Assembly: GCA_014055495.1 (NCBI GenBank)
Contig: WIAG01000009.1
Span: 32,886 to 96,885, forward strand
Direction: 5' to 3'
Source: Nitrospira sp. CR1.2
GTDB lineage: Bacteria; Nitrospirota; Nitrospiria; Nitrospirales; Nitrospiraceae
DNA: 64,000 nucleotides
The notes under the pieces were generated by a model. That model ran no database searches, had not been told where the DNA came from, and saw only the letters and a list, made by a program, of their open reading frames with translations. Made by a program: the position numbers and the translations under genes. Shown here piece after piece: positions 1 through 64,000 of the stretch; positions within the stretch are counted from its first letter, which is position 1, and every line of letters starts with the position of its first letter.

Positions 1-25
1 TATACAAGAATCGCGGTGGGCGAGG

Positions 26-220
26 TCAGTCGGCCGGGTCGATGGGCAGCTTGGTGATCTTAACGAGCTGGTTGTCTCCGTTGATCTCAAACGTGACATG
101 GTCGCCGATGCTCAGACCATGAAGGAGGCGGGTGTCACGCGTGGGGCCAAGATTTTCCGGTTGCGCAGAGCCTGTGCTCGATCTATGGTGAGAGCAGAAG
201 AAGGGATGCTCATGCCTCAA
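26..220 (-). CDS. Small protein or fragment with CusF-like C-terminal segment
   Basis: ORF ends ...RLLHGLSIGDHVTFEINGDNQLVKITKLP, resembling the 'LLxGLxxGDxVxF' pattern of CusF/OB-like small proteins; the N-terminal half is not recognisable. Confidence 0.35.
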   Translation of the reverse strand: MRHEHPFFCSHHRSSTGSAQPENLGPTRDTRLLHGLSIGDHVTFEINGDNQLVKITKLPIDPAD

Positions 221-1423
221 GCCGACCGCGATGCTCCTGCCTTGCTCACCGTCAACGCCGGGTCATCGAGCGTGAAATGGGCGCTGTTTCAAGTGGCCCA
301 GCCGCCGGTTAAGACCGAGACGGGCCACATCGAGCGGATCGGTCTTCCAGACGGAATCGTGACCGTGACGGACTCTGCCACCGGTCGGCGTGAGCGGCGT
401 GTCGCGCAGGTATCGAGTCATGCGGAGGCCGCGCGATGGTTGATCGAACATCTCAGAGGGAGCCGCAAGGGGGAGGGGATCCAGGCCATCGGTCATCGGG
501 TGGTCCACGGAGGAAGCCGGTATGCCGACCCGCAGGTGGTGTCGGCGGAGATGATCGAAGAACTGCGTCGGTTGAGTCCCTACGATCCGGAACATCTTCC
601 GGCAGAACTGGCACTCATCGACGCGTTGGCCGGTCAGTATCCGCAGGCGCCTCAAGTGGCCTGCTTCGACACGGGGTTTCATCAACATCTGCCGCCCGTC
701 GCGCGATTGATGGCGATCCCGCGCCGTTATGAGAAGCAGGGGGTGAGGCGCTATGGATTCCACGGCCTGTCCTATGCGTACCTCATGGAGGAGCTGGAAC
801 GGGTGGCCGGCCGGGAAGCCGCTCGCGGCAAGGTGATCCTGGCCCATTTGGGCAACGGCGCCAGCATGGCCGCCGTGCGGGATGGAAGCAGCATCGATAC
901 GAGCATGGGGTTTACGCCCGCCTCCGGTCTGCCGATGAGCACGAGATCCGGCGACGTGGATCCGGGTGTGGTCTCGTATCTGGCCAGGACCGAAGGCCTG
1001 ACGGCAGACCAATTTCACCACATGGTGAATGCACAGTCCGGGCTATTGGGGATCTCTGAGCTGAGTCCCGATCTCCGCGATCTGCTCGCGCAGGAGGGCC
1101 ACGATGCGCACGCGGCAGACGCGGTGGCCCTGTTGTGTTATCAGGGGAAAAAGTATCTTGGCGCCTATGCTGCGGCGTTGGGCGGTGTGGAGCAAGTCGT
1201 CTTTAGCGGCGGCATCGGTGAGCATGCGGCCGTCGTGCGGGCGCGGATGTGCGAAGGCCTGGAGTTTCTCGGCATTGAGTTGGATCAGGCGCGCAACGAG
1301 GCGAATGCCCCGATCATTTCGAGCGGCCAAAGCCGCGTGACGGTGCGCGTCATCCGGACGGACGAAGAAAGTCAGATTGCCCGCTCACTCTGCCGGTTGT
1401 TGGCGCTGCACGCCGGCCCGTGA
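206..1423 (+). CDS. ackA: Acetate kinase
   Basis: LLTVNAGSSSVKWALF, GHRVVHGG, FDTGFH, RRYGFHGLSYAYL, LAHLGNGASMAAV, VFSGGIGEHA motifs; ORF opens at 98 but homologous sequence starts near 206-212. Confidence 0.95.
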   Translation: MLMPQADRDAPALLTVNAGSSSVKWALFQVAQPPVKTETGHIERIGLPDGIVTVTDSATGRRERRVAQVSSHAEAARWLIEHLRGSRKGEGIQAIGHRVVHGGSRYADPQVVSAEMIEELRRLSPYDPEHLPAELALIDALAGQYPQAPQVACFDTGFHQHLPPVARLMAIPRRYEKQGVRRYGFHGLSYAYLMEELERVAGREAARGKVILAHLGNGASMAAVRDGSSIDTSMGFTPASGLPMSTRSGDVDPGVVSYLARTEGLTADQFHHMVNAQSGLLGISELSPDLRDLLAQEGHDAHAADAVALLCYQGKKYLGAYAAALGGVEQVVFSGGIGEHAAVVRARMCEGLEFLGIELDQARNEANAPIISSGQSRVTVRVIRTDEESQIARSLCRLLALHAGP

Positions 1424-1495
1424 TCCAGTTCGATGGCCCTGCGATCGCGCAGCGGCGATCCATCACGCATGACCTGAACCTGAAAGAGGGAACGC

Positions 1496-3871
1496 ATGAA
1501 CCAGACGACACCGGTCAGTCAGCCGCTCAGCCCGAAGATGGTGGAGCGCATCCATGCCTATTGGCGTGCGGCCAATTATCTTTCGGTCGGCCAGATCTAC
1601 TTATACGACAATCCTCTCCTGAAGCAGCCGTTGACGCGGGAACACATCAAGCCACGCCTGCTCGGCCACTGGGGCACGACGCCGGGACTGAATTTTATCT
1701 ACGTCCATCTCAATCGCATCATCAAGGAACGGAACCTGCCGGTGTTATACATCGCGGGACCCGGGCATGGCGGTCCAGGCCTCGTGGCCAATGTCTATCT
1801 TGAGGGGACGTATAGCGAGGTGTATCCCAACATTTCGCAGGATGAGGCCGGGCTGCAGCGCTTGTTCAAACAGTTTTCCTTCCCCGGCGGCATTCCGAGC
1901 CATGTCGCGCCGGAAACGCCGGGATCGATTCATGAGGGTGGCGAGTTGGGGTATTCCCTGGCCCATGCGTATGGGGCGGCGTTCGACCATCCGGAGCTAC
2001 TTGTGGCCTGCGTGATCGGCGACGGGGAAGCGGAAACCGGACCGCTGGCCGGGAGTTGGCACGGCAACAAGTTTCTGAACCCGGTGCATGACGGCGCCGT
2101 GCTGCCCATTCTCCATTTGAACGGGTACAAGATCGCCGGGCCGACCGTCTTGTCGCGTATGCCGCCGGATGAACTGGAGTCGCTCCTGATCGGGTACGGC
2201 CACCAGCCGTTTTTTGTGGAAGGCGACGATCCGGCGACCATGCATCGACTGATGGCCTCAACCTTGGATGAAATCGTCACGACCATCGGGCGCATTCAGC
2301 AGGAGGCTCGAACGAAGGGATTTACGACTCGCCCGCGCTGGCCCATGATCGTTCTGCGGTCGCCGAAGGGCTGGACCGGCCCCAAGGAAGTGGACGGTAA
2401 GCAGACGGAGGGCAGCTTCCGCTCCCATCAGGTGCCGATGGGCGATATGGCCAAGCCTGGGCATGTCGAGCAGTTGGAAGCGTGGTTGAAGAGTTACAAG
2501 CCGGAGGAATTGTTCGACGCGTCGGGCAGGCTGGTGCCGGAGCTGGCCTCGCTTGCGCCGACCGGGGAGCGGCGCATGGGCGCCATTGCCTGCGCGAACG
2601 GCGGCAGCATACTGCGGGATCTCCACTTGCCGGACTTTCGGCAATATGCGGTTCCGGTGGTGAAGCCCGGCGCGGACGAGGCGGAAGCGACCAGGGTGCA
2701 GGGCCTTTTTCTCCGGGATGTCTTGAAGCAGAATCCCCACAACTTCCGGCTCTTTGGCCCGGATGAGACGGCCTCAAACCGATGGAGCGCCGTGTTCGAG
2801 GTGTCCGACCGTTGTTCGACGGAACAGATTCTGTCGAGCGACGAACATGTGGCGCATGACGGGCGTGTGATGGAGATCTTGAGCGAGCACCTGTGCCAGG
2901 GCTGGCTCGAAGGCTATCTGTTGACCGGCCGCCACGGGTTCATGAATTGTTACGAAGCGTTTATCCATATCGTCGATTCCATGTTCAATCAACATGCGAA
3001 GTGGTTGAAAACCTCGCTTGCGATTCCCTGGCGTCGGCCGATCGCCTCGCTTAATTATCTGTTGACCTCGCATGTGTGGAGGCAGGACCACAACGGGTTC
3101 AGCCACCAGGATCCGGGGTTCATCGACCATGTGGTGAATAAGAAGGCCGAAGTCATTCGTGTCTATCTGCCGCCGGATGCGAACACGCTGCTCTCGATTA
3201 CCGATCGGTGCCTGCGCAGCCGAGACTGTGTGAACATCGTCGTGGCGGGCAAGCAGCCCGCGCCGCAGTGGCTGGATATGGACGCGGCCGTGCTGCACTG
3301 CACCGCCGGTATCGGGATCTGGGAATGGGCGAGTAACGATCGGGGGAGTGACCCGGATGTGGTCATGGCCTGCTGCGGGGATGTGCCGACCATGGAGACC
3401 TTGGCGGCCGTGGAGATCCTGCGCAACGCCCAACCCAATCTCAAGGTGCGGGTCGTGAATGTCGTCGATCTGATGAAACTGCAGCCGGCCAGCGAACATC
3501 CCCATGGTTTATCGGATAAGGAATTCGATGCTCTGTTCACGACCGACAAGCCGATCATCTTTGCGTTCCACGGCTATCCATGGTTGATCCATCGACTGAC
3601 CTACCGGCGGACGAATCATCACAATCTGCACGTGCGCGGGTATAAGGAAGAGGGCACGACGACCACGCCGTTCGACATGGTGGTTCTGAACGATCTCGAC
3701 CGGTTCCATCTCGTGTCTGATGTGGTGGATCGTGTGCCGCAGCTCGGCGCCCGCGCCGCCTATCTCAAGCAGGAGATGCGCGACAAGCGCATGCAGCACA
3801 AGCAGTATATCGAGCTGCACGGGGCCGACATGCCAGAGATCAGAAGCTGGAAATGGAGTGGAAAGCGCTGA
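1496..3871 (+). CDS. xfp: Phosphoketolase (Xfp family)
   Basis: 791 aa; [44 protein letters not shown]-like [38 protein letters not shown]. Confidence 0.95.
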
Positions 3872-3875
3872 CACC

Positions 3876-4559
3876 ATGGCGGAACCAACGGTGGTCGTGC
3901 TCTTCGATGTCGACAATACATTGCTGGACAATGACCGGATCGCGGCCGACCTCACGCAACATTTGGATGAGGAAATCGGCGCCAGAGGAGAGCGGCAGTA
4001 CTGGGCGATCTTCGAAGAGTTGCGGGAGCAGCTGGGGTACGTGGACTATCTCGGCGCCCTGCAACGGTATCGGCAGGCCTATCCGCGCGACCCGCATCTG
4101 CTTACGTTGTCACGATTTCTGTTGAACTATCCATTCGCTGAACGGTTGTTTCCGCAAGCCTGCGAGGCCGTGCGTCAAGCGGCGGAGTGGAGCAGGCCCG
4201 TCATCCTGTCGGATGGTGATGTGGTGTTTCAGCCTCGCAAGATCGATCGCGCCGGGTTGTATGAGGCGGTGGAGGGGAATGTCCTCATCTACATTCACAA
4301 AGAGAAAGAACTGGACGACGTCGAGCAGCGATATCCGGCCGACCACTATGTCCTGGTGGACGACAAGCTACGCATTCTCACGGCGGTGAAGGCCTATTGG
4401 GGTGAGCGGGTCACGACCGTGTTTCCGCGCCAGGGACACTATGCCACTGACCCGGAAGTGTTGCGGACCTTTCCGGCTGCCGACCTGTCGATCGATTGCA
4501 TCGGGGACCTGTTGAAGATCGATCAAGCGGCGTTGCTCGCAGCTGCGCGACGGCGGTGA
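3876..4559 (+). CDS. HAD superfamily hydrolase
   Basis: VVVLFDVDNTLLDND (HAD motif I), ILSDGD, HYVLVDDKLRIL; start ATG at 3876 just after xfp. Confidence 0.8.
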   Translation: MAEPTVVVLFDVDNTLLDNDRIAADLTQHLDEEIGARGERQYWAIFEELREQLGYVDYLGALQRYRQAYPRDPHLLTLSRFLLNYPFAERLFPQACEAVRQAAEWSRPVILSDGDVVFQPRKIDRAGLYEAVEGNVLIYIHKEKELDDVEQRYPADHYVLVDDKLRILTAVKAYWGERVTTVFPRQGHYATDPEVLRTFPAADLSIDCIGDLLKIDQAALLAAARRR

Positions 4560-4655
4560 GTTCGCGTGCCGGTCTCACGCGCCGATCGACGCGATTGACA
4601 TTCACGTGGACGAGTCGTAGCGTACGTCTTCCACCTCCGGCAGGGCAGGTCATCC

Positions 4656-5717
4656 ATGGCGCCCCAGCACACACACGAACCCATCTGGTCTACTCCGATC
4701 GACCGCCGTCAGCTCTTGAAACGGCTGGGCGTGGCCGGCTCCCTCGTGGCCATCGGCGGTCCCGGCCAACTGGTCGAAACCTTGGCAGCGGATGTGGCGC
4801 CGTCCGGATCGGCCACCGGCGAGATTCCGCTCCGCCCGCTGGGGAAAACCGGCGTGACGGTGTCGGCGATGTGTTTTGGAGGCGCGCATTGGGGGCGCAA
4901 TCAGGACGAACCCCAAGCTATTCGCATTCTGCACGAAGCCATCGATGCCGGCATGACGTTCCTCGACAACGCCTGGGAATACAACGGGGGACGCAGCGAG
5001 GAACTGATGGGGAAGGGCCTGCAACGAAAGCGGCAGCAGGTCTTTCTCATGACGAAGGTCTGCTCGCACGGGCGGGATAAGAAGGTCGCCATGCAGCAAC
5101 TGGAGGACTCGCTCCGCCGCTTGAAGACCGACTATCTCGATCTCTGGCAGATTCACGAAGTGGTGTACGAAGACGATCCCGATCGGCACTTCGTTCCGCA
5201 CGGGGTGGTCGATGCATTGTTGGAGGCGAAGCAGCAGGGGAAGGTACGATTCGTCGGCTTCACCGGGCACAAGCACCCGCAGATTCACCTCAAGATGCTG
5301 TCGCACGACTTCCCGTTCGATACCTGCCAGATGCCGTTGAATGTGTTTGACGGCACCTACCGCAGTTTTGAACATGAGGTGTTGCCGGTGCTGGCACAGC
5401 GCGGAATCGCCGCCCTCGGCATGAAGAGCCTGACCGGGAACGCGGAGCCGATCAAGCAGGGCATCGTCACGCCCCAGGAGGCGATCAGGTACGTGCTGAG
5501 TTTGCCGATCGCGTCGTTGGTGAGCGGGATCGATTCCCCGCAGGTCCTCAAGCAGAACCTGGACATTGTCCGCCGCTTCACCCCCATGACGGTGGCCGAA
5601 ATGCAGGGGTTGCGCGCGCGTGTGGCCTTGTATGCGATGGACGGCCGGTTCGAACTGTTCAAGTCCACCAACCGGTACGACGGCGGCATCGGCCGCCAGC
5701 AGCACGGCCTGTCCTAA
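4656..5717 (+). CDS. Aldo/keto reductase with TAT-like signal
   Basis: DRRQLLKRLGVAGSLVAIGG N-terminus; PLGKTGVTVSAMCFGGAHWG, DNAWEYNGGRSEELMGKGL, AKR fold motifs. Confidence 0.85.
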   Translation: MAPQHTHEPIWSTPIDRRQLLKRLGVAGSLVAIGGPGQLVETLAADVAPSGSATGEIPLRPLGKTGVTVSAMCFGGAHWGRNQDEPQAIRILHEAIDAGMTFLDNAWEYNGGRSEELMGKGLQRKRQQVFLMTKVCSHGRDKKVAMQQLEDSLRRLKTDYLDLWQIHEVVYEDDPDRHFVPHGVVDALLEAKQQGKVRFVGFTGHKHPQIHLKMLSHDFPFDTCQMPLNVFDGTYRSFEHEVLPVLAQRGIAALGMKSLTGNAEPIKQGIVTPQEAIRYVLSLPIASLVSGIDSPQVLKQNLDIVRRFTPMTVAEMQGLRARVALYAMDGRFELFKSTNRYDGGIGRQQHGLS

Positions 5718-5941
5718 CAGGTTCGCGCGAGGCTCCCCGTGAATGCGCTGCTCCTCTCGGCGAAGGCGCTGATCTCACCCGCTCATCGCCAGTTCCCTGC
5801 CCCGACGCCCGATGCTCCCAGCCGCACACACATCGAGCTGACCGTGCGCACCGTCTGCTTCCGGTGCTTGACGTTCGGATAGCCGGAGCATGGTGAGGGG
5901 CACATTGATCTTCGACAGAGGTCGGCGTGACGAGCGGGGAG

Positions 5942-6952
5942 CTAGCCACCTGATCGGCGGGCCTTCACCAGCGTGACCTGGCCGGTCGCTCCCTTCGCCC
6001 ATCCGGCGAATTGTTGCGTCAGGCCCCGCACATGGCCGAGGTAGGTGGCCACGTCATGGTCGCCGCACTTCTGGTGCGGCGTGAGACGGAATCCCCTGGC
6101 TGCAAAGTCCCGTCCGGCCCCGGCGCCGCATAGATGGATTACCGCAGCGAGGTCCTGCCTCTGTCGTATCCCGGCGGGGATCCCACGACGCAGCGTGAGG
6201 GCTGAGGCGATGTCGCGATCGAGAGAGGCCGCCGTCAGTTCGATCGCATGACTCGGCAGGACGCGACTATAGAGGCTGTTGAACCAGCATGAACGCGGGT
6301 CGTGCCAGGGCCCGTCCTCCACCACCGCATGGTCGTGGACGCAGTAGCGCTTCGCGGCACGGAACGTTCCGTCGGTCATCTGATACATGCCCACCGCACT
6401 GGAGGCCGGGCGGTACCACTCGAACGGATTCCACGACCAGCGCCATCGCCAGTAGGTCCGCGCGACGGGATTGCCAGCGCCTTCCACTTGCGCCAGCGCC
6501 GCGAGGAGTTCGGGGGCAACGGACGGCGTCGCATGTTCGCGGAAGAGCGACCCATACTGCCGCCATGTTTCGTGTGGGCTCTTGTCCAACGTGTTGTCGA
6601 GCGGGAACAGGACCTCAGTCGGTTTCTGGACCGCATGATAGGTCCAGTTCGCCCCGAGCCAACAACCAACCAGCAGTCCCACAGTGATCACGATGCGGAG
6701 AACGGGGTGCGTGTGTCCCACAGCACGGAGGAGGGCGCGAAGGTGTTTCCAGCGGGAGGACACGAAGCGGAGGACTGCCGAAAGGGTGCCCCGGCCACGA
6801 GCATGGCTTCTACGGTGTGAGACATGGCCCGTATGGTGGGCAGACCTGGTTGCCATCCCTTCACTATACCCGAAATCGACTCGCGATCCGTGCGTTATTC
6901 GAGGATGCGCATGGCAAGTGGTCGCCAGTATCGGTTGTACCGTCACCTGCAC
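5942..6952 (-). CDS. Membrane-anchored lytic transglycosylase-like protein
   Basis: VAPELLAALAQVEGAGNP...PASSAVGMYQMTDGTF SLT-type motif; N-terminal TM segment. Confidence 0.7.
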   Translation of the reverse strand: MQVTVQPILATTCHAHPRITHGSRVDFGYSEGMATRSAHHTGHVSHRRSHARGRGTLSAVLRFVSSRWKHLRALLRAVGHTHPVLRIVITVGLLVGCWLGANWTYHAVQKPTEVLFPLDNTLDKSPHETWRQYGSLFREHATPSVAPELLAALAQVEGAGNPVARTYWRWRWSWNPFEWYRPASSAVGMYQMTDGTFRAAKRYCVHDHAVVEDGPWHDPRSCWFNSLYSRVLPSHAIELTAASLDRDIASALTLRRGIPAGIRQRQDLAAVIHLCGAGAGRDFAARGFRLTPHQKCGDHDVATYLGHVRGLTQQFAGWAKGATGQVTLVKARRSGG

Positions 6953-6982
6953 AGGCCTCAGCCGTTCCTCTCTACGTAGCGC

Positions 6983-8269
6983 TCAGCGGCCGCGGTGACC
7001 ACCGCCTCCATAACCACGTCCGCTGCCGCCCATCGGTCCGACGGATGAACGCGGTGCCATGCCGGCCGGTTGGTTCTGGTGCGAGGCCGATGGCATGCTG
7101 TGAATATTCGGTGGGCTGGGGCGCCAGAAATGATTCGGGTGGAGTTGATAGGGCGGCGCTTGGGGGGTGTATTGCGGAGTCGCCGGAACGGATCGAGGCG
7201 TCGGAAGCACCACCACGTCACCGACCTTGGCGGGCTGCCCCTGACTGTTGAGCAGCGGTGGAGTGTGATGTTGGGAGAGGCGCGGGAGGGGCGGAACCAA
7301 AAGCGAATGGCGCGGCGACGCGGGGAGCGCCGTTTGAGCCGACGGAGCGTTGTTGCCGTTGGCCGCAATCGTCCGTTGCGCGAGCGGGAGATGGTGATGC
7401 CCCGGATAGAGGCGTTGCGCTTGGATCAAGAGGCCGTTGATGCCGGGTGCCCCGAACCATGGAACGGAATAGAAGCTCACGGTCGGATAGGTCCAACTTG
7501 TCCAGGCTTGTGAGAGGAGCGCGTTGGCCTCCAATTGATTGAGCATGTCCTGCCGCTGATCCGTGTAGTGTTGCACGTCGGACGGAGTGGCGGCCGAGGC
7601 GAGGGTGCGGTTCGTCTCGTCGAGTTCAGCCTGGAGTCGATCGGTTTCTGCTCGAAGGGCGAGCAGTTCATGGCGCGCCTGCTCGTTTTCCCTGAGTGCC
7701 GCGATGGCTTGCGTGACATCATGCGGGTCGACTTCCGCCGTGAGATCGACACGAATCACAACGTGATCCTGCTCCAGCCTCGTGGTCACCGTCTGATCGA
7801 GCACCTTCACGATGCCCGCCGTGAAGCTGCGGATATCATCCCGCGTGACGTTGAGATCCCGCACTTCGGTAATGCGTTCGATGTAGGTCGCGACCTGCTC
7901 GAGTGCGTCCCGTTTTGCGGATTCCGTGGCCAGGCGGATGGCATCGGCACGGTTGTCGAGATCACCCATGCGGTATTCGCCGCCGGCCGCGAGGGTGCGT
8001 GTATCGGTTGAGCGTATCCGGGCATCAGCGGCTGCGGCCGGTGGTGGTGCGGCGGGATCGGGCTCGGTGTCGAAGCGTTGTAGCCTCAGTTGCGGGCGGT
8101 ACTGATCCGGCACCGCGTCAAGTTCGTTCGTGAAGGTCTGGACGCCCTCGTCGTTTGTGTAACTATAAATGGTCGTGGCGGCAAGGATCGGAGCCACAGA
8201 GAACAGGGAGATGGAGTACCAGAGTGCGAGCAGTGCGGCGCTGGTCAGCGAGGTGCGGGAGTGGAACAT
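6983..8269 (-). CDS. DUF4124-domain protein
   Basis: TIYSYTNDEGVQTFTNELDAVPDQYR N-terminal DUF4124-like segment, coiled coil, Gly-rich C-terminus. Confidence 0.65.
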   Translation of the reverse strand: MFHSRTSLTSAALLALWYSISLFSVAPILAATTIYSYTNDEGVQTFTNELDAVPDQYRPQLRLQRFDTEPDPAAPPPAAAADARIRSTDTRTLAAGGEYRMGDLDNRADAIRLATESAKRDALEQVATYIERITEVRDLNVTRDDIRSFTAGIVKVLDQTVTTRLEQDHVVIRVDLTAEVDPHDVTQAIAALRENEQARHELLALRAETDRLQAELDETNRTLASAATPSDVQHYTDQRQDMLNQLEANALLSQAWTSWTYPTVSFYSVPWFGAPGINGLLIQAQRLYPGHHHLPLAQRTIAANGNNAPSAQTALPASPRHSLLVPPLPRLSQHHTPPLLNSQGQPAKVGDVVVLPTPRSVPATPQYTPQAPPYQLHPNHFWRPSPPNIHSMPSASHQNQPAGMAPRSSVGPMGGSGRGYGGGGHRGR

Positions 8270-8698
8270 CTTACAACCTCCCGTGTGCAGACGAGCTCAG
8301 GATAACACAAAGAGAGGGGCGATACTGCCGGGTGCGGCTTAGATATGTTGGGGGAATGAACGGGCCGGTTTGTCGGGTGGATGCCATTTCGGTCGCGGAT
8401 GGAGAGCGGCGGTCGAAGCCGGCTGCGCTTGGCGAACCGACTTCGAGGCTCGGTGCCCTCGCCTCGCGGGCAGATCTGCACCCCGTCTTTCGCGGACAGG
8501 GCTTGTGATTGAGGTACCGCTCGTTCGTTCTGCTGTCGATCTTGCTGCATCCGGGGCGGTTCCCTTGTGGCTGTGATCGAAAGCAGGCTGGTTTACCGTC
8601 ACCGCCATTTCTCCATAGCCCCGACCCACAGGTCGCCCGGCTGAGATTGATATTTGTTTGGAGTACAATTCCAGCAAACATATTACTGAGAGGATCTG

Positions 8699-9049
8699 AT
8701 GAATTTGGAGAATAAGTCCGACGTGGAAATTCTGGCGATTGCCGACCCGATCATGGACAATCTAATGGAGGCGTCGACGGCCATCGACCATGCCCGCCAT
8801 GTGCGGGACTTTACTGATCGACTGAAGGCGATCGTCACCAAGGACTATCTCGAACGGGTGTGCCGTCAATATCAGGCCGAGAAGGGCACGTTCGGCGCGC
8901 GGACACCCGTCGCGGTTTTGCGCCGGCCCGGCTCTATCGCCATTGTGTGGAAGCAACACTTTACCGACTCACCCGGCGACTATGTTGCCGAAATGGTGCT
9001 AGTGCAGCAGGAAGGCCGCTACCTGGTCGACCACGTGTTTGTGCTGTGA
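8699..9049 (+). CDS. Hypothetical protein (NTF2/SnoaL-like size and pattern)
   Basis: Intact 116-aa ORF, plausible RBS (gagagg) upstream. Confidence 0.55.
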   Translation: MNLENKSDVEILAIADPIMDNLMEASTAIDHARHVRDFTDRLKAIVTKDYLERVCRQYQAEKGTFGARTPVAVLRRPGSIAIVWKQHFTDSPGDYVAEMVLVQQEGRYLVDHVFVL

Positions 9050-9131
9050 CTGCTTGCCTGTCGGTCCTGCCCGGCTCATTCAGGTTGCCGTTCCTTCCGC
9101 TCGTCAGTTCCATTGACCGCTCACTTCGGCA

Positions 9132-9153
9132 CTGCTATCATTCTGCTATCATT
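9132..9153 (+). promoter_or_regulatory. Tandem 11-bp direct repeat upstream of the TA operon
   Basis: CTGCTATCATT|CTGCTATCATT, perfect and abutting, 22 bp before antitoxin ATG. Confidence 0.6.
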
Positions 9154-9175
9154 GTGATGTCGGTAGGAGGTATGT

Positions 9176-9409
9176 ATGGCGCAGGTGCTTGTTCGCCAGC
9201 TTGACAGCAAGGTCGTTCTGCGGTTGAAGAAACGGGCGAAGGCGCATGGCCGTTCCTTGCAGTCTGAAGTAAAGACGATTCTGGAGGAGGCGGTGCCGGA
9301 CTACGAGGCGGCCTGGAAGCGAATCCAGGGGTTCCGAAAAAGAATGACGAAATCCGCCCGCACATTCAGCGATAGTGCCGACCTTATTCGTGAGGAGCGC
9401 GATCGGTGA
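9176..9409 (+). CDS. RHH-type antitoxin (FitA/VapB-like)
   Basis: MAQVLVRQLDSKVVLRLKKRAKAHGRSLQSEVKTILEEAV, typical Arc/RHH N-terminus; overlaps the next gene. Confidence 0.8.
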   Translation: MAQVLVRQLDSKVVLRLKKRAKAHGRSLQSEVKTILEEAVPDYEAAWKRIQGFRKRMTKSARTFSDSADLIREERDR

Positions 9410-9837
9410 GCGGCTACGTCGTGGATACGAGTGTCGTCATCAAATGGTTTCTCCCGGAAATCCATTCTGAAGCCGCACTCCGGGTGACACGCCTGCAGGA
9501 ACGCCTCCACGTTCCTGCTTTCATGAACATGGAGCTGGGTAATGTCATTGCCAAGAAGATTCGACGAAAAGAACTGACTCGAGCGGATGGCAGCACCATA
9601 CTGAAAGAGTTGCGTCATCTTCCGCTCCAACGACATCCCGACGATCGATTGTTTCCTGCCGCCTACGAGTTCGCGTTGGACACGCAACAAAGTCTCTACG
9701 ATTGCTTCTACCTGGCGCTCGCCGAAGCCGTCGATGGACGATTGATCACGGCCGACCGTAAGTTCTACAAGGCGCTGGCCGGGAGTGTGCTTCATGACCG
9801 CCTCTTGTGGGTTGAGGACCTGGGTTCGGAGACGTGA
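9406..9837 (+). CDS. PIN-domain toxin (VapC/FitB-like)
   Basis: VVDTSVVIKWFLPE, LYDCFYLALAEAVDGRLITADRKF acidic PIN motifs; GTG start overlaps antitoxin stop by 4 nt. Confidence 0.85.
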   Translation: MSGYVVDTSVVIKWFLPEIHSEAALRVTRLQERLHVPAFMNMELGNVIAKKIRRKELTRADGSTILKELRHLPLQRHPDDRLFPAAYEFALDTQQSLYDCFYLALAEAVDGRLITADRKFYKALAGSVLHDRLLWVEDLGSET

Positions 9838-10034
9838 TTCCGCATCTTGCAGAGCCAGGGCCGTGATGTTTGCCTACCCCGCATGATTCATGAGCCCTTC
9901 TGCTGCAATCGCCGATCCGCTGTTCCGACAGCCCTGCGGTCGTCGGGCTCGCCTCTCGGGCCCTCCCGGCTCCGCGCGCCGGTCTCACGACGCGGCTGGG
10001 CGATTTCGCGACGAACTGTCATGAGTAATGTGGG

Positions 10035-10221
10035 CTAGGAGTCTGTCCGAGTAATGCCGTTCTGCTGCGACGAACGATCTGCCTGCATCTGCCTTGTTCT
10101 CGGCCCGTAAAAATCCTCAACCTATTCAGCGAATACGCTTCCGGTTTTTTCGAGCCTGCGGCCTCGCATCCGCTAGCATCTCCTTCGTCTCGCGACGAAG
10201 GATTCTCGGACAGGCTCCTAG
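10035..10221. mobile_element. MITE-like non-autonomous element (187 bp)
   Basis: Terminal inverted repeats CTAGGAGTCTGTCCGAGTAAT / rc of ATTCTCGGACAGGCTCCTAG (18/20 match); internal perfect hairpin CCTTCGTC-TCGC-GACGAAGG at 10182-10201. Confidence 0.65.
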
Positions 10222-10322
10222 AGTCGGCGAACAGACCCGCCTGCGTTGACAAGGGTAGATGAACGAGGGCCGTCGAAAGCGGGTTGCGAGCAGCGTGAGC
10301 GGTGGACGCCTTGCTCGGGTAG

Positions 10323-11129
10323 CTAGAATCGAATGCCTACGGAAACCAGCGCGAAATTATACCAGCCGAATGCATAACGGTCGTTGTCCACCCCGCCTTC
10401 GAATACACGGTATCCTGCGGTCATGAACCAGTGATCGGTGAGGTCATAGCGGATTTTCAGCGCCGCGTCGATCGCCCGCCCTTGCGTGCTGACGAGCCCG
10501 TCGAAGTCGAGCAGGGCTGTCCAGCGCGGGGCGATGTCGTATTCCAGGCTGCTGCTGAGCAGCGGTACGAATCCCACGTTGCTGTCGGATGCCACCATGC
10601 CCTGCTGGCGTAGCTCGATCCGCGCATCTCGAATAAAGGCTGTGGCACCGATGCGCCAGCGCCAACGTTCTGATTCATGCACGAGATACCGATAGGTCAG
10701 ACGGTAGGAATCGAATCGGTACTCGGAATCCACCGGGACGCCTGGGGCAAAGGTGCCGCCCGCGAAACGCACGGGGAAGCCGAATGAACCGGTGCCGGAG
10801 AAACCGAGCGGCGCATACACGAATCGGAGCGAATGCCGATGGTTCATGTGCCACGTGAGCTCAACGCGCCGCTGTGCGTCAGGCCCGTTGCCTTGAATGT
10901 CGGTCAAGCCGAAGCGGGTTCCGGCACTGCTGTCGGGAATCTGTATTTGATTTCGCGATTGCCACACGGCGCCTGTTTCAAATTCCAGCGAGAACCGCTG
11001 TTCGTCGTGCGCAGTCTTTTCGGCAAAGGCGAACAAGGGGAAAGCCACGATGGCCATGACGGACAGACGGATGAGAGCCCTTACCCAATCAGCGGCACCG
11101 TAGCTCCGACCATGCGAGTGTGTATCCAT
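10323..11129 (-). CDS. Outer-membrane beta-barrel-like protein
   Basis: Signal peptide, alternating hydrophobic strands, terminal ...FALVSVGIRF aromatic C-terminus. Confidence 0.65.
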   Translation of the reverse strand: MDTHSHGRSYGAADWVRALIRLSVMAIVAFPLFAFAEKTAHDEQRFSLEFETGAVWQSRNQIQIPDSSAGTRFGLTDIQGNGPDAQRRVELTWHMNHRHSLRFVYAPLGFSGTGSFGFPVRFAGGTFAPGVPVDSEYRFDSYRLTYRYLVHESERWRWRIGATAFIRDARIELRQQGMVASDSNVGFVPLLSSSLEYDIAPRWTALLDFDGLVSTQGRAIDAALKIRYDLTDHWFMTAGYRVFEGGVDNDRYAFGWYNFALVSVGIRF

Positions 11130-11132
11130 TAA

Positions 11133-11708
11133 TCACCTGTCATTCCTTTCTTTCACCCGGCCGCCACTGTTCAAGAACTCCTTCCGGAGCATGCCGTAGA
11201 TCTCCACGTCGATGCGTTGGCCGAAGCGAAGATAGTGCTCACGCAGACGGCCTTCATGGGTCATGCCCACCTTCTGCAACACTCGCCCGGAGGCCGGATT
11301 GGTATGGAAATGTGGCGCGTAAATCCGATGCAAGTGCAGATTGTCGAAGCCGTATTCCACGAGCGCCGTGACGGCTTCCGAGCCATAGCCCTTGTTCCAA
11401 TAGGTCCGGCCAAGCCAATAACTCAACCGTCCCTGTTCATGTGCTGTGACGATCTCCATGCCGATTGAGCCGATCACCTGCCCGCTCTCCGCCAGCGTGA
11501 TCGCAAAGGTTACGCCTCTGCCTGCCGCCTGGTCTTCCACCCGTTCGGTGATCCAGTTGTGGGCTGCCTGTCGATCCATCGGGTGGGGGAGGAAGGTGCC
11601 GGAGGCCACGTCGTGCGACCCCGCTAACCGGTGCACGACCTCGGCGTCGCTCGTCTGAAATGGCCGGAAAAGCAGCCGCTTGGTTCTGATTGTGAAGTCG
11701 GAGGTCAT
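11133..11708 (-). CDS. GNAT N-acetyltransferase (RimJ/RimL-like)
   Basis: TKRLLFRPFQTSDAEVV, GSIGMEIV, SYWLGRTYWNKGYGSEAVTALVEYGFDNLHLHRIYA, SGRVLQKVGMTHEGRLREH. Confidence 0.9.
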   Translation of the reverse strand: MTSDFTIRTKRLLFRPFQTSDAEVVHRLAGSHDVASGTFLPHPMDRQAAHNWITERVEDQAAGRGVTFAITLAESGQVIGSIGMEIVTAHEQGRLSYWLGRTYWNKGYGSEAVTALVEYGFDNLHLHRIYAPHFHTNPASGRVLQKVGMTHEGRLREHYLRFGQRIDVEIYGMLRKEFLNSGGRVKERNDR

Positions 11709-11824
11709 GAATGAATCTCATCATATCTCCCGAGCCGGGCACAACTGTCGGCTTTCAGCGCGTTTCTTGACGGCGTATCGCTTCGCGGGTAGGGTGGCAC
11801 CATGGTTCTACCTACGGGGATACA

Positions 11825-12031
11825 ATGGATCTGGCGCGGGTGTTGATTGCAATCGTCGGGATGGGGGCGTCGGTCGCGACGTATTGTCTGATGCGATTTC
11901 CCCATATGCGCCGTGAGCAGTTCCGGCACTACGGCGCATGTTCCGTTGCGTGGTCCTGTGCCGGCGCACTGGCCGTGCTGTGTATCTGTCTGCTCCTGCT
12001 CATCGCGCAAAGCGTCTGGCAGCGCTCTTGA
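11825..12031 (+). CDS. Small membrane protein, hypothetical
   Basis: 68-aa ORF with two hydrophobic segments. Confidence 0.4.
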   Translation: MDLARVLIAIVGMGASVATYCLMRFPHMRREQFRHYGACSVAWSCAGALAVLCICLLLLIAQSVWQRS

Positions 12032-12357
12032 CGAGCCGCTGATTTCTTCGCCTTCCACCAGCAAGCTCATGCTGTAGCCGCCGGTGCGCGGCGACCTCCT
12101 CTCTCTCGAATCCCTGCTCGTTCAAATGCGACACATTGTGTCCTGCGCGGCACAAAAGTTGATCCGACCGGTTCGCTCTGTTAGGTATGCACTGGCAGTC
12201 GTGTGGATCTGACAGGAAACAAGCCGTCCGTCCCGTCTCTGTTTCCGGCCTGCCTCCGGGCTTGCCGCTGTTCCTTCTGAAAGAGTCCGTCTCATCGCGC
12301 GTCCTAGTGTGACGCGTGAGGGATCATCTTTTTTCTCAATCAGGTCGCTGAGTCAGT

Positions 12358-15300
12358 ATGGGAATGGTCAAAACCGGTTCGAGGCTCCGGGCGATCGATC
12401 GCAGCAGGCCCGCTCGTCTTGCGGACTACTTGGAGTTTCCCGCCAAGTGGTCCATCGCGTCACCACCAAGGCCGGTGATGCTTGACCGCGACGATTGGGT
12501 CTGTGCGGCTGTGATCGCGCTTGCCGTGGCGGTTGTCTGCTTGCTGATCGCGCGTTCGCTCCCGTCGGTGCTGTTTCAGTCGATGGATTTCTGGTTTGAG
12601 GCGGACACCCTGCGTGAAATCTCCAACATGACCCGCGTGCACGACGACCATTACCGGACGTCGGTGCATCCCCTGTTCTCCTTAATGACGTTCGTTCCTG
12701 TCTATCTGATGAAACACGCGTTATCGGTCAGCCCGTTGCGCGCCGTGCTGCTGGTCAGCGGCTTGGCGGCCGGCCTTTGGGGCGGCACGCTGTATCTCAT
12801 GCTCCGTCTGCTCGGGTGTCGTCTTCTCGACGCCGCCCTGTTCACATTGCTCGGGCTTTGCAGCGCCGCCTCGTTGTTCTGGTTGCCGATTCCCAATTCC
12901 TATTCCTGGGGATCGCTCTCGATCATGCTGGCGCTCGTGTTATTGCTCGGCGCCGAGCAGCGGGCATTCGGTGCCGCTGCCTACGTGGCAGCCAGCGCCT
13001 TGACGCTCAGTTTTACCGTGACCAACTGGATGGCCGGCCTCCTGGTCAGCCTGGCCCGATGGCCCTGGAGGCAGGCGGTACAAATCTCCGTGAACGCGCT
13101 CTGCCTGGTCGTGTTGCTCTGGGGCGTGCAGAAATTCATCTTTCCGTCGTCGGAGTTTTTTATCGGTCATCGCGCGGAGTCCTCGTTTATCAATCATCCG
13201 CAGTCCGGGGGGCTCTCCAACATTGCGACGTCCTTTCTGTTCCATAGCCTCGTCGCACCCTCGGTCCGTTTTATGAAGGACGATGCCTATGCCCAGGCGA
13301 AGGCGAATGCGTTTCGCCTGGCAGATCGGTTGACCTTTCAGTTTTCCACGCCCGGTTCGGCCGGCCGGCTCGGGCTGGTTGCCGTGGTTCTCTGGTCTGC
13401 TGTGCTGCTGAACGGGCTGTGGCGATTGCTGGTGTTGGATGGACTGCTGCGGTTCCGGCTGGTGTTGGGTGGCTTGCTGCTGTTTGAATTCGCCCTGCAT
13501 CTGCTCTACGGCGAAGAGACCTTTGTCTACAGTTTGAACTTTCTCCCGCTGCTGCTCGCGGTGGCGGCGTTGGGCGTCGTCGGTCCAGGTCGTCGGATCG
13601 TGGCGACGCTCACGGCCTTCCTGCTGTGTTGCGTCGCGGTGAACAACTGGCAACAGTTTCAAGCGGCGGCCCATTCCGCGACACAGTTCACTCCCCAGCG
13701 TGAACTGATGACAACCATGATGCAGCAGGACCCGGCGCGTCCCTGGCCACGGTCGGTGGGACATGTGCCGTTAGCCGTACCAGGTGCTCCCGAGGGCGGC
13801 ACGGCCTATCATGAGCCGGGCGGCGACTTTAGCCCGCAGACGCCGAGCTTCGGGGTGTCACTCTGGTTGTGCGATGCGAAGGGACTACCGGTCGTCATCA
13901 GCCAGACCGTGCCGCTCAATGAGATCAAGCAGGAATTTGCTCCGTCCGCCCACCCATCCATTCCGGCGATCGTCACGAACACGCCCTACTATCGCGCGAC
14001 CTGGTCTCGGCTGGATGCCACCCGCTGGGAGCTACGGCTGAAAAATGCGACGCCCTATGTGCCCGTGATCGTGATCCGGAGCGTCGGTCCCGCCGGCGGG
14101 CCAGTGACCGCACTCAATCAGGAGGAGGCGCAGGTCACGGTGAATCATCGCTGGGCGGTCAGCGCCACACCCGCTCCTGTGGCGATCACGCTGGGGGATG
14201 AGAATCGGCCCGATTGGATGACCGCACAGTCTCCGGCGACCTCTTGGAGCGGAGAGGCCGGTTGGGGCTATGCGCGGATGAGGTTCGATTCCGGAGCCGC
14301 CAAGGTCGATGATGAGATTCGTGTGGTGCTCTCCGATCTGCAACCGCCGGTTGAAATGGAACGTTCTTATCGGGATACCCCGAGACGAGCGCGTCTGGCC
14401 TTGCCCGACCCGCGCATACAGGCGTCCATGAATGCGCAGATCACCCATCTCATGATGAGTCTGGTCGACGATGAAACGCGTCCAGGCGATCCGGCCCTGT
14501 TCTACCGATCCTGGCATCGGCAGGGCGCGTACATCACGGCGGCGCTTGCCCGCGCAGGCGATCCCACGGTCGGCCGGGTCCTCTCGCAGTTCCTGGCGAC
14601 GCATGACTTCGGGGGAGGATCCGGCCCCGAAGCGGATGCGCCGGGTCTGGCGATCTGGGCGCTGACCGAGTCAGCCGGGTATATCGCCGACAAGGTGCAT
14701 GATGCATGGCTGTGGCCACATCTCTTGCGAAAGGTCGGACGAATCGAGCAGATGATGACCTCCCGTTCCCCGATTATGGAACCCTACACAGTGCCCGCGC
14801 CACATGACTTCCAACACCTCCGGCAGACCAGGTCGGCCGTGCTCGCCCGACCGGCGCGCGACGGCGTGATCGTGGGACGGGTCGGCGAGGACTGGCCGTT
14901 GCGCTACGTCAATGCCGTGGGTTATCGCGGACTCCTGGCTGCTGCCGATTTTGCAGAGCGGCTCGGGAAGCGTCAGTATGCGGCGCGTTGGCGAACCGAG
15001 GCGCAGAGCCTGCAAGAGAGTTGGTCGCGGCAGTTTCCCGATGGCACTGAGGCCGGTGACTCGTCAGCGGCGGGGGCACGCTCGTTGGTCGGGTCCGCCC
15101 TTCGCCGGAATCAGTTGAGCCAGCCGCTGACGACTTATCGTCCCACGGACGAACGGGGTACGGTTACGGGACAATTGGCACAGGCCCATCAAGCATTGCG
15201 GTTGGGGCGTCCCGACGCGGTATGGGGCATGTTGCAGCAGGTGTGGAGTCGCCAAGCCTCACCCGGTTTGTACACGTGGGAGACCATGAGGTCCATGACC

Positions 15301-15654
15301 GATGAATTGGCGGATGGCTGGCAATATGCCAGGGGATGGCATAACGAGCTGAGTGTCACGCCGGACTATGAAACCGCCGCGTTGCTCCTGCTGCTGCAGC
15401 AGGACATGCTGGCCTATGTCGAGGAGACGGCGTCGGTGCCTGCGGTGGTGATCGGGGCGGGCATCACCCGGGCCTGGCTCGCGCAGCCGATGGCCGTGTC
15501 CAATCTTGCCATTCCTGGAGGCACCATCACGTGGCAGTGGGACGGGCATGTGATGCGCGTCACTCAGCGAGGGCCGTCACGCAATATTCGCTTGGGTCCG
15601 GCGTTCCCTGCCGGCACGAAATTGGAGGTGACGCAGAAGCCGCCGGTTCGCTGA
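12358..15654 (+). CDS. Large membrane protein with C-terminal (alpha/alpha)-toroid-like region
   Basis: 1098 aa; multi-TM N-terminal half (GT-C-like), soluble C-terminal half with repeated helical W/Y-rich segments. Confidence 0.7.
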   Translation: MGMVKTGSRLRAIDRSRPARLADYLEFPAKWSIASPPRPVMLDRDDWVCAAVIALAVAVVCLLIARSLPSVLFQSMDFWFEADTLREISNMTRVHDDHYRTSVHPLFSLMTFVPVYLMKHALSVSPLRAVLLVSGLAAGLWGGTLYLMLRLLGCRLLDAALFTLLGLCSAASLFWLPIPNSYSWGSLSIMLALVLLLGAEQRAFGAAAYVAASALTLSFTVTNWMAGLLVSLARWPWRQAVQISVNALCLVVLLWGVQKFIFPSSEFFIGHRAESSFINHPQSGGLSNIATSFLFHSLVAPSVRFMKDDAYAQAKANAFRLADRLTFQFSTPGSAGRLGLVAVVLWSAVLLNGLWRLLVLDGLLRFRLVLGGLLLFEFALHLLYGEETFVYSLNFLPLLLAVAALGVVGPGRRIVATLTAFLLCCVAVNNWQQFQAAAHSATQFTPQRELMTTMMQQDPARPWPRSVGHVPLAVPGAPEGGTAYHEPGGDFSPQTPSFGVSLWLCDAKGLPVVISQTVPLNEIKQEFAPSAHPSIPAIVTNTPYYRATWSRLDATRWELRLKNATPYVPVIVIRSVGPAGGPVTALNQEEAQVTVNHRWAVSATPAPVAITLGDENRPDWMTAQSPATSWSGEAGWGYARMRFDSGAAKVDDEIRVVLSDLQPPVEMERSYRDTPRRARLALPDPRIQASMNAQITHLMMSLVDDETRPGDPALFYRSWHRQGAYITAALARAGDPTVGRVLSQFLATHDFGGGSGPEADAPGLAIWALTESAGYIADKVHDAWLWPHLLRKVGRIEQMMTSRSPIMEPYTVPAPHDFQHLRQTRSAVLARPARDGVIVGRVGEDWPLRYVNAVGYRGLLAAADFAERLGKRQYAARWRTEAQSLQESWSRQFPDGTEAGDSSAAGARSLVGSALRRNQLSQPLTTYRPTDERGTVTGQLAQAHQALRLGRPDAVWGMLQQVWSRQASPGLYTWETMRSMTDELADGWQYARGWHNELSVTPDYETAALLLLLQQDMLAYVEETASVPAVVIGAGITRAWLAQPMAVSNLAIPGGTITWQWDGHVMRVTQRGPSRNIRLGPAFPAGTKLEVTQKPPVR

Positions 15655-15682
15655 ATGAGAAAGTAGTTGAAACGTCTTGCAC

Positions 15683-16447
15683 TCAGAATGACTTGCTTCG
15701 GCTACCCAAGAATGTGACGACATGACCTCGTAAGGCTGCTGCGAAACGGTGAAAGTTGAGGTCTTCGGCTGGCTGTGTGAGTTTGGTTTTTCTTGAGTTG
15801 GTCGCCATCAGAAAGCAGGAGGCGGAATAGAGCCGCTCTAATATTAAGCGGCGGCAGAGCAGTTCGTAACGTTTGCTATACGACACTCCTCGATACCGGC
15901 GAATTGCTGTTGGTGCCTTGGTATACGTATCGCCTCGGAATTCAGGATCCACCTGAAAGTACGGTTCCTTGTTGACGACTGGTGTTTTCACATTGTCGCG
16001 ATCTTCCAATAAGAAGAGATAGCCCAGAAATGGAGGAGGGGTCTGCCCAAAGCGGCCTTCTCGGAATGCCGTCCAAATGTCTTTTGCGCTGCCAACGGCT
16101 TCTTCTGCCCGATTGGTTACATTGTTGCCTATTGATTTGGCGGCTTGGGATTTGAACTCCATGGCTAAGACTAATGCGCCGTTTGAGACGACAATAAGAT
16201 CCCATTTCTTTGTGGCTCTGAAATAACCTGGCAGCTCGAGCGCGCTTCTTGTGCGGATATCGACCTTTTGTAGCCCGGCTTCGCATAAAATGTCTGAAAC
16301 CAAGACTTCCAAGGCACCCATTTGGGTACCGCCTGTGACTTCTCCGCGAGTCCCGGCATCGATCTTTCCCGATTGGATCTGCTTTTCTTTATTCAGCCTC
16401 CGCGCGTTCCAATAGCTTTGGACAGCGGCCTGTAGCCTCTTCTCAAT
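15683..16447 (-). CDS. PaeR7I/XhoI-type restriction endonuclease
   Basis: WDLIVVSNGALVLAMEFKSQAAKSIGNNVTNRAEEAVGSAKDIWTAFREG; ORF caller starts at 16321 but an in-frame extension EKRLQAAVQSYWNARRL...DAGTRGEVTGGTQ continues up to an ATT codon at 16445-16447. Confidence 0.85.
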   Translation of the reverse strand: MEKRLQAAVQSYWNARRLNKEKQIQSGKIDAGTRGEVTGGTQMGALEVLVSDILCEAGLQKVDIRTRSALELPGYFRATKKWDLIVVSNGALVLAMEFKSQAAKSIGNNVTNRAEEAVGSAKDIWTAFREGRFGQTPPPFLGYLFLLEDRDNVKTPVVNKEPYFQVDPEFRGDTYTKAPTAIRRYRGVSYSKRYELLCRRLILERLYSASCFLMATNSRKTKLTQPAEDLNFHRFAAALRGHVVTFLGSRSKSF

Positions 16448-18227
16448 GTCCGAGCACGGCCTCCATCGTATGAGGACCTATCCCAAAGATCTCCCCAGCC
16501 ATGAGGGTTGCTCGATCTCTATCGCGATGACGGAAGGCCTCCCTCAATACATCGGACTGTGTACTGGACAAGGTTTTGGGATCCGGGACTCGAATCAGGC
16601 GCAGGTACTGCGCCTGAAAACGCAGATAGCCACCTCGCATGCGGACTCCGTACGATTCGACAAAAAACTGGCAGAATTTTGACAGGAGAAACCCCCCAAG
16701 CACCTCTAGGTCCCACTCCTCCGACTCAATGAAGTACAAATTGTGATGAGGATAGGTTTCCCCTTCGTCCAAGACGGGTTCCAGGCGGTTCTTAATATCC
16801 GGGATAAAGAGTTTGCGTTTGTGTGTCAGGGAGGGATTGACGCGGTCGATAGTCTTGTACCAACCGGTGACAGACTTCTCCGCCGTGTGACGGCGTTTCA
16901 ACTCCGTTGCGTGCTGCTCGTAGTAGGCGCGAAGCTTGGGATAGTCGATCAGATCGACAAGACCATTCTCGCCCCAAGGGTTCACGAGATAGTGTCCAGA
17001 CCAGTGTAGAGTTCCTCCAGCCAGATCTTTCGCCACTGCGAGTTTCAGCAACCGGGAGGACTCCACAAGCGCGTCATTGGTCGTAATGTAGATACGGTCG
17101 TTTCCGGTGGCAACCCCGATCCCTACTTTGGCACTCATTTCGAGAGCAGGAAGCCGCTCTTCCATTTGTCTAAGCAGTGCCAATTGTTCTGGGGAGTGGC
17201 AGGGCCAGGGAACCGAGCCCTTGAACCATGTGTTTACCACGGCCCTGTGAATGCCACTGGGGAGTGCTGGGCTACCTTCTCCCTGCAGTGCGGTCGCTAA
17301 TTGTAGCGGCTGCATGGTCTCAGCCTCCTGCCCAGCACTGGCAACAATGGTCGAGCGTTGAGTCTTGCGTCGAATCACCGTAATAGCAGGATAGGCATCC
17401 ACCTCGTCATCAAATGCGTTGGCATGATGCATGCTCACGAGCATGTCGACACTGTAAGCTGAGCTGATCAGCTTCCTGAGTTCGGCTCCGTATTGATTGC
17501 GCATCCATCGATCAGCGCAGATAAATGCACAGGTACCGTTGGGCTTCAGTTGTCGAAGCGCTGCCTCGAAAAATGCAACGTAGAGATCGGCACGCCCGCG
17601 CATCGTGGGATAAGCATTGCGGTAAACCGAGGCTGTTTCCTCAGGGATGTCTTCGAGACGTATGTATGGAGGGTTCCCTACTATGAAATCGGCCGGTTCA
17701 TGTCCGGCGTCCAGAAGGTAATCACGAGTGAAGACCCATGTGTCCGCTAGGTTGCTGGCCAATGACGGTTGGGCCCCATAGCGCACCAGAATATTGTGGA
17801 TTAGGGCGCGAGAGCGAGCGGCGCTTGTCTCATTCAGCTCATAGGCGATTAATGATTTCCGGCACTCGGCCAGAGGAAGACCAAGATTTCGACAAGACTG
17901 TAGCAAGCGTTCGACCATGGGCACGAGAAATGCTCCATTACCGCAAGCCGGTTCGATAGCCAGCGCATCCACCAAATTCCTGTCAGGGCAATAGCCGCTC
18001 AGGTCGAGGAGTAACTCGACGACCCAACGTTTGGTGTAGACCACGCCTTTGGGGCCGATGGGGGTAGCGGAGGCAGGCTGGTGTGTCGGTGCAATGAGCT
18101 GGAGTTGAATGCCCTGCGTTGTTTCTGGTGGACTAAGTTGGTGATGTGCCACTAGGGCCTCATGGTGCTTTCGAGGTCTCGGCGGAAAGAAGCTCGTGAT
18201 ATTAGCTCGTTCGCATTCATCGATCAA
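16443..18227 (-). CDS. Type II N6-adenine DNA methyltransferase (PaeR7I-type)
   Basis: GVVYTKRWVVELLLD, EPACGNGAFLVP, DFIVGNPPYIRLEDIP (NPPY), C-terminal target-recognition region. Confidence 0.9.
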   Translation of the reverse strand: MIDECERANITSFFPPRPRKHHEALVAHHQLSPPETTQGIQLQLIAPTHQPASATPIGPKGVVYTKRWVVELLLDLSGYCPDRNLVDALAIEPACGNGAFLVPMVERLLQSCRNLGLPLAECRKSLIAYELNETSAARSRALIHNILVRYGAQPSLASNLADTWVFTRDYLLDAGHEPADFIVGNPPYIRLEDIPEETASVYRNAYPTMRGRADLYVAFFEAALRQLKPNGTCAFICADRWMRNQYGAELRKLISSAYSVDMLVSMHHANAFDDEVDAYPAITVIRRKTQRSTIVASAGQEAETMQPLQLATALQGEGSPALPSGIHRAVVNTWFKGSVPWPCHSPEQLALLRQMEERLPALEMSAKVGIGVATGNDRIYITTNDALVESSRLLKLAVAKDLAGGTLHWSGHYLVNPWGENGLVDLIDYPKLRAYYEQHATELKRRHTAEKSVTGWYKTIDRVNPSLTHKRKLFIPDIKNRLEPVLDEGETYPHHNLYFIESEEWDLEVLGGFLLSKFCQFFVESYGVRMRGGYLRFQAQYLRLIRVPDPKTLSSTQSDVLREAFRHRDRDRATLMAGEIFGIGPHTMEAVLGH

Positions 18228-18340
18228 TACTGGTTTGGTGTAGCTTCACTTCGAATTCCCGCCCTCGCATCCACCCTCCCAAAGGATTACAATTCGGTCG
18301 ATGCCGATCTGTCGCATGGCTCTCACCATCTGACCGAGGA

Positions 18341-19372
18341 GTGCTGCCGATGTTGAAACCCGAACCGGCCGGTGGGCCGACCCCGCAGTTGTTCTTCCAA
18401 ACAGCCAATGCCTATCAGCGCTCGCAGGCCCTCAAGGCTGCCGTAGAACTGGATCTGTTCACCGCCGTCGGATTGGGGCACGACCAGGTGTCGACACTGG
18501 CCGAGCGTTGCGGGTCCGCCAAGCGCGGGGTACGCATTCTTGCGGACTATCTGACGATCCAGGGGTTCCTCACCAAGGAAGGTGATCGGTACAAGTTGAC
18601 GCCGGACAGCGCCGTATTTCTTGATCGGCGGTCGCCGGCCTACATGGGGTCGGTGTTGGGGTTCCTGCATGCACCGAAGTTCATTGCGGCCTTCGAAAAT
18701 TTGACCGAAGCGGTGCGCAAAGGGGGAACGGTGGCAGGCGAGGCGGGAACGGTATCTCCCGAGCATCCCCTCTGGGTGGATTTCGCCCGCTCCATGATCC
18801 CGATGATGGCCAAGCCGGCGGAAGAGATCGGCATGTTCGTGCGGCAGTCGCAGCCGAACGTCAAAAAGGTGCTGGACATCGCCGCGGGGCATGGACTCTT
18901 TGGAATAGAAATCGCAACCCGCTGTCCGGAGGCCGAGGTGACGGCCTTGGACTGGCCCAAGGTACTGACCGTGGCTCGCGAGCTCGCCAAAGAGTCCGGT
19001 ATCGAGTCGCGATACCGGACCATCGCGGGCGACGCGTTTCAGCAGGAGTTCGGCGGGGGCTACGATCTCGTCCTGCTTACCAACTTTCTCCACCATTTCT
19101 CGGCGCAGACCTGTGAGTTGTTGTTACGCAAGATTCATCGGTCGCTGGCGCCGGGCGGGCGGGTCATCACGTTGGAGTTCGTGCCGCACGACGACCGGGT
19201 GACCCCGCCTCCGGTCGCGGAATTCAGCTTGATCATGTTGGCGACGACGCCGGACGGCGATGCCTACACCTTTCGGGAGTACGAGCAGATGTTCGCGGCA
19301 GCGGGATTCGCGAAAACGGAGTTGCACCCCGTGGCCGGGTCGATCGAACAGGTGCTGGTGTCATCAATCTAG
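18341..19372 (+). CDS. SAM-dependent O-methyltransferase with N-terminal winged helix
   Basis: LFFQTANAYQRSQALKAAVELDLFTAVG, VLDIAAGHGLFGIEIA, LTNFLHHFS, LEFVPHDDRVTPP. Confidence 0.85.
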   Translation: MLPMLKPEPAGGPTPQLFFQTANAYQRSQALKAAVELDLFTAVGLGHDQVSTLAERCGSAKRGVRILADYLTIQGFLTKEGDRYKLTPDSAVFLDRRSPAYMGSVLGFLHAPKFIAAFENLTEAVRKGGTVAGEAGTVSPEHPLWVDFARSMIPMMAKPAEEIGMFVRQSQPNVKKVLDIAAGHGLFGIEIATRCPEAEVTALDWPKVLTVARELAKESGIESRYRTIAGDAFQQEFGGGYDLVLLTNFLHHFSAQTCELLLRKIHRSLAPGGRVITLEFVPHDDRVTPPPVAEFSLIMLATTPDGDAYTFREYEQMFAAAGFAKTELHPVAGSIEQVLVSSI

Positions 19373-19448
19373 CCTGCACCGGATCTATCGGCGATGGATG
19401 TGCACGAGTTCGACGAAGGCGCCAAGGTGAGGCGGGTCATGGCGTGGT

Positions 19449-19892
19449 ATGTCCCCTAACATTCGGTCGCCGCGTGTGCGGCTGGGCGGGTATGTCATTT
19501 TGCCGCGCCTGATCGACAAGGTACGGCTCCATGCGCAGGGGCTTCTGCCTGAATCCTATGTGCCGTTCCTGCTTCGTCCAGGTTTGCCCTTGGACGGACG
19601 GTTTCTCGCGTTCACCGGGTTGCAACCGGAGGTGTTTCGACAGGCGGTGCTTTCGAAGGCTGATGATGGGGACATCCTGACCTGGGTGATGCGCGAGGCG
19701 GTGCTCCACAGCTTTCAGGAAATCGAAGCCTGGAGTGACGCGTTGGAGCGACTCCGCCCGGACCGAGCCTTGGCAAGACTCTTGGGCCGGCTCAGCCCTG
19801 AGTTGGCGAAACAAGTCGATTTCGCGCAGCACCCTCTGTTCGATCTGCTCGATATGGATGAAGGCCGCAGACCGATGCCCACCGATTGCTGA
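19449..19892 (+). CDS. DUF5069-like protein
   Basis: IRSPRVRLGGYVILPRLIDKVRLHAQGLLPE opening segment. Confidence 0.7.
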   Translation: MSPNIRSPRVRLGGYVILPRLIDKVRLHAQGLLPESYVPFLLRPGLPLDGRFLAFTGLQPEVFRQAVLSKADDGDILTWVMREAVLHSFQEIEAWSDALERLRPDRALARLLGRLSPELAKQVDFAQHPLFDLLDMDEGRRPMPTDC

Positions 19893-20054
19893 TGCGCTGT
19901 CGTCAGCTGAACCTGCTAGAACCAGGGTTTTCCAGAGGTGCCTTCTTCTCACCGTCAGGGTTTAATACCCATAGACACCATGCGGGCTGCCGCCGCATGG
20001 TACCGGGCGAGTTGAACGAAACGTGAACGGCTGCCAGGCCAAGAGGTGGTTGCC

Positions 20055-20234
20055 ATGTTCCTCAAGTGGGCTGCCATTTTTTTCATCATCGCGATGGCTG
20101 CCGGAGCGATGGGATTCGGGGGCGTCGCGCAAGGCGCTACGGAGATCGCGCAGATTCTCTTTTATATCTTCCTCGCGATTTGCGGAACGTTCCTCGTGGC
20201 GGGTATCCTCCTTGCCGAGAAACTATCCTCCTGA
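20055..20234 (+). CDS. DUF1328 small membrane protein
   Basis: MFLKWAAIFFIIAMAAGAMGFGGVAQGATEIAQILFYIFLAICGTFLVAGIL. Confidence 0.85.
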   Translation: MFLKWAAIFFIIAMAAGAMGFGGVAQGATEIAQILFYIFLAICGTFLVAGILLAEKLSS

Positions 20235-20291
20235 GCGGTTGAGGCAGGGGCACGGGCGGTGAAAGGCGTCACCGGACGGTAGAGACGTCGA

Positions 20292-22064
20292 TCAAAATCC
20301 CCGGCCGCCTCCACCGCCGAAGCCTCCACCGGATGATCCGCCTCCGCTGAATCCTGATCCGCCTGAGCTACGCGGTGCGGACGTCATCGTCGAACCGGTG
20401 CGCGACGCCATATCACCCATGCGGCGTGTGAAACCCCGTGTATTGAATTGGGCGAGGTCGCTCCCTTGATACCAGGCCGGAGCGGTCGTCACGATGGATT
20501 CGAACGCACGAGCCCAGTTTGTCTCCACCCCCAAGGCCATCGCATAGGGCAGGAACGTCTCAAACAGTTCCGGCGTCTTGACGACGCGCTCAAACCGGTC
20601 AGCTTCGACCCTCGTCAGAAACTCCTCAAAGCCGAGCACGCCTTCCAATGCGCGTGTTCCTTTCACCGTTCTTGCCGGCATGATACGGCCGAAGCCCGCC
20701 ACGATCACTCCCGAGAGGATACCGGCGGTGAAGAACGCCGGCGGGGCAAGCTCCCAGTTGTCGGCCACGGCGGCAAGCCCGAAGGTGAGCCCCAACGCCA
20801 GCGCGCCTCCGGCGAGGTAATAGTTCTGTTTCACGCGGTCGGGTCGTTGCCCATAGTAGGCGCGGGCTTGGAGCGAGTCGAAGATCGCGTCACGAATTCC
20901 AGGCAGGGAACGGTAGAATGTGTTTTCCAAACTGCCGAGCGAGACCGCATCGCCGTCTACATCCTTATACAGGGCTTGGAGCAGGAGACGCTCATGTGCC
21001 GGGAGTCCGGCCCAGTTCTCCTTGGGTGTGATGCGGTGGAAGGCGTAGTCGGTACTCGTCCAAAGGCCGAAGAGCTGTTCGGTCTTCTGTTCCTTGATGC
21101 GCAGGTAGCCGCGCACGGCGAGATGGACCACCGTGGCGGTGATATCCCGCACGTCGGGACTCTCATCCGCGAGGGTGCCGACTTCCGCCGGGGTCAGTTT
21201 GTCGGGTGGTTCGTAGGCGACGACGATCGGCCGTAGGCGCGGGTCTCGTCCTCTGGTCCACCAGAGTCGAAGCATCACGGCCAACACACACGGCGGGACG
21301 GCCAACGGCCAATTCGCTCCAAGGAATTGTTGGGCCCGGTCCACCGACGTGGGCCCAGCGACGAGGCCTTTGTCCCATCCGACCACCGCGGTGAGGCCCT
21401 CACGGAACCCAAGTTGTCGGGTCATCGTCATGGTGATACGTGATCCGTCGATGGAGACCGTCGCCGCCTCTTCTCTCGCTCCGTAGGCGCCGGTGAATGC
21501 GAGGGCCCGCACGCCGGCGGCATTCGGCGGAAGCAGGATGCGAGCGGACGCCTGCTCGATCGGGACGTCCCATTCATCGCCCGTGACATTCCAGTAAAGT
21601 TCGTCGTGGTCGTCGAAGAACTTCAGACCGTTCCGCACCCGGTATGTCAACACGAAGGTGCGGGTGGCATCCGTCGCGCCAGGGATCCAGATCTTGAAGT
21701 TGCGGTAGTGTCGCTCCCGGCTGCTCTCATATTGAAGCGCGTTTCCTTGCTCGTCGGTGACCGAGACCATGTCGAGCCGCAGTTGGTAATTGAAGCCTTG
21801 CGGGGTACGGTAGTCGACAGGAATGAGACGTTCGATACCGTTCCAGGAGCCTTCGAAGCGAGGGCTGACGGTCTCGGTGACGAGGAGATCGCCGCTCGGA
21901 AGGACTTGGAGGTCGACGTCGAAGCGGCTGAGCACGAACGAGCGCGCCTCAGCTGGCAGCAGGCTCAGGCATTGAAGAAGGCACAGCAGAGCCAGGCAGG
22001 CCAGGGCGGGAGGGCAGTGTGGATGTCGTCTGGCTCTCACGGTCGGACCGGCGGCACGGCCCAC
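20292..22064 (-). CDS. DUF2207 domain membrane protein
   Basis: RSFVLSRFDVDLQVLPSGDLLVTETVSPRFEG N-terminus; GGGFGGGGGRGF C-terminus. Confidence 0.85.
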   Translation of the reverse strand: MGRAAGPTVRARRHPHCPPALACLALLCLLQCLSLLPAEARSFVLSRFDVDLQVLPSGDLLVTETVSPRFEGSWNGIERLIPVDYRTPQGFNYQLRLDMVSVTDEQGNALQYESSRERHYRNFKIWIPGATDATRTFVLTYRVRNGLKFFDDHDELYWNVTGDEWDVPIEQASARILLPPNAAGVRALAFTGAYGAREEAATVSIDGSRITMTMTRQLGFREGLTAVVGWDKGLVAGPTSVDRAQQFLGANWPLAVPPCVLAVMLRLWWTRGRDPRLRPIVVAYEPPDKLTPAEVGTLADESPDVRDITATVVHLAVRGYLRIKEQKTEQLFGLWTSTDYAFHRITPKENWAGLPAHERLLLQALYKDVDGDAVSLGSLENTFYRSLPGIRDAIFDSLQARAYYGQRPDRVKQNYYLAGGALALGLTFGLAAVADNWELAPPAFFTAGILSGVIVAGFGRIMPARTVKGTRALEGVLGFEEFLTRVEADRFERVVKTPELFETFLPYAMALGVETNWARAFESIVTTAPAWYQGSDLAQFNTRGFTRRMGDMASRTGSTMTSAPRSSGGSGFSGGGSSGGGFGGGGGRGF

Positions 22065-22065
22065 G

Positions 22066-22614
22066 CTAGAATTGTACCCGCGGCGGTTCGCGTTGGACGG
22101 TGTCGGTCAATTCGAAGAACTGCCGTCCTACGAAACCGAACCATTGCGCGATGAAGTTGGTTGGGATTTCGAGGCGCTTGGCGTTGTAATCGCGCACCAC
22201 GGCATTGTAGTAGCGGCGGGCGTTTTGGACCGCATCTTCAATCTGGTTCAGGCTGCCCTGCAATTGGGTGAAGGCTTCGACAGCTCGTAACTGCGGATAG
22301 GCTTCGGCCAGGGCAAAGAGTGAGCGCAATGATTGCGTGAGTTGGTTTTCAGCCGTGGCTTTGGCTTCCGGTCCCTGCGCCGCCATGGCTTTGGCCCGGG
22401 CGTTGATCACCGCTTCAAGGGCGCCCTTTTCATGCGCGGCGTAGGCTTTGACGGTCTCGACGAGGTTCGGGATCAGGTCGTACCGACGCTTGAGCTGGAC
22501 ATCGATATCGGCCCAGGCGCTTTCGCAAGCGGCGCGGAGCCGTACTAGACCGTTGTACATCCCGATGACGATCAGCACGAGCAGCACGAACACGGCGAGG
22601 ACGATCCAGCCCAT
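22066..22614 (-). CDS. LemA family protein
   Basis: YNGLVRLRAACESAWADIDVQLKRRYDLIPNLVETVKAYAAHEKG; start MGWIVLAVF. Confidence 0.92.
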   Translation of the reverse strand: MGWIVLAVFVLLVLIVIGMYNGLVRLRAACESAWADIDVQLKRRYDLIPNLVETVKAYAAHEKGALEAVINARAKAMAAQGPEAKATAENQLTQSLRSLFALAEAYPQLRAVEAFTQLQGSLNQIEDAVQNARRYYNAVVRDYNAKRLEIPTNFIAQWFGFVGRQFFELTDTVQREPPRVQF

Positions 22615-22851
22615 CGGTGTCTCCTTGCGGATTCGGGTGAAGGTACGTACAGAGCCTGGTCGATGATAGCCTGCCCCTGGACATCTGTAAAGCTGTCGAG
22701 GAGTCCCTGCCTTACGAGAGCACACCAACCATGAGGGGGTCTTGGCTTCAGAAATGATGCGGCGGCAGCATGCAGGGGCGTGACTTTCTGCGATTCCCCG
22801 GGTATTCTCTCCGCGACGTGATCAGGGAATCGCCGTCGAACCTGGAGTTGG

Positions 22852-23205
22852 ATGGGTGGTCAATTCATGGAGGCGTGTATGCGGCGTTGTAAGGAACGAG
22901 TCTGGCCGGAGATGGTCGTGCTGCTGCTCTGTCTGGTCGGCACGTCGTTTTTGGCTCCGGTGATTGTACCGGCGGAGGAGACGATCGTTGAACTCAACAG
23001 CCCGGAGGTCGTTCGTCAGGTGCTTGAATTGCAGGTGGGGAAGCGTGTGAAGGTCAAACTGCTGTCCGGGCAGGATCTGGACGGGAAGGTGACGAAGGTC
23101 GGAACACAAGCGGTCACGCTCAGTGAATTATCCGGCATGGAATTCTTCGATGCGACCGTCCGATTGGATCAGGTGGCCGCGGTGATCGTGCGGCACACTA
23201 AGTAA
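22852..23205 (+). CDS. Exported hypothetical protein with Sm-like beta-strand pattern
   Basis: Signal-like N-terminus; KRVKVKLLSGQDLDGKVTKVGTQAVTLSEL. Confidence 0.55.
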   Translation: MGGQFMEACMRRCKERVWPEMVVLLLCLVGTSFLAPVIVPAEETIVELNSPEVVRQVLELQVGKRVKVKLLSGQDLDGKVTKVGTQAVTLSELSGMEFFDATVRLDQVAAVIVRHTK

Positions 23206-23255
23206 TCATTCTTCCAATGTCGCACTGGTCTGTCCAGTCTGTTCTACCAAACCGG

Positions 23256-23775
23256 GAAGCGATGATGCCCCGCCAAACCCTACGCAGGACCGTTGACCTG
23301 TCCGGCTTTCCGGATCTCGTGGTCATCTACCTCGGCATGAGGGTCAACCACTGGACGGGACTGAAGACGGTATTCGGCTTCGGTCCCAAGATCGCCCGGT
23401 CGGTGGAGGCTCAACCGGACGGGCTGTTGCATCTATGAGCAGCTGCTCTGGTCGATGCTGCCGCCACATGTCGGGATGCGGCAATATTGGCGAGACTTCG
23501 ATGCGCTCGAGCGCTGGGCGCATTCCGATCCCCATCGTCAATGGTGGCAGCAGTTTCTTCGCGATACCGGGGGGACGGGGTTCTGGCACGAGACGTATTT
23601 CATGCGCGGCGGGATGGAGGCGGTGTACGACGACATTCTGCAGGAGATCGGGTTTCTGCGATTCGCGCCGGCACGGGAAGCCAAGGGCCCGCTGTTTTCT
23701 GCCCGAAGTCGAGCGGGGCGCACCGGTGAACCGGCGTTGCCGCCGGCGGTGACGGAAGAAGAATTGGATCGGTAA
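23256..23775 (+). pseudogene. DUF4188 / monooxygenase-like gene split by a frameshift
   Basis: Two ORFs in different frames (…VEAQPDGLLHL* and YEQLLWSMLPPHVGMRQYWRDFDALERWAHS…) read as one protein if one base near 23433 is removed. Confidence 0.65.
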
Positions 23776-23830
23776 TTCCTCGGTCGATACAGGCAGGACG
23801 CTCGTTATCCGGCTCGCGCCATCTGCGCCA

Positions 23831-25216
23831 TCAGGCGGGCTTTTCGGATAGGCTGATCTTTACGGAGATTTCGAGCGCGAATCGGCCTCGACCGCGCGGC
23901 ACGAGCCGCACGTCGGGACACTTTTGTTCCAACCGCTTCCGTAACAGAATCAATCTGGTTTCAAAGTTGTCTTTCCATTCGGGTAGGCCCAACCAACTAT
24001 CCATCCTCAGCTCGCGATTCGTAAACTCCACGCGCTGTTCTTCCTGATGTTGTTTAAGAACCCGCCACAGGATGCGTCCCGGGACGTTCTTGATCAGGTA
24101 TTCGCCGTCGACGAAGATGCAATCATCTGCGTGATAGAAGCAGAACGAGCGTTGCGAGATCGCTGAGCGAACAGGGAGTGGTGCCGCGACGGGGGTGTCC
24201 ACCGTAACGGTATCGTCCCCCTCATGCGCCGACTGCTCGATTCCGGCGGCCAGATGACCGGCCACGATAGCCATGAGTGCTTCTTCGCGAATCAGCAATG
24301 TGAGTGGTTCTAACGTCTCCGCGACCAGCACACCGAGGCAGCGGTTCCGGATGAGCAGCGGGACCGCAATTTGTGTTGACGCGTTCGACAGACCGGGCAG
24401 GGGAATCTCGCGGCAGACGGCATCGGGCCCCGACACCGCTTCGGCGCGATCATGTACCGCACGGGCATAACGGAGCGTGTGGTCCAGGCCGGAAAGCCGC
24501 AGCGGCAGTTTCGCGGTCGCGACCGTCCCGATGAGGCCCTCGCCGAAGCCCACCTCGGAGCCGATCCCATTCTCCGGGTACCCGCGGCTTGCAATCGTCT
24601 GCAAGGTGCCACGTCGTTCATCCACCAGCAGGAGCATGGTCTGGTGAAGGCCGAAGAACTCGTCCAGACAGTGGAGCGCGTTCTCTAACAGCTCGCCGAG
24701 ACATGCCGACCGGTTCAGTCGTTCGCCGATGACCCGTAACGCATGTAGGTCCGGCTGGATGAACAGAGACGGAGGTCGTTCGTCCTGCGGCGGGGTGGGG
24801 AGTGAGGTGAAGCCCTCCACTCGCTCGATTCGGCGCACCGCATAGATATCGGCGGCCCGTAGACGAAACACGTCGGACATGCCGGCATGGGAGGCAATGG
24901 CCTGCAGTTGCAGTGACATGGCGTGGAACAAGGGACCCGAGGATTCCGACCGCTCATACTTGAGATATAGCCGATAGGCCTGCATGGCACGAGGGTCCAG
25001 GACCATCACGCAGGCGAACGGATGCTCGGCAATGTTGCTGCGTGTCTTGTTGAAGAACTGAAACGAGATCGCCACATGGTCGGGATCGACGTAATGGACC
25101 TGACTCACATAGCTGATGTTGGGGGGGCCGTCTTTCGCGCAGGTCGCGATGGTGGCCGGGATGATACCCTCGAAACAGGGCCAGAGGTCTTTGAGCGTCA
25201 GCGTGGCGCGGTCCAT
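23831..25216 (-). CDS. PPOX-fold/GAF protein with C-terminal winged-helix-like domain
   Basis: N-term GIIPATIATCAKDGPPNISYVSQVHYVDPDHVAISFQFFNKT; central GAF; C-term GRILWRVLKQH...VRLVPRGRGRFALEI. Confidence 0.7.
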   Translation of the reverse strand: MDRATLTLKDLWPCFEGIIPATIATCAKDGPPNISYVSQVHYVDPDHVAISFQFFNKTRSNIAEHPFACVMVLDPRAMQAYRLYLKYERSESSGPLFHAMSLQLQAIASHAGMSDVFRLRAADIYAVRRIERVEGFTSLPTPPQDERPPSLFIQPDLHALRVIGERLNRSACLGELLENALHCLDEFFGLHQTMLLLVDERRGTLQTIASRGYPENGIGSEVGFGEGLIGTVATAKLPLRLSGLDHTLRYARAVHDRAEAVSGPDAVCREIPLPGLSNASTQIAVPLLIRNRCLGVLVAETLEPLTLLIREEALMAIVAGHLAAGIEQSAHEGDDTVTVDTPVAAPLPVRSAISQRSFCFYHADDCIFVDGEYLIKNVPGRILWRVLKQHQEEQRVEFTNRELRMDSWLGLPEWKDNFETRLILLRKRLEQKCPDVRLVPRGRGRFALEISVKISLSEKPA

Positions 25217-25219
25217 GTC

Positions 25220-25675
25220 TCAAACCCTTTCGCCGGCACCGGGGCCGGGTGTTTGGGCAAAGACGCCGGTGACCTGCATCTCGACTGCGACGGCGGGCTG
25301 CATGATGATGGCATCGGCCTGCTCGGCTGGAACGCCGACCGCGATGAGTTCCCCGAGAAACGCCCGACGCCACTGTCCTTGCCGGTCATAGTCCTCCGGG
25401 GTTGCCGGACGAATATGCGTGACGGTGCCCTTCAGCTGGCAGGTGACGTGGTCGGTAGGCCGTGAGCAGGTGATCGCGATGAGCCCGTTGTCGCGGAGGT
25501 TGGCCAGGGTCTGTGCCGAAGCGGATTCCGTGAGCAACAGGGTTACCGCCTGACGATCGTTCTCCACCCAGATACCCCAGCCCCTGGTGCATTCCGGCAT
25601 GAGATCCGCATCACGCGTCCCGACATTCACGGAGACACCGGTGTGGAGCAATTCGACGATGGCAGGGGGGATCAT
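25220..25675 (-). CDS. Pyridoxamine-5'-phosphate-oxidase-like flavin-binding protein
   Basis: LLHTGVSVNVGTRDADLMPECTRGWGIWVENDRQAVTLLL, small PPOX pattern. Confidence 0.65.
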   Translation of the reverse strand: MIPPAIVELLHTGVSVNVGTRDADLMPECTRGWGIWVENDRQAVTLLLTESASAQTLANLRDNGLIAITCSRPTDHVTCQLKGTVTHIRPATPEDYDRQGQWRRAFLGELIAVGVPAEQADAIIMQPAVAVEMQVTGVFAQTPGPGAGERV

Positions 25676-25816
25676 CGCGGGTCTAGGGGTGTCGTGTTAG
25701 GAAAAATTTAGGGACACCATAGCATATTCTTAGGGAGGAAGTCGGCGCCTCCCGTGGTACCTTTCCTCGCAACAGGGACAGTGCCGTGAGCGGTGCACGA
25801 CCAAGGAGCAAGGAGG

Positions 25817-26656
25817 ATGATCATGAAGGGTGGAATAGTCGTTTCGCTGTATGTAATGGCGCTGGCCGCTACGAGTCTCGCCGGACAGGCCCAGGCGCAG
25901 GCCGCGCAGCAGAGGCAGTTCACCATGACTGCGACCGACTTTAGCTTCGTTGGGCCGGAGCAGGTGCCGTCCGGGATGACCGCCGTCGAAGTGCTGAATC
26001 AGGGCGCTGAAGTCCACCATGCGCAACTGGTCCGATTGGCACCTGGCAAGACCCCGGCCGACTTTGCCGCAGCGATGAAGGTGGATCCTGGGCATCCACC
26101 CAACTGGGTGTCCTTCGTCGGGGGACCGAACGCCGTGGTCCCCGGTGATCGCGCAACTGCGGTGATGGACCTTCAACCGGGGCAGCACTTGGTGCTCTGC
26201 CTGATTCCCAACAAGACCGGAGTCGCACACGTGGCGTTGGGCATGGTCAAACCCTTCATGGTGACGGAGGCGGTCGGGACACGCATGACCGAAGCGAAGC
26301 CCGACGTGGTGATCACCGCCCGGGATTTTCAGTTCGTGTTGTCCAAGCCCATCACCGCAGGGTCGCACACCATTCAACTGGTAAACGAAGGCACGCAAGC
26401 CCACGAGGTTGTGTTGGTGAAACTGCCACCGGACGCGAAAGCCAAGGACTTCATCGCGGCGTTCGAACCGGGGGCTGGTGCACCTCCGCGGGGACGGCCG
26501 CAGGGGGGCATTGTCGGAATTGAACGAGGCGCCCAAGGCCTCTTCACGGCTCAGTTCGATCCAGGCCGGTATGCCTTGATCTGTTTCTTCCCTGATTCGA
26601 AGACCGGCGCGCCACATTTTGCGCAAGGCATGACGTGGGAGTTCGATGTCCGGTGA
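25817..26656 (+). CDS. Exported tandem cupredoxin-like protein
   Basis: Signal peptide; two similar units FTMTATDFSFVGPEQVPSGMTAVEVLNQGAEVHHAQLVRL / VVITARDFQFVLSKPITAGSHTIQLVNEGTQAHEVVLVKL. Confidence 0.7.
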   Translation: MIMKGGIVVSLYVMALAATSLAGQAQAQAAQQRQFTMTATDFSFVGPEQVPSGMTAVEVLNQGAEVHHAQLVRLAPGKTPADFAAAMKVDPGHPPNWVSFVGGPNAVVPGDRATAVMDLQPGQHLVLCLIPNKTGVAHVALGMVKPFMVTEAVGTRMTEAKPDVVITARDFQFVLSKPITAGSHTIQLVNEGTQAHEVVLVKLPPDAKAKDFIAAFEPGAGAPPRGRPQGGIVGIERGAQGLFTAQFDPGRYALICFFPDSKTGAPHFAQGMTWEFDVR

Positions 26657-26710
26657 CGGTCCCCCGGGTGAACGGGTGGTCCACGCCGAGACAGTTGCAT
26701 AGGAGCCCTG

Positions 26711-28801
26711 ATGCCGCCGTATACTATGCCTATGCATGAGACGATGTCAGGCAGTCTTGAGCCGGCGGTCACCGATCACGGAGCCGCCTTGCTGCAGGTG
26801 GCGGAAGAGATCGCCGCGCACCACGATTTGCCGTCGCTGTTCCAGGGCCTGGCGCAATGTCTACCGGTGGTGGCACCGTTCGATTTCGTCGGGCTGGTGC
26901 TGCACGATGCCGCGAAGCACGTGATGAAGGTTCATGTGCTGGAAACGGCAGAAGCGCGAAGGGTGACGCGGCGCCTTGACGGCCTCGAGATCCCGATGAA
27001 GGACTCGGCCAGCGCATGGGTGTATGAACAGCAACAGCCGATCCTGATTCCATCGCTCGCGGAAGAGACGCGATTTCACGTCGGGATGGATGCCTTGCGC
27101 GGAATCGGCGTTCAATCCGTCTGCTTCTTTCCGCTGACGACCGCCATGCGCCGGTTGGGCGCCATCGGGTTCGGCAGCGTGAAGCCCTTCGCCTTCGACG
27201 AAGGCAGCGTGACGTTCCTGCATCAGGTAGCCAAGCTGGTGGCGGTGGCGGTGGACAATGTGCTGCATCACCAGGATCTGGCCCGCGATCGAGACCGGCT
27301 GCGTCTGTTGCTTGAGGTAAACAATGCGGTGGTCTCGCACTTGGATCTGGAGCAATTGTTCCCCGCCGTCAGTGCGTGCTTACGCCGGGTCATTCAGCAT
27401 GACGGATCGAGCCTCCTGTTGTGCGATGAAGCAACCGGCCGATGGCGTATCCATGTGTTGGATTTCGACCGCAATGAGAGTTTCATTGAAGAGGGGCGCA
27501 TCGAGGAAAGCACACAGTCGCCGTCCTGCCTCGCGATTACGACGGGTAACGCGGCCCTGTTCGGAGAGCAAGAACTGTTGGCCATGGCAGGTACGTCGCC
27601 CTGTGCGCAGGATCTGCTCGATCGCGGCGTCAAGTCGTTCTGCTCCATACCGCTCCTTTCACGTCACCACGCTTTGGGCGCGTTGAATGTCGGTCGGCGG
27701 AGGGACGCCGGGTTCGATCCGGACGATGTGCAACTACTCGGGCAGGTCGCGCAACAAATCGCGATCGCCGTGGAGAACGCTTTGGCATTCCGTGAGATCG
27801 CGGCACTGAAGGACACGCTGGCCAAGGAAAAGGTCTATCTCGAAGAGGAGATTCAAACGGCCTACAACTTCGAGGAAATCGTCGGGGAGAGCCGCGCACT
27901 CAAACACGTACTCAAGCAGGTGCAGACGGTCGCGGCGACCGATTCCACCGTGTTGATTCTGGGGGAGACGGGGAGTGGAAAGGAATTGATTGCGCGCGCC
28001 CTCCACAATCTGAGCGATCGCCGTGAACGGACCTTCGTGAAACTCAATTGCGCCGCGATTCCCACCGGTCTGTTGGAAAGCGAACTCTTCGGGCACGAAA
28101 AGGGCGCCTTTACCGGAGCCATCGCCACGAAGATCGGACGATTCGAGTTGGCCGATCGCGGCACCATTTTCCTCGATGAAGTGGGCGAGATCCCGCTGGA
28201 ATTGCAGGTCAAACTCTTGCGCGTGCTCCAGGAACAGGAATTCGAGCGGCTGGGGAGTACGAGGACGATGCGCGTCAATGTCCGGGTGGTCGCCGCGACG
28301 AATCGCGACCTGAGTCACATGGTGGATGCGCAACAATTCCGCAGCGACCTCTACTACCGATTGAAGGTGTTCCCCGTGACCGTGCCGCCGCTTCGCGAAC
28401 GAGTCGAGGATATTCCGGTGCTGGTCCGGCACTTCGTCCAGAAGTTCGCCGCGCGCATGAAAAAGCGTATTGAATCCGTCCCGACAGACGCCATGCGGGC
28501 GCTGCAGGCCTATGGGTGGCCCGGCAACGTGCGGGAACTGGAAAACTTCGTCGAGCGGGCGGTCATCCTGTCATCCGGGTCGGAGCTCTTCGTGCCGGCG
28601 GCGGAGTTGAAACGCCCGGCGTTACCGCCCAGCGGATCGGCCGCGACGCTGGAGGAGGCGGAACGCGACCATATCCTCAAAGCTCTTCGTGAGACGAACT
28701 GGGTCATCGGGGGATCGTCCGGCGCTGCCGCTCGTTTAGGGATGAAACGCACCACGCTCCAGTCCAAGATGCAGAAACTCGGCATTGCCCGGCCCGTGTA
28801 A
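26711..28801 (+). CDS. Sigma-54-dependent transcriptional activator with GAF domains
   Basis: [17 protein letters not shown] Walker [47 protein letters not shown]-terminal Fis HTH; two GAF regions upstream. Confidence 0.95.
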
Positions 28802-28877
28802 TTCCCGATCGCCTGGCCACGACAGCTGGGAACTTCCCCAGGATGATTCGACACAGGGTCCACGGTAAAGTCCGAAC

Positions 28878-30131
28878 ATGGGCCCGAAGCGAAGACGTGT
28901 GGTCATTCTCGGCAGCGGATTCGGCGGATTAGCCGCAGCGGAAGCTCTGCGAGGAGCGGACCTCGACATCACGCTCATCGACCGCACCAACCATCATCTC
29001 TTTCAGCCGTTGCTGTACCAAGTGGCAACGGCGGCCCTCTCTCCTGGTGATATTGCCTGGCCCCTGCGAACCATTTTCCGGTCTCAGTCGAACGTACGTG
29101 TGGTGATGGGGGAGGTCAGGGCGATCGATCGCGCGGGGAGGCGGGTCCAGGTTACGGATCACCCGCCTATTCCATACGATGTCTTGATCGTGGCGGTCGG
29201 CTCCCGGCACGCGTATTTCAACCGTCCCGACTGGGAGGGGTACGCGCCCGGGCTCAAGACGCTCGCCGATGCGGTCGCGTTGCGCGCGCGCATGGTATTG
29301 GCCTTCGAACAGGCGGAACGCCGGGCCGCCACGTCCAGCGGTGCGACTCCGTTGACCTTCGTGATTGTGGGCGGGGGACCGACGGGCGTGGAACTCGCCG
29401 GGGCCATGGCGGAGATCGGCCGAAACGCCATGCTGCCGGACTTTCCCTTTCTGCAACGACAAGCGGTCAGAATTCTGCTTGTCGAGGCGGGATCCAGGGT
29501 CCTTTCGGGCTTTCCTCCAGATTTGTCTGCGCACGCACAGTCTGCGCTGGAGTCGATGGGGGTCACGGTGCTCCTGAATCAGCGGGTACGCGAGGTGGGC
29601 CCGAAGGGCGTGACGCTTGACGGGCAATTCATCGAGACCGGCAATGTCATCTGGGCGGCCGGTAATCGTGCCTCCCCGCTGCTGTCTTCGCTCCAAGTGC
29701 CCTTGGACAAGGACGGTCGAGTTTTCGTGCGTCCCGATCTGACGGTTCCGGATGACGACTGGCTGTTCGTGATCGGCGATGCCGCCGCGGTGCAAGACGG
29801 GCAAGGCCATTTCCTGCCGGGGCTGGCGCCGGTTGCCATGCAGGAGGGGCGGTATGTGGCAGCGGTGCTTGCAGCGCCGACGGCAACAGGCAAGCGGGCG
29901 GCCTTTCGTTATGTCGATCGTGGGACCTTGGCCACCATCGGCCGCGCCAAGGCTGTGGCGCAATTCGGGTCGGTGCATGTGTCCGGGTTCTGGGCCTGGA
30001 TGCTCTGGTGCACCGTCCACATATTCTTTTTGATCGGATTCCGCAATCGTTTTCGCGTTGTCTCCGAGTGGATCTGGTATTACTTGACATTCAAACCAGG
30101 CGCGCGCCTGCTCGATCAGTCCCATAACTAG
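28878..30131 (+). CDS. ndh: Type II NADH dehydrogenase (NAD(P)/FAD-dependent oxidoreductase)
   Basis: VVILGSGFGGLAAAEAL, TLIDRTNHHLFQPLLYQVATAALSP, FVIVGGGPTGVELAGA, VIGDAA. Confidence 0.92.
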   Translation: MGPKRRRVVILGSGFGGLAAAEALRGADLDITLIDRTNHHLFQPLLYQVATAALSPGDIAWPLRTIFRSQSNVRVVMGEVRAIDRAGRRVQVTDHPPIPYDVLIVAVGSRHAYFNRPDWEGYAPGLKTLADAVALRARMVLAFEQAERRAATSSGATPLTFVIVGGGPTGVELAGAMAEIGRNAMLPDFPFLQRQAVRILLVEAGSRVLSGFPPDLSAHAQSALESMGVTVLLNQRVREVGPKGVTLDGQFIETGNVIWAAGNRASPLLSSLQVPLDKDGRVFVRPDLTVPDDDWLFVIGDAAAVQDGQGHFLPGLAPVAMQEGRYVAAVLAAPTATGKRAAFRYVDRGTLATIGRAKAVAQFGSVHVSGFWAWMLWCTVHIFFLIGFRNRFRVVSEWIWYYLTFKPGARLLDQSHN

Positions 30132-30174
30132 TGTCCTCCTGTCCTGAACGCATTGGTTTCCGACAGAGCGACGA

Positions 30175-30217
30175 TATTTCGGCAGATGCCGAAGGATAGG
30201 CAGTCATCACTCGGCAC
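30175..30217. promoter_or_regulatory. 43-bp conserved intergenic element, copy 1 (candidate UAS)
   Basis: TATTTCGGCAGATGCCGAAGGATAGGCAGTCATCACTCGGCAC; contains palindrome TTCGGCA-GA-TGCCGAA; 35/43 identical to 32371-32413. Confidence 0.7.
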
Positions 30218-30310
30218 CGACGCTCAGACTTCCTCGTCTTGCCCCTGCCTTTGCTTGCTCATCTCTTCAGCCATCAGCGAATCCTCTGCCTGTGAGGTGG
30301 CCGCATCCGG

Positions 30311-30326
30311 TGGAACGGACCATGCT
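30311..30326 (+). promoter_or_regulatory. Sigma-54-like promoter upstream of the DedA-rhodanese gene
   Basis: TGGAACGGACCATGCT, GG-N10-GC spacing. Confidence 0.5.
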
Positions 30327-30372
30327 TCCCACCGGGTGCGGGGTGATGAAAGAGGAGTGAAGGGAGAGACGG

Positions 30373-31326
30373 ATGGAATCGGTGCGTGAGTTACTGGAGC
30401 AGCAGGGTGCGTGGGTGTTGTTCGGTGGGGTGTTGGCCGAGCAGCTCGGGGTACCGTTCCCGGCGTTACCACTGCTGGTGGCGGCCGGTGTATTGGTGGG
30501 GACCGGTCACCTCTCCTGGCCGGGGGCGCTGGTTGCCGCCCTCTTGGCCACGCTCCTGGCAGATGTCATCTGGTTTCTCGCCGGGCGCTGGCGAGGGCGT
30601 CCGGTGCTCACGCTCCTCTGCCGGATCGCATTGGAGCCGGACGCCTGCGTGCGGCGGACTGAAGACGTATTCCGCAGGCATGGTGTGCAGTCCTTGTTGG
30701 TGGCGAAGTTCATTCCGGGATTGAGCACCATCGCACCACCGTTGGCCGGGATCATAGGCCTGAGCCTGCCGCTGTTCCTGCTCTACGATGCGCTGGGCGC
30801 GGCGGTGTGGGCCGGGTCGGGACTGGGGTTCGGTCTCATCTTCAGCGGGCAGGTGGAGCAAGCCCTGGCCTATTGGGAGCAGGCAGTCCCTGCGCTCTTG
30901 CTCGCCACCATGACCCTATTGCCTGCTTATATCGGGTGGAAGGCTTGGCATGTCCGGCGGCAACTTCAGGCGATCCCGAGGATGACGGTGGCGGAACTGC
31001 TGGACAAACTGGCGGCCCCCGAGCCGCCGCTACTGATCGATGTCCGACCCCGACCGACCGTCGAGGCAGAGCCTGGGATTCCCGAGGCTCTGCACCTGTC
31101 GCTGGAAGAGTTGGCGCATCGGCATGGAGAATTGCCCCGCTCACGCGATCTGGTGCTGTATTGTGCCTGCCCGGCTGATGCTGCGAGTGCGCAAGGAGCG
31201 TTGCTGTTGCGACGCAAAGGATTCTCGCGAGTGTGGCCGCTTGCCGGTGGTCTCGATGCCTGGCGGGCGAGCCGGGACGGGATGGAGCCGTTGGGATTGA
31301 TGCAGGTGAACAGGCTGGCGATCTGA
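30373..31326 (+). CDS. DedA/SNARE-associated membrane protein fused to rhodanese domain
   Basis: FGGVLAEQLGVPFPALPLLVAAGVL, VAKFIPGLSTIAPPLAG; C-terminal PPLLIDVRPRPTVE…LVLYCACPADAASAQGALLLRRKGFSRVWPLAGGLDAW. Confidence 0.88.
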   Translation: MESVRELLEQQGAWVLFGGVLAEQLGVPFPALPLLVAAGVLVGTGHLSWPGALVAALLATLLADVIWFLAGRWRGRPVLTLLCRIALEPDACVRRTEDVFRRHGVQSLLVAKFIPGLSTIAPPLAGIIGLSLPLFLLYDALGAAVWAGSGLGFGLIFSGQVEQALAYWEQAVPALLLATMTLLPAYIGWKAWHVRRQLQAIPRMTVAELLDKLAAPEPPLLIDVRPRPTVEAEPGIPEALHLSLEELAHRHGELPRSRDLVLYCACPADAASAQGALLLRRKGFSRVWPLAGGLDAWRASRDGMEPLGLMQVNRLAI

Positions 31327-31368
31327 CGGCGGGAAACGATCCCGCGTCAGTATGCAGGGAGGGCCACC

Positions 31369-32358
31369 ATGGAACTCAGGATACCGACGGCGGAACAGGC
31401 GCAGTGGGGATTGCGCGCGATGAAAACGGTCGCACTGGCGGACGGCGCGCTCGATGAATCCGAACGGCATATGCTGGAGGCGGTGCAGCGGGTGTTCGGC
31501 ACCGACTATCGGGTGGACGGGCTCGAAACGATTACGCCGGAGGAATTGGCGGCGGGGCTACCCGACCAGCAGATTCGAAATCAGCTGGTGAATGGGCTCG
31601 TCGTGATGTCGTTGATCGATCGGGAAGTGACTCCCGCAGAAGCCGAGTTGGTCGAGCGGTTCGCATCGGCGCTTCAGGTCACTGTTCCTGAGGTGAGCAA
31701 GTTACGCCATGTGGTGAAGCGGGAGATTGTTCATCTACGCCTCGATCTGGTCCGGCGCTTCTGGTTGCGCGAGAAGGTGGCGGAGATCTGGAATCAGGAG
31801 GGGTTGCGAGGGTTGGCAAAATTTGTCGGCGGGCTGGCCGGGACCTACGAGAACGCCGAATTGGCGGCCCGGTACCAGGCATTGGCGCAGTACCCTCCGG
31901 GATCGCTGGGGCGGAGTTATTGGGAGTATTGCCGCAGCAACGGGTTTGCGCTTCCGGGCGAACGGAACGGCGCTCCCGAGGCGATTCTTTTCCACGATTG
32001 CGCGCACATCCTCTCCGGGTATGGCACGGATCCGCAAGGGGAGGTGCAAGTCGCCTGTTTCAGCGCGGGGTTCCAGCGGCGCGATCCGTTCCTGTTTGTG
32101 TTTTTCGTGCTGCTCCAGTTCCATCTGGGCATTCGCATGACACCGATCACCAAGGCTCGAACGGGGTTTTTCGATCCGGAATTGGCCTTGCTCGCCATAC
32201 GGCGGGGCGCGGCCATGACTGTGGATCTCAATCATGAGTGGGACTACTGGCCTGTCATGCGAGAACCGGTTGAAGTGCTTCGCCAGCGGTACAACATTCT
32301 GCCGGTGGAGGCATTTCACCATGGGCCGGATGTGGCAGAAACCCAGGGGACCGAGTGA
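31369..32358 (+). CDS. TerB-like N-terminus plus Coq4-like C-terminus protein
   Basis: MKTVALADGALDESERHMLEAVQRVFG; LFHDCAHILSGYGTDPQGEVQVACFSAGFQRRDPF HDxxH-like region. Confidence 0.65.
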   Translation: MELRIPTAEQAQWGLRAMKTVALADGALDESERHMLEAVQRVFGTDYRVDGLETITPEELAAGLPDQQIRNQLVNGLVVMSLIDREVTPAEAELVERFASALQVTVPEVSKLRHVVKREIVHLRLDLVRRFWLREKVAEIWNQEGLRGLAKFVGGLAGTYENAELAARYQALAQYPPGSLGRSYWEYCRSNGFALPGERNGAPEAILFHDCAHILSGYGTDPQGEVQVACFSAGFQRRDPFLFVFFVLLQFHLGIRMTPITKARTGFFDPELALLAIRRGAAMTVDLNHEWDYWPVMREPVEVLRQRYNILPVEAFHHGPDVAETQGTE

Positions 32359-32370
32359 TAACCCTGCCGT

Positions 32371-32413
32371 TATTTCGGCAGGTGCCGACGGACAGGCAGC
32401 CGGCGTTCGGCAC
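32371..32413. promoter_or_regulatory. 43-bp conserved intergenic element, copy 2 (candidate UAS)
   Basis: TATTTCGGCAGGTGCCGACGGACAGGCAGCCGGCGTTCGGCAC. Confidence 0.7.
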
Positions 32414-32505
32414 AGGTTCCGATCAGAGCCTGGTTTCGAGGAGAGGTGGCGTGAATTATCCTGACATGGCCGTTGGTTAGCTGAAACGGTTGAGATGAGC
32501 CCGAC

Positions 32506-32521
32506 AGGAATGCCGTTTGCT
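32506..32521 (+). promoter_or_regulatory. Sigma-54-like promoter upstream of RND operon 1
   Basis: AGGAATGCCGTTTGCT, GG-N10-GC with TTGCT -12 box. Confidence 0.5.
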
Positions 32522-32543
32522 GTGTACGAGGTAGTATGGTGCG

Positions 32544-33725
32544 GTGAGCGACATGAGTGAGTCGCCTGGTTCATCTGTATCGGTGGGAGGAATGGTCATG
32601 AATCGTCGTGGGTGGATCGGATCGTCGCTGCTGATGCTGACGGTGATCGGAGTCGGGGTGGGGTTGGGGGTGTGGAAATACGGCAGCATCCAGGACCAAG
32701 CCGCCGCATCGGCCAACCAGCCGGAGCCGATGGAAGTCGTCACCCTTGCGGTGGCGAAGGCGGTGGATCACCACCAAACGTCCACCTCGATCGGGACGGT
32801 CTTGGCCCTCCGCTCCATTACGTTGCGCAATGAATTGGCCGGGACCGTGAGTCAAGTGCGGTTCATTCCGGGCCAGGTTGTCGAGGCCGGCACGGTCTTG
32901 GTTGCGCTCGATGTGTCCGTGGAGGAAGCCGACCTTCGAGCACAGCAGGCCCAAGCGGTGTTGGCGCGCACGGTCCTCGACCGGCGGCGAGCGCTGACGC
33001 AGGACCTGGCTGCGGCACAGGAAGAGGTCGACCGTGCCAGGGCGGATCTCGATGTCGCGCAGGCTCAAATCGCCCGCACGAAAGCCTTGATCGCCCGGAA
33101 GACTATTCGCGCACCGTTTCGTGCCCGGGTCGGCCTGGCCGATGTCCATCCCGGACAGTATCTGAATGAAGGCACGCAACTGACGACCCTGCAGGGCATC
33201 GATGACGCCGTACATATCGACTTTGCGGTGCCGCAGCATGTGGCGGCCGGGTTGCGGCACGGTGATACGGTGGATGTGTATCCGGCCGGTGAGGCTTCGG
33301 CAGTTCAAGCCAAGATCGTGGCGCTGGATGCTCGTATCGACCCCGCGACGCGTAATGCCATGGTCCGTGCCAGGATCGATCGGTCCCCCGCGATGCCGGT
33401 GCCCGGTGCCGCGGTTCGAATCAAGGTGCGAGTGGGGGCGCCACGTAGCGCAGTGGCCATCCCGGTCAATGCGTTGCGGAAGGGACCGGGCGGCGACCAG
33501 GTGTTCGTGATCGGGCCTGACGGACAAGGCAAACCACGCGCGCACCTCCGTCAAGTGGAGAGCGGCGCCATGTCGGGGGATGACATCATCGTGTATGCCG
33601 GGTTGGCCGCAGGCGAGCAGGTGGCGGCATCCGGGGCGTTTAAATTGCGTGACGGTGTGCTCGTCGTGGCCGCCGGCGATCCCGTCGCCACGTCCGATTC
33701 CACCCGTGCTCCGGAACAACCGTGA
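32544..33725 (+). CDS. RND efflux periplasmic adaptor (HlyD/MFP), system 1
   Basis: SITLRNELAGTVSQVRFIPGQVVEAGTVLVALD; coiled coil; KTIRAPFRARVGLADVHPGQYL. Confidence 0.9.
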   Translation: MSDMSESPGSSVSVGGMVMNRRGWIGSSLLMLTVIGVGVGLGVWKYGSIQDQAAASANQPEPMEVVTLAVAKAVDHHQTSTSIGTVLALRSITLRNELAGTVSQVRFIPGQVVEAGTVLVALDVSVEEADLRAQQAQAVLARTVLDRRRALTQDLAAAQEEVDRARADLDVAQAQIARTKALIARKTIRAPFRARVGLADVHPGQYLNEGTQLTTLQGIDDAVHIDFAVPQHVAAGLRHGDTVDVYPAGEASAVQAKIVALDARIDPATRNAMVRARIDRSPAMPVPGAAVRIKVRVGAPRSAVAIPVNALRKGPGGDQVFVIGPDGQGKPRAHLRQVESGAMSGDDIIVYAGLAAGEQVAASGAFKLRDGVLVVAAGDPVATSDSTRAPEQP

Positions 33726-36700
33726 GTCAGAGAGGCCCGACCATGCGTTCGTTTACCGATGTCTTCATCAAACACCCGGTGTTGGCCGTGGTGATCAACC
33801 TCGTCATCGTGCTCGTCGGCTGGCGCGCACTGACCACGCTCCCGGTGCAGCAATATCCCAAGATCGAAAGCTCGTCGATCATCATCACCACGGTCTATTA
33901 CGGGGCCAGTGCCGAGACGGTGCGGGGGTTTCTGACCACGCCGATCGAACGGGTGGTGTCGGCCATCAGCGGCGTCGACTATCTGGAGTCCACCAGCCGT
34001 GCCGGGATGAGTACCGTGACGGTTCATCTGAAGCTCAATCATAACAGCACGGCGGCGCTGGCCGAAGTGACCGCGCGGCTGCAACAGGTCCGGTCGGAGC
34101 TGCCGTCCGAGGCGGAGCCGCCTGCGGTCGAGGTGCAACGGGCGGATCGCCCCTATGCCTCGTTTTATCTGAGCTTCACGTCACCGGAGCGCACCGTCCC
34201 GGCCTTGACCGACTGGCTGCTGCGGTCCCTCCAGCCGCAATTCGCCACCTTGACCGGTGTGCAACGCGTGACCATCGAAGGCGGGCGCCAGATCGCCATG
34301 CGTGTCTGGATCGATCCGGACCGTCTCGCGGCGTACAACCTCTCGCCCGGCGACGTGCAAGCGGCGTTGCGGCGGAACAACTACCTGGCGGCCGTTGGTC
34401 GGACGAAGGGCAACCTCGTGCAGGTCAATCTCCTGGCAAACACGGATCTGCGGAGTACGGAAGAGTTTGAAGACCTCATCGTCACGGATCGAGGCGGGGC
34501 CATCGTGCGGCTGAGAGATGTCGCGCGAGTGGAGAACGGGGCCGAGGAAGCCGAGATGGTCGCCAAGTACAACCGCACGGAAGGGGTGTATCTCGGCATC
34601 TGGCCCCTGGTGGGTTCGAATGAGATCGAGGTCGCGCACCGGCTGCGGGAGGAGATGGACCGGATTCGTCCCACCCTGCCGAAGGACATCGACATGCAGT
34701 TGGTGTGGGACGGCACCATGTTCATGCGGAGCGCCTTGGCGGAAATCACCAAGACGCTCGGTGAAACGATTCTGATCGTGGCCACGGTGGTGTTTCTGTT
34801 CATGGGTTCGGTGCGGACGGCCTTGGTGCCGCTGGTGGCCATGCCCGTGTCGTTGGTCGGTGCGGCGATCTTCATGTATGCGTTCGGCTTCAGCCTGAAT
34901 CTGTTGACGATTCTCGCCATCGTGTTGTCGGTAGGCTTGGTGGTGGACGATGCCATCGTGGTCGTCGAGAACGTCGAGCGGCACGTGCGCGAAGGAAAAT
35001 CCCGCATGCAGGCCGCGTTGCTGGGGTCGCGCGAGTTGGTCGGGCCCATTATCGCCATGACGATCACGCTGGCCGCCGTCTACGCTCCGATTGGGTTTCA
35101 GGGCGGCTTGACCGGGTCGTTGTTCCTGGAGTTCGCGATGACCCTGGCCGCCGCCGTGGTTCTGTCCGGCGTGGTGGCGATCACGCTCTCGCCGGTGATG
35201 AGTTCGTACTTCGTCCATCCTGAAGGCAAGGAAGGGCGATTGACCAAGTTGGTGAATCGGGTCTTCGACGCCACGCGCGCGGGGTACGGTCGCCTGCTCG
35301 ACGGCGCATTGGAGATGCGTTGGACGATCGTCGTCGCGGCCCTGTTGGTGATGCTGGCCGCCTGGCCGCTGTACCAGTTCTCGCGGCAGGAGTTGGCGCC
35401 GGTGGAAGATCAGAGTCACATCAGCCTGTTTCTCGAAGCGGCGCCGGACTCGACGGTGGCCGCCACGAATCGTGATTCCTTGAAGGTCATCGAGGCGCTT
35501 CGAGCGTTTCCCGAGGCGCGCTTTACCTGGTCGCTGACATCATCCTGGGGCGGGTTCGGCGGATTGGTGGCGAAAGATTGGCGCGAACGGACACGTTCAA
35601 CCGAGCTGATGTACGGCGAGGTGTATGGCGCCGTGTCGCAAATCCCCGGCCTGCGGGTCTTTCCGCGGCTCGATCCGCCGCTGCCGACGCCGGGACAGTA
35701 TGATGTCGAACTGATCCTGGAAAGTCAGTTGCCTGCCGAGCAGTTGCTGGAAACCACAGGGGCCGTGCTGGGGGCCGGTTGGCAGAGCGGAAAATTCCTC
35801 TACGTCGATACGGACCTCAAGATCGATTTGCCCGAGGCTCGGGTCGTGATCGATCGGGAACGGCTGGCCGACTTAGGATTCGATCTGGCCCGTGTTGGTC
35901 AGGAGCTGGGCACGTTGCTCGGCGGCGCCTATGTGAACCGGTTCAATTTCTATGACCGGAGCTACAAGGTCATCCCGCAGATCGGCGACAAGGATCGGGC
36001 GACACTCGATCCACTGCTCGACTTGAAGATCAAGACGCCCGGCGGGCAGTTGGTCCCGGTCTCGACGTTTACGCGCATTGAGACCAGCGCTGCCCCGCGA
36101 ACCTTGAATCGTTTTCAGCAACGCAATGCAGTCCGCATTTTCGGCGGCGTGAAACCGGGAGTAACGAAGGACGAAGCGTTGCGCGTGCTGGAAACAGCTG
36201 CCGCGGCCGCCGCCGGTTCTCGCGCGACGCTTGATTATGCCGGCGAATCGCGCCAGATCAGGCATGAGGGGTCGGCGCTGATCGTGACGCTGGGCTTTGC
36301 GGTCGTGCTGATTTATCTGGTGCTCGCCGCGCAGTTCAAGAGTTTTCGCGATCCGTTGATCGTGCTGCTGGGCTCGGTGCCCTTGGCGATCTCCGGGGCG
36401 CTGGTCTTCAGCTTTTTGGATCTGACCACGATCAACATCTATTCGCAAGTCGGCTTGATTACGCTGGTGGGGTTGATCGCGAAGAACGGCATTCTCATCG
36501 TGGAATTCGCCAACACGTTGCAAGCGCGCGGCCTGTCCAAGACGGCAGCATTGCGTGAAGCAGCCATGACGAGACTGCGGCCGGTGTTGATGACCTCGGC
36601 GGCGACGGTGTTCGGCCACCTGCCGTTGGTGTTGGTGTCGGGGCCCGGCGCGGCGGCGCGGAACAGTATCGGGATGGTCCTGGTCACGGGGATGACGGTC

Positions 36701-36826
36701 GGGACGCTGTTTACGTTGTTCGTCGTGCCGGTGTTCTATTCCTTGATCGCGACGCGACATCAGCCGGCGGAGGATCTTGAACCAGCCGAGGAGCCGGGCT
36801 TGCAGCTTGCCGGGGCAAAGGGGTGA
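33722..36826 (+). CDS. RND multidrug efflux permease, system 1
   Basis: 1034 aa; FTDVFIKHPVLAVVINLVIVLVGW, LAIVLSVGLVVDDAIVVVENVERH, GLIAKNGILIVEFAN. Confidence 0.95.
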   Translation: MSQRGPTMRSFTDVFIKHPVLAVVINLVIVLVGWRALTTLPVQQYPKIESSSIIITTVYYGASAETVRGFLTTPIERVVSAISGVDYLESTSRAGMSTVTVHLKLNHNSTAALAEVTARLQQVRSELPSEAEPPAVEVQRADRPYASFYLSFTSPERTVPALTDWLLRSLQPQFATLTGVQRVTIEGGRQIAMRVWIDPDRLAAYNLSPGDVQAALRRNNYLAAVGRTKGNLVQVNLLANTDLRSTEEFEDLIVTDRGGAIVRLRDVARVENGAEEAEMVAKYNRTEGVYLGIWPLVGSNEIEVAHRLREEMDRIRPTLPKDIDMQLVWDGTMFMRSALAEITKTLGETILIVATVVFLFMGSVRTALVPLVAMPVSLVGAAIFMYAFGFSLNLLTILAIVLSVGLVVDDAIVVVENVERHVREGKSRMQAALLGSRELVGPIIAMTITLAAVYAPIGFQGGLTGSLFLEFAMTLAAAVVLSGVVAITLSPVMSSYFVHPEGKEGRLTKLVNRVFDATRAGYGRLLDGALEMRWTIVVAALLVMLAAWPLYQFSRQELAPVEDQSHISLFLEAAPDSTVAATNRDSLKVIEALRAFPEARFTWSLTSSWGGFGGLVAKDWRERTRSTELMYGEVYGAVSQIPGLRVFPRLDPPLPTPGQYDVELILESQLPAEQLLETTGAVLGAGWQSGKFLYVDTDLKIDLPEARVVIDRERLADLGFDLARVGQELGTLLGGAYVNRFNFYDRSYKVIPQIGDKDRATLDPLLDLKIKTPGGQLVPVSTFTRIETSAAPRTLNRFQQRNAVRIFGGVKPGVTKDEALRVLETAAAAAAGSRATLDYAGESRQIRHEGSALIVTLGFAVVLIYLVLAAQFKSFRDPLIVLLGSVPLAISGALVFSFLDLTTINIYSQVGLITLVGLIAKNGILIVEFANTLQARGLSKTAALREAAMTRLRPVLMTSAATVFGHLPLVLVSGPGAAARNSIGMVLVTGMTVGTLFTLFVVPVFYSLIATRHQPAEDLEPAEEPGLQLAGAKG

Positions 36827-36836
36827 ATGGAGAACC

Positions 36837-37142
36837 ATGCTGAAGATTACGTCGGAGCAGACCGGAGATTCCGCTCGTCTGACCCTGGAGGGAAGTTTGA
36901 GCGGGCCTTGGGTGACGGAACTGGAACGGGTGTGGCAAACTGTGCGGCAGTCCGGGATGTTCGCTCCCGTCGTGGAATTGGCCGGCATCACCTTCATTTC
37001 GGAGGAGGGCAAGGCCCTGTTGGCCAGGATGTGGCGGGAAGGCGCGGCATTGATCGCCCATGGCTGCTGCACCAGGCACATCGTGGGTGAAATTACCGGG
37101 GCGGGACCGGTCGGGGCCTCCGGCCAGTGCGATCCCGCATAG
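36837..37142 (+). CDS. Small STAS-like protein inside RND operon 1
   Basis: SARLTLEGSLSGPWVTELERVWQTV…APVVELAGITFISEEGKALLARMWREGA. Confidence 0.7.
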   Translation: MLKITSEQTGDSARLTLEGSLSGPWVTELERVWQTVRQSGMFAPVVELAGITFISEEGKALLARMWREGAALIAHGCCTRHIVGEITGAGPVGASGQCDPA

Positions 37143-37154
37143 GATTGGTAGATC

Positions 37155-38627
37155 ATGCGTATTGTCGTCTTCATCGTCACGCTCGTTGTGTCGACCGGCT
37201 GTGCGGTCGGTCCCGACTATTCCCGCCCGGACCTGGCTATGCCGGACCGGTTTCGCATGGCGGCAGCCGAGCAGGAAACCGAGTCGTTCGCGAATCTGCC
37301 CTGGTGGGACCTGTTGCAGGACGAGGAACTGCGCCGTCTCATTCGCATCGCGTTGGTGGAGAATAAGGACCTGAAACGGGCAGTAGCCTCCGTCGAGGAA
37401 TTCCAGTCGCGCCTGTTCATCTCAAAAATGGATTTTGCCCCGAAGGCCGATGTCACGGCCAGTGCGCCCTCATTCGGTCGCAAGGCGAACTTTCTGTTTC
37501 CTGGGTTTCCCAATCCATTCAACTATTATCTGCAGGGAAATTTGTCCTGGGAGATGGATATCTGGGGACGGGTTCGCCGTTCGAATGAGGCCGCGAGGGG
37601 AGACCTACTCGCCAGGGAAGAGGCCCGGCGCGCGGTGGTGCTGCAATTGGTGAGCGGTGTGGCGGAGGCCTATTTCGAGTTACTGCAGTTCGATATGCAG
37701 CTCGGCGTCGCACAACGTACGCTAAAGTCCTGGGAGGAATCGGTCCGGATTGCCGAGGCTCGACTGCGTCAGGGCATGATTTCACGCATCGATGCGGATC
37801 AGTTTGAGGCCGAACGGGCCAATGCCGCGGCTCGTGCAGCGGAGTTGACCAGACAGATGGTGCAGAAGGAAAACCAGCTGAGCGTTCTCCTCGGGCGACC
37901 CCCGGGGCAGGTGGCGCGGGGCCGTTCTCTGACGGAGCAGGTGTTGCCGCCGCAAGTCCCTGCCGGTCTGCCGTCGGAATTACTCCAGCGCCGACCCGAT
38001 CTGGTGCAGGCCGAACAAGAATTGGCGGCGGCTACGGCGAGGATCGGCGTGGCCAAGGCGGATCGATTCCCGAAGCTGAGTATCACCGGCATTCTGGGCG
38101 TGGCCAGTCCGCAATTGTCGCGGCTGGTTGCCAACGAGACGGCGTTCGGGGTGGTGGGGCCAGGATTGGCAGGGCCGTTGCTGAATGCGCAAATTCTCGG
38201 CTTTCAGCAGGACGCAGCCGAGGCGCAGAGCCGGGAGGTGCTGGCGCGATACGAACAGGCGGTGCTGGTCGCGTTTCGCGAAGTGGAGGATGCTCTGGTC
38301 GCGGTGCGCACGGCGCGGGAACAGCGGGACGCGCAGGCGCAGCAGGTCGACGCCTTACGGTCGGCCTTGCGGCTGGCGAATCTTCGCTACAAGGGCGGGC
38401 TGGCCAATTACCTCGATGTGCTGGTGGCGCAACGCAATTTGTTCGAGGCGGAACTGGCTCTGACCGGCACCCACCGGTTGCAATTGGTTTCAGTGGTGCA
38501 ACTCTACAAAGCGCTGGGTGGCGGATGGTCGCCGCTGGACATGGCGCAGCAGCAGCCGGGACAGGCGCCGGGAACGCGAGGACCAGCAGTCCCGGCGACC
38601 GGTGCGGCACCACCTGGTCGTGGATGA
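37155..38627 (+). CDS. NodT/OprM-type outer-membrane efflux lipoprotein, system 1
   Basis: VVSTGCAVGPDYSRPDLAMPDRF; WDLLQDEELRRLIRIALVENKDLK. Confidence 0.93.
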   Translation: MRIVVFIVTLVVSTGCAVGPDYSRPDLAMPDRFRMAAAEQETESFANLPWWDLLQDEELRRLIRIALVENKDLKRAVASVEEFQSRLFISKMDFAPKADVTASAPSFGRKANFLFPGFPNPFNYYLQGNLSWEMDIWGRVRRSNEAARGDLLAREEARRAVVLQLVSGVAEAYFELLQFDMQLGVAQRTLKSWEESVRIAEARLRQGMISRIDADQFEAERANAAARAAELTRQMVQKENQLSVLLGRPPGQVARGRSLTEQVLPPQVPAGLPSELLQRRPDLVQAEQELAAATARIGVAKADRFPKLSITGILGVASPQLSRLVANETAFGVVGPGLAGPLLNAQILGFQQDAAEAQSREVLARYEQAVLVAFREVEDALVAVRTAREQRDAQAQQVDALRSALRLANLRYKGGLANYLDVLVAQRNLFEAELALTGTHRLQLVSVVQLYKALGGGWSPLDMAQQQPGQAPGTRGPAVPATGAAPPGRG

Positions 38628-38813
38628 CCGGCTCGTTGGGCCGGCTGCCTGCTCCCAGCCTTTCGCCTCGTTGGATTATCCGTCTCGCCTCCCCATTTGG
38701 AACGTTGACAGTCTGCCCACCGGGCAGTAGGGTCTGTCGCTGATGCAGGGGCGGGCGGACCACACACGAGACCAGCAGGTCGAGCGTACGACGGAAGCCT
38801 AGGGATGACAGAG

Positions 38814-39353
38814 GCAGATATGGAACGGCCGGGCCCCATCACGGCCCTGCTGGCAGAGGATCACCGACGACTGGACGGGCTGTTGCGCGCGTCGGCAGCC
38901 ACTGCCGATCAGATTGATCGGACAACCTACGATCAATTTCGCGCAGGACTCCTCAGGCACATCGGCATGGAGGAAAAGCTGGTGTGGCCTGCGGTGCAGC
39001 GCTGGCGCGGCGGGGCCCCGTTGCCGGTGGCGGCAAAGCTACGGCTCGACCATGGTGCGCTGGCGACGTTGCTCATGCCCACCCCGACGCCTCAGATCCT
39101 GGCGACGATTCGCCGGATCCTCTCGGACCACAATCGATTGGAAGAGGGGCCCGAGGGACTCTACTCCCTCTGCGGCCGGTTGCCGACCGCAGAGATGGAA
39201 CCCCTGCTGGCTGCCCTGCAGGCCGCGCCGCTTCCGATCGTCATGCGGCATTCCGACAGCCCGGCGGTCATGAAAACCTTGGAAGGCGCGTTGGCTCGGG
39301 CGGGGTATCGCCTGGAACCGATCGCTGCGCTTGACGGGATCGAGTCACGATGA
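38814..39353 (+). CDS. Hemerythrin-like domain protein
   Basis: LLAEDHRRLDGLL…LLRHIGMEEKLVWPAV…RLDHGALATLL…ILSDHNRLEEGPEG. Confidence 0.8.
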   Translation, partial: ADMERPGPITALLAEDHRRLDGLLRASAATADQIDRTTYDQFRAGLLRHIGMEEKLVWPAVQRWRGGAPLPVAAKLRLDHGALATLLMPTPTPQILATIRRILSDHNRLEEGPEGLYSLCGRLPTAEMEPLLAALQAAPLPIVMRHSDSPAVMKTLEGALARAGYRLEPIAALDGIESR

Positions 39354-39375
39354 CAGTGCGGAAGGGGCCGACACG

Positions 39376-40476
39376 ATGACGATCCGCCACCCGCGACGGC
39401 TCCCGCTGCTCGCACTCGGCATGATGGCCTTGCTGACGGGGATCTGGGCCGGACTCGCCCGTCTCGGCTGGGATGTGCCTCTACCGCGACCGGGGTTTTC
39501 AGCATTGCATGGCCCGCTGATGGTCTCGGGTTTTCTCGGGACACTGATTAGTCTGGAGCGCGCGGTGGCTCTCGGCCAATCCTGGGCCTACGCGGCGACG
39601 CTACTCACCGCTCTTGGCGCACTGGTCTTGGTCGCAGGCGGTCCACTTGTCGCGGCACAGCTGTTAATGGTGGGCGGCAGTGCAGGTCTGGTTCTCATCT
39701 TTCTCGCCATCATCCGGCGGCATCCGGCACTGTACACGTTCGCCATGGGAGGCGGGGCCATTCTTTGGTTGCTGGGCAACCTACTCTGGTTCCTCGGTCG
39801 GCCCGTCTTTCTGGTCGTCTTCTGGTGGGCCGCCTTTTTGCTCATCACGATTGCCGGCGAACGGTTGGAGCTGGCCCGGTTGCAGAAGGTCACCAGAGGA
39901 ACTCAGGCGTTGTTTCTGGTTTTGTTGGGGCTCATCTTGAGCGGGCTGCTGCTATTGGAATGGTCGTTTGATGCCGGGGTTCGTCTGGCCGGCGCGGGCT
40001 TTATCGGCCTGGCCTTATGCTTGAGCCGCCATGACATCGCCAGGCGAACCGTTAAGCAGACGGGCCTCACCCGGTTCATTGCGGTCTGTCTCTTGAGCGG
40101 CTATGCCTGGTTGGGACTGAGCGGGTTGGCGGCGTTGATCTATGGCGGTGTGCCGGCGGGCCCGCAGTACGACGTCATCTTGCACGCGTTTTTTTTGGGT
40201 TTTGTGTTCGCGATGATCTTTGCCCATGCGCCGATCATCTTTCCGGCGGTGCTCGGTGCGCGAATGACCTATCGTCCGCTGTTTTACGCGCATGTGTTGC
40301 TGTTGCAGGCGACGTTACTGGCGCGGCTGGTCGGTGACGCGGCTGGGTGGGGTGCGGGACGGCAGGTGGGCGGGTTGTTGAATGCCGTGACGCTCGTGCT
40401 GTTTCTTGCCAATACGATCACGGCTCTGGGGAGCCTGCCGGAGCGGCCCGTTGCCACGACTCGCGCATCGACCTGA
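39376..40476 (+). CDS. Polytopic membrane protein, NnrS-like
   Basis: ~12 hydrophobic helices; HGPLMVSGFLGTLISLERA, HAFFLGFVFAMIFAHAPIIFPAVLG. Confidence 0.65.
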   Translation: MTIRHPRRLPLLALGMMALLTGIWAGLARLGWDVPLPRPGFSALHGPLMVSGFLGTLISLERAVALGQSWAYAATLLTALGALVLVAGGPLVAAQLLMVGGSAGLVLIFLAIIRRHPALYTFAMGGGAILWLLGNLLWFLGRPVFLVVFWWAAFLLITIAGERLELARLQKVTRGTQALFLVLLGLILSGLLLLEWSFDAGVRLAGAGFIGLALCLSRHDIARRTVKQTGLTRFIAVCLLSGYAWLGLSGLAALIYGGVPAGPQYDVILHAFFLGFVFAMIFAHAPIIFPAVLGARMTYRPLFYAHVLLLQATLLARLVGDAAGWGAGRQVGGLLNAVTLVLFLANTITALGSLPERPVATTRAST

Positions 40477-40525
40477 TGCGGGCGCTGGGGAGAATGGTGT
40501 CCAGTTCAGTAAAAGGAATCGTGTG

Positions 40526-40849
40526 ATGACTACAGAGGAACAAGGAACAGGATCAGACCCTCGGGTGACGGAGGCCCTGCGTCAGGTGGTGGATCCCGAG
40601 TTGGGGATCAACATCGTCGACCTGGGGTTGGTCTATGGCAGCGAGGTGCGTGATGGTCAGGTGCATGTCACCATGACGATGACCACGCCTGCCTGCCCGA
40701 TGGAAGAGTTATTGATGGAAATGGTGCATTCGGCGATCATGCGCGAGTTGTCCGAGGCGCGCTCGGTCGACGTCGATCTGGTCTGGGATCCACCTTGGAA
40801 GCCGGACATGATGAGTCCGGCAGCGAAAGCCCAACTCGGCCGGACGTGA
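40526..40849 (+). CDS. MIP18/DUF59-family metal-sulfur cluster assembly factor
   Basis: VTEALRQVVDPELGINIVDLGLVYGSEV…MTTPACPMEELL. Confidence 0.92.
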   Translation: MTTEEQGTGSDPRVTEALRQVVDPELGINIVDLGLVYGSEVRDGQVHVTMTMTTPACPMEELLMEMVHSAIMRELSEARSVDVDLVWDPPWKPDMMSPAAKAQLGRT

Positions 40850-40908
40850 GGCGAATCCCGTGACTGCGGGCAGGGACCCGGCTGTGCCTGTCCGCGAGGG
40901 GCCTTGTC

Positions 40909-42177
40909 ATGAGCGAGGAGTCATCCACATCTCTCCGCGCGGTGGTCGAGGAGCTGTACCGGACCCAGTCGCGGCAGGTCCTCGCCACGCTGATCCGTCT
41001 GCTCGGCGATTTCGACGCGGCGGAAGAAGCGCTGCACGAAGCCTTTACTGTGGCTGTAGAGCAGTGGGAGCGGGAGGGGATTCCCGCGAATCCACGGGCC
41101 TGGCTCGTGTCCACCGGCCGGTTCAAAGCCATCGATGGCATGCGCCACCGCGCTCGCTTCGACGCATCCCTGGAAGAACTCGCCCGTCAACTTGAAACCG
41201 CTTCGGTCAGCCTCGATGCCGAGTCGTTCGACGGACCATCGGTGGAGGACGACCGGCTGCGGCTGATCTTTACCTGCTGTCACCCTGCCTTGACGCCGGA
41301 GGCGCAGATTGCCATGACCATGCGGGAGGTCTGCGGGTTGACGACCGAAGAGATCGCGCGGGCGTTTTTGACCAAACCGGCGACCATCGCGCAACGGATC
41401 GTCCGCGCCAAATCTAAGATTCGTGATGCCCGCATTCCCTATGAAGTACCGCCGCAATCGGAATTGCCCGCGCGACTGGACGCAGTCTTACGCGTCGTCT
41501 ACCTCGTGTTCAACGAAGGCTATTCCGCCTCCTCCGGGAACGCCGTCACCCGGCAGGATCTGTCCGGAGAAGCCATTCGTCTCGCTCGGGTCCTGGTGCA
41601 ACTCCTCCCTGACCCGGAAACGATCGGATTACTTGCCCTCCTGCTCTTGCAGGATTCCCGGCGTGACGCGCGCGTCTCCGAATCCGGCGACGTGATTCTG
41701 CTCGAAGATCAGGATCGAACACGTTGGAACCGGGAATTCGTCGCGGAGGGGGCGGCACTCGTGCAGCAGGCGTTCTCGATGGGGGAGGTCGGCCCCTATG
41801 CGATTCAATCGGCGATCGCCTCTATCCATGCGCAGGCAGCCGATGCCGCTGCGACCGATTGGCGCCGCATCGTCGAGCTCTACGATTTGCTCCTCCAGGC
41901 CGAATCCTCTCCGGTGGTGGAACTCAATCGCGCGGTTGCCGTCGCGATGCTTGATGGACCGGCGGCAGGGCTGACGTTGATCGATGGTCTGCTTGCGCGG
42001 GGGGAGCTGAAGACCTATCACCTGGTCCATGCGGCGCGCGCGGACCTCTGTCGACGGTTGGGACAGACCGAGGAAGCACGTCGTGCATACGAACAGGCGC
42101 TCAGTCTTACCCGGCAGGGGCCGGAACGGCGATTTCTTGAGCGCCGGTTGCTGGGGCTCACGGGCCAGGGCTCCTAA
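40909..42177 (+). CDS. ECF sigma factor, ECF42-like (DUF6596 C-terminus)
   Basis: AVVEELYRTQSRQVLATLIRLLGDFDAAEEALHEAF; YLVFNEGYSASSG; long C-terminal extension. Confidence 0.9.
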   Translation: MSEESSTSLRAVVEELYRTQSRQVLATLIRLLGDFDAAEEALHEAFTVAVEQWEREGIPANPRAWLVSTGRFKAIDGMRHRARFDASLEELARQLETASVSLDAESFDGPSVEDDRLRLIFTCCHPALTPEAQIAMTMREVCGLTTEEIARAFLTKPATIAQRIVRAKSKIRDARIPYEVPPQSELPARLDAVLRVVYLVFNEGYSASSGNAVTRQDLSGEAIRLARVLVQLLPDPETIGLLALLLLQDSRRDARVSESGDVILLEDQDRTRWNREFVAEGAALVQQAFSMGEVGPYAIQSAIASIHAQAADAAATDWRRIVELYDLLLQAESSPVVELNRAVAVAMLDGPAAGLTLIDGLLARGELKTYHLVHAARADLCRRLGQTEEARRAYEQALSLTRQGPERRFLERRLLGLTGQGS

Positions 42178-42340
42178 CGCAACCGATCGGTTGCGTAACC
42201 ACTTGAACGATCGAGGAATCAGATGGCGTAGCGAAAAAAAATCATCGAGCCTTGTCGATTTGGGCTGTAGCCGACGACTATCTGGTGAAACAGGTGAGAG
42301 TGCTGAGGGGAGCCACGAGTCGAAAACCGTGGAGGACGCC

Positions 42341-42781
42341 ATGGCGAAGGTGACACGCAAGCAAACAGCCGAGACGGGCAAGGCCGCCAAGAGCGCAAAG
42401 GCAGCCAAGATGCCGGCGAGTATTTGCTGGTTTGAAGTGCCGGCTGAGGATATCGCGCGGGCGAAAAAATTCTATGGCCGGCTGTTCGGCTGGACCTTTG
42501 CGAAGATTCCTGCCGCAATCCACGACTATTGGCACATCGACACCGCAGGGAAGGATGCCTCGCCGGATGGCGGATTGATGCCGCGCATGTATCCGGGACA
42601 GGGCATTACCAATTATGTGGCGGTCCCTTCGGTTAGCCGGGCGGCGGCGAAGGTGCAGAAACTCGGTGGGTTGGTATGCAAACCGAAGACCGAGGTGCCG
42701 GGCATGGGCTCCTTCGCCGTATGCAAGGACACGGAAGGCAATGTGCTTGCACTGTGGGAGCCGCTGCAACCGAACACCTAG
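42341..42781 (+). CDS. VOC/glyoxalase family protein
   Basis: ASICWFEVPAEDIARAKKFYGRLFGWTFAKIP; FAVCKDTEGNVLALWEP. Confidence 0.9.
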   Translation: MAKVTRKQTAETGKAAKSAKAAKMPASICWFEVPAEDIARAKKFYGRLFGWTFAKIPAAIHDYWHIDTAGKDASPDGGLMPRMYPGQGITNYVAVPSVSRAAAKVQKLGGLVCKPKTEVPGMGSFAVCKDTEGNVLALWEPLQPNT

Positions 42782-42820
42782 GACGGTCTCCAGGTGTCAT
42801 CCGGAAGAGGGAGGATTAGG

Positions 42821-43177
42821 ATGAAATACCTCTGTTTGGTCTATATGGAAGAAAAGCATCTGCACGCGATGCCGCAGGCCGAGCGCGTCGCGTTGTCCGA
42901 CGAGTCGATGGCGTATTGTGAGGCCCTGACTAAGCAGGGTGAGCTGTTGTCCGCGTCGCCCTTGCATCCGGTGGACACGGCCACGACGGTTCGGGTCCGC
43001 AACGGGAAGGTGGCGGCGACTGACGGGCCCTTTGCTGAAACGAAGGAGCAACTGGCGGGCTATCTGCTGATCCATGTGCGGGACTTGAACGATGCGTTGC
43101 GCGTGGCGGCCAAGTTTCCCGGCGCGCGATACGGCAGCATCGAAGTCCGGCCTATCAAAGAGGGCGGCTGCGCCTGA
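42821..43177 (+). CDS. YCII/DGPF-domain protein 1
   Basis: MKYLCLVYMEE…TDGPFAETKEQLAGYLLI. Confidence 0.92.
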   Translation: MKYLCLVYMEEKHLHAMPQAERVALSDESMAYCEALTKQGELLSASPLHPVDTATTVRVRNGKVAATDGPFAETKEQLAGYLLIHVRDLNDALRVAAKFPGARYGSIEVRPIKEGGCA

Positions 43178-43211
43178 TCACCGGTCGGCCCGACGACATT
43201 TGGAGTCTCTC

Positions 43212-43571
43212 ATGAAATTCATCCTGTTGGTGCATCACGACGAAACGGCGTTTGAGACCTTCAGTGACGAGAGGAAGCGTTCGCTACTGTCGGAGTCCAT
43301 CGGCCTTTGTCATCAGTTGGATGCACAGGGCCAGTACGTTCATGCTTCTCCGGTCCACCCGGCGGCAAGCGCAACCTTGGTCAGGGTGCGAGACGGGAAG
43401 CCCATCGTCACGGACGGGCCGTTCATTGAAACACGAGAACAGATGGCGGGGTACTTCTTGATTGACGCGAAGGATCGCGAGGAAGCGGTGGCCATCGCCG
43501 CCCGAGTGCCTGGAGCCACCATCGGAACGGTCGAAGTCCGGCCGGTGCGACAGGTAGCGGGGTTGCCATAA
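43212..43571 (+). CDS. YCII/DGPF-domain protein 2
   Basis: MKFILLVHHDE…VTDGPFIETREQMAGYFLIDA. Confidence 0.92.
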   Translation: MKFILLVHHDETAFETFSDERKRSLLSESIGLCHQLDAQGQYVHASPVHPAASATLVRVRDGKPIVTDGPFIETREQMAGYFLIDAKDREEAVAIAARVPGATIGTVEVRPVRQVAGLP

Positions 43572-43663
43572 GACGGAAGCGTGAAAACCTGCTCGCGCAC
43601 CCCTTCACACGAGATACGCTTTACGAACGACGAGCTACGAGTCCGTAGAGGAAGGAGCCGGAT

Positions 43664-44848
43664 ATGAGCCGTGTACGAGTCTTGGTGGGGACAAAAAAGG
43701 GCGGGTTCATCTTGTCATCGGATGGTACCCGAAAGCAGTGGGAAGTGCAGGGGCCCTTGTGGGGCGGATGGGAAATTTATCATCTGACCGGTTCGCCTGC
43801 CGATCCCGACCGGCTCTATGCCTCGCAGACGAGCAGCTGGTTCGGACAGGTGATCCAGCGATCAGACGACGGAGGGAAGACCTGGAACCCTCCCGGCACC
43901 AAGCCGGAAGATCTCGTGGGACCGGACGGCATGCCGAAGGGCGAGAGCAATATGTTTCTCTACGACCAGTCCGCGGAAACCGGCAAGCCGTTGACGACGC
44001 ACCAGCATTACGACGGCACGCAGCGCCCCTGGGAGTTCAAACGCGTCTGGCATTTGGAGCCCTCGCCGACGGAACCGGACACGGTGTTTGCCGGTGTCGA
44101 GGATGCGGCCCTGTTCAAATCGACGGACGGCGGACGGACCTGGAACGAGCTGGCAGGACTGCGCAGCGCCAAGGGACAACTCTGGCAGCCGGGCGCCGGC
44201 GGTCTGTGTCTTCACACGGTGCTGCTGGATCAGCGGCAACCGAACCGCATGTTCGTGGCCATCTCGGCCGCCGGCACATTTCGGACTGAGGATGGGGGCC
44301 AGACCTGGCGACCCACGAATAAGGGATTGTTGTCCCAATACGAGTTGCCGGATCCGGACGCGGAGGTCGGCCATTGCGTGCACCGCATCACGATGCATCC
44401 GTCTCGTCCCAACGTGTTATTCATGCAGAAACATTGGGATGTCATGCGCAGCGATGACGGTGGCGACTCGTGGCATGAGATCAGCGGCAATCTGCCGACC
44501 GATTTCGGCTTTCCCATCACGGTCCATGCGCACGAACCGGAGACGATCTACGTCGTGCCGATCAAGAGCGACTCGGAACATTATCCGCCGGACGGGAAGA
44601 TGCGGGTCTATCGCAGCCGGACCGGAGGGCACGAATGGGAAGCGCTGACCAAGGGGTTGCCCCAGGAACATTGCTACGTGAACGTTTTGCGGGATGCCAT
44701 GGCCGTGGATACCTGTGATCCTTGCGGCATTTACTTTGGGACAACCGGAGGCCAGGTTTATGCTTCGGCAAACGGGGGCGACAGTTGGACGGCGATCGCA
44801 AGTAATTTGCCGGGGGTGCTCTCCGTCGAGGCACAAATGTTGCCGTGA
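43664..44848 (+). CDS. BNR/sortilin-type beta-propeller (exo-sialidase-like)
   Basis: Repeated [39 protein letters not shown] Asp-box motifs. Confidence 0.9.
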
Positions 44849-44926
44849 AGCGAAACCGCTCGCGTGTTCCGGCTGCGAGATACCAGAGACGCTTCACGAG
44901 AGACGAACGACCTTTGGAGACTATGA

Positions 44927-45223
44927 ATGGTGCGCGTGATCTTGCCGCAACATTTGCGGACGCTGGCGAGGGTCGAGGGGGAAGTGTCGCTGGATGTGGT
45001 CGGGTCCGTGACGCAGGGTGCGGTGCTCGATGCGCTGGAGGCGCGGTATCCTGCGCTGCGAGGCACGATTCGCGACCATACCACCAAGCGGCGACGGCCG
45101 TTCATTCGCTTCTTCGCCTGCGAAGAAGACCTCTCGCACGAACCGGCCGACGCGGTGTTGCCTGAAGTCGTGGCAACGGGCGAGGAGGTGTTGCTCATCG
45201 TCGGTGCGATGGCGGGCGGATAG
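44927..45223 (+). CDS. MoaD/ThiS-like ubiquitin-fold protein
   Basis: [67 protein letters not shown], Gly-Gly C-terminus. Confidence 0.75.
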
Positions 45224-45330
45224 CGGGTGCCGCCTGAAGCGTCGGCTCGCGGTTTGGATCTCATGGGCGGGGAGCGTTTGAAAAAGGCATTCGGATCATG
45301 TGGTGATCAATACAACAGAGGGGGCCGGTG

Positions 45331-45759
45331 ATGAAATTCATGATTCTCGTCAAGGCGACAAAAAATTCCGAGGCAGGGCTGATGCCCAGCCAGGAATTGT
45401 TGACCGCGATGATGCAATACAATCAGACGTTAGTCGACGCCGGTATCATGCTGGCGGGCGAGGGGTTGCATCCGAGCAGCAAGGGGGTACGTGTTCGATT
45501 TTCCGGTTCCAAGCGAGTCGTGACCGGCGGGCCCTTCGCCGAAACCAACGAGGTCGTGGCCGGGTATTGGTTGTGGCAATGTCGCTCGATGGAGGAGGCG
45601 ATCGAGTGGGTGAAACGCTGCCCCAATCCCATGCCAGGCGAGGAGTCCGACATCGAGATTCGTCCGCTGTTCGAAGCAGAGGATTTCGGAACGGAGTTCA
45701 CGCCCGAACTCAGGCAGCAAGAAGAGCGGATGCGTGAACAAATTGAAGGGCGACGATAG
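45331..45759 (+). CDS. YCII/DGPF-domain protein 3
   Basis: MKFMILVKATKNSEAG…VVTGGPFAETNEVVAGYWL. Confidence 0.9.
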   Translation: MKFMILVKATKNSEAGLMPSQELLTAMMQYNQTLVDAGIMLAGEGLHPSSKGVRVRFSGSKRVVTGGPFAETNEVVAGYWLWQCRSMEEAIEWVKRCPNPMPGEESDIEIRPLFEAEDFGTEFTPELRQQEERMREQIEGRR

Positions 45760-45801
45760 CCGGTATTGCGCCGGGCGATACTTTCAAGACAGGAGGCCGG
45801 T

Positions 45802-46209
45802 ATGATCAGCAAGATTTTCGTGAATCTACCCGTGAAGGACTTGGAGAAGTCCATGTCCTTCTTCAGGTCGGTCGGATTTTCTTTCAACCCACAGTTCACC
45901 GATACGACCGCGGCCTGTATGGTAATCAATGAGGATATCTTCGCCATGCTGCTGACTCACCCAAAGGTCAAGGAGTTTACGAATAAGCAGATCGCCGATG
46001 CTCACAAGACCACCGAAGTGCTCACCGCTCTGGCCGTCGACAGCAAGGCGACGGTGAATGCCATGGCGGATAAGGCGATCCAAGCCGGTGGCAAAGAGGC
46101 ATACCAGCCTAAGGACTATGGGTTCATGTTCGTCCGGAGTTTCGAAGACCCAGACGGACACATTTGGGAACTGTTCTGGATGGATCCGGCTCACGTGCAG
46201 GCGCAATAG
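45802..46209 (+). CDS. VOC/glyoxalase family protein 2
   Basis: ISKIFVNLPVKDLEKSMSFFRSVGFSFNPQFTD; SFEDPDGHIWELFWMDP. Confidence 0.92.
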   Translation: MISKIFVNLPVKDLEKSMSFFRSVGFSFNPQFTDTTAACMVINEDIFAMLLTHPKVKEFTNKQIADAHKTTEVLTALAVDSKATVNAMADKAIQAGGKEAYQPKDYGFMFVRSFEDPDGHIWELFWMDPAHVQAQ

Positions 46210-46436
46210 CCAGTCTAGAGATCTCTCTTTTGGCCATGGCTAGGAATTGCCCAGGCGGTAAGGGCGGCGACGCCATTCCCGTGGAGTTCACACCGGCTGG
46301 TTCCTCGTACCGAATGGTGAACGAGGGCGATGTAGTTTCGTGACGTGCATGAGGCAGGAAAGCCGGCCGATGCGACCGGCTATCGGTAAACACATCGGCG
46401 GTCAGGTGGGCTGCCGTTTACCATAAGGAGGTTCCC

Positions 46437-47036
46437 ATGCGATGCTCAATCTGGACGCTGTTGTGCCTCTGTGCGCTGCTTGCAACCTCTCCGGCCTTGG
46501 CCAAGGAAAAGAAATCCGGAAAGAAAATGGACGAGCAGGCGATGATGGAGCTCTGGAAGCAGATGGCCACGCCGGGAGCACCCCACAAGATGCTGGCTGC
46601 GCTGGCCGGCAGTTGGACCACCAAGACCAAAGAATGGATGGAACCGGGCAAGCCGGCGATGGAATCAGACGGGACCGCAGACATCAAGACCCTGATGGAC
46701 GGTCGATTTATCTACCAGGAGTATCACGGGCAAATGATGGGGCAACCGTTCTCCGGCATCGGCATCGACGGGTACGACAATATGAAAAAAAGGTATGTCA
46801 CCGCCTGGATGGATAGCATGGGGACGGGCATCTTCATTATGGAAGGCACAGCCGGCGGCGACGGCAAGACGATCACCCTGAAGGGCTCGCACCCGGAACC
46901 GGGTGGTGGGCAGATGCACCATCGCGCGGTGTGGAATATCGTGGACAACAATAACCAGGTCTTCGAAATGTACGGCACGCACCACGGCCAGAAGGAGTCG
47001 AAGGTGCTGGAAATCGTCTACACCAGGAAGCCGTAG
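46437..47036 (+). CDS. DUF1579-family exported protein
   Basis: MLAALAGSWTTKTKEWMEPGKPAMESDGTADIKTLMDGRFIYQEYHGQMMGQPFSGIGIDGYDN. Confidence 0.85.
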   Translation: MRCSIWTLLCLCALLATSPALAKEKKSGKKMDEQAMMELWKQMATPGAPHKMLAALAGSWTTKTKEWMEPGKPAMESDGTADIKTLMDGRFIYQEYHGQMMGQPFSGIGIDGYDNMKKRYVTAWMDSMGTGIFIMEGTAGGDGKTITLKGSHPEPGGGQMHHRAVWNIVDNNNQVFEMYGTHHGQKESKVLEIVYTRKP

Positions 47037-47118
47037 GGCATGGTCGGGTACAAGCCACGGCGATTGCGGTGACGGAATGCCCGGTAAGCACAGATCACCT
47101 ACCAGCAAAGGAGGCAAC

Positions 47119-47553
47119 ATGCCACGTGTCATTGGATGGCTCATGATGGCGCTCATGGTGACCGCTCTGAGTGGATGCAGCTACCTGTTTTATCCCCGGG
47201 CCGGTGACTACGCGACGCAGGCGAAGGGGGCCAACGGGGTGGAGACCATGGCGAACCTGACCAGCATGATGGAGGCGACTGCATCGAAGGCGAAGGGCGG
47301 AAAGGGGGTCGATGCGGCGTTTGACGATCTCCACAATCAGTTCCATGCTTTGGACGACTCGTTTTGCGGGGTGACGGATGCGCAACGTAAGACTCCGGCC
47401 TATGCGTTAGCCGTCACCCACAAGAAGGAACTGAGAGCGATCTTCGGACGGCTGTGGAAGTTCAAGGACGATCAGCCCCAGCGCGATCAGCACTTGGATC
47501 TGCTGGCGGCCGAGTTGAAGGAACTGCGCGAGACGCTCCACGCGATCCAATAG
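47119..47553 (+). CDS. Lipoprotein, hypothetical
   Basis: Lipobox VTALSGC; start ATG 47119 after aaaggaggc. Confidence 0.65.
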   Translation: MPRVIGWLMMALMVTALSGCSYLFYPRAGDYATQAKGANGVETMANLTSMMEATASKAKGGKGVDAAFDDLHNQFHALDDSFCGVTDAQRKTPAYALAVTHKKELRAIFGRLWKFKDDQPQRDQHLDLLAAELKELRETLHAIQ

Positions 47554-47832
47554 GTTTCTCCGGGGAGCGACAGTGGCGGAGAGGACGTCATGCCTCATCG
47601 TGAGGGGATGGTTGTCCGTCCGCCTCTGTCTCTCGCAGATACCTTGCCCTCACCGTAGTGCCGCCCTTCTTTGGCCGGCCGATATGCCGGCGTGACACAA
47701 CCGGATCGTGTTTTTGTGCGCATGGTGATTCACCGGCCGTGGCTCCGTTTGCTTACCTGGGTGCCAATCAGTAAGATGGGCTGCGTTCATGTCCGCACGC
47801 CCACCAATTGAGATGTCTTGTAGGGAGTACGC

Positions 47833-49029
47833 ATGGTCAGGCGATGGCGATGGTCCATTCTAGCGCCGATGTTGTGCGGGGGGCTTGCGTTGGCGCTTGT
47901 GCCTGGTTGCAAGCAGGACGCCGGGTCCGCTCCGCCGCTCCAGGTCCCGGAGGTAGGGGTCGTGGTCGCGACCGCTCAGGATGTGCCTGACGAGCCGGAG
48001 TTCATCGGCCAGGCGGAGTCGTCGCGTCCCGTGGAAATTCGGTCCCAGGTCACCGGCATTTTGAAACAGTGGTTCTTTAAGGAAGGGCGCGACGTCAAAA
48101 AGGGCGATCGGCTCTATCAAATCGATCCAGTCCCGTTCCACGCCGCGATGCTGAGTGCCAAGGCCAAAGTGGCGCAGTCGGAGGCCAGGTTGGTGCAGGC
48201 CAAGCAGAATCTGGCGCGGGTGAAGCCGCTATTGGCGGAGCAGGCGGTGAGTACGAAGGATGTGGATGATGCGGTAGCCGAAGAGTTGGCGGCCAAGGCC
48301 GCCCTTGAAGGTGCCAAGGCCGAACTCGTCAAAGCCAAATTCGATCTCGACAATACGCTGATCATTGCGCCGATCAGTGGGATGATCGAACGGACCCGTG
48401 TGTATGAAGGCCGGTTGGTGTCGGCGCAAACGGATCTGTTGACCATGATCCATCAAGTGGATCCCATGTATGTCATCGTGAGCGCGCCGGAGAGTTTTTT
48501 GTTGAAACGGAAACGCGATACCGATGCCAAACGGATTCAGCATCCCGGTGTGTACCAGTTGCGCGGTGTGCTTACGTTTGTCGACGGCACCAGGTATCAG
48601 CATGAAGGCGTCTTGGATCTGCTCGATGTGGGGTTAAAAACCGATACAGGCTCACGACAGGCGCGGGTGGTGTTTCCCAACCCGGATCGGGTGTTATTGC
48701 CCGGTCAGTTTGTGCGGGTACGGTTCAAGGGTACGCTCAAGACCGGCGCGATTCTGGTGCCGCAACGTGCCGTGCAGCAGGGCGCCAAGGGCTCCATCCT
48801 GTTCGTGGTGGGCAACGATGATACGGTCGAGATGCGGGAGATTGTGGCGACCAATTGGCAGGGCAACCAGTGGATCGTCGAGGAGGGGTTGCATGTGGGC
48901 GATCGCATCATCGTAGAGGGGCTACATAAAATTGTACCCGGAGCCCCGGTGAAGCCTGTGCCGGTTCCCCCTGCCGGTGCAACGACGGCTCCGACTGCCG
49001 CCCCGACGCAGCCGGAGCATACCTCGTGA
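47833..49029 (+). CDS. RND efflux adaptor (MFP), system 2
   Basis: LVPGCKQ lipobox; PDEPEFIGQAESSRPVEIRSQVTGILKQWFFKEGRDVKKGDRLYQID. Confidence 0.93.
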   Translation: MVRRWRWSILAPMLCGGLALALVPGCKQDAGSAPPLQVPEVGVVVATAQDVPDEPEFIGQAESSRPVEIRSQVTGILKQWFFKEGRDVKKGDRLYQIDPVPFHAAMLSAKAKVAQSEARLVQAKQNLARVKPLLAEQAVSTKDVDDAVAEELAAKAALEGAKAELVKAKFDLDNTLIIAPISGMIERTRVYEGRLVSAQTDLLTMIHQVDPMYVIVSAPESFLLKRKRDTDAKRIQHPGVYQLRGVLTFVDGTRYQHEGVLDLLDVGLKTDTGSRQARVVFPNPDRVLLPGQFVRVRFKGTLKTGAILVPQRAVQQGAKGSILFVVGNDDTVEMREIVATNWQGNQWIVEEGLHVGDRIIVEGLHKIVPGAPVKPVPVPPAGATTAPTAAPTQPEHTS

Positions 49030-52000
49030 TTTCACATTTCTTTATCGACCGCCCGATTTTCGCCTCGGTCTTGTCGATCGTCATCATAGTGCTCGGCCTG
49101 GTCGCCTTACAGGCCTTGCCGGTCGCCCAATTTCCAGAAATCACTCCACCGGTGGTTCAAATCGAAGCCGACTACCCCGGCGCCAATGCGGAGATCGTGG
49201 CCGATTCGGTGGCGCGGCCTATTGAAGTGCAACTTCCGGGTATCGACAACCTGCTCTACTACGACTCTACCAGCACGAACGATGGGCATATGTCGATCAA
49301 GCTCACGTTCGAGATCGGCACCGACGTCGATATTGCTCAGGTACAGACGCAAAACCGGGTCAAGCTGGCCGAGCCGCAGTTACCGCCGGAAGTCGTCCGG
49401 CAGGGTATCAGTATCAACAAGGTCTCGCCGGACCTGTTGGCCGTGGTCGCGTTGAGTTCCACCGATCCGACGCATGACACGGTCTATCTCTCGAATTATG
49501 CGATTCTTCGCGTCCTCGACAACCTGAAGCGCCTCCGGGGCGTGGGCAACGCGGTGGTCTTCGGTTCACAGAACTACTCCATGCGGCTGGTTCTGGATCC
49601 GATCCGCATGGCTCAACTCAGTTTGACACCGACCGATATTGCCAACGTCGTGCGTGAGCAAAATCGGGATTTTCCAGCGGGCACGATCGGCCGGGAGCCC
49701 GCATTGAAGGGGACGGAACTCACGATTCCCGTCATCACCCAAGGTCGGCTGACTGAAGTCAAAGATTTCGAGGACATGATCGTTCGCGCGATGCCGAACG
49801 GATCGATGGTCCGACTGAGGGATGTCGCGCGTGTGGAGTTGGGGGCGCAATCCTACACACTCGAAGGCCGTTGGAACGGCAAGCCGAACGTGTTCTTGCT
49901 GACCTTTCTTTCCCCGGGGGCCAATGCGCTGGAAACCGTGAAACGGGTGCGGACTGAGTTGTCCGAGGTGTCCAAAGGGTTTCCGACCGGCGTCTCGTAT
50001 GACATTCCCTATGACACCACTCGCTTTATCGATGTCTCCATCAAGGAAGTGGTCAAGACGTTGGCCGAGGCGATGGTCCTGGTCATCCTCGTGGTATATC
50101 TGTTTTTGCAGAGCTGGCGGGCGACGTTGATTCCGGGGGTGGCGGTGCCGGTGTCCCTGATCGGGACGTTTGCCGGCATGCAGGCGCTCGGGTTTTCCAT
50201 CAATACCCTCACCCTGTTCGGCATGGTGTTGGCGATCGGTATCGTGGTGGACGACGCGATCGTCGTCGTTGAAAACTGCGAGCGGCACATGACGCAGGGC
50301 AAACTCTCGGCAAAGCACGCTGCGAAACGGGCGATGGAAGAAGTGACGGGGCCGGTGATCGCCATTGTATTGGTATTGTGCGCGGTGTTCGTCCCGGTCG
50401 GATTTCTGGGCGGGATCACGGGGGAACTCTACAAACAGTTTGCCATTACCATTTCCATCGCCGTCATCATCTCCGGGTTCGTCGCGCTGACCTTGAGTCC
50501 GGCGTTGTGCGCGCTGGTGCTCAAGCCAGGCGAGGAATCGCATCGCGGCTTGTTCGGCCGGTTCAACCGGACATTCGGCTGGATGCAGGGTCGATATACC
50601 TCGACCGTGGCTCTGACTCTGTCGAGGCGGGTGCTCTCGATGGCGCTCTTCGGCGTGCTGCTCGTGGGCGTGTTCATGCTGTTCAAGATCACGCCGAACA
50701 GCTTTTTGCCGGAGGAGGATCAGGGGTATTTCATCACGATCGTGCAATTGCCCGACGGGGCGTCGAAGCAGCGTACGGATGCCGTGCTGAGCAAGATCGA
50801 AAACTATTTTCTCGCGAGTTCCGCGATCCATTCGACGGATGCGCTCTCAGGTCAAAACTTCGTGTTCAATACTCGTGGATCCAATGCCGCGACGATGTTT
50901 GTGCCGCTCAAACATTGGGATGAACGGACGGCGCCGCAACACCACGTCAAATCGCTCATCGGGGCTGCCTACGGAGAATTTGCCAAGATTCCAGAGGCGT
51001 TGATCCTGGCCTTCAACGCCCCGTCGATCAGGGGACTGGGCGCGACCGGCGGGTTTTCAGTGCAACTCCAAGATCCGAGCGGAGGTGATTTCAACAAGTT
51101 CTCTGCGGTGGCCCAGGAGTTCGTGGCCAAGGCCAGGCAGAATCCGGCGATCGGCGCCATCGGGACCAGCTTTCGCGTGAGCGCCCCGAGGATTTTCGCC
51201 AAGGTGAACCGTGAACGCGTCAAGGCGTTAGGCGTGCCGATTTCCGAAGTATTCGACACGTTGCAGGCCTATTTCGGGAATCTGTACATCAACGATTTTG
51301 TTAAATTCGGCCGGGTATTTCGGGTGCAGACCGAGGCGGAAGCGCAGTATCGGTCGACGCCTGACGATATTTCCAAGATCTATGTGCGGGCGGTCGGTGC
51401 GCAGGGACCCACGATGATTCCGTTGGATACGGTGGTGAGCACGGAGTTCAGCAGCGGTCCCGATCCAGTGACGCATTTTAACGGATACAACACGGCGTTG
51501 GTCCTCGGCGCCGCGGCGCCGGGAGTCAGTTCAGGGCAGGTGTTGGATGCCCTCGATACGTTGGCGAAAGAGGTGTTGGTGCCGAAGGGGTACGGAATCG
51601 ACTGGAGCGGCATTTCCTATCAAGAGCGAATGGTCGGGAATCAGTCCTTCTATGCCTTTGGGTTTGGATTGTTGATGGTGTTCCTAGTGCTGGCTGCCCA
51701 ATATGAGAGTTGGGTGGTGCCGTTTGCAGTCATCCTGGCGGTCCCTATCGGATTGTTCGGCGCGTTGAGTGCGGTGTGGCTCAAGGGGATGACGAATGAC
51801 ATTTATTTTCAGATCGGCCTGGTGACGTTGATCGGACTCTCGGCTAAGAATGCCATCCTGATCGTGGAGTTTGCGAACAAACGGTATGAGGAAGGGCATC
51901 CATTGTTGGATGCGACAATCGAGGCGGCGAAACTTCGATTCCGTCCGATCGTGATGACGTCGATGGCGTTTATTTTGGGCGTGGTGCCGCTGGTGGTCGC

Positions 52001-52211
52001 GACTGGAGCCGGTGCCGCTAGTCGTAACTCGATCGGTACGGGCGTGTTCGGCGGCATGGTGGCCGCGACGTTTTTGGCCATCTTTTTTGTGCCGTTGTTC
52101 TTTGTCCTGATCCGCTCTCTGGGCAACTGTGGAGCGAATCCTGGCTCCGCACCTTCACCGCAACAAAAGCCGGGCGGACCGGAAAAGGAGCGCGACGATC
52201 AGCATGCGTAG
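49026..52211 (+). CDS. RND efflux permease (HAE1/AcrB-like), system 2
   Basis: 1061 aa; MISHFFIDRPIFASVLSIVIIVLGL, FGMVLAIGIVVDDAIVVVENCERHM, GLSAKNAILIVEFAN. Confidence 0.96.
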   Translation: MISHFFIDRPIFASVLSIVIIVLGLVALQALPVAQFPEITPPVVQIEADYPGANAEIVADSVARPIEVQLPGIDNLLYYDSTSTNDGHMSIKLTFEIGTDVDIAQVQTQNRVKLAEPQLPPEVVRQGISINKVSPDLLAVVALSSTDPTHDTVYLSNYAILRVLDNLKRLRGVGNAVVFGSQNYSMRLVLDPIRMAQLSLTPTDIANVVREQNRDFPAGTIGREPALKGTELTIPVITQGRLTEVKDFEDMIVRAMPNGSMVRLRDVARVELGAQSYTLEGRWNGKPNVFLLTFLSPGANALETVKRVRTELSEVSKGFPTGVSYDIPYDTTRFIDVSIKEVVKTLAEAMVLVILVVYLFLQSWRATLIPGVAVPVSLIGTFAGMQALGFSINTLTLFGMVLAIGIVVDDAIVVVENCERHMTQGKLSAKHAAKRAMEEVTGPVIAIVLVLCAVFVPVGFLGGITGELYKQFAITISIAVIISGFVALTLSPALCALVLKPGEESHRGLFGRFNRTFGWMQGRYTSTVALTLSRRVLSMALFGVLLVGVFMLFKITPNSFLPEEDQGYFITIVQLPDGASKQRTDAVLSKIENYFLASSAIHSTDALSGQNFVFNTRGSNAATMFVPLKHWDERTAPQHHVKSLIGAAYGEFAKIPEALILAFNAPSIRGLGATGGFSVQLQDPSGGDFNKFSAVAQEFVAKARQNPAIGAIGTSFRVSAPRIFAKVNRERVKALGVPISEVFDTLQAYFGNLYINDFVKFGRVFRVQTEAEAQYRSTPDDISKIYVRAVGAQGPTMIPLDTVVSTEFSSGPDPVTHFNGYNTALVLGAAAPGVSSGQVLDALDTLAKEVLVPKGYGIDWSGISYQERMVGNQSFYAFGFGLLMVFLVLAAQYESWVVPFAVILAVPIGLFGALSAVWLKGMTNDIYFQIGLVTLIGLSAKNAILIVEFANKRYEEGHPLLDATIEAAKLRFRPIVMTSMAFILGVVPLVVATGAGAASRNSIGTGVFGGMVAATFLAIFFVPLFFVLIRSLGNCGANPGSAPSPQQKPGGPEKERDDQHA

Positions 52212-53646
52212 ACTGGTGTTGGTGCTGAGTGCAGGCTTATTGGCCGGGTGTGCCGTTGGTCCCGATTTCACCAGACCGGAGGCGACGACGCCGGATGCCT
52301 TCCGCATGGCGGAGTCGGGTGGCGATGTGACGTCGATTGCAAATACGCCCTGGTGGGAATTGCTCAAGGATCAGGAGCTGCAGAAGCTTATTCGGACGGC
52401 ACTGGAAGAAAATAAAGATTTGAAACGTGCGGCGGCGGCGGTGGAGGAGTTTCAGGCGCGCTTGTTTGTTGCGAGGACCGACTTTGCCCCGCAGATGAAC
52501 GTGACCGCGAATGCCCCGCTGTTTGGCCGCAAGACCAATTTTCTCTTCCCGGGATTTCCCAACCCTTTTAACTACTATCTTCAAGGAAATCTCTCATGGG
52601 AGATCGATATTTGGGGCCGCATCCGGAGGTCGAATGAAGCGGCTCGTGGAGATTTGCTTGCGCGTGAGGAGAATCGACGAGCCATCGTGCTCCAGTTGGT
52701 GAGCGGGATGGCGGAGGCCTACTTCGATCTGTTGCAGTTCGACATGCAACTCGACATTGCCCGGCGTACGCTCAAGTCCTGGGAGGAGTCGGTCAGGATC
52801 GCTCAGGCACGGCTGCGACAGGGGATGATCTCAAAACTTGACGCAGACCAATTCGAAGCCGAACGGGCCAATGCCGCGGCAAAGGCGGCGGAGTTTGAGC
52901 GACAGAAAGTGCAGAAGGAGAACCAACTGAGTGTGTTGCTGGGACGGAATCCCGGACGGATTGCACGCGGCCACTCGTTGACGGAACAGGTGATGCCTCC
53001 TGATGTTCCGCCTGGGCTTCCTTCCGAGCTGCTCCAGCGGCGTCCTGATATTTTACAGGCAGAGCAGGACCTTGCTGCGGCTACCGCTCGAATCGGCATG
53101 GCCAAAGCCGACCGGTTTCCGAAACTGAGCATCACCGGAATTTTGGGGGTGGCGAGTCCGCACCTTTCGAGACTGGTGGCCAATGAAACCGCCTTTGGCG
53201 TGGCTGGGCCGGGCCTGGCCGGGCCATTACTGAACGCGCAGATTCTGGGTTTTCAACAGGAAGCCGCGGAAGCCCAAGCCAGGCAGGCTGTGGCGCAGTA
53301 TGAGCAGGCGGTGTTGGTGGCGTTCAAAGAAGTCGAGGATTCGCTGGTCGCGGTTCGGACGGTTCGCGAGCAGCGTACCGCGCAGCTACAACAAGTCGAC
53401 GCGCTGAGGTCGGCCCTGAGTTTAGCGAATCTCCGGTACAAAGGAGGATTGGCCAATTATCTGGATGTCTTGATCGCTCAGCGCAATTTGTTTGAAGCCG
53501 AATTAGCCCTTATGGGCACCCATCGATTGCATCTGGTGTCGATCGTTCAGTTGTACAAGGCGCTTGGCGGCGGTTGGTCACCTGAAGGAGAGTCATCGGA
53601 TGAGCGGTCACGGACGGTATCGGACGTCCGTACCGAGACTCGATAG
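52204..53646 (+). CDS. NodT/OprM-type outer-membrane efflux lipoprotein, system 2
   Basis: LLAGCAVGPDFTRPEATTPDAFRMAES; near-parallel to the 37155 gene throughout. Confidence 0.94.
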   Translation: MRRLVLVLSAGLLAGCAVGPDFTRPEATTPDAFRMAESGGDVTSIANTPWWELLKDQELQKLIRTALEENKDLKRAAAAVEEFQARLFVARTDFAPQMNVTANAPLFGRKTNFLFPGFPNPFNYYLQGNLSWEIDIWGRIRRSNEAARGDLLAREENRRAIVLQLVSGMAEAYFDLLQFDMQLDIARRTLKSWEESVRIAQARLRQGMISKLDADQFEAERANAAAKAAEFERQKVQKENQLSVLLGRNPGRIARGHSLTEQVMPPDVPPGLPSELLQRRPDILQAEQDLAAATARIGMAKADRFPKLSITGILGVASPHLSRLVANETAFGVAGPGLAGPLLNAQILGFQQEAAEAQARQAVAQYEQAVLVAFKEVEDSLVAVRTVREQRTAQLQQVDALRSALSLANLRYKGGLANYLDVLIAQRNLFEAELALMGTHRLHLVSIVQLYKALGGGWSPEGESSDERSRTVSDVRTETR

Positions 53647-53792
53647 GTAGGCTGCAGATCCCCCATTGTCGCGCAATGTTTCCCGTACGTGTCGGCTCAT
53701 TGTCTTCTCCTTCCCGCCGTCACGGATGGTTAAGATGTCGATTGCACTGTTTGCCGAATCCACCGGCCCGGTGGTGTGGACATGGCATGGGC

Positions 53793-54164
53793 TCATCGTG
53801 GTCGATGAAACGATGCGCGAGGCGTGAGTAGCATGGACAGGCTTCCGCCAAGGGCGGCCATAAGAATGATCGTTAGACCGCTATGAATCCAGGACGCGGT
53901 GCTCTGCAGGTGCAATGCGACGTTGAGAAGGCTAGATGTCCAGAGGGTTGCCGCTACCCAGGCGAGATGCTCGACCCGGTTAGAAGTGGTCCGAATTCCG
54001 GACACCAAAAAACCAAATGTTCCCGAAAGGAGGTTCGCCAGGTACGCAGACGCAGGATGACTGTGTAGTGTCACTCCGAGCAAGGCCATGCCGATCCCGG
54101 CTGCAAAGGTCAGCCCATAAACAAGGCCTGCGTCCCGTAGTACGGCGTAGGGCCGTGGGGTCAT
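53793..54164 (-). CDS. Membrane protein, hypothetical
   Basis: 123-aa ORF, about four hydrophobic segments. Confidence 0.5.
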   Translation of the reverse strand: MTPRPYAVLRDAGLVYGLTFAAGIGMALLGVTLHSHPASAYLANLLSGTFGFLVSGIRTTSNRVEHLAWVAATLWTSSLLNVALHLQSTASWIHSGLTIILMAALGGSLSMLLTPRASFHRPR

Positions 54165-54353
54165 TTCAGGGGGTCCTGTTGGTTCCCGAGACCAGGCTGA
54201 GGTGATTCCAGCTGTTTGAGGAGAAAAAACAGAAGAGTGTGTGGAATACCATGCGGCCGTTGCGCTTGCGATCCTTCACGACGAACTGTCTTAGATGGGG
54301 AACCAGTCATTCAAACCTCCTTGTGGTTGCAGGACCAGGAAGGGGGGGAACAG

Positions 54354-54387
54354 CGGGCGATCAACCCCTGCGGGGGATGATCGCCCG
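54354..54387. repeat. Strong intergenic stem-loop
   Basis: CGGGCGATCA … TGATCGCCCG perfect 10-bp stem enclosing CCCC/GGGG inner stem. Confidence 0.6.
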
Positions 54388-54424
54388 TCGATGCCGATGT
54401 GGAGTTGAAGGGTCGAACTCCCAG

Positions 54425-54610
54425 TCATTTGGGACGGCTTTTGTGGGAGGTAGGATGAGGTGCCGGGGATGTACGGTGCAGCGATTTTCGATCATGCAGC
54501 CATCGACTCACTCGTCTGGACAAGGCATAGACGAGGTTATCGATGGCGAGTACCACCGCACCGATGATGAATAGCCCCAGTATGAGGGCCAGCTCTACGT
54601 CAATGGACAT
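54425..54610 (-). CDS. Small membrane protein
   Basis: MSIDVELALILGLFIIGAVVLAIDNLVYALSRRVSRWLHDRK one TM. Confidence 0.5.
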   Translation of the reverse strand: MSIDVELALILGLFIIGAVVLAIDNLVYALSRRVSRWLHDRKSLHRTSPAPHPTSHKSRPK

Positions 54611-54676
54611 GCTGGTCGTTCCATAGATTCGTTGAGGATATGGTTGCGATATCTCTCCAGGCCATTCAGGAGTTCC

Positions 54677-54925
54677 CTAGGCGGCCAGCTGGTTGAGGCC
54701 TTTGTTACCAGGGGAAAGGTTTTCGGCGTGCCCAGGTTGAGCGAAGGCGGTCGACGCACCAAGCTGCGCCTCTTTGGTCAGCCGGTTTTGCTGCAATCCG
54801 CGTTCATATATATTTCCGCAGTTCATGCAGCGCCATGCTTGGAGCCACATAGGGCCGGATGAATCCTCCATATCCAACAAGAAATCCTCGATCATGCATC
54901 CTTCGCAGCGAGAACAGCTCCTCAT
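54677..54925 (-). CDS. Small zinc-ribbon-like protein
   Basis: CSRCEGC … WRCMNCGNIYERGLQQNR. Confidence 0.55.
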   Translation of the reverse strand: MRSCSRCEGCMIEDFLLDMEDSSGPMWLQAWRCMNCGNIYERGLQQNRLTKEAQLGASTAFAQPGHAENLSPGNKGLNQLAA

Positions 54926-55197
54926 AGGTTCCTCCGTTGTTCATTGCCTACGTGTAAGCTTAGCTTTCGATGCTTCGATCCGGTAGACCGAAACGAAGTA
55001 CCTCCTTGGAGGGAGCAAGCTCCGGGCGTCTCCGAGGTTCCACGACCGGTTCCTTCCTTTCCGGATGCTTTCGTAACACCTGGATCCCTTTGCGCGAGGC
55101 GGAGGGAGTCGAGGAGTGTCGGGGCGTTCTGATGACAGGGGACGGGGTATAGGGGGGTACTGCTGACCGGGCGACGCCTGTTGTTGTGAGTCATCAG

Positions 55198-55560
55198 TCA
55201 TTCTGCCGCGCGAATAATGAGTGCTGATCGCGTATCCGGAACCTGCAGCTCTAAGATTGGAGTAGTCTCGAGGAGTTCGTTGAGCCGAATGTAGTCATCC
55301 GCGTCCATGATGAGCGGTTCCACGGCAAATCGTACTCCTTGTATCCACAAGACTCTCGCGAGACGCACCGAAAGGGGACGGCGATCATTGTGTCTATGCA
55401 GCTGAAGAGCGAGATAGTCGCCGTCGATGAGTCTGTGGAAGGTTGTGCGCTGCAAGGCGCTGCGTTCTAGATGATAAATCTGCTCCAGCTCCGCGCAGCC
55501 GTTCGCCACATCTGACAATGTGCAATGGGCCACGAATTTCACCGTCTGCGGTCGTCTCAT
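55198..55560 (-). CDS. PilZ-like / hypothetical protein
   Basis: Intact 120-aa ORF, beta-rich pattern; family assignment tentative. Confidence 0.4.
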   Translation of the reverse strand: MRRPQTVKFVAHCTLSDVANGCAELEQIYHLERSALQRTTFHRLIDGDYLALQLHRHNDRRPLSVRLARVLWIQGVRFAVEPLIMDADDYIRLNELLETTPILELQVPDTRSALIIRAAE

Positions 55561-55886
55561 CTGTCCCCCTTACCACGTCATTGAGTAGTCGCATCCCTCT
55601 CGTGGCCGAAGGTATCGCGCTTCTGACTCCTCGGGTAGTCTGCGAAGGAGGTACGTCGACCGAGGGGACAGCAATTGAGGTAGTCGCTGAAATGCGAGAT
55701 CGCGAAGGGTCTGCTCAAGGGGTCGGCAGTCGAGACAAGGCGAGGTAGGCCGGGAACTGTTGCGTTTCGAATACCCAGGGGCGGTGTCAGCTGTGGAGCT
55801 GACTATCCATGGATGGCGTAATTAACACGTTGGGTTAGCAGCACCGCTGGGCAGATCGCGGCATTCGTTCTCTGGGAGAAGACCAG

Positions 55887-57083
55887 TTAACGAAATGTGA
55901 GCAGACTGCTCAGACCTTCGTTTTTAGGTCTGTACGAGTGGGTTTGGAGCAAGCGTGTGTGGACGGATTCGTCGAGAACTTCGGTACTCGTGCCGGTTTG
56001 CATGACTGGTCGATAGAATCGCGAGTGAATCCACTTTCGGAGCCCAACAAAAGACTCACCGAACGAATCGTGAAGTGGACTGAGCGGATCTATTTGCCCC
56101 TGCACCGTGTGTCTATCAATCGCCAGACCGTTTATCGCTGAAATGTGTAACATCCACGCCAGGGGTACATTCGCCAACCCACGATCAGGATAGGTTCCCC
56201 CGAGATCTCCATGTGCTCCGGCGAACCATCGCTGTTCAATCAGTTGACCGGTCCTTGTCGCAGAAGTCCAGAGAGTCGCGTTGTAGTCCGCGCGGTGTTC
56301 ATCAATGGCGAGCGCGTGGTAGGCCCGGCGCACGATAGGGCTGAGCTCGGTATCGTGAAAGTTGTACCGAGGCTCATTCAGCCATCTAAGTGCATTCGTG
56401 GGGATTCCGAGCGGGCCCACCGTGTCCCAGAGTCCGAGAAGTGTGACGGACACACCTTGGAATTCGCGGCGTCTCGAGCCGGCAGTTCTGGAACTGTCGG
56501 TGTCTGGTTGTGCGCTGCGATAGCGTCGATACGCGTCCCCAATGACAGAGCCTGAGGAGTTGAGAAGCAGCTGACCAAGGCAGTCGGTCAAATGAGGCGT
56601 CCCCGCAGTGTTGCTCGAGAATAGGTTTGCGGTATGACGAGTGAGCCTGACCAAGTCTTGGTCCAGAAGGGTAACCGGAGGAAGGCCTACGGACGCGAGC
56701 AGGCCCACAAGGGACCTTACCGTATATGCCCCTCGGCTGAATCCGTAGAGGAAGAGCTCATCGCCCGGTTCGTAGGTCGCGGCCAGATAGGCATAGCTCA
56801 GGAGGATGGTTCTGTCGAGCCCATAGCCGAACGATCCGTCTTGGAATCGATGAAACCACGCCATGTCGGTGCCGGAGTCGTACCACCGCTGTTGCACGAG
56901 CCCAGTCTCTGTCCGCGGAAGAATCGATCGGTAGAGGTGGTACACGTTCGTCCCCTGATGTGAGGGACATTCGGGGCCGGAACGGCGGGTTGTCTCGACA
57001 GCATTTACTGTAGAAGGTCGGATGCCAGGGTCTGGAGGCCGGTGCCATTCGCCATCGACACACAGAATTACGCGTTTGGGCAC
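55887..57083 (-). CDS. DUF2235 (alpha/beta hydrolase-type) protein
   Basis: RVILCVDGEWH, GTNVYHLYRSIL, YDSGTD, LFLYGFSRGAYTVRSLVGLL (GxSxG), QRWFAGAHGDLGG. Confidence 0.85.
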   Translation of the reverse strand: MPKRVILCVDGEWHRPPDPGIRPSTVNAVETTRRSGPECPSHQGTNVYHLYRSILPRTETGLVQQRWYDSGTDMAWFHRFQDGSFGYGLDRTILLSYAYLAATYEPGDELFLYGFSRGAYTVRSLVGLLASVGLPPVTLLDQDLVRLTRHTANLFSSNTAGTPHLTDCLGQLLLNSSGSVIGDAYRRYRSAQPDTDSSRTAGSRRREFQGVSVTLLGLWDTVGPLGIPTNALRWLNEPRYNFHDTELSPIVRRAYHALAIDEHRADYNATLWTSATRTGQLIEQRWFAGAHGDLGGTYPDRGLANVPLAWMLHISAINGLAIDRHTVQGQIDPLSPLHDSFGESFVGLRKWIHSRFYRPVMQTGTSTEVLDESVHTRLLQTHSYRPKNEGLSSLLTFR

Positions 57084-57322
57084 ACAGGCACTTTCTCCCC
57101 AGCGCTGGATATGGGGCCTTCCCTGTACCCCGTGTGTGTCGGTTCAGGGGATGGTGAGTAGGAGCCAGCACGTTGCGGATCAGAATGTGAGCAAACATGA
57201 TGCCAAGACGGTGAGGTGTGCGGAAAAATACCTGAGATGAGAATAACCTGGCTGTGAACCATGGAGGAGCGAAATTGTGAGGAGAGAAGACCTGGGCGCT
57301 TAACAAACGGACGCCAGAACCT

Positions 57323-57361
57323 GTATCGGAACTGATACGGGCTCGTATCCGAACGTATACG
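57323..57361. promoter_or_regulatory. Phased GTATC/GATAC operator-like array
   Basis: GTATCGGAACTGATACG (57323-57339) and GTATCCGAACGTATACG (57345-57361), 14/17 identical, 22 bp apart. Confidence 0.5.
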
Positions 57362-57504
57362 ACGATCACGCACACGCGGGCATCACCTGTCTGCGTTCTC
57401 GCCTTTAGCGTCTGAGCTTTGGATGGTAGAGTGCCGGTCCTCTGAGTGCCCGCTGGGTATGCAGCTAGGTGAGCGTGTTGTGGCTCTGCGGCGATGGTGG
57501 TCGG

Positions 57505-58056
57505 TTAAGGCCGAGTACCCTTGATGAGGAGGCCTCGATCCGCCTCAATCTGAGTCGCCAGTTGCTGTAACGCCTGACTGGTGGCCTCTGCGATAGGTTC
57601 TTGGTCGGAGGCGGTGACCCATCGCACTGACGAGCCTAGGGCCTCCCCTTCCGTGGCGTAGGTCTTGATCGGGGCCTGTCCAGGCAATGAGATGTCGGAT
57701 TCTAGATGCACACGGTAGAGGTACCGGTCCGGAGCGCGAAGGGTGAGCCACGCCCTGACGACGAGGCGCAGATCACCAGGTTCAGCCCCGATGCTCGTGA
57801 ACGTCTGGCGTTGCGTCAAATAGTGGGTGACAGTGTGTCGAAGGTTTATGACCGGCCATTCAAGCAGGGGTATGCCTGGCATGTGATCCGCACCTTCTAT
57901 TGCGAGAAAGGGTACTTCAAGTTGTGCGCTCGCAGGAATAGGTGCCGCACTGGTGCCGACCGCCGGAATCGACAGGTGAATTCTGTGGACGCATCCGGTT
58001 CCGATGAGGCAGGCGGTGAGCAACAGAACAGTCAGCTGATGTTTCGGTGTCAGCAT
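57505..58056 (-). CDS. Lipoprotein, hypothetical
   Basis: MLTPKHQLTVLLLTACLIGTGC lipobox start. Confidence 0.6.
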   Translation of the reverse strand: MLTPKHQLTVLLLTACLIGTGCVHRIHLSIPAVGTSAAPIPASAQLEVPFLAIEGADHMPGIPLLEWPVINLRHTVTHYLTQRQTFTSIGAEPGDLRLVVRAWLTLRAPDRYLYRVHLESDISLPGQAPIKTYATEGEALGSSVRWVTASDQEPIAEATSQALQQLATQIEADRGLLIKGTRP

Positions 58057-58075
58057 TGTGTGTGCGCGCCGCCCG

Positions 58076-58567
58076 TTATCGTTCGCGTGCAGCCGGCGGT
58101 GGGCTGAGCAGATCAAGATCGCGAATGGCCCGTGCCGCTTGTTCGCGATAGGTTCGTTCGGTGGCGCCGGTATACGTATCGATGACGCGTTGGTATGTGG
58201 CACGGGATTGAGCGTACTGTTTCTTGATCGAGAGATATTGCCCCAAAGCCAGCCAATTTTGGGCGGCGGTTTCGTTGGCGGTACGAAGGTCCGTCCATTC
58301 GCGATCGACCTGATTGGTCCCGGGGCGGTTGACTCGCTTCGCAATGATCTCCCCCAATTGCGCGGAAAGCTGTTCGATGGCTTCGTTTTCCCGGACCGCG
58401 GCGGCCACGCGATCGTGCGTCAAATGAGCATAGAAGGCTTCGACATGGTCTTTCACGGTGTCCGTGCGTTTTTCATGTCTGTCATGGGAGCAATACGTGA
58501 GCATGAGGCACAGTGTGACCAGTCCCACGCTCCTATAGATCACCGGTATGCGGATGCGAATGGTCAT
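58076..58567 (-). CDS. Exported hypothetical protein, TPR-like helical C-terminus
   Basis: 163-aa ORF with lipobox-like N-terminus (LCLMLTYC). Confidence 0.5.
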   Translation of the reverse strand: MTIRIRIPVIYRSVGLVTLCLMLTYCSHDRHEKRTDTVKDHVEAFYAHLTHDRVAAAVRENEAIEQLSAQLGEIIAKRVNRPGTNQVDREWTDLRTANETAAQNWLALGQYLSIKKQYAQSRATYQRVIDTYTGATERTYREQAARAIRDLDLLSPPPAARER

Positions 58568-58659
58568 TGCTGCCTCCTGATTGGTCCCAAGATTCCTGTG
58601 GCAGATGGGTACCGTGATCCTACCTGAGCGGAAGGGGAAAGGCGAGTCGAAGCGTCAGG

Positions 58660-60630
58660 CTAGACGGCGGGTTTAAAGAACAGGACGGCCAGCGGCGGCA
58701 ACGTCATGACCAAGGAATGGGCGTGGCCGTGGGCAGGAACCGGTTCGGCCGATAAGCCGCCGAGATTCCCCATTCCACTGCCGCCGTAGGCCGAGGCATC
58801 ACTGTTTAATAATTCTTTCCAATACCCGCCCTGCGGGACACCGACGCGATACTGCTGGCGCGGCACTGGTGTGAAATTGCACACGATGGCAATGCTGTGC
58901 AAAGACGATCGGCCGTGGCGCAGGAGGCTGATGGCGCCGGTATCCGCATCCTGACAGTCGATCCATTCAAACCCGCGAGGGTCAAAGTCACACTCATGTA
59001 GTGCCGGCTCGGTGCGGTAGAGGCGATTGAGGTCGGCGACCCACCGTTGCACGCCTTGATGAGGCGGATATTGGAGCAGGTTCCAATCAATGCTGTCGTC
59101 ATGGGCCCACTCCCGCCACTGTCCGATTTCGCCTCCCATGAAGAGCAGTTTCTTGGCTGCTTGGGCGTACATGTAGCCAAAAAGCACACGGAGGTTAGCG
59201 AATTTTTGCCAGTCGTCCCCGGGCATTTTCCCCAGCAGGGAGCCTTTTCCGTGCACGACTTCGTCATGGGAGAGGGGAAGCAAAAAGTTCTCTTGAAAAG
59301 CGTAGAGCATGCGGAAGGTGAGATTCCGGTGATGGTGCTTGCGATAGACGGGATCCAGCGCCATATATTCGAGGGTGTCGTGCATCCATCCCATATCCCA
59401 CTTCATACCGAATCCCAGTCCGCCAGCATACGTCGGCCGCGACACCGATGGCCAGGATGTGGATTCTTCCGCATAGGTCTGCACGTCGGGATGCCGGCGA
59501 TAGACTTCCTCGTTGAGTTGACGAAGAAAGGTAATCGCCTCCAAATTCTCCCGTCCGCCCTGGCGGTTGGGAATCCATTCCCCGTCCTTGCGCGAGTAGT
59601 CCAGATACAACATGGAGGCGACGGCATCCACCCGGAGTCCGTCGGCGTGGTAGTGTTCCAACCAAAACAGTGCGCTGCTGATGAGAAAACTGCGCACTTC
59701 ATTACGACTATAGTTAAACACGGCGGTTCCCCAATCGGGGTGGAGTCCCTGGCGCGGGTCAGCATGTTCGAAGAGATAACTCCCGTCGAACCGGCTGAGG
59801 CCGTGCTCGTCCGTCGGAAAGTGCGATGGAACCCAGTCCAGGATCACGCCGATATTGTGTTGATGCAATTGGTCGATCAAGTACATCAAATCCTGCGGCG
59901 TGCCAAAGTTGCCCGATGGGGCAAAGTATCCCGTGGTTTGGTAACCCCAGGAACCGAAGAACGGGTGATCCATGAGCGGCAGGAATTCTACATGGGTGAA
60001 CCCCAATCGCTGCACATACTCGATCAACTTCGGGGCCGCTTCACGATAGCTGAGGGAGCGATTGCCGTCACCGGGGACGCGCATCCAGGAGCCGAGATGT
60101 ACTTCGTAAATGCTGATGGGGGCATCGAGTGCGTTGTGCCGGGCACGGGATTGCATCCAGTCCTGATCATGCCACGTGTAACCCAGGTCCCAGACTACGG
60201 AGGCGGAGTTCGGCGGGACTTCGTTCAGACGGGCGAATGGGTCGGTCTTGATGAGTACGGCTCCGTGGTTGCGCGAGCGAATATGAAATTTGTACAAGGT
60301 GCCGCGGCTCACTCCAGGGACGAATCCTTCCCAAATACCGGATGATTGGCAGGGGCGGAGTGGATGGCGGGTCGGGTCCCAATGGTTGAACGTTCCAAAC
60401 ACCGACACCTGCTCGGCTTCCGGGGCCCACACGGCAAAATAGGTTCCCTCCACGCCGTCGAAGCTTGTGGGGTGCGCCCCGAGTTTCTCGTACAAGTGAA
60501 AGTGGGTGCCTTCGTTGAAGAGATAGAGATCATCCGGGGAGAGAAGGCTGCCACGGAGCCGGGATGTGTCGTGCTGAGGCGAGGGCGAAGCAAACGATTG
60601 ACTAGCCTGGTTCTGTTGAGAGTGATCCAT
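58660..60630 (-). CDS. glgB: 1,4-alpha-glucan branching enzyme
   Basis: [98 protein letters not shown]. Confidence 0.97.
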
Positions 60631-60792
60631 AGGGGGCAGAGTACTTCGGCTGAGGGCAGGGCGTCAATTGGCGGCGGTCGTTGTCCGTCTCCAGTCGATC
60701 ATGAAGGAGAACGAGCGAGAACTTGCAAGGGGCTAGTGACACCTCTCAAGCAAGTATGATATGAATCAACCCGCCAATACAGGTCTCTCTTC

Positions 60793-60870
60793 GTCCCCAT
60801 CGTCTAGCCTGGCCTAGGACATTGCCCTTTCAAGGCAGTAACACGGGTTCAAATCCCGTTGGGGACACCA
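60793..60870 (+). tRNA. tRNA-Glu (TTC)
   Basis: GTCCCCATCGTCTAGCCTGGCCTAGGACATTGCCCTTTCAAGGCAGTAACACGGGTTCAAATCCCGTTGGGGACACCA; acceptor and T arms pair; anticodon loop CTTTCAA; encoded CCA. Confidence 0.95.
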
Positions 60871-62518
60871 CACAAGGGGTGGTAAGCAGATTCGGTAATA
60901 ACCGCAGATATGAGCCTTTCCCCGTGACCTTGTAGCCTTTTCGTCCGTTTTCCTCAAATGCCTCGCACATCAAGGGCTCTTCCAGAAGTTTCTTTAACAT
61001 CTGACGAGCTTGCGCTTTGTGGCGACCCAGTAAATTTTTTGTATCCTTGACTCGACCTTGAAGATCCCGCTTCAACCGGGCTTCATCGATTGCCACAATT
61101 CCTGCAGGCCTCATGAGCTGATCTAGCTCTTCGATTAACTGCTTTTTTCGCCTTTCTTCTTCCCTCAGCTTGACCAGAAGTGGGTCCATATTCTCCCCTT
61201 TGGCGATCGCGTCGACCAAATTGTTTTCATATGCCTCAATGAGGGACAGCTCTCGCTCCACGAGAGATTTGCGACTGAGCCGAGTCTCATCACCTGATCT
61301 AATCCGAGCAAGGGCCTTTTCGATGGCGGCTTCGGTCAATCGCTCATCAAGCGCCTCACTGATGGCTTGCAGCAAGACGGTATCTAAGACATCTTGCTCG
61401 ACTCGTACTGCGTTCTTGCAGATCGATGCTCCTCGCTTTCTATGATAGGCACAGCCGTAGGTCCGTCGCTTTCCACCATTATCTCTGCCGTAGGCATCGA
61501 TCGGGCCACCGCAACTGCCACACCGAGCCAAACCACTCAGCAGATAAGGGGAATCGAAATCCCGCATCGCCGGACGCCCCAAGAGCTGGCCGCTTTTATC
61601 TGACAATGAGCTTCGCATAAATACGTTCTGGACTTGCTGAAGGCGAGCCTGGACGCGCTGCCACAGGTCAGCCGAGATGATGCGGAGGTCAGGTGCATCC
61701 AATTTTATAAGTTCTGCGCTTCCCCGTCGCCGACGTCGTTTGGTTCCTCCACGCTCGATTTTCTGGTATTCATTCCATACGATTTCGCCTCTGTAGAGTG
61801 GCCGGTACAGCATTTCTCGAATAGCCGAAGGTGCCCAGCCAGCTTTGCTTCGTGGAGACGGTACGCCTTCGGCATTGAGCGTCTTGGCAATACGGGTCAA
61901 TCCAAGTTTAGAAGCATACATTTCAAAGACTCGCCTAATTATCGCGGCTTGGCTTGGGTTGATCACCCGAACCACGTGGAGTCTCTGACCATCACCTGTT
62001 AGTACCTCTCGATTGTCATAGCCATATACGCGGCCTCCGGTGACGTGCCCCGCTTTTGCCTTTCGGAGAAGCGCGTCATAGGTCCGTTGCTTGGCACGTT
62101 CTCTCTCCATTTCTGCGGCAAAATTCGTCAGAGAGAGCATGACCTTTTCAATTGCGCTGTCCAACGTGCGTTCGCGGTCTTCCAAGTAGAAAAATATTCG
62201 GACGCCTGCGTCCGTAATCTGCTTGAGCGCATAGGCGGTTTCGATCTGTTCACGACCAAGGCGCGACTCTTCGGACATGATCAGAACATCGAACGAGGGT
62301 CTGGGCTTGAGCGCATTCATAAGCCTCAGGAAGCCAGGACGCTTGACAAACTCAGCTCCCGAGATGCCATCGTCTACAAAGATGTATTCTTCACCGGCCT
62401 CCCAACCCTTACGCGCGGCATACGCTTTTGCGTGTTCAATTTGCCGGGTGACGGATTTCTCTTCCTCCAGCACCCCGCTCTGTTCCGTGGACTTTCGTGC
62501 ATAGATCGCAGCGATCAT
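60830..62518 (-). CDS. Large serine recombinase (site-specific integrase)
   Basis: IAAIYARKSTEQSG…EEKSVTRQIEHAKAYA, VDDGISGAEFVKRPGF, LIMSEESRLGR, Cys zinc-ribbon ARCGSCGGPIDAYG, coiled coil. Confidence 0.95.
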   Translation of the reverse strand: MIAAIYARKSTEQSGVLEEEKSVTRQIEHAKAYAARKGWEAGEEYIFVDDGISGAEFVKRPGFLRLMNALKPRPSFDVLIMSEESRLGREQIETAYALKQITDAGVRIFFYLEDRERTLDSAIEKVMLSLTNFAAEMERERAKQRTYDALLRKAKAGHVTGGRVYGYDNREVLTGDGQRLHVVRVINPSQAAIIRRVFEMYASKLGLTRIAKTLNAEGVPSPRSKAGWAPSAIREMLYRPLYRGEIVWNEYQKIERGGTKRRRRRGSAELIKLDAPDLRIISADLWQRVQARLQQVQNVFMRSSLSDKSGQLLGRPAMRDFDSPYLLSGLARCGSCGGPIDAYGRDNGGKRRTYGCAYHRKRGASICKNAVRVEQDVLDTVLLQAISEALDERLTEAAIEKALARIRSGDETRLSRKSLVERELSLIEAYENNLVDAIAKGENMDPLLVKLREEERRKKQLIEELDQLMRPAGIVAIDEARLKRDLQGRVKDTKNLLGRHKAQARQMLKKLLEEPLMCEAFEENGRKGYKVTGKGSYLRLLPNLLTTPCVVSPTGFEPVLLP

Positions 62519-62530
62519 AGAGCTACTCCT

Positions 62531-62812
62531 CTAGCTGGGCACGTCGTTTCTCTCATATTCCGAGGGCAGTGATTCCAGTTGTGCAAGCGTCATAGCGCTG
62601 TCCAGGGAATCCGTCAATGAACATTTATGGCCATATCCCGGAGGGGTTTTGGCCATAAACTCGCTATGTGATTGAAGATCCGCGAGAAGTGCCTCCGCAA
62701 GGATTGAAGAAATTTCATCGTGGAGGTGAGTAGGGAGTGTACATTCCTCCATTTCCGGATGGCGTTTCCTCTCCTTTCTTTTGGGCTCCAGTTTCGGTTC
62801 CGCCCGTTCCAT
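62531..62812 (-). CDS. Hypothetical protein upstream of the recombinase
   Basis: 93-aa ORF co-oriented with, and 12 bp from, the recombinase. Confidence 0.45.
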   Translation of the reverse strand: MERAEPKLEPKRKERKRHPEMEECTLPTHLHDEISSILAEALLADLQSHSEFMAKTPPGYGHKCSLTDSLDSAMTLAQLESLPSEYERNDVPS

Positions 62813-63038
62813 CTGAATATTTCCTCCTGAACTGACCCAACCGGGGGACTCTCACGACACCCTCACCCCCAACTGAAATGCCCGCCGTTCCGCCGGCTTA
62901 GGACGAAGAGTGAGCCCCCAATGGGTACGACTCGGGGCTGGGGAGCAGCGGGACAGGCCTTGCTGGTGCCCTCCGTGCCGGTCTCCGCCCCTCCAGGCCT
63001 GCCCGCTGCGAGAGCCCCGTGCCGCCTCCTTCGATTAC

Positions 63039-63070
63039 GCCCCACCCTTTTGGTTGGTGAAGGGTGGGGC
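63039..63070. repeat. Strong stem-loop in mobile-element intergenic region
   Basis: GCCCCACCCTT-TTGGTTGGTG-AAGGGTGGGGC, 11-bp perfect stem. Confidence 0.7.
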
Positions 63071-63098
63071 TAGAACATAATTTCAGAAGGAGGCGGAC

Positions 63099-63602
63099 AT
63101 GTCCGTTGATAGCTCTCTCGGTTCCTCGAACGGTGGACGGCCACTGAGCCCGGTTCGGAAATACGGCATCCCGCGGTACCGTGTCACGCTGGTGCGAGAA
63201 GGTCGTGCCATTCCGGCTGCGGAATCGGTGCATACATCGGAAGGCGCTGCGGCGATTCTCCGGCCGTTGTTTGCCCATCTGGACCGGGAACAATTCCTGA
63301 TCTGTGGTCTTGATGCCAAGCACAAGCTCATTGGTATCAATGTCGTCTCGACTGGTTCGCTCAATCTGACCATCGTCCATCCTCGCGAGGTCTTCAAACC
63401 ACTGATCCTCATGAATGCCGGCGCCTGGATTTGTGCCCACAATCACCCCTCCAGTGACATCACGCCGAGCCCCGAAGACCGCGTCCTGACCAAACGACTG
63501 CGCGAGGCGGCTGATCTGTTCGGCATTCCGCTGCTGGACCATCTCATCCTCGCCGAAGAGCGCTATTACAGCTTTGCCGACCAAGGCTGGCCTGGCGCTT
63601 AG
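63099..63602 (+). CDS. RadC-like JAB-domain protein
   Basis: GLDAKHKLIGINVVSTGSLNLTIVHPREVFKPLILMNAGAWICAHNHPSSDITPSPEDRVLTKRL (HxHPSG-like HNHPSSD). Confidence 0.92.
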   Translation: MSVDSSLGSSNGGRPLSPVRKYGIPRYRVTLVREGRAIPAAESVHTSEGAAAILRPLFAHLDREQFLICGLDAKHKLIGINVVSTGSLNLTIVHPREVFKPLILMNAGAWICAHNHPSSDITPSPEDRVLTKRLREAADLFGIPLLDHLILAEERYYSFADQGWPGA

Positions 63603-63727
63603 CGCAGCAACCGCAATACCCAGGCTGCCCCGGCCGCCACCAGGGCGAGCCCGATCGCTGCCGTCCCCCAGGCGACCAGGTCGACAGCCAGCGCATTGCC
63701 AATGGTGTGAATTTGTTGCGCCGTCAT
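63599..63727 (-). CDS. Small single-TM protein, pVIII-like (coat-like paralog A)
   Basis: MTAQQIHTIGNALAVDLVAWGTAAIGLALVAAGAAWVLRLLR; basic C-terminus. Confidence 0.6.
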   Translation of the reverse strand: MTAQQIHTIGNALAVDLVAWGTAAIGLALVAAGAAWVLRLLR

Positions 63728-63774
63728 GTAGGAACTCCTTTGCCATTTCCTGACCGCCTCGATTGGGAGTAAAG

Positions 63775-63800
63775 GAGGCAGGCTGCTGCCAGCCTGCCTC
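63775..63800 (-). terminator. Hairpin immediately downstream of coat-like gene B
   Basis: GAGGCAGGCTG-CTGC-CAGCCTGCCTC, 11-bp perfect stem, 12 bp after the stop codon; weak CTTTA tail on the minus strand. Confidence 0.6.
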
Positions 63801-63812
63801 GATGGCTTTCTC

Positions 63813-64000
63813 TTAGCCCACAATTGCGCGGACGCGCTTAAAGGCGTAGATCGCCAATGCCACGCCAATCAAGGCCGTGGCCCACAAGAGCAGATCGGCC
63901 CGCACCGTGGCCACATCTGCCGACACCGGAAACAACTGCGCTTGCGACAGCGCCGGGACACCCAAGGCGAATACGAACGCCATGAGCAACCCCCCAAGCC
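63813..64000 (-). CDS. pVIII-like secreted small membrane protein (coat-like paralog B), 5' end possibly outside window
   Basis: Minus strand reads MAFVFALGVPALSQAQLFPVSADVATVRADLLLWATALIGVALAIYAFKRVRAIVG*; open upstream to window edge; not in supplied ORF list. Confidence 0.65.
   Translation of the reverse strand, partial: LGGLLMAFVFALGVPALSQAQLFPVSADVATVRADLLLWATALIGVALAIYAFKRVRAIVG

Follow-up and report, generated by a model that had tools for sequence, protein, structure and literature searches.

Coat genes of a likely inovirus-type prophage at one end of cargo-bearing islands at tRNA genes in Nitrospira

Genes and features at the locus

The window analysed here is the whole 64,000-nucleotide stretch of DNA from Nitrospira sp. 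CR1.2 that corresponds to positions 32886–96885 of contig C50. C50 stops exactly at the end of the window, and it holds nothing past position 64000. The genome holds four full-length occurrences of the last 1 kb of the window, with 84–100% identity, and three of these four copies run on past the window edge.

A tRNA-Glu gene (ttc; 60793–60870, plus strand) was detected with ARAGORN and is recognized as the integration target from empty sites in four relatives. A 22-bp attL core, TGTGGTGTCCCCAACGGGATTT, lies at 60851–60872 on the minus strand, and was identified by a pattern search of the same genome and by comparing the junctions with empty sites. The 3' end of the adjoining gene (60830–62518, minus strand) reads into tRNA-Glu. 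This gene encodes a 562-amino acid serine recombinase with Pfam Resolvase, Recombinase, and zinc-ribbon domains, the predicted integrase, of which an 88% identical relative is found at tRNA-Glu in G006 (L040). Upstream of the recombinase gene is a 93-amino acid ORF (62531–62812, minus strand) without a Pfam match. It co-occurs with the serine recombinase in C125, L040, L042, and L046, and accompanies serine recombinases only; it might be a directionality factor or a regulator.

A conserved non-coding block follows at 62900–63095 (minus strand), as defined by an alignment of 14 copies, and contains a strong hairpin at 63039–63070. The DNA fold z-score for 63025–63095 is -6.1. The function of this block is inferred only, and it is tentatively considered a candidate single-strand origin or packaging signal. 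The next gene (63099–63602) is on the plus strand, opposite to the coat genes described below, and encodes a 167-amino acid RadC/JAB-domain protein (PF04002, E = 5e-40).

Elsewhere in the window, a 398-amino acid ORF (55887–57083, minus strand) resembles by eye the Tle1-like (DUF2235) proteins found in the cargo of island L030.

Two small coat genes under purifying selection

Two small genes occupy the end of the window on the minus strand. The first (63599–63727; ORF 63602–63727, with the stop extending to 63599) encodes a leaderless membrane protein of 42 amino acids, MTAQQIHTIGNALAVDLVAWGTAAIGLALVAAGAAWVLRLLR, that is a paralogue of the coat protein, as supported by pN/pS and a shuffle test. 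The second (63810–63998; ORF 63813–63998) encodes a pVIII-type major coat precursor that is cut off by the contig edge. Complete copies elsewhere in the same genome show that the full-length precursor has 70 amino acids, MKGWGWVKGLGGLLMAFVFALGVPALSQAQLFPVSADVATVRADLLLWATALIGVALAIYAFKRVRAIVG; the 58-amino acid ORF of the window is its tail part, and residues before approximately position 10 fall past the contig end. The precursor consists of a leader ending in S-x-A/Q, with an S-x-A signal-peptidase site, one helix, and a basic tail. Directly 3' of the coat gene is a perfect, terminator-like hairpin, GAGGCAGGCTGCTGCCAGCCTGCCTC in plus-strand reading (63775–63800, minus strand), which is near-identical in 14 copies and has a fold z-score of -3.4.

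The conserved coat precursor was found in approximately 29 copies, and the 42-amino acid protein occurs in 28 of the 147 genomes of the class. Most copies have the same mature coat sequence although their DNA differs. The overall pN/pS of the coat gene, 0.24–0.27, is inflated by one misregistered row (L044), and the value for the 42-amino acid ORF is 0.10 over 29 copies. Because of this low ratio and the constancy of the mature coat protein despite DNA change, neither ORF is a chance frame, and the coat genes are under purifying selection.

A 14-residue block, DL-x2-W-x-TA-x-IG-x-AL, is common to both proteins and scores 48. This score was reached by only one of 5000 full shuffles and by seven of 5000 shuffles restricted to the helix, and the shared block is thus beyond chance expectation. 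The coat protein has no match among the family models of Pfam, PHROG, and NCBIfam, and none was found against phage records.

An earlier sequence-only reading had proposed two adjacent minus-strand genes for small proteins, the shared block, and a leader-bearing pVIII-type precursor as the second product. All three claims held, the second by the shuffle test and the third by the 70-residue sister copies and their S-x-A site, with the amendment that the second gene is cut at the contig edge.

The phage module in sister copies

Sister copies reveal a module whose order, in the direction of the coat genes, begins with an HTH gene, Rep, a Cys-rich small protein, an 87-amino acid SSB-fold protein, and a short membrane peptide. 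There follow genes for a pIII-like protein, an Ace/pVI-like protein, Zot, the coat precursor, the hairpin, and the 42-amino acid paralogue. The module ends with radC on the opposite strand, the non-coding hairpin block, an HTH gene or the 93-amino acid ORF, the integrase, and the tRNA. The order of the Zot, Rep, pVI/Ace-like, SSB-fold, pIII-like, and coat genes is fixed in approximately 30 copies. The copies spanning its position (approximately 30) contain radC, and RadC belongs to the phage module, a membership missed when only the window's letters were read.

The Zot/pI ATPase is well supported by PF05707 (E = 2e-29) and by the PHROG Zot-like family (phrog_197, E = 1e-48); approximately 160 bp separate the end of its gene from the coat gene downstream, and homologues occur in 24 of 101 related genomes. 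Rep is a rolling-circle initiator (PF02486, Rep_trans, E = 5e-37) with a weak G2P-type match (E = 0.001). The Ace/pVI-like protein, encoded between the pIII-like and Zot genes, matches phrog_306 (E = 5e-9) and phrog_974 (E = 4e-8). The SSB-fold protein was modelled with a pLDDT of 91.5 in the best of five models, the others being low, and its top Foldseek matches are SSBs (E approximately 6e-4), from which single-strand binding is inferred. The pIII-like protein, of approximately 422 amino acids, has a leader, a variable middle, a Thr-rich linker, and a hydrophobic C-terminus, and its position fits pIII. It has no family match in Pfam or PHROG, and AlphaFold gave no usable model. The Cys-rich protein, which carries C-x2-C pairs, and the short membrane peptide were recognized by eye. 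No NCBIfam model matches the Zot-like, SSB-fold, pIII-like, or coat protein, and these four are therefore probably annotated as hypothetical. No secretin was recognized among the module's genes, which would make it dependent on a host secretin; CTXphi is known to rely on one.

Several further features of the copies were observed. In the pIII-like alignment, the middle (approximately columns 105–235) is strongly variable and both ends are conserved, as for a receptor-binding part. At the left end of the module, approximately 3.55 kb before the Zot start, six copies (C94, C3, L041, L042, L046, and L056) contain tandem short repeats of the CTGTCCCCTA type, which precede the first HTH gene and are possibly iterons or regulator sites. 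In L032, L040, and L049 radC is split at the same site in three genomes by a 2.1-kb insert (approximately +1.76 to +3.95 kb from the Zot start), which encodes, on the strand opposite to radC, a 503-amino acid reverse transcriptase that by eye resembles group II intron maturases. In L035 and L043 a second element adjoins the first in opposite orientation (approximately +3.9 to +6.2 kb relative to the start of Zot); it has a tyrosine integrase and an HTH gene of its own, and a Rep only approximately 51% identical, and we call it a second inovirus-like lineage.

The window thus likely contains the 3' end (coat genes, RadC, and integrase) of an integrated inovirus-type prophage. The sequence-only reading had suggested an integrated filamentous phage extending beyond 64000, with a Zot-like ATPase within approximately 10 kb as a check. 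C50 itself ends there, and it is the sister copies that support the suggestion and satisfy the check, with Rep found as well and, by place and layout only, the pIII-like protein. Contig C30 was considered as a direct extension of C50. With four Zot and four RadC loci, the locus counts are consistent with this, but the 52-base overlap of the two contigs contains three mismatches. Bases 1–176 of C30 (L010) are the last 176 bases of C3, followed by a jump to the SSB gene; the left end of C30 may be an assembly chimera, or C30 may be another or rearranged copy.

Integration at tRNA genes

Wherever the integrase end of a copy was examined, the integrase adjoins a tRNA. Serine recombinases of type 1 are found at tRNA-Glu and those of type 2 at tRNA-Ala, while tyrosine integrases are found at tRNA-Lys, Phe, Ser, Gly, or Arg. 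The serine recombinase had earlier been taken as part of the element. This held; what had been missed is that it is one of several exchangeable integrases, and most sister copies use others at other tRNAs. L035 and L042 match over 12 kb of cargo and phage core, yet differ in integrase and tRNA, which indicates that the integrase end is exchangeable.

An exact second occurrence of the window's attL core, on contig C27 at approximately position 116358, is its attR. Empty sites in G015, G005, G012, and G017 have the two flanks approximately 240–320 bases apart without the insert, and the junctions were read for G015 and G005. Taken with attL and attR, the empty sites place the window's element in tRNA-Glu, with an att core of 22 bp. 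That the serine recombinase performs insertion into the 3' end of tRNA-Glu is inferred. C27 reaches 2.7 kb into the element and stops in Rhs-like sequence; only both ends of the window's own element are assembled, and its cargo is largely missing from the assembly.

Islands between att sites and their cargo

The prophage appears to be one end of a far larger att-flanked cargo island, which the first reading of the window had missed. In 13 copies the att repeats are 12–35 kb apart. In the long flanks available from other genomes, the repeated tRNA 3' end stands at this distance from the tRNA, beyond the cargo and away from the phage genes. For three tRNA-Ala islands the repeat has just 12–13 bases, and the attR call relies mainly on conserved arm sequence. 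Islands of the same integrase class have conserved sequence immediately inward of attR, which would be expected of integrase arm sites. The left edge of the phage module showed no att repeat in the copies searched, nor did we find a consistent repeat flanking the 6-kb module alone that would represent its own att or a second origin. The module is therefore likely one end of a larger island rather than a free-standing 6–8 kb prophage. Several islands (L034, L031, L046, and C94) hold more than one att-like copy, which shows that some stacking of elements takes place.

Transfer of an entire island is shown for one 29-kb unit. L030 and L031 share 29,260 bp at 99.976% identity, bounded on both sides by the tRNA-Lys att, in two Nitrospira species whose flanks are just 78–80% identical. 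Near-identity up to the att sites within divergent flanks indicates recent transfer of phage and cargo as one piece. G015 is a metagenome assembly and the L030 and L031 genomes possibly come from one community; a misassembly with both of its ends at att is an improbable cause of the identity.

The cargo between the far att and the phage replication genes is changeable and spans 4–28 kb. It often includes anti-phage defence genes, as called by PADLOC matches; no enrichment over the rest of the genome is implied. L034 carries HmaA, HmaB, and HmaC together; C94 a DrmD-like helicase, SIR2, HerA, and a type III methylase; L030 a type IIG enzyme, a PLD-helicase, and AbiU; L040 IetS and a methylase; and L048 a type II system with Vsr, plus a Z1-domain protein. 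The 29-kb unit of L030 and L031 also encodes two proteins with Tle1-like phospholipase domains, and C125 and L042 each contain one ORF of approximately 2,400 amino acids that is Rhs-like by eye. Three very long proteins (906–1487 amino acids) are encoded in the L033 cargo, approximately -16.8 to -6.2 kb from the Zot start.

Proposed mechanism and alternative explanations

We consider it likely that an inovirus-type prophage forms one end of an integrative island that moves from att to att as one piece; that it moves as its own filament is inferred. In this view, the integrase would excise the island as a circle, on which Rep would start rolling-circle synthesis, and the SSB-fold protein would cover the single strand. 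The Zot/pI, coat, and pIII-like proteins would then extrude the DNA in a filament, the length of which would grow with that of the DNA. Infection followed by integration at a tRNA would bring phage and cargo to a new cell. Because the capsid of filamentous phages is not of fixed size, large cargo could be exported without killing the cell. In a bolder reading, the whole excised circle of 12–35 kb, with its cargo, enters a very long filamentous virion. For this reading, in which excision, virion, and single-stranded DNA are all inferred, we would put the chances for and against at about the same.

The alternative that survives best, though we consider it unlikely, is that the island is mobile but travels by another phage or route, and that the inovirus genes serve excision, replication, or another role. 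In its favour, a jumbo phage transduces Pseudomonas islands that encode RadC, an inovirus Gp2-like protein, and defence functions (PMC12595487), and documented inovirus genomes of 5–20 kb (PMC6813254) are below the size of several Nitrospira islands. However, the full set of coat, Zot, and pIII-like genes, in fixed order and under purifying selection, is needless for a passive passenger, and the text of PMC12595487 mentions neither Zot nor coat proteins.

Somewhat less probable still is an ordinary inovirus prophage of approximately 7.5 kb beside older, unrelated defence islands, the long att-to-att distances resulting from stacking and lost internal att sites. Transfer RNA genes are known integration hot spots, and the extra att-like copies in L034, L031, L046, and C94 would fit. 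Against this stand the missing att repeat at the module's left edge in the copies searched, the class-specific conservation of arm sequence within the distant attR, and the 29-kb unit of phage plus cargo transferred whole.

The two small proteins, with their small size and single membrane helix, could suggest a conjugation pilin, a holin, or similar, but these readings, raised earlier as alternatives, are all but excluded by neighbouring genes for Zot, pVI-like, SSB-fold, and Rep proteins. A conjugation cluster with a T4SS had also been named as a finding that would count against a phage. No T4SS or relaxase was found in the L030 island, where nearly all larger ORFs were scanned (other islands were scanned partly), and by the criterion of T4SS plus relaxase an integrative conjugative element was rejected for that island. 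No endolysin was found among the proteins scanned.

Comparison with known systems

The Nitrospira module resembles inoviruses of the Tubulavirales (CTXphi, and Vibrio or Alteromonas phages) in its Zot/pI, rolling-circle Rep, SSB-type protein, Ace/pVI-like protein, pVIII-type coat, and tRNA-linked integrase. The best named Zot relatives are approximately 27–34% identical over part of the protein. In canonical inoviruses the coat gene precedes the pIII and pI genes, which is a usual trait and not a strict requirement, whereas the pVIII-type gene follows Zot in all Nitrospira copies. Other differences are the second, leaderless coat paralogue, the constant RadC on the other strand, the Nitrospira host, and att-to-att units of 12–35 kb compared with the 5–20 kb genomes in the inovirus catalogue (PMC6813254). 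By its tested features the module is of inovirus type, and it departs from known inoviruses in coat position, paired coats, constant RadC, and size.

By analogy, without direct sequence comparison, the closest islands are the Pseudomonas tmRNA islands I23, I44, and I55, which are transferred by a jumbo phage and carry intY at tmRNA, alpA, RadC, an inovirus Gp2-like protein, and defence cargo (PMC12595487). Judged by gene content only, they share with the Nitrospira islands an integrase at an RNA gene, an HTH regulator, RadC, and defence cargo; near-identical copies likewise occur in divergent hosts, and a Rep is present in the Nitrospira islands and an inovirus Gp2-like protein in the Pseudomonas ones. 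In contrast, the Nitrospira islands are found at tRNAs rather than tmRNA and carry a full filamentous morphogenesis set; the text of PMC12595487 is silent on Zot and coat proteins. Pf prophages of Pseudomonas aeruginosa with the KKP module (PMC11341870) are likewise filamentous prophages with anti-phage accessory genes. However, KKP is a small accessory module in another host phylum, while the Nitrospira cargo is exchangeable and spans 4–28 kb.

Queries of IMG/VR with Zot, a Zot alignment, and two hairpin patterns returned nothing; such scans need exact short peptide or DNA matches, and distant relatives can escape them. Among the rows shown for RadC matches in phage records there was no annotated inovirus, and many records are unannotated. 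The open-access literature searched yielded no account of filamentous phages in Nitrospira; this scope leaves out most subscription journals and the supplementary tables of PMC6813254.

Implications

These islands add a filamentous-phage lineage with no close member found in two viral collections at the sensitivity used, and make a link to the Pseudomonas islands with RadC and inovirus Gp2 directly testable. Many genomic islands have no known way to move, and those described here hold an apparently complete filamentous-phage gene set. Whether a single element infects, integrates at a tRNA, and equips its new host with a changeable anti-phage arsenal is a reading we can neither favour nor dismiss. 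If true, Nitrospira, nitrite and ammonia oxidisers of wastewater and soil, would share an exchangeable pool of immune genes.
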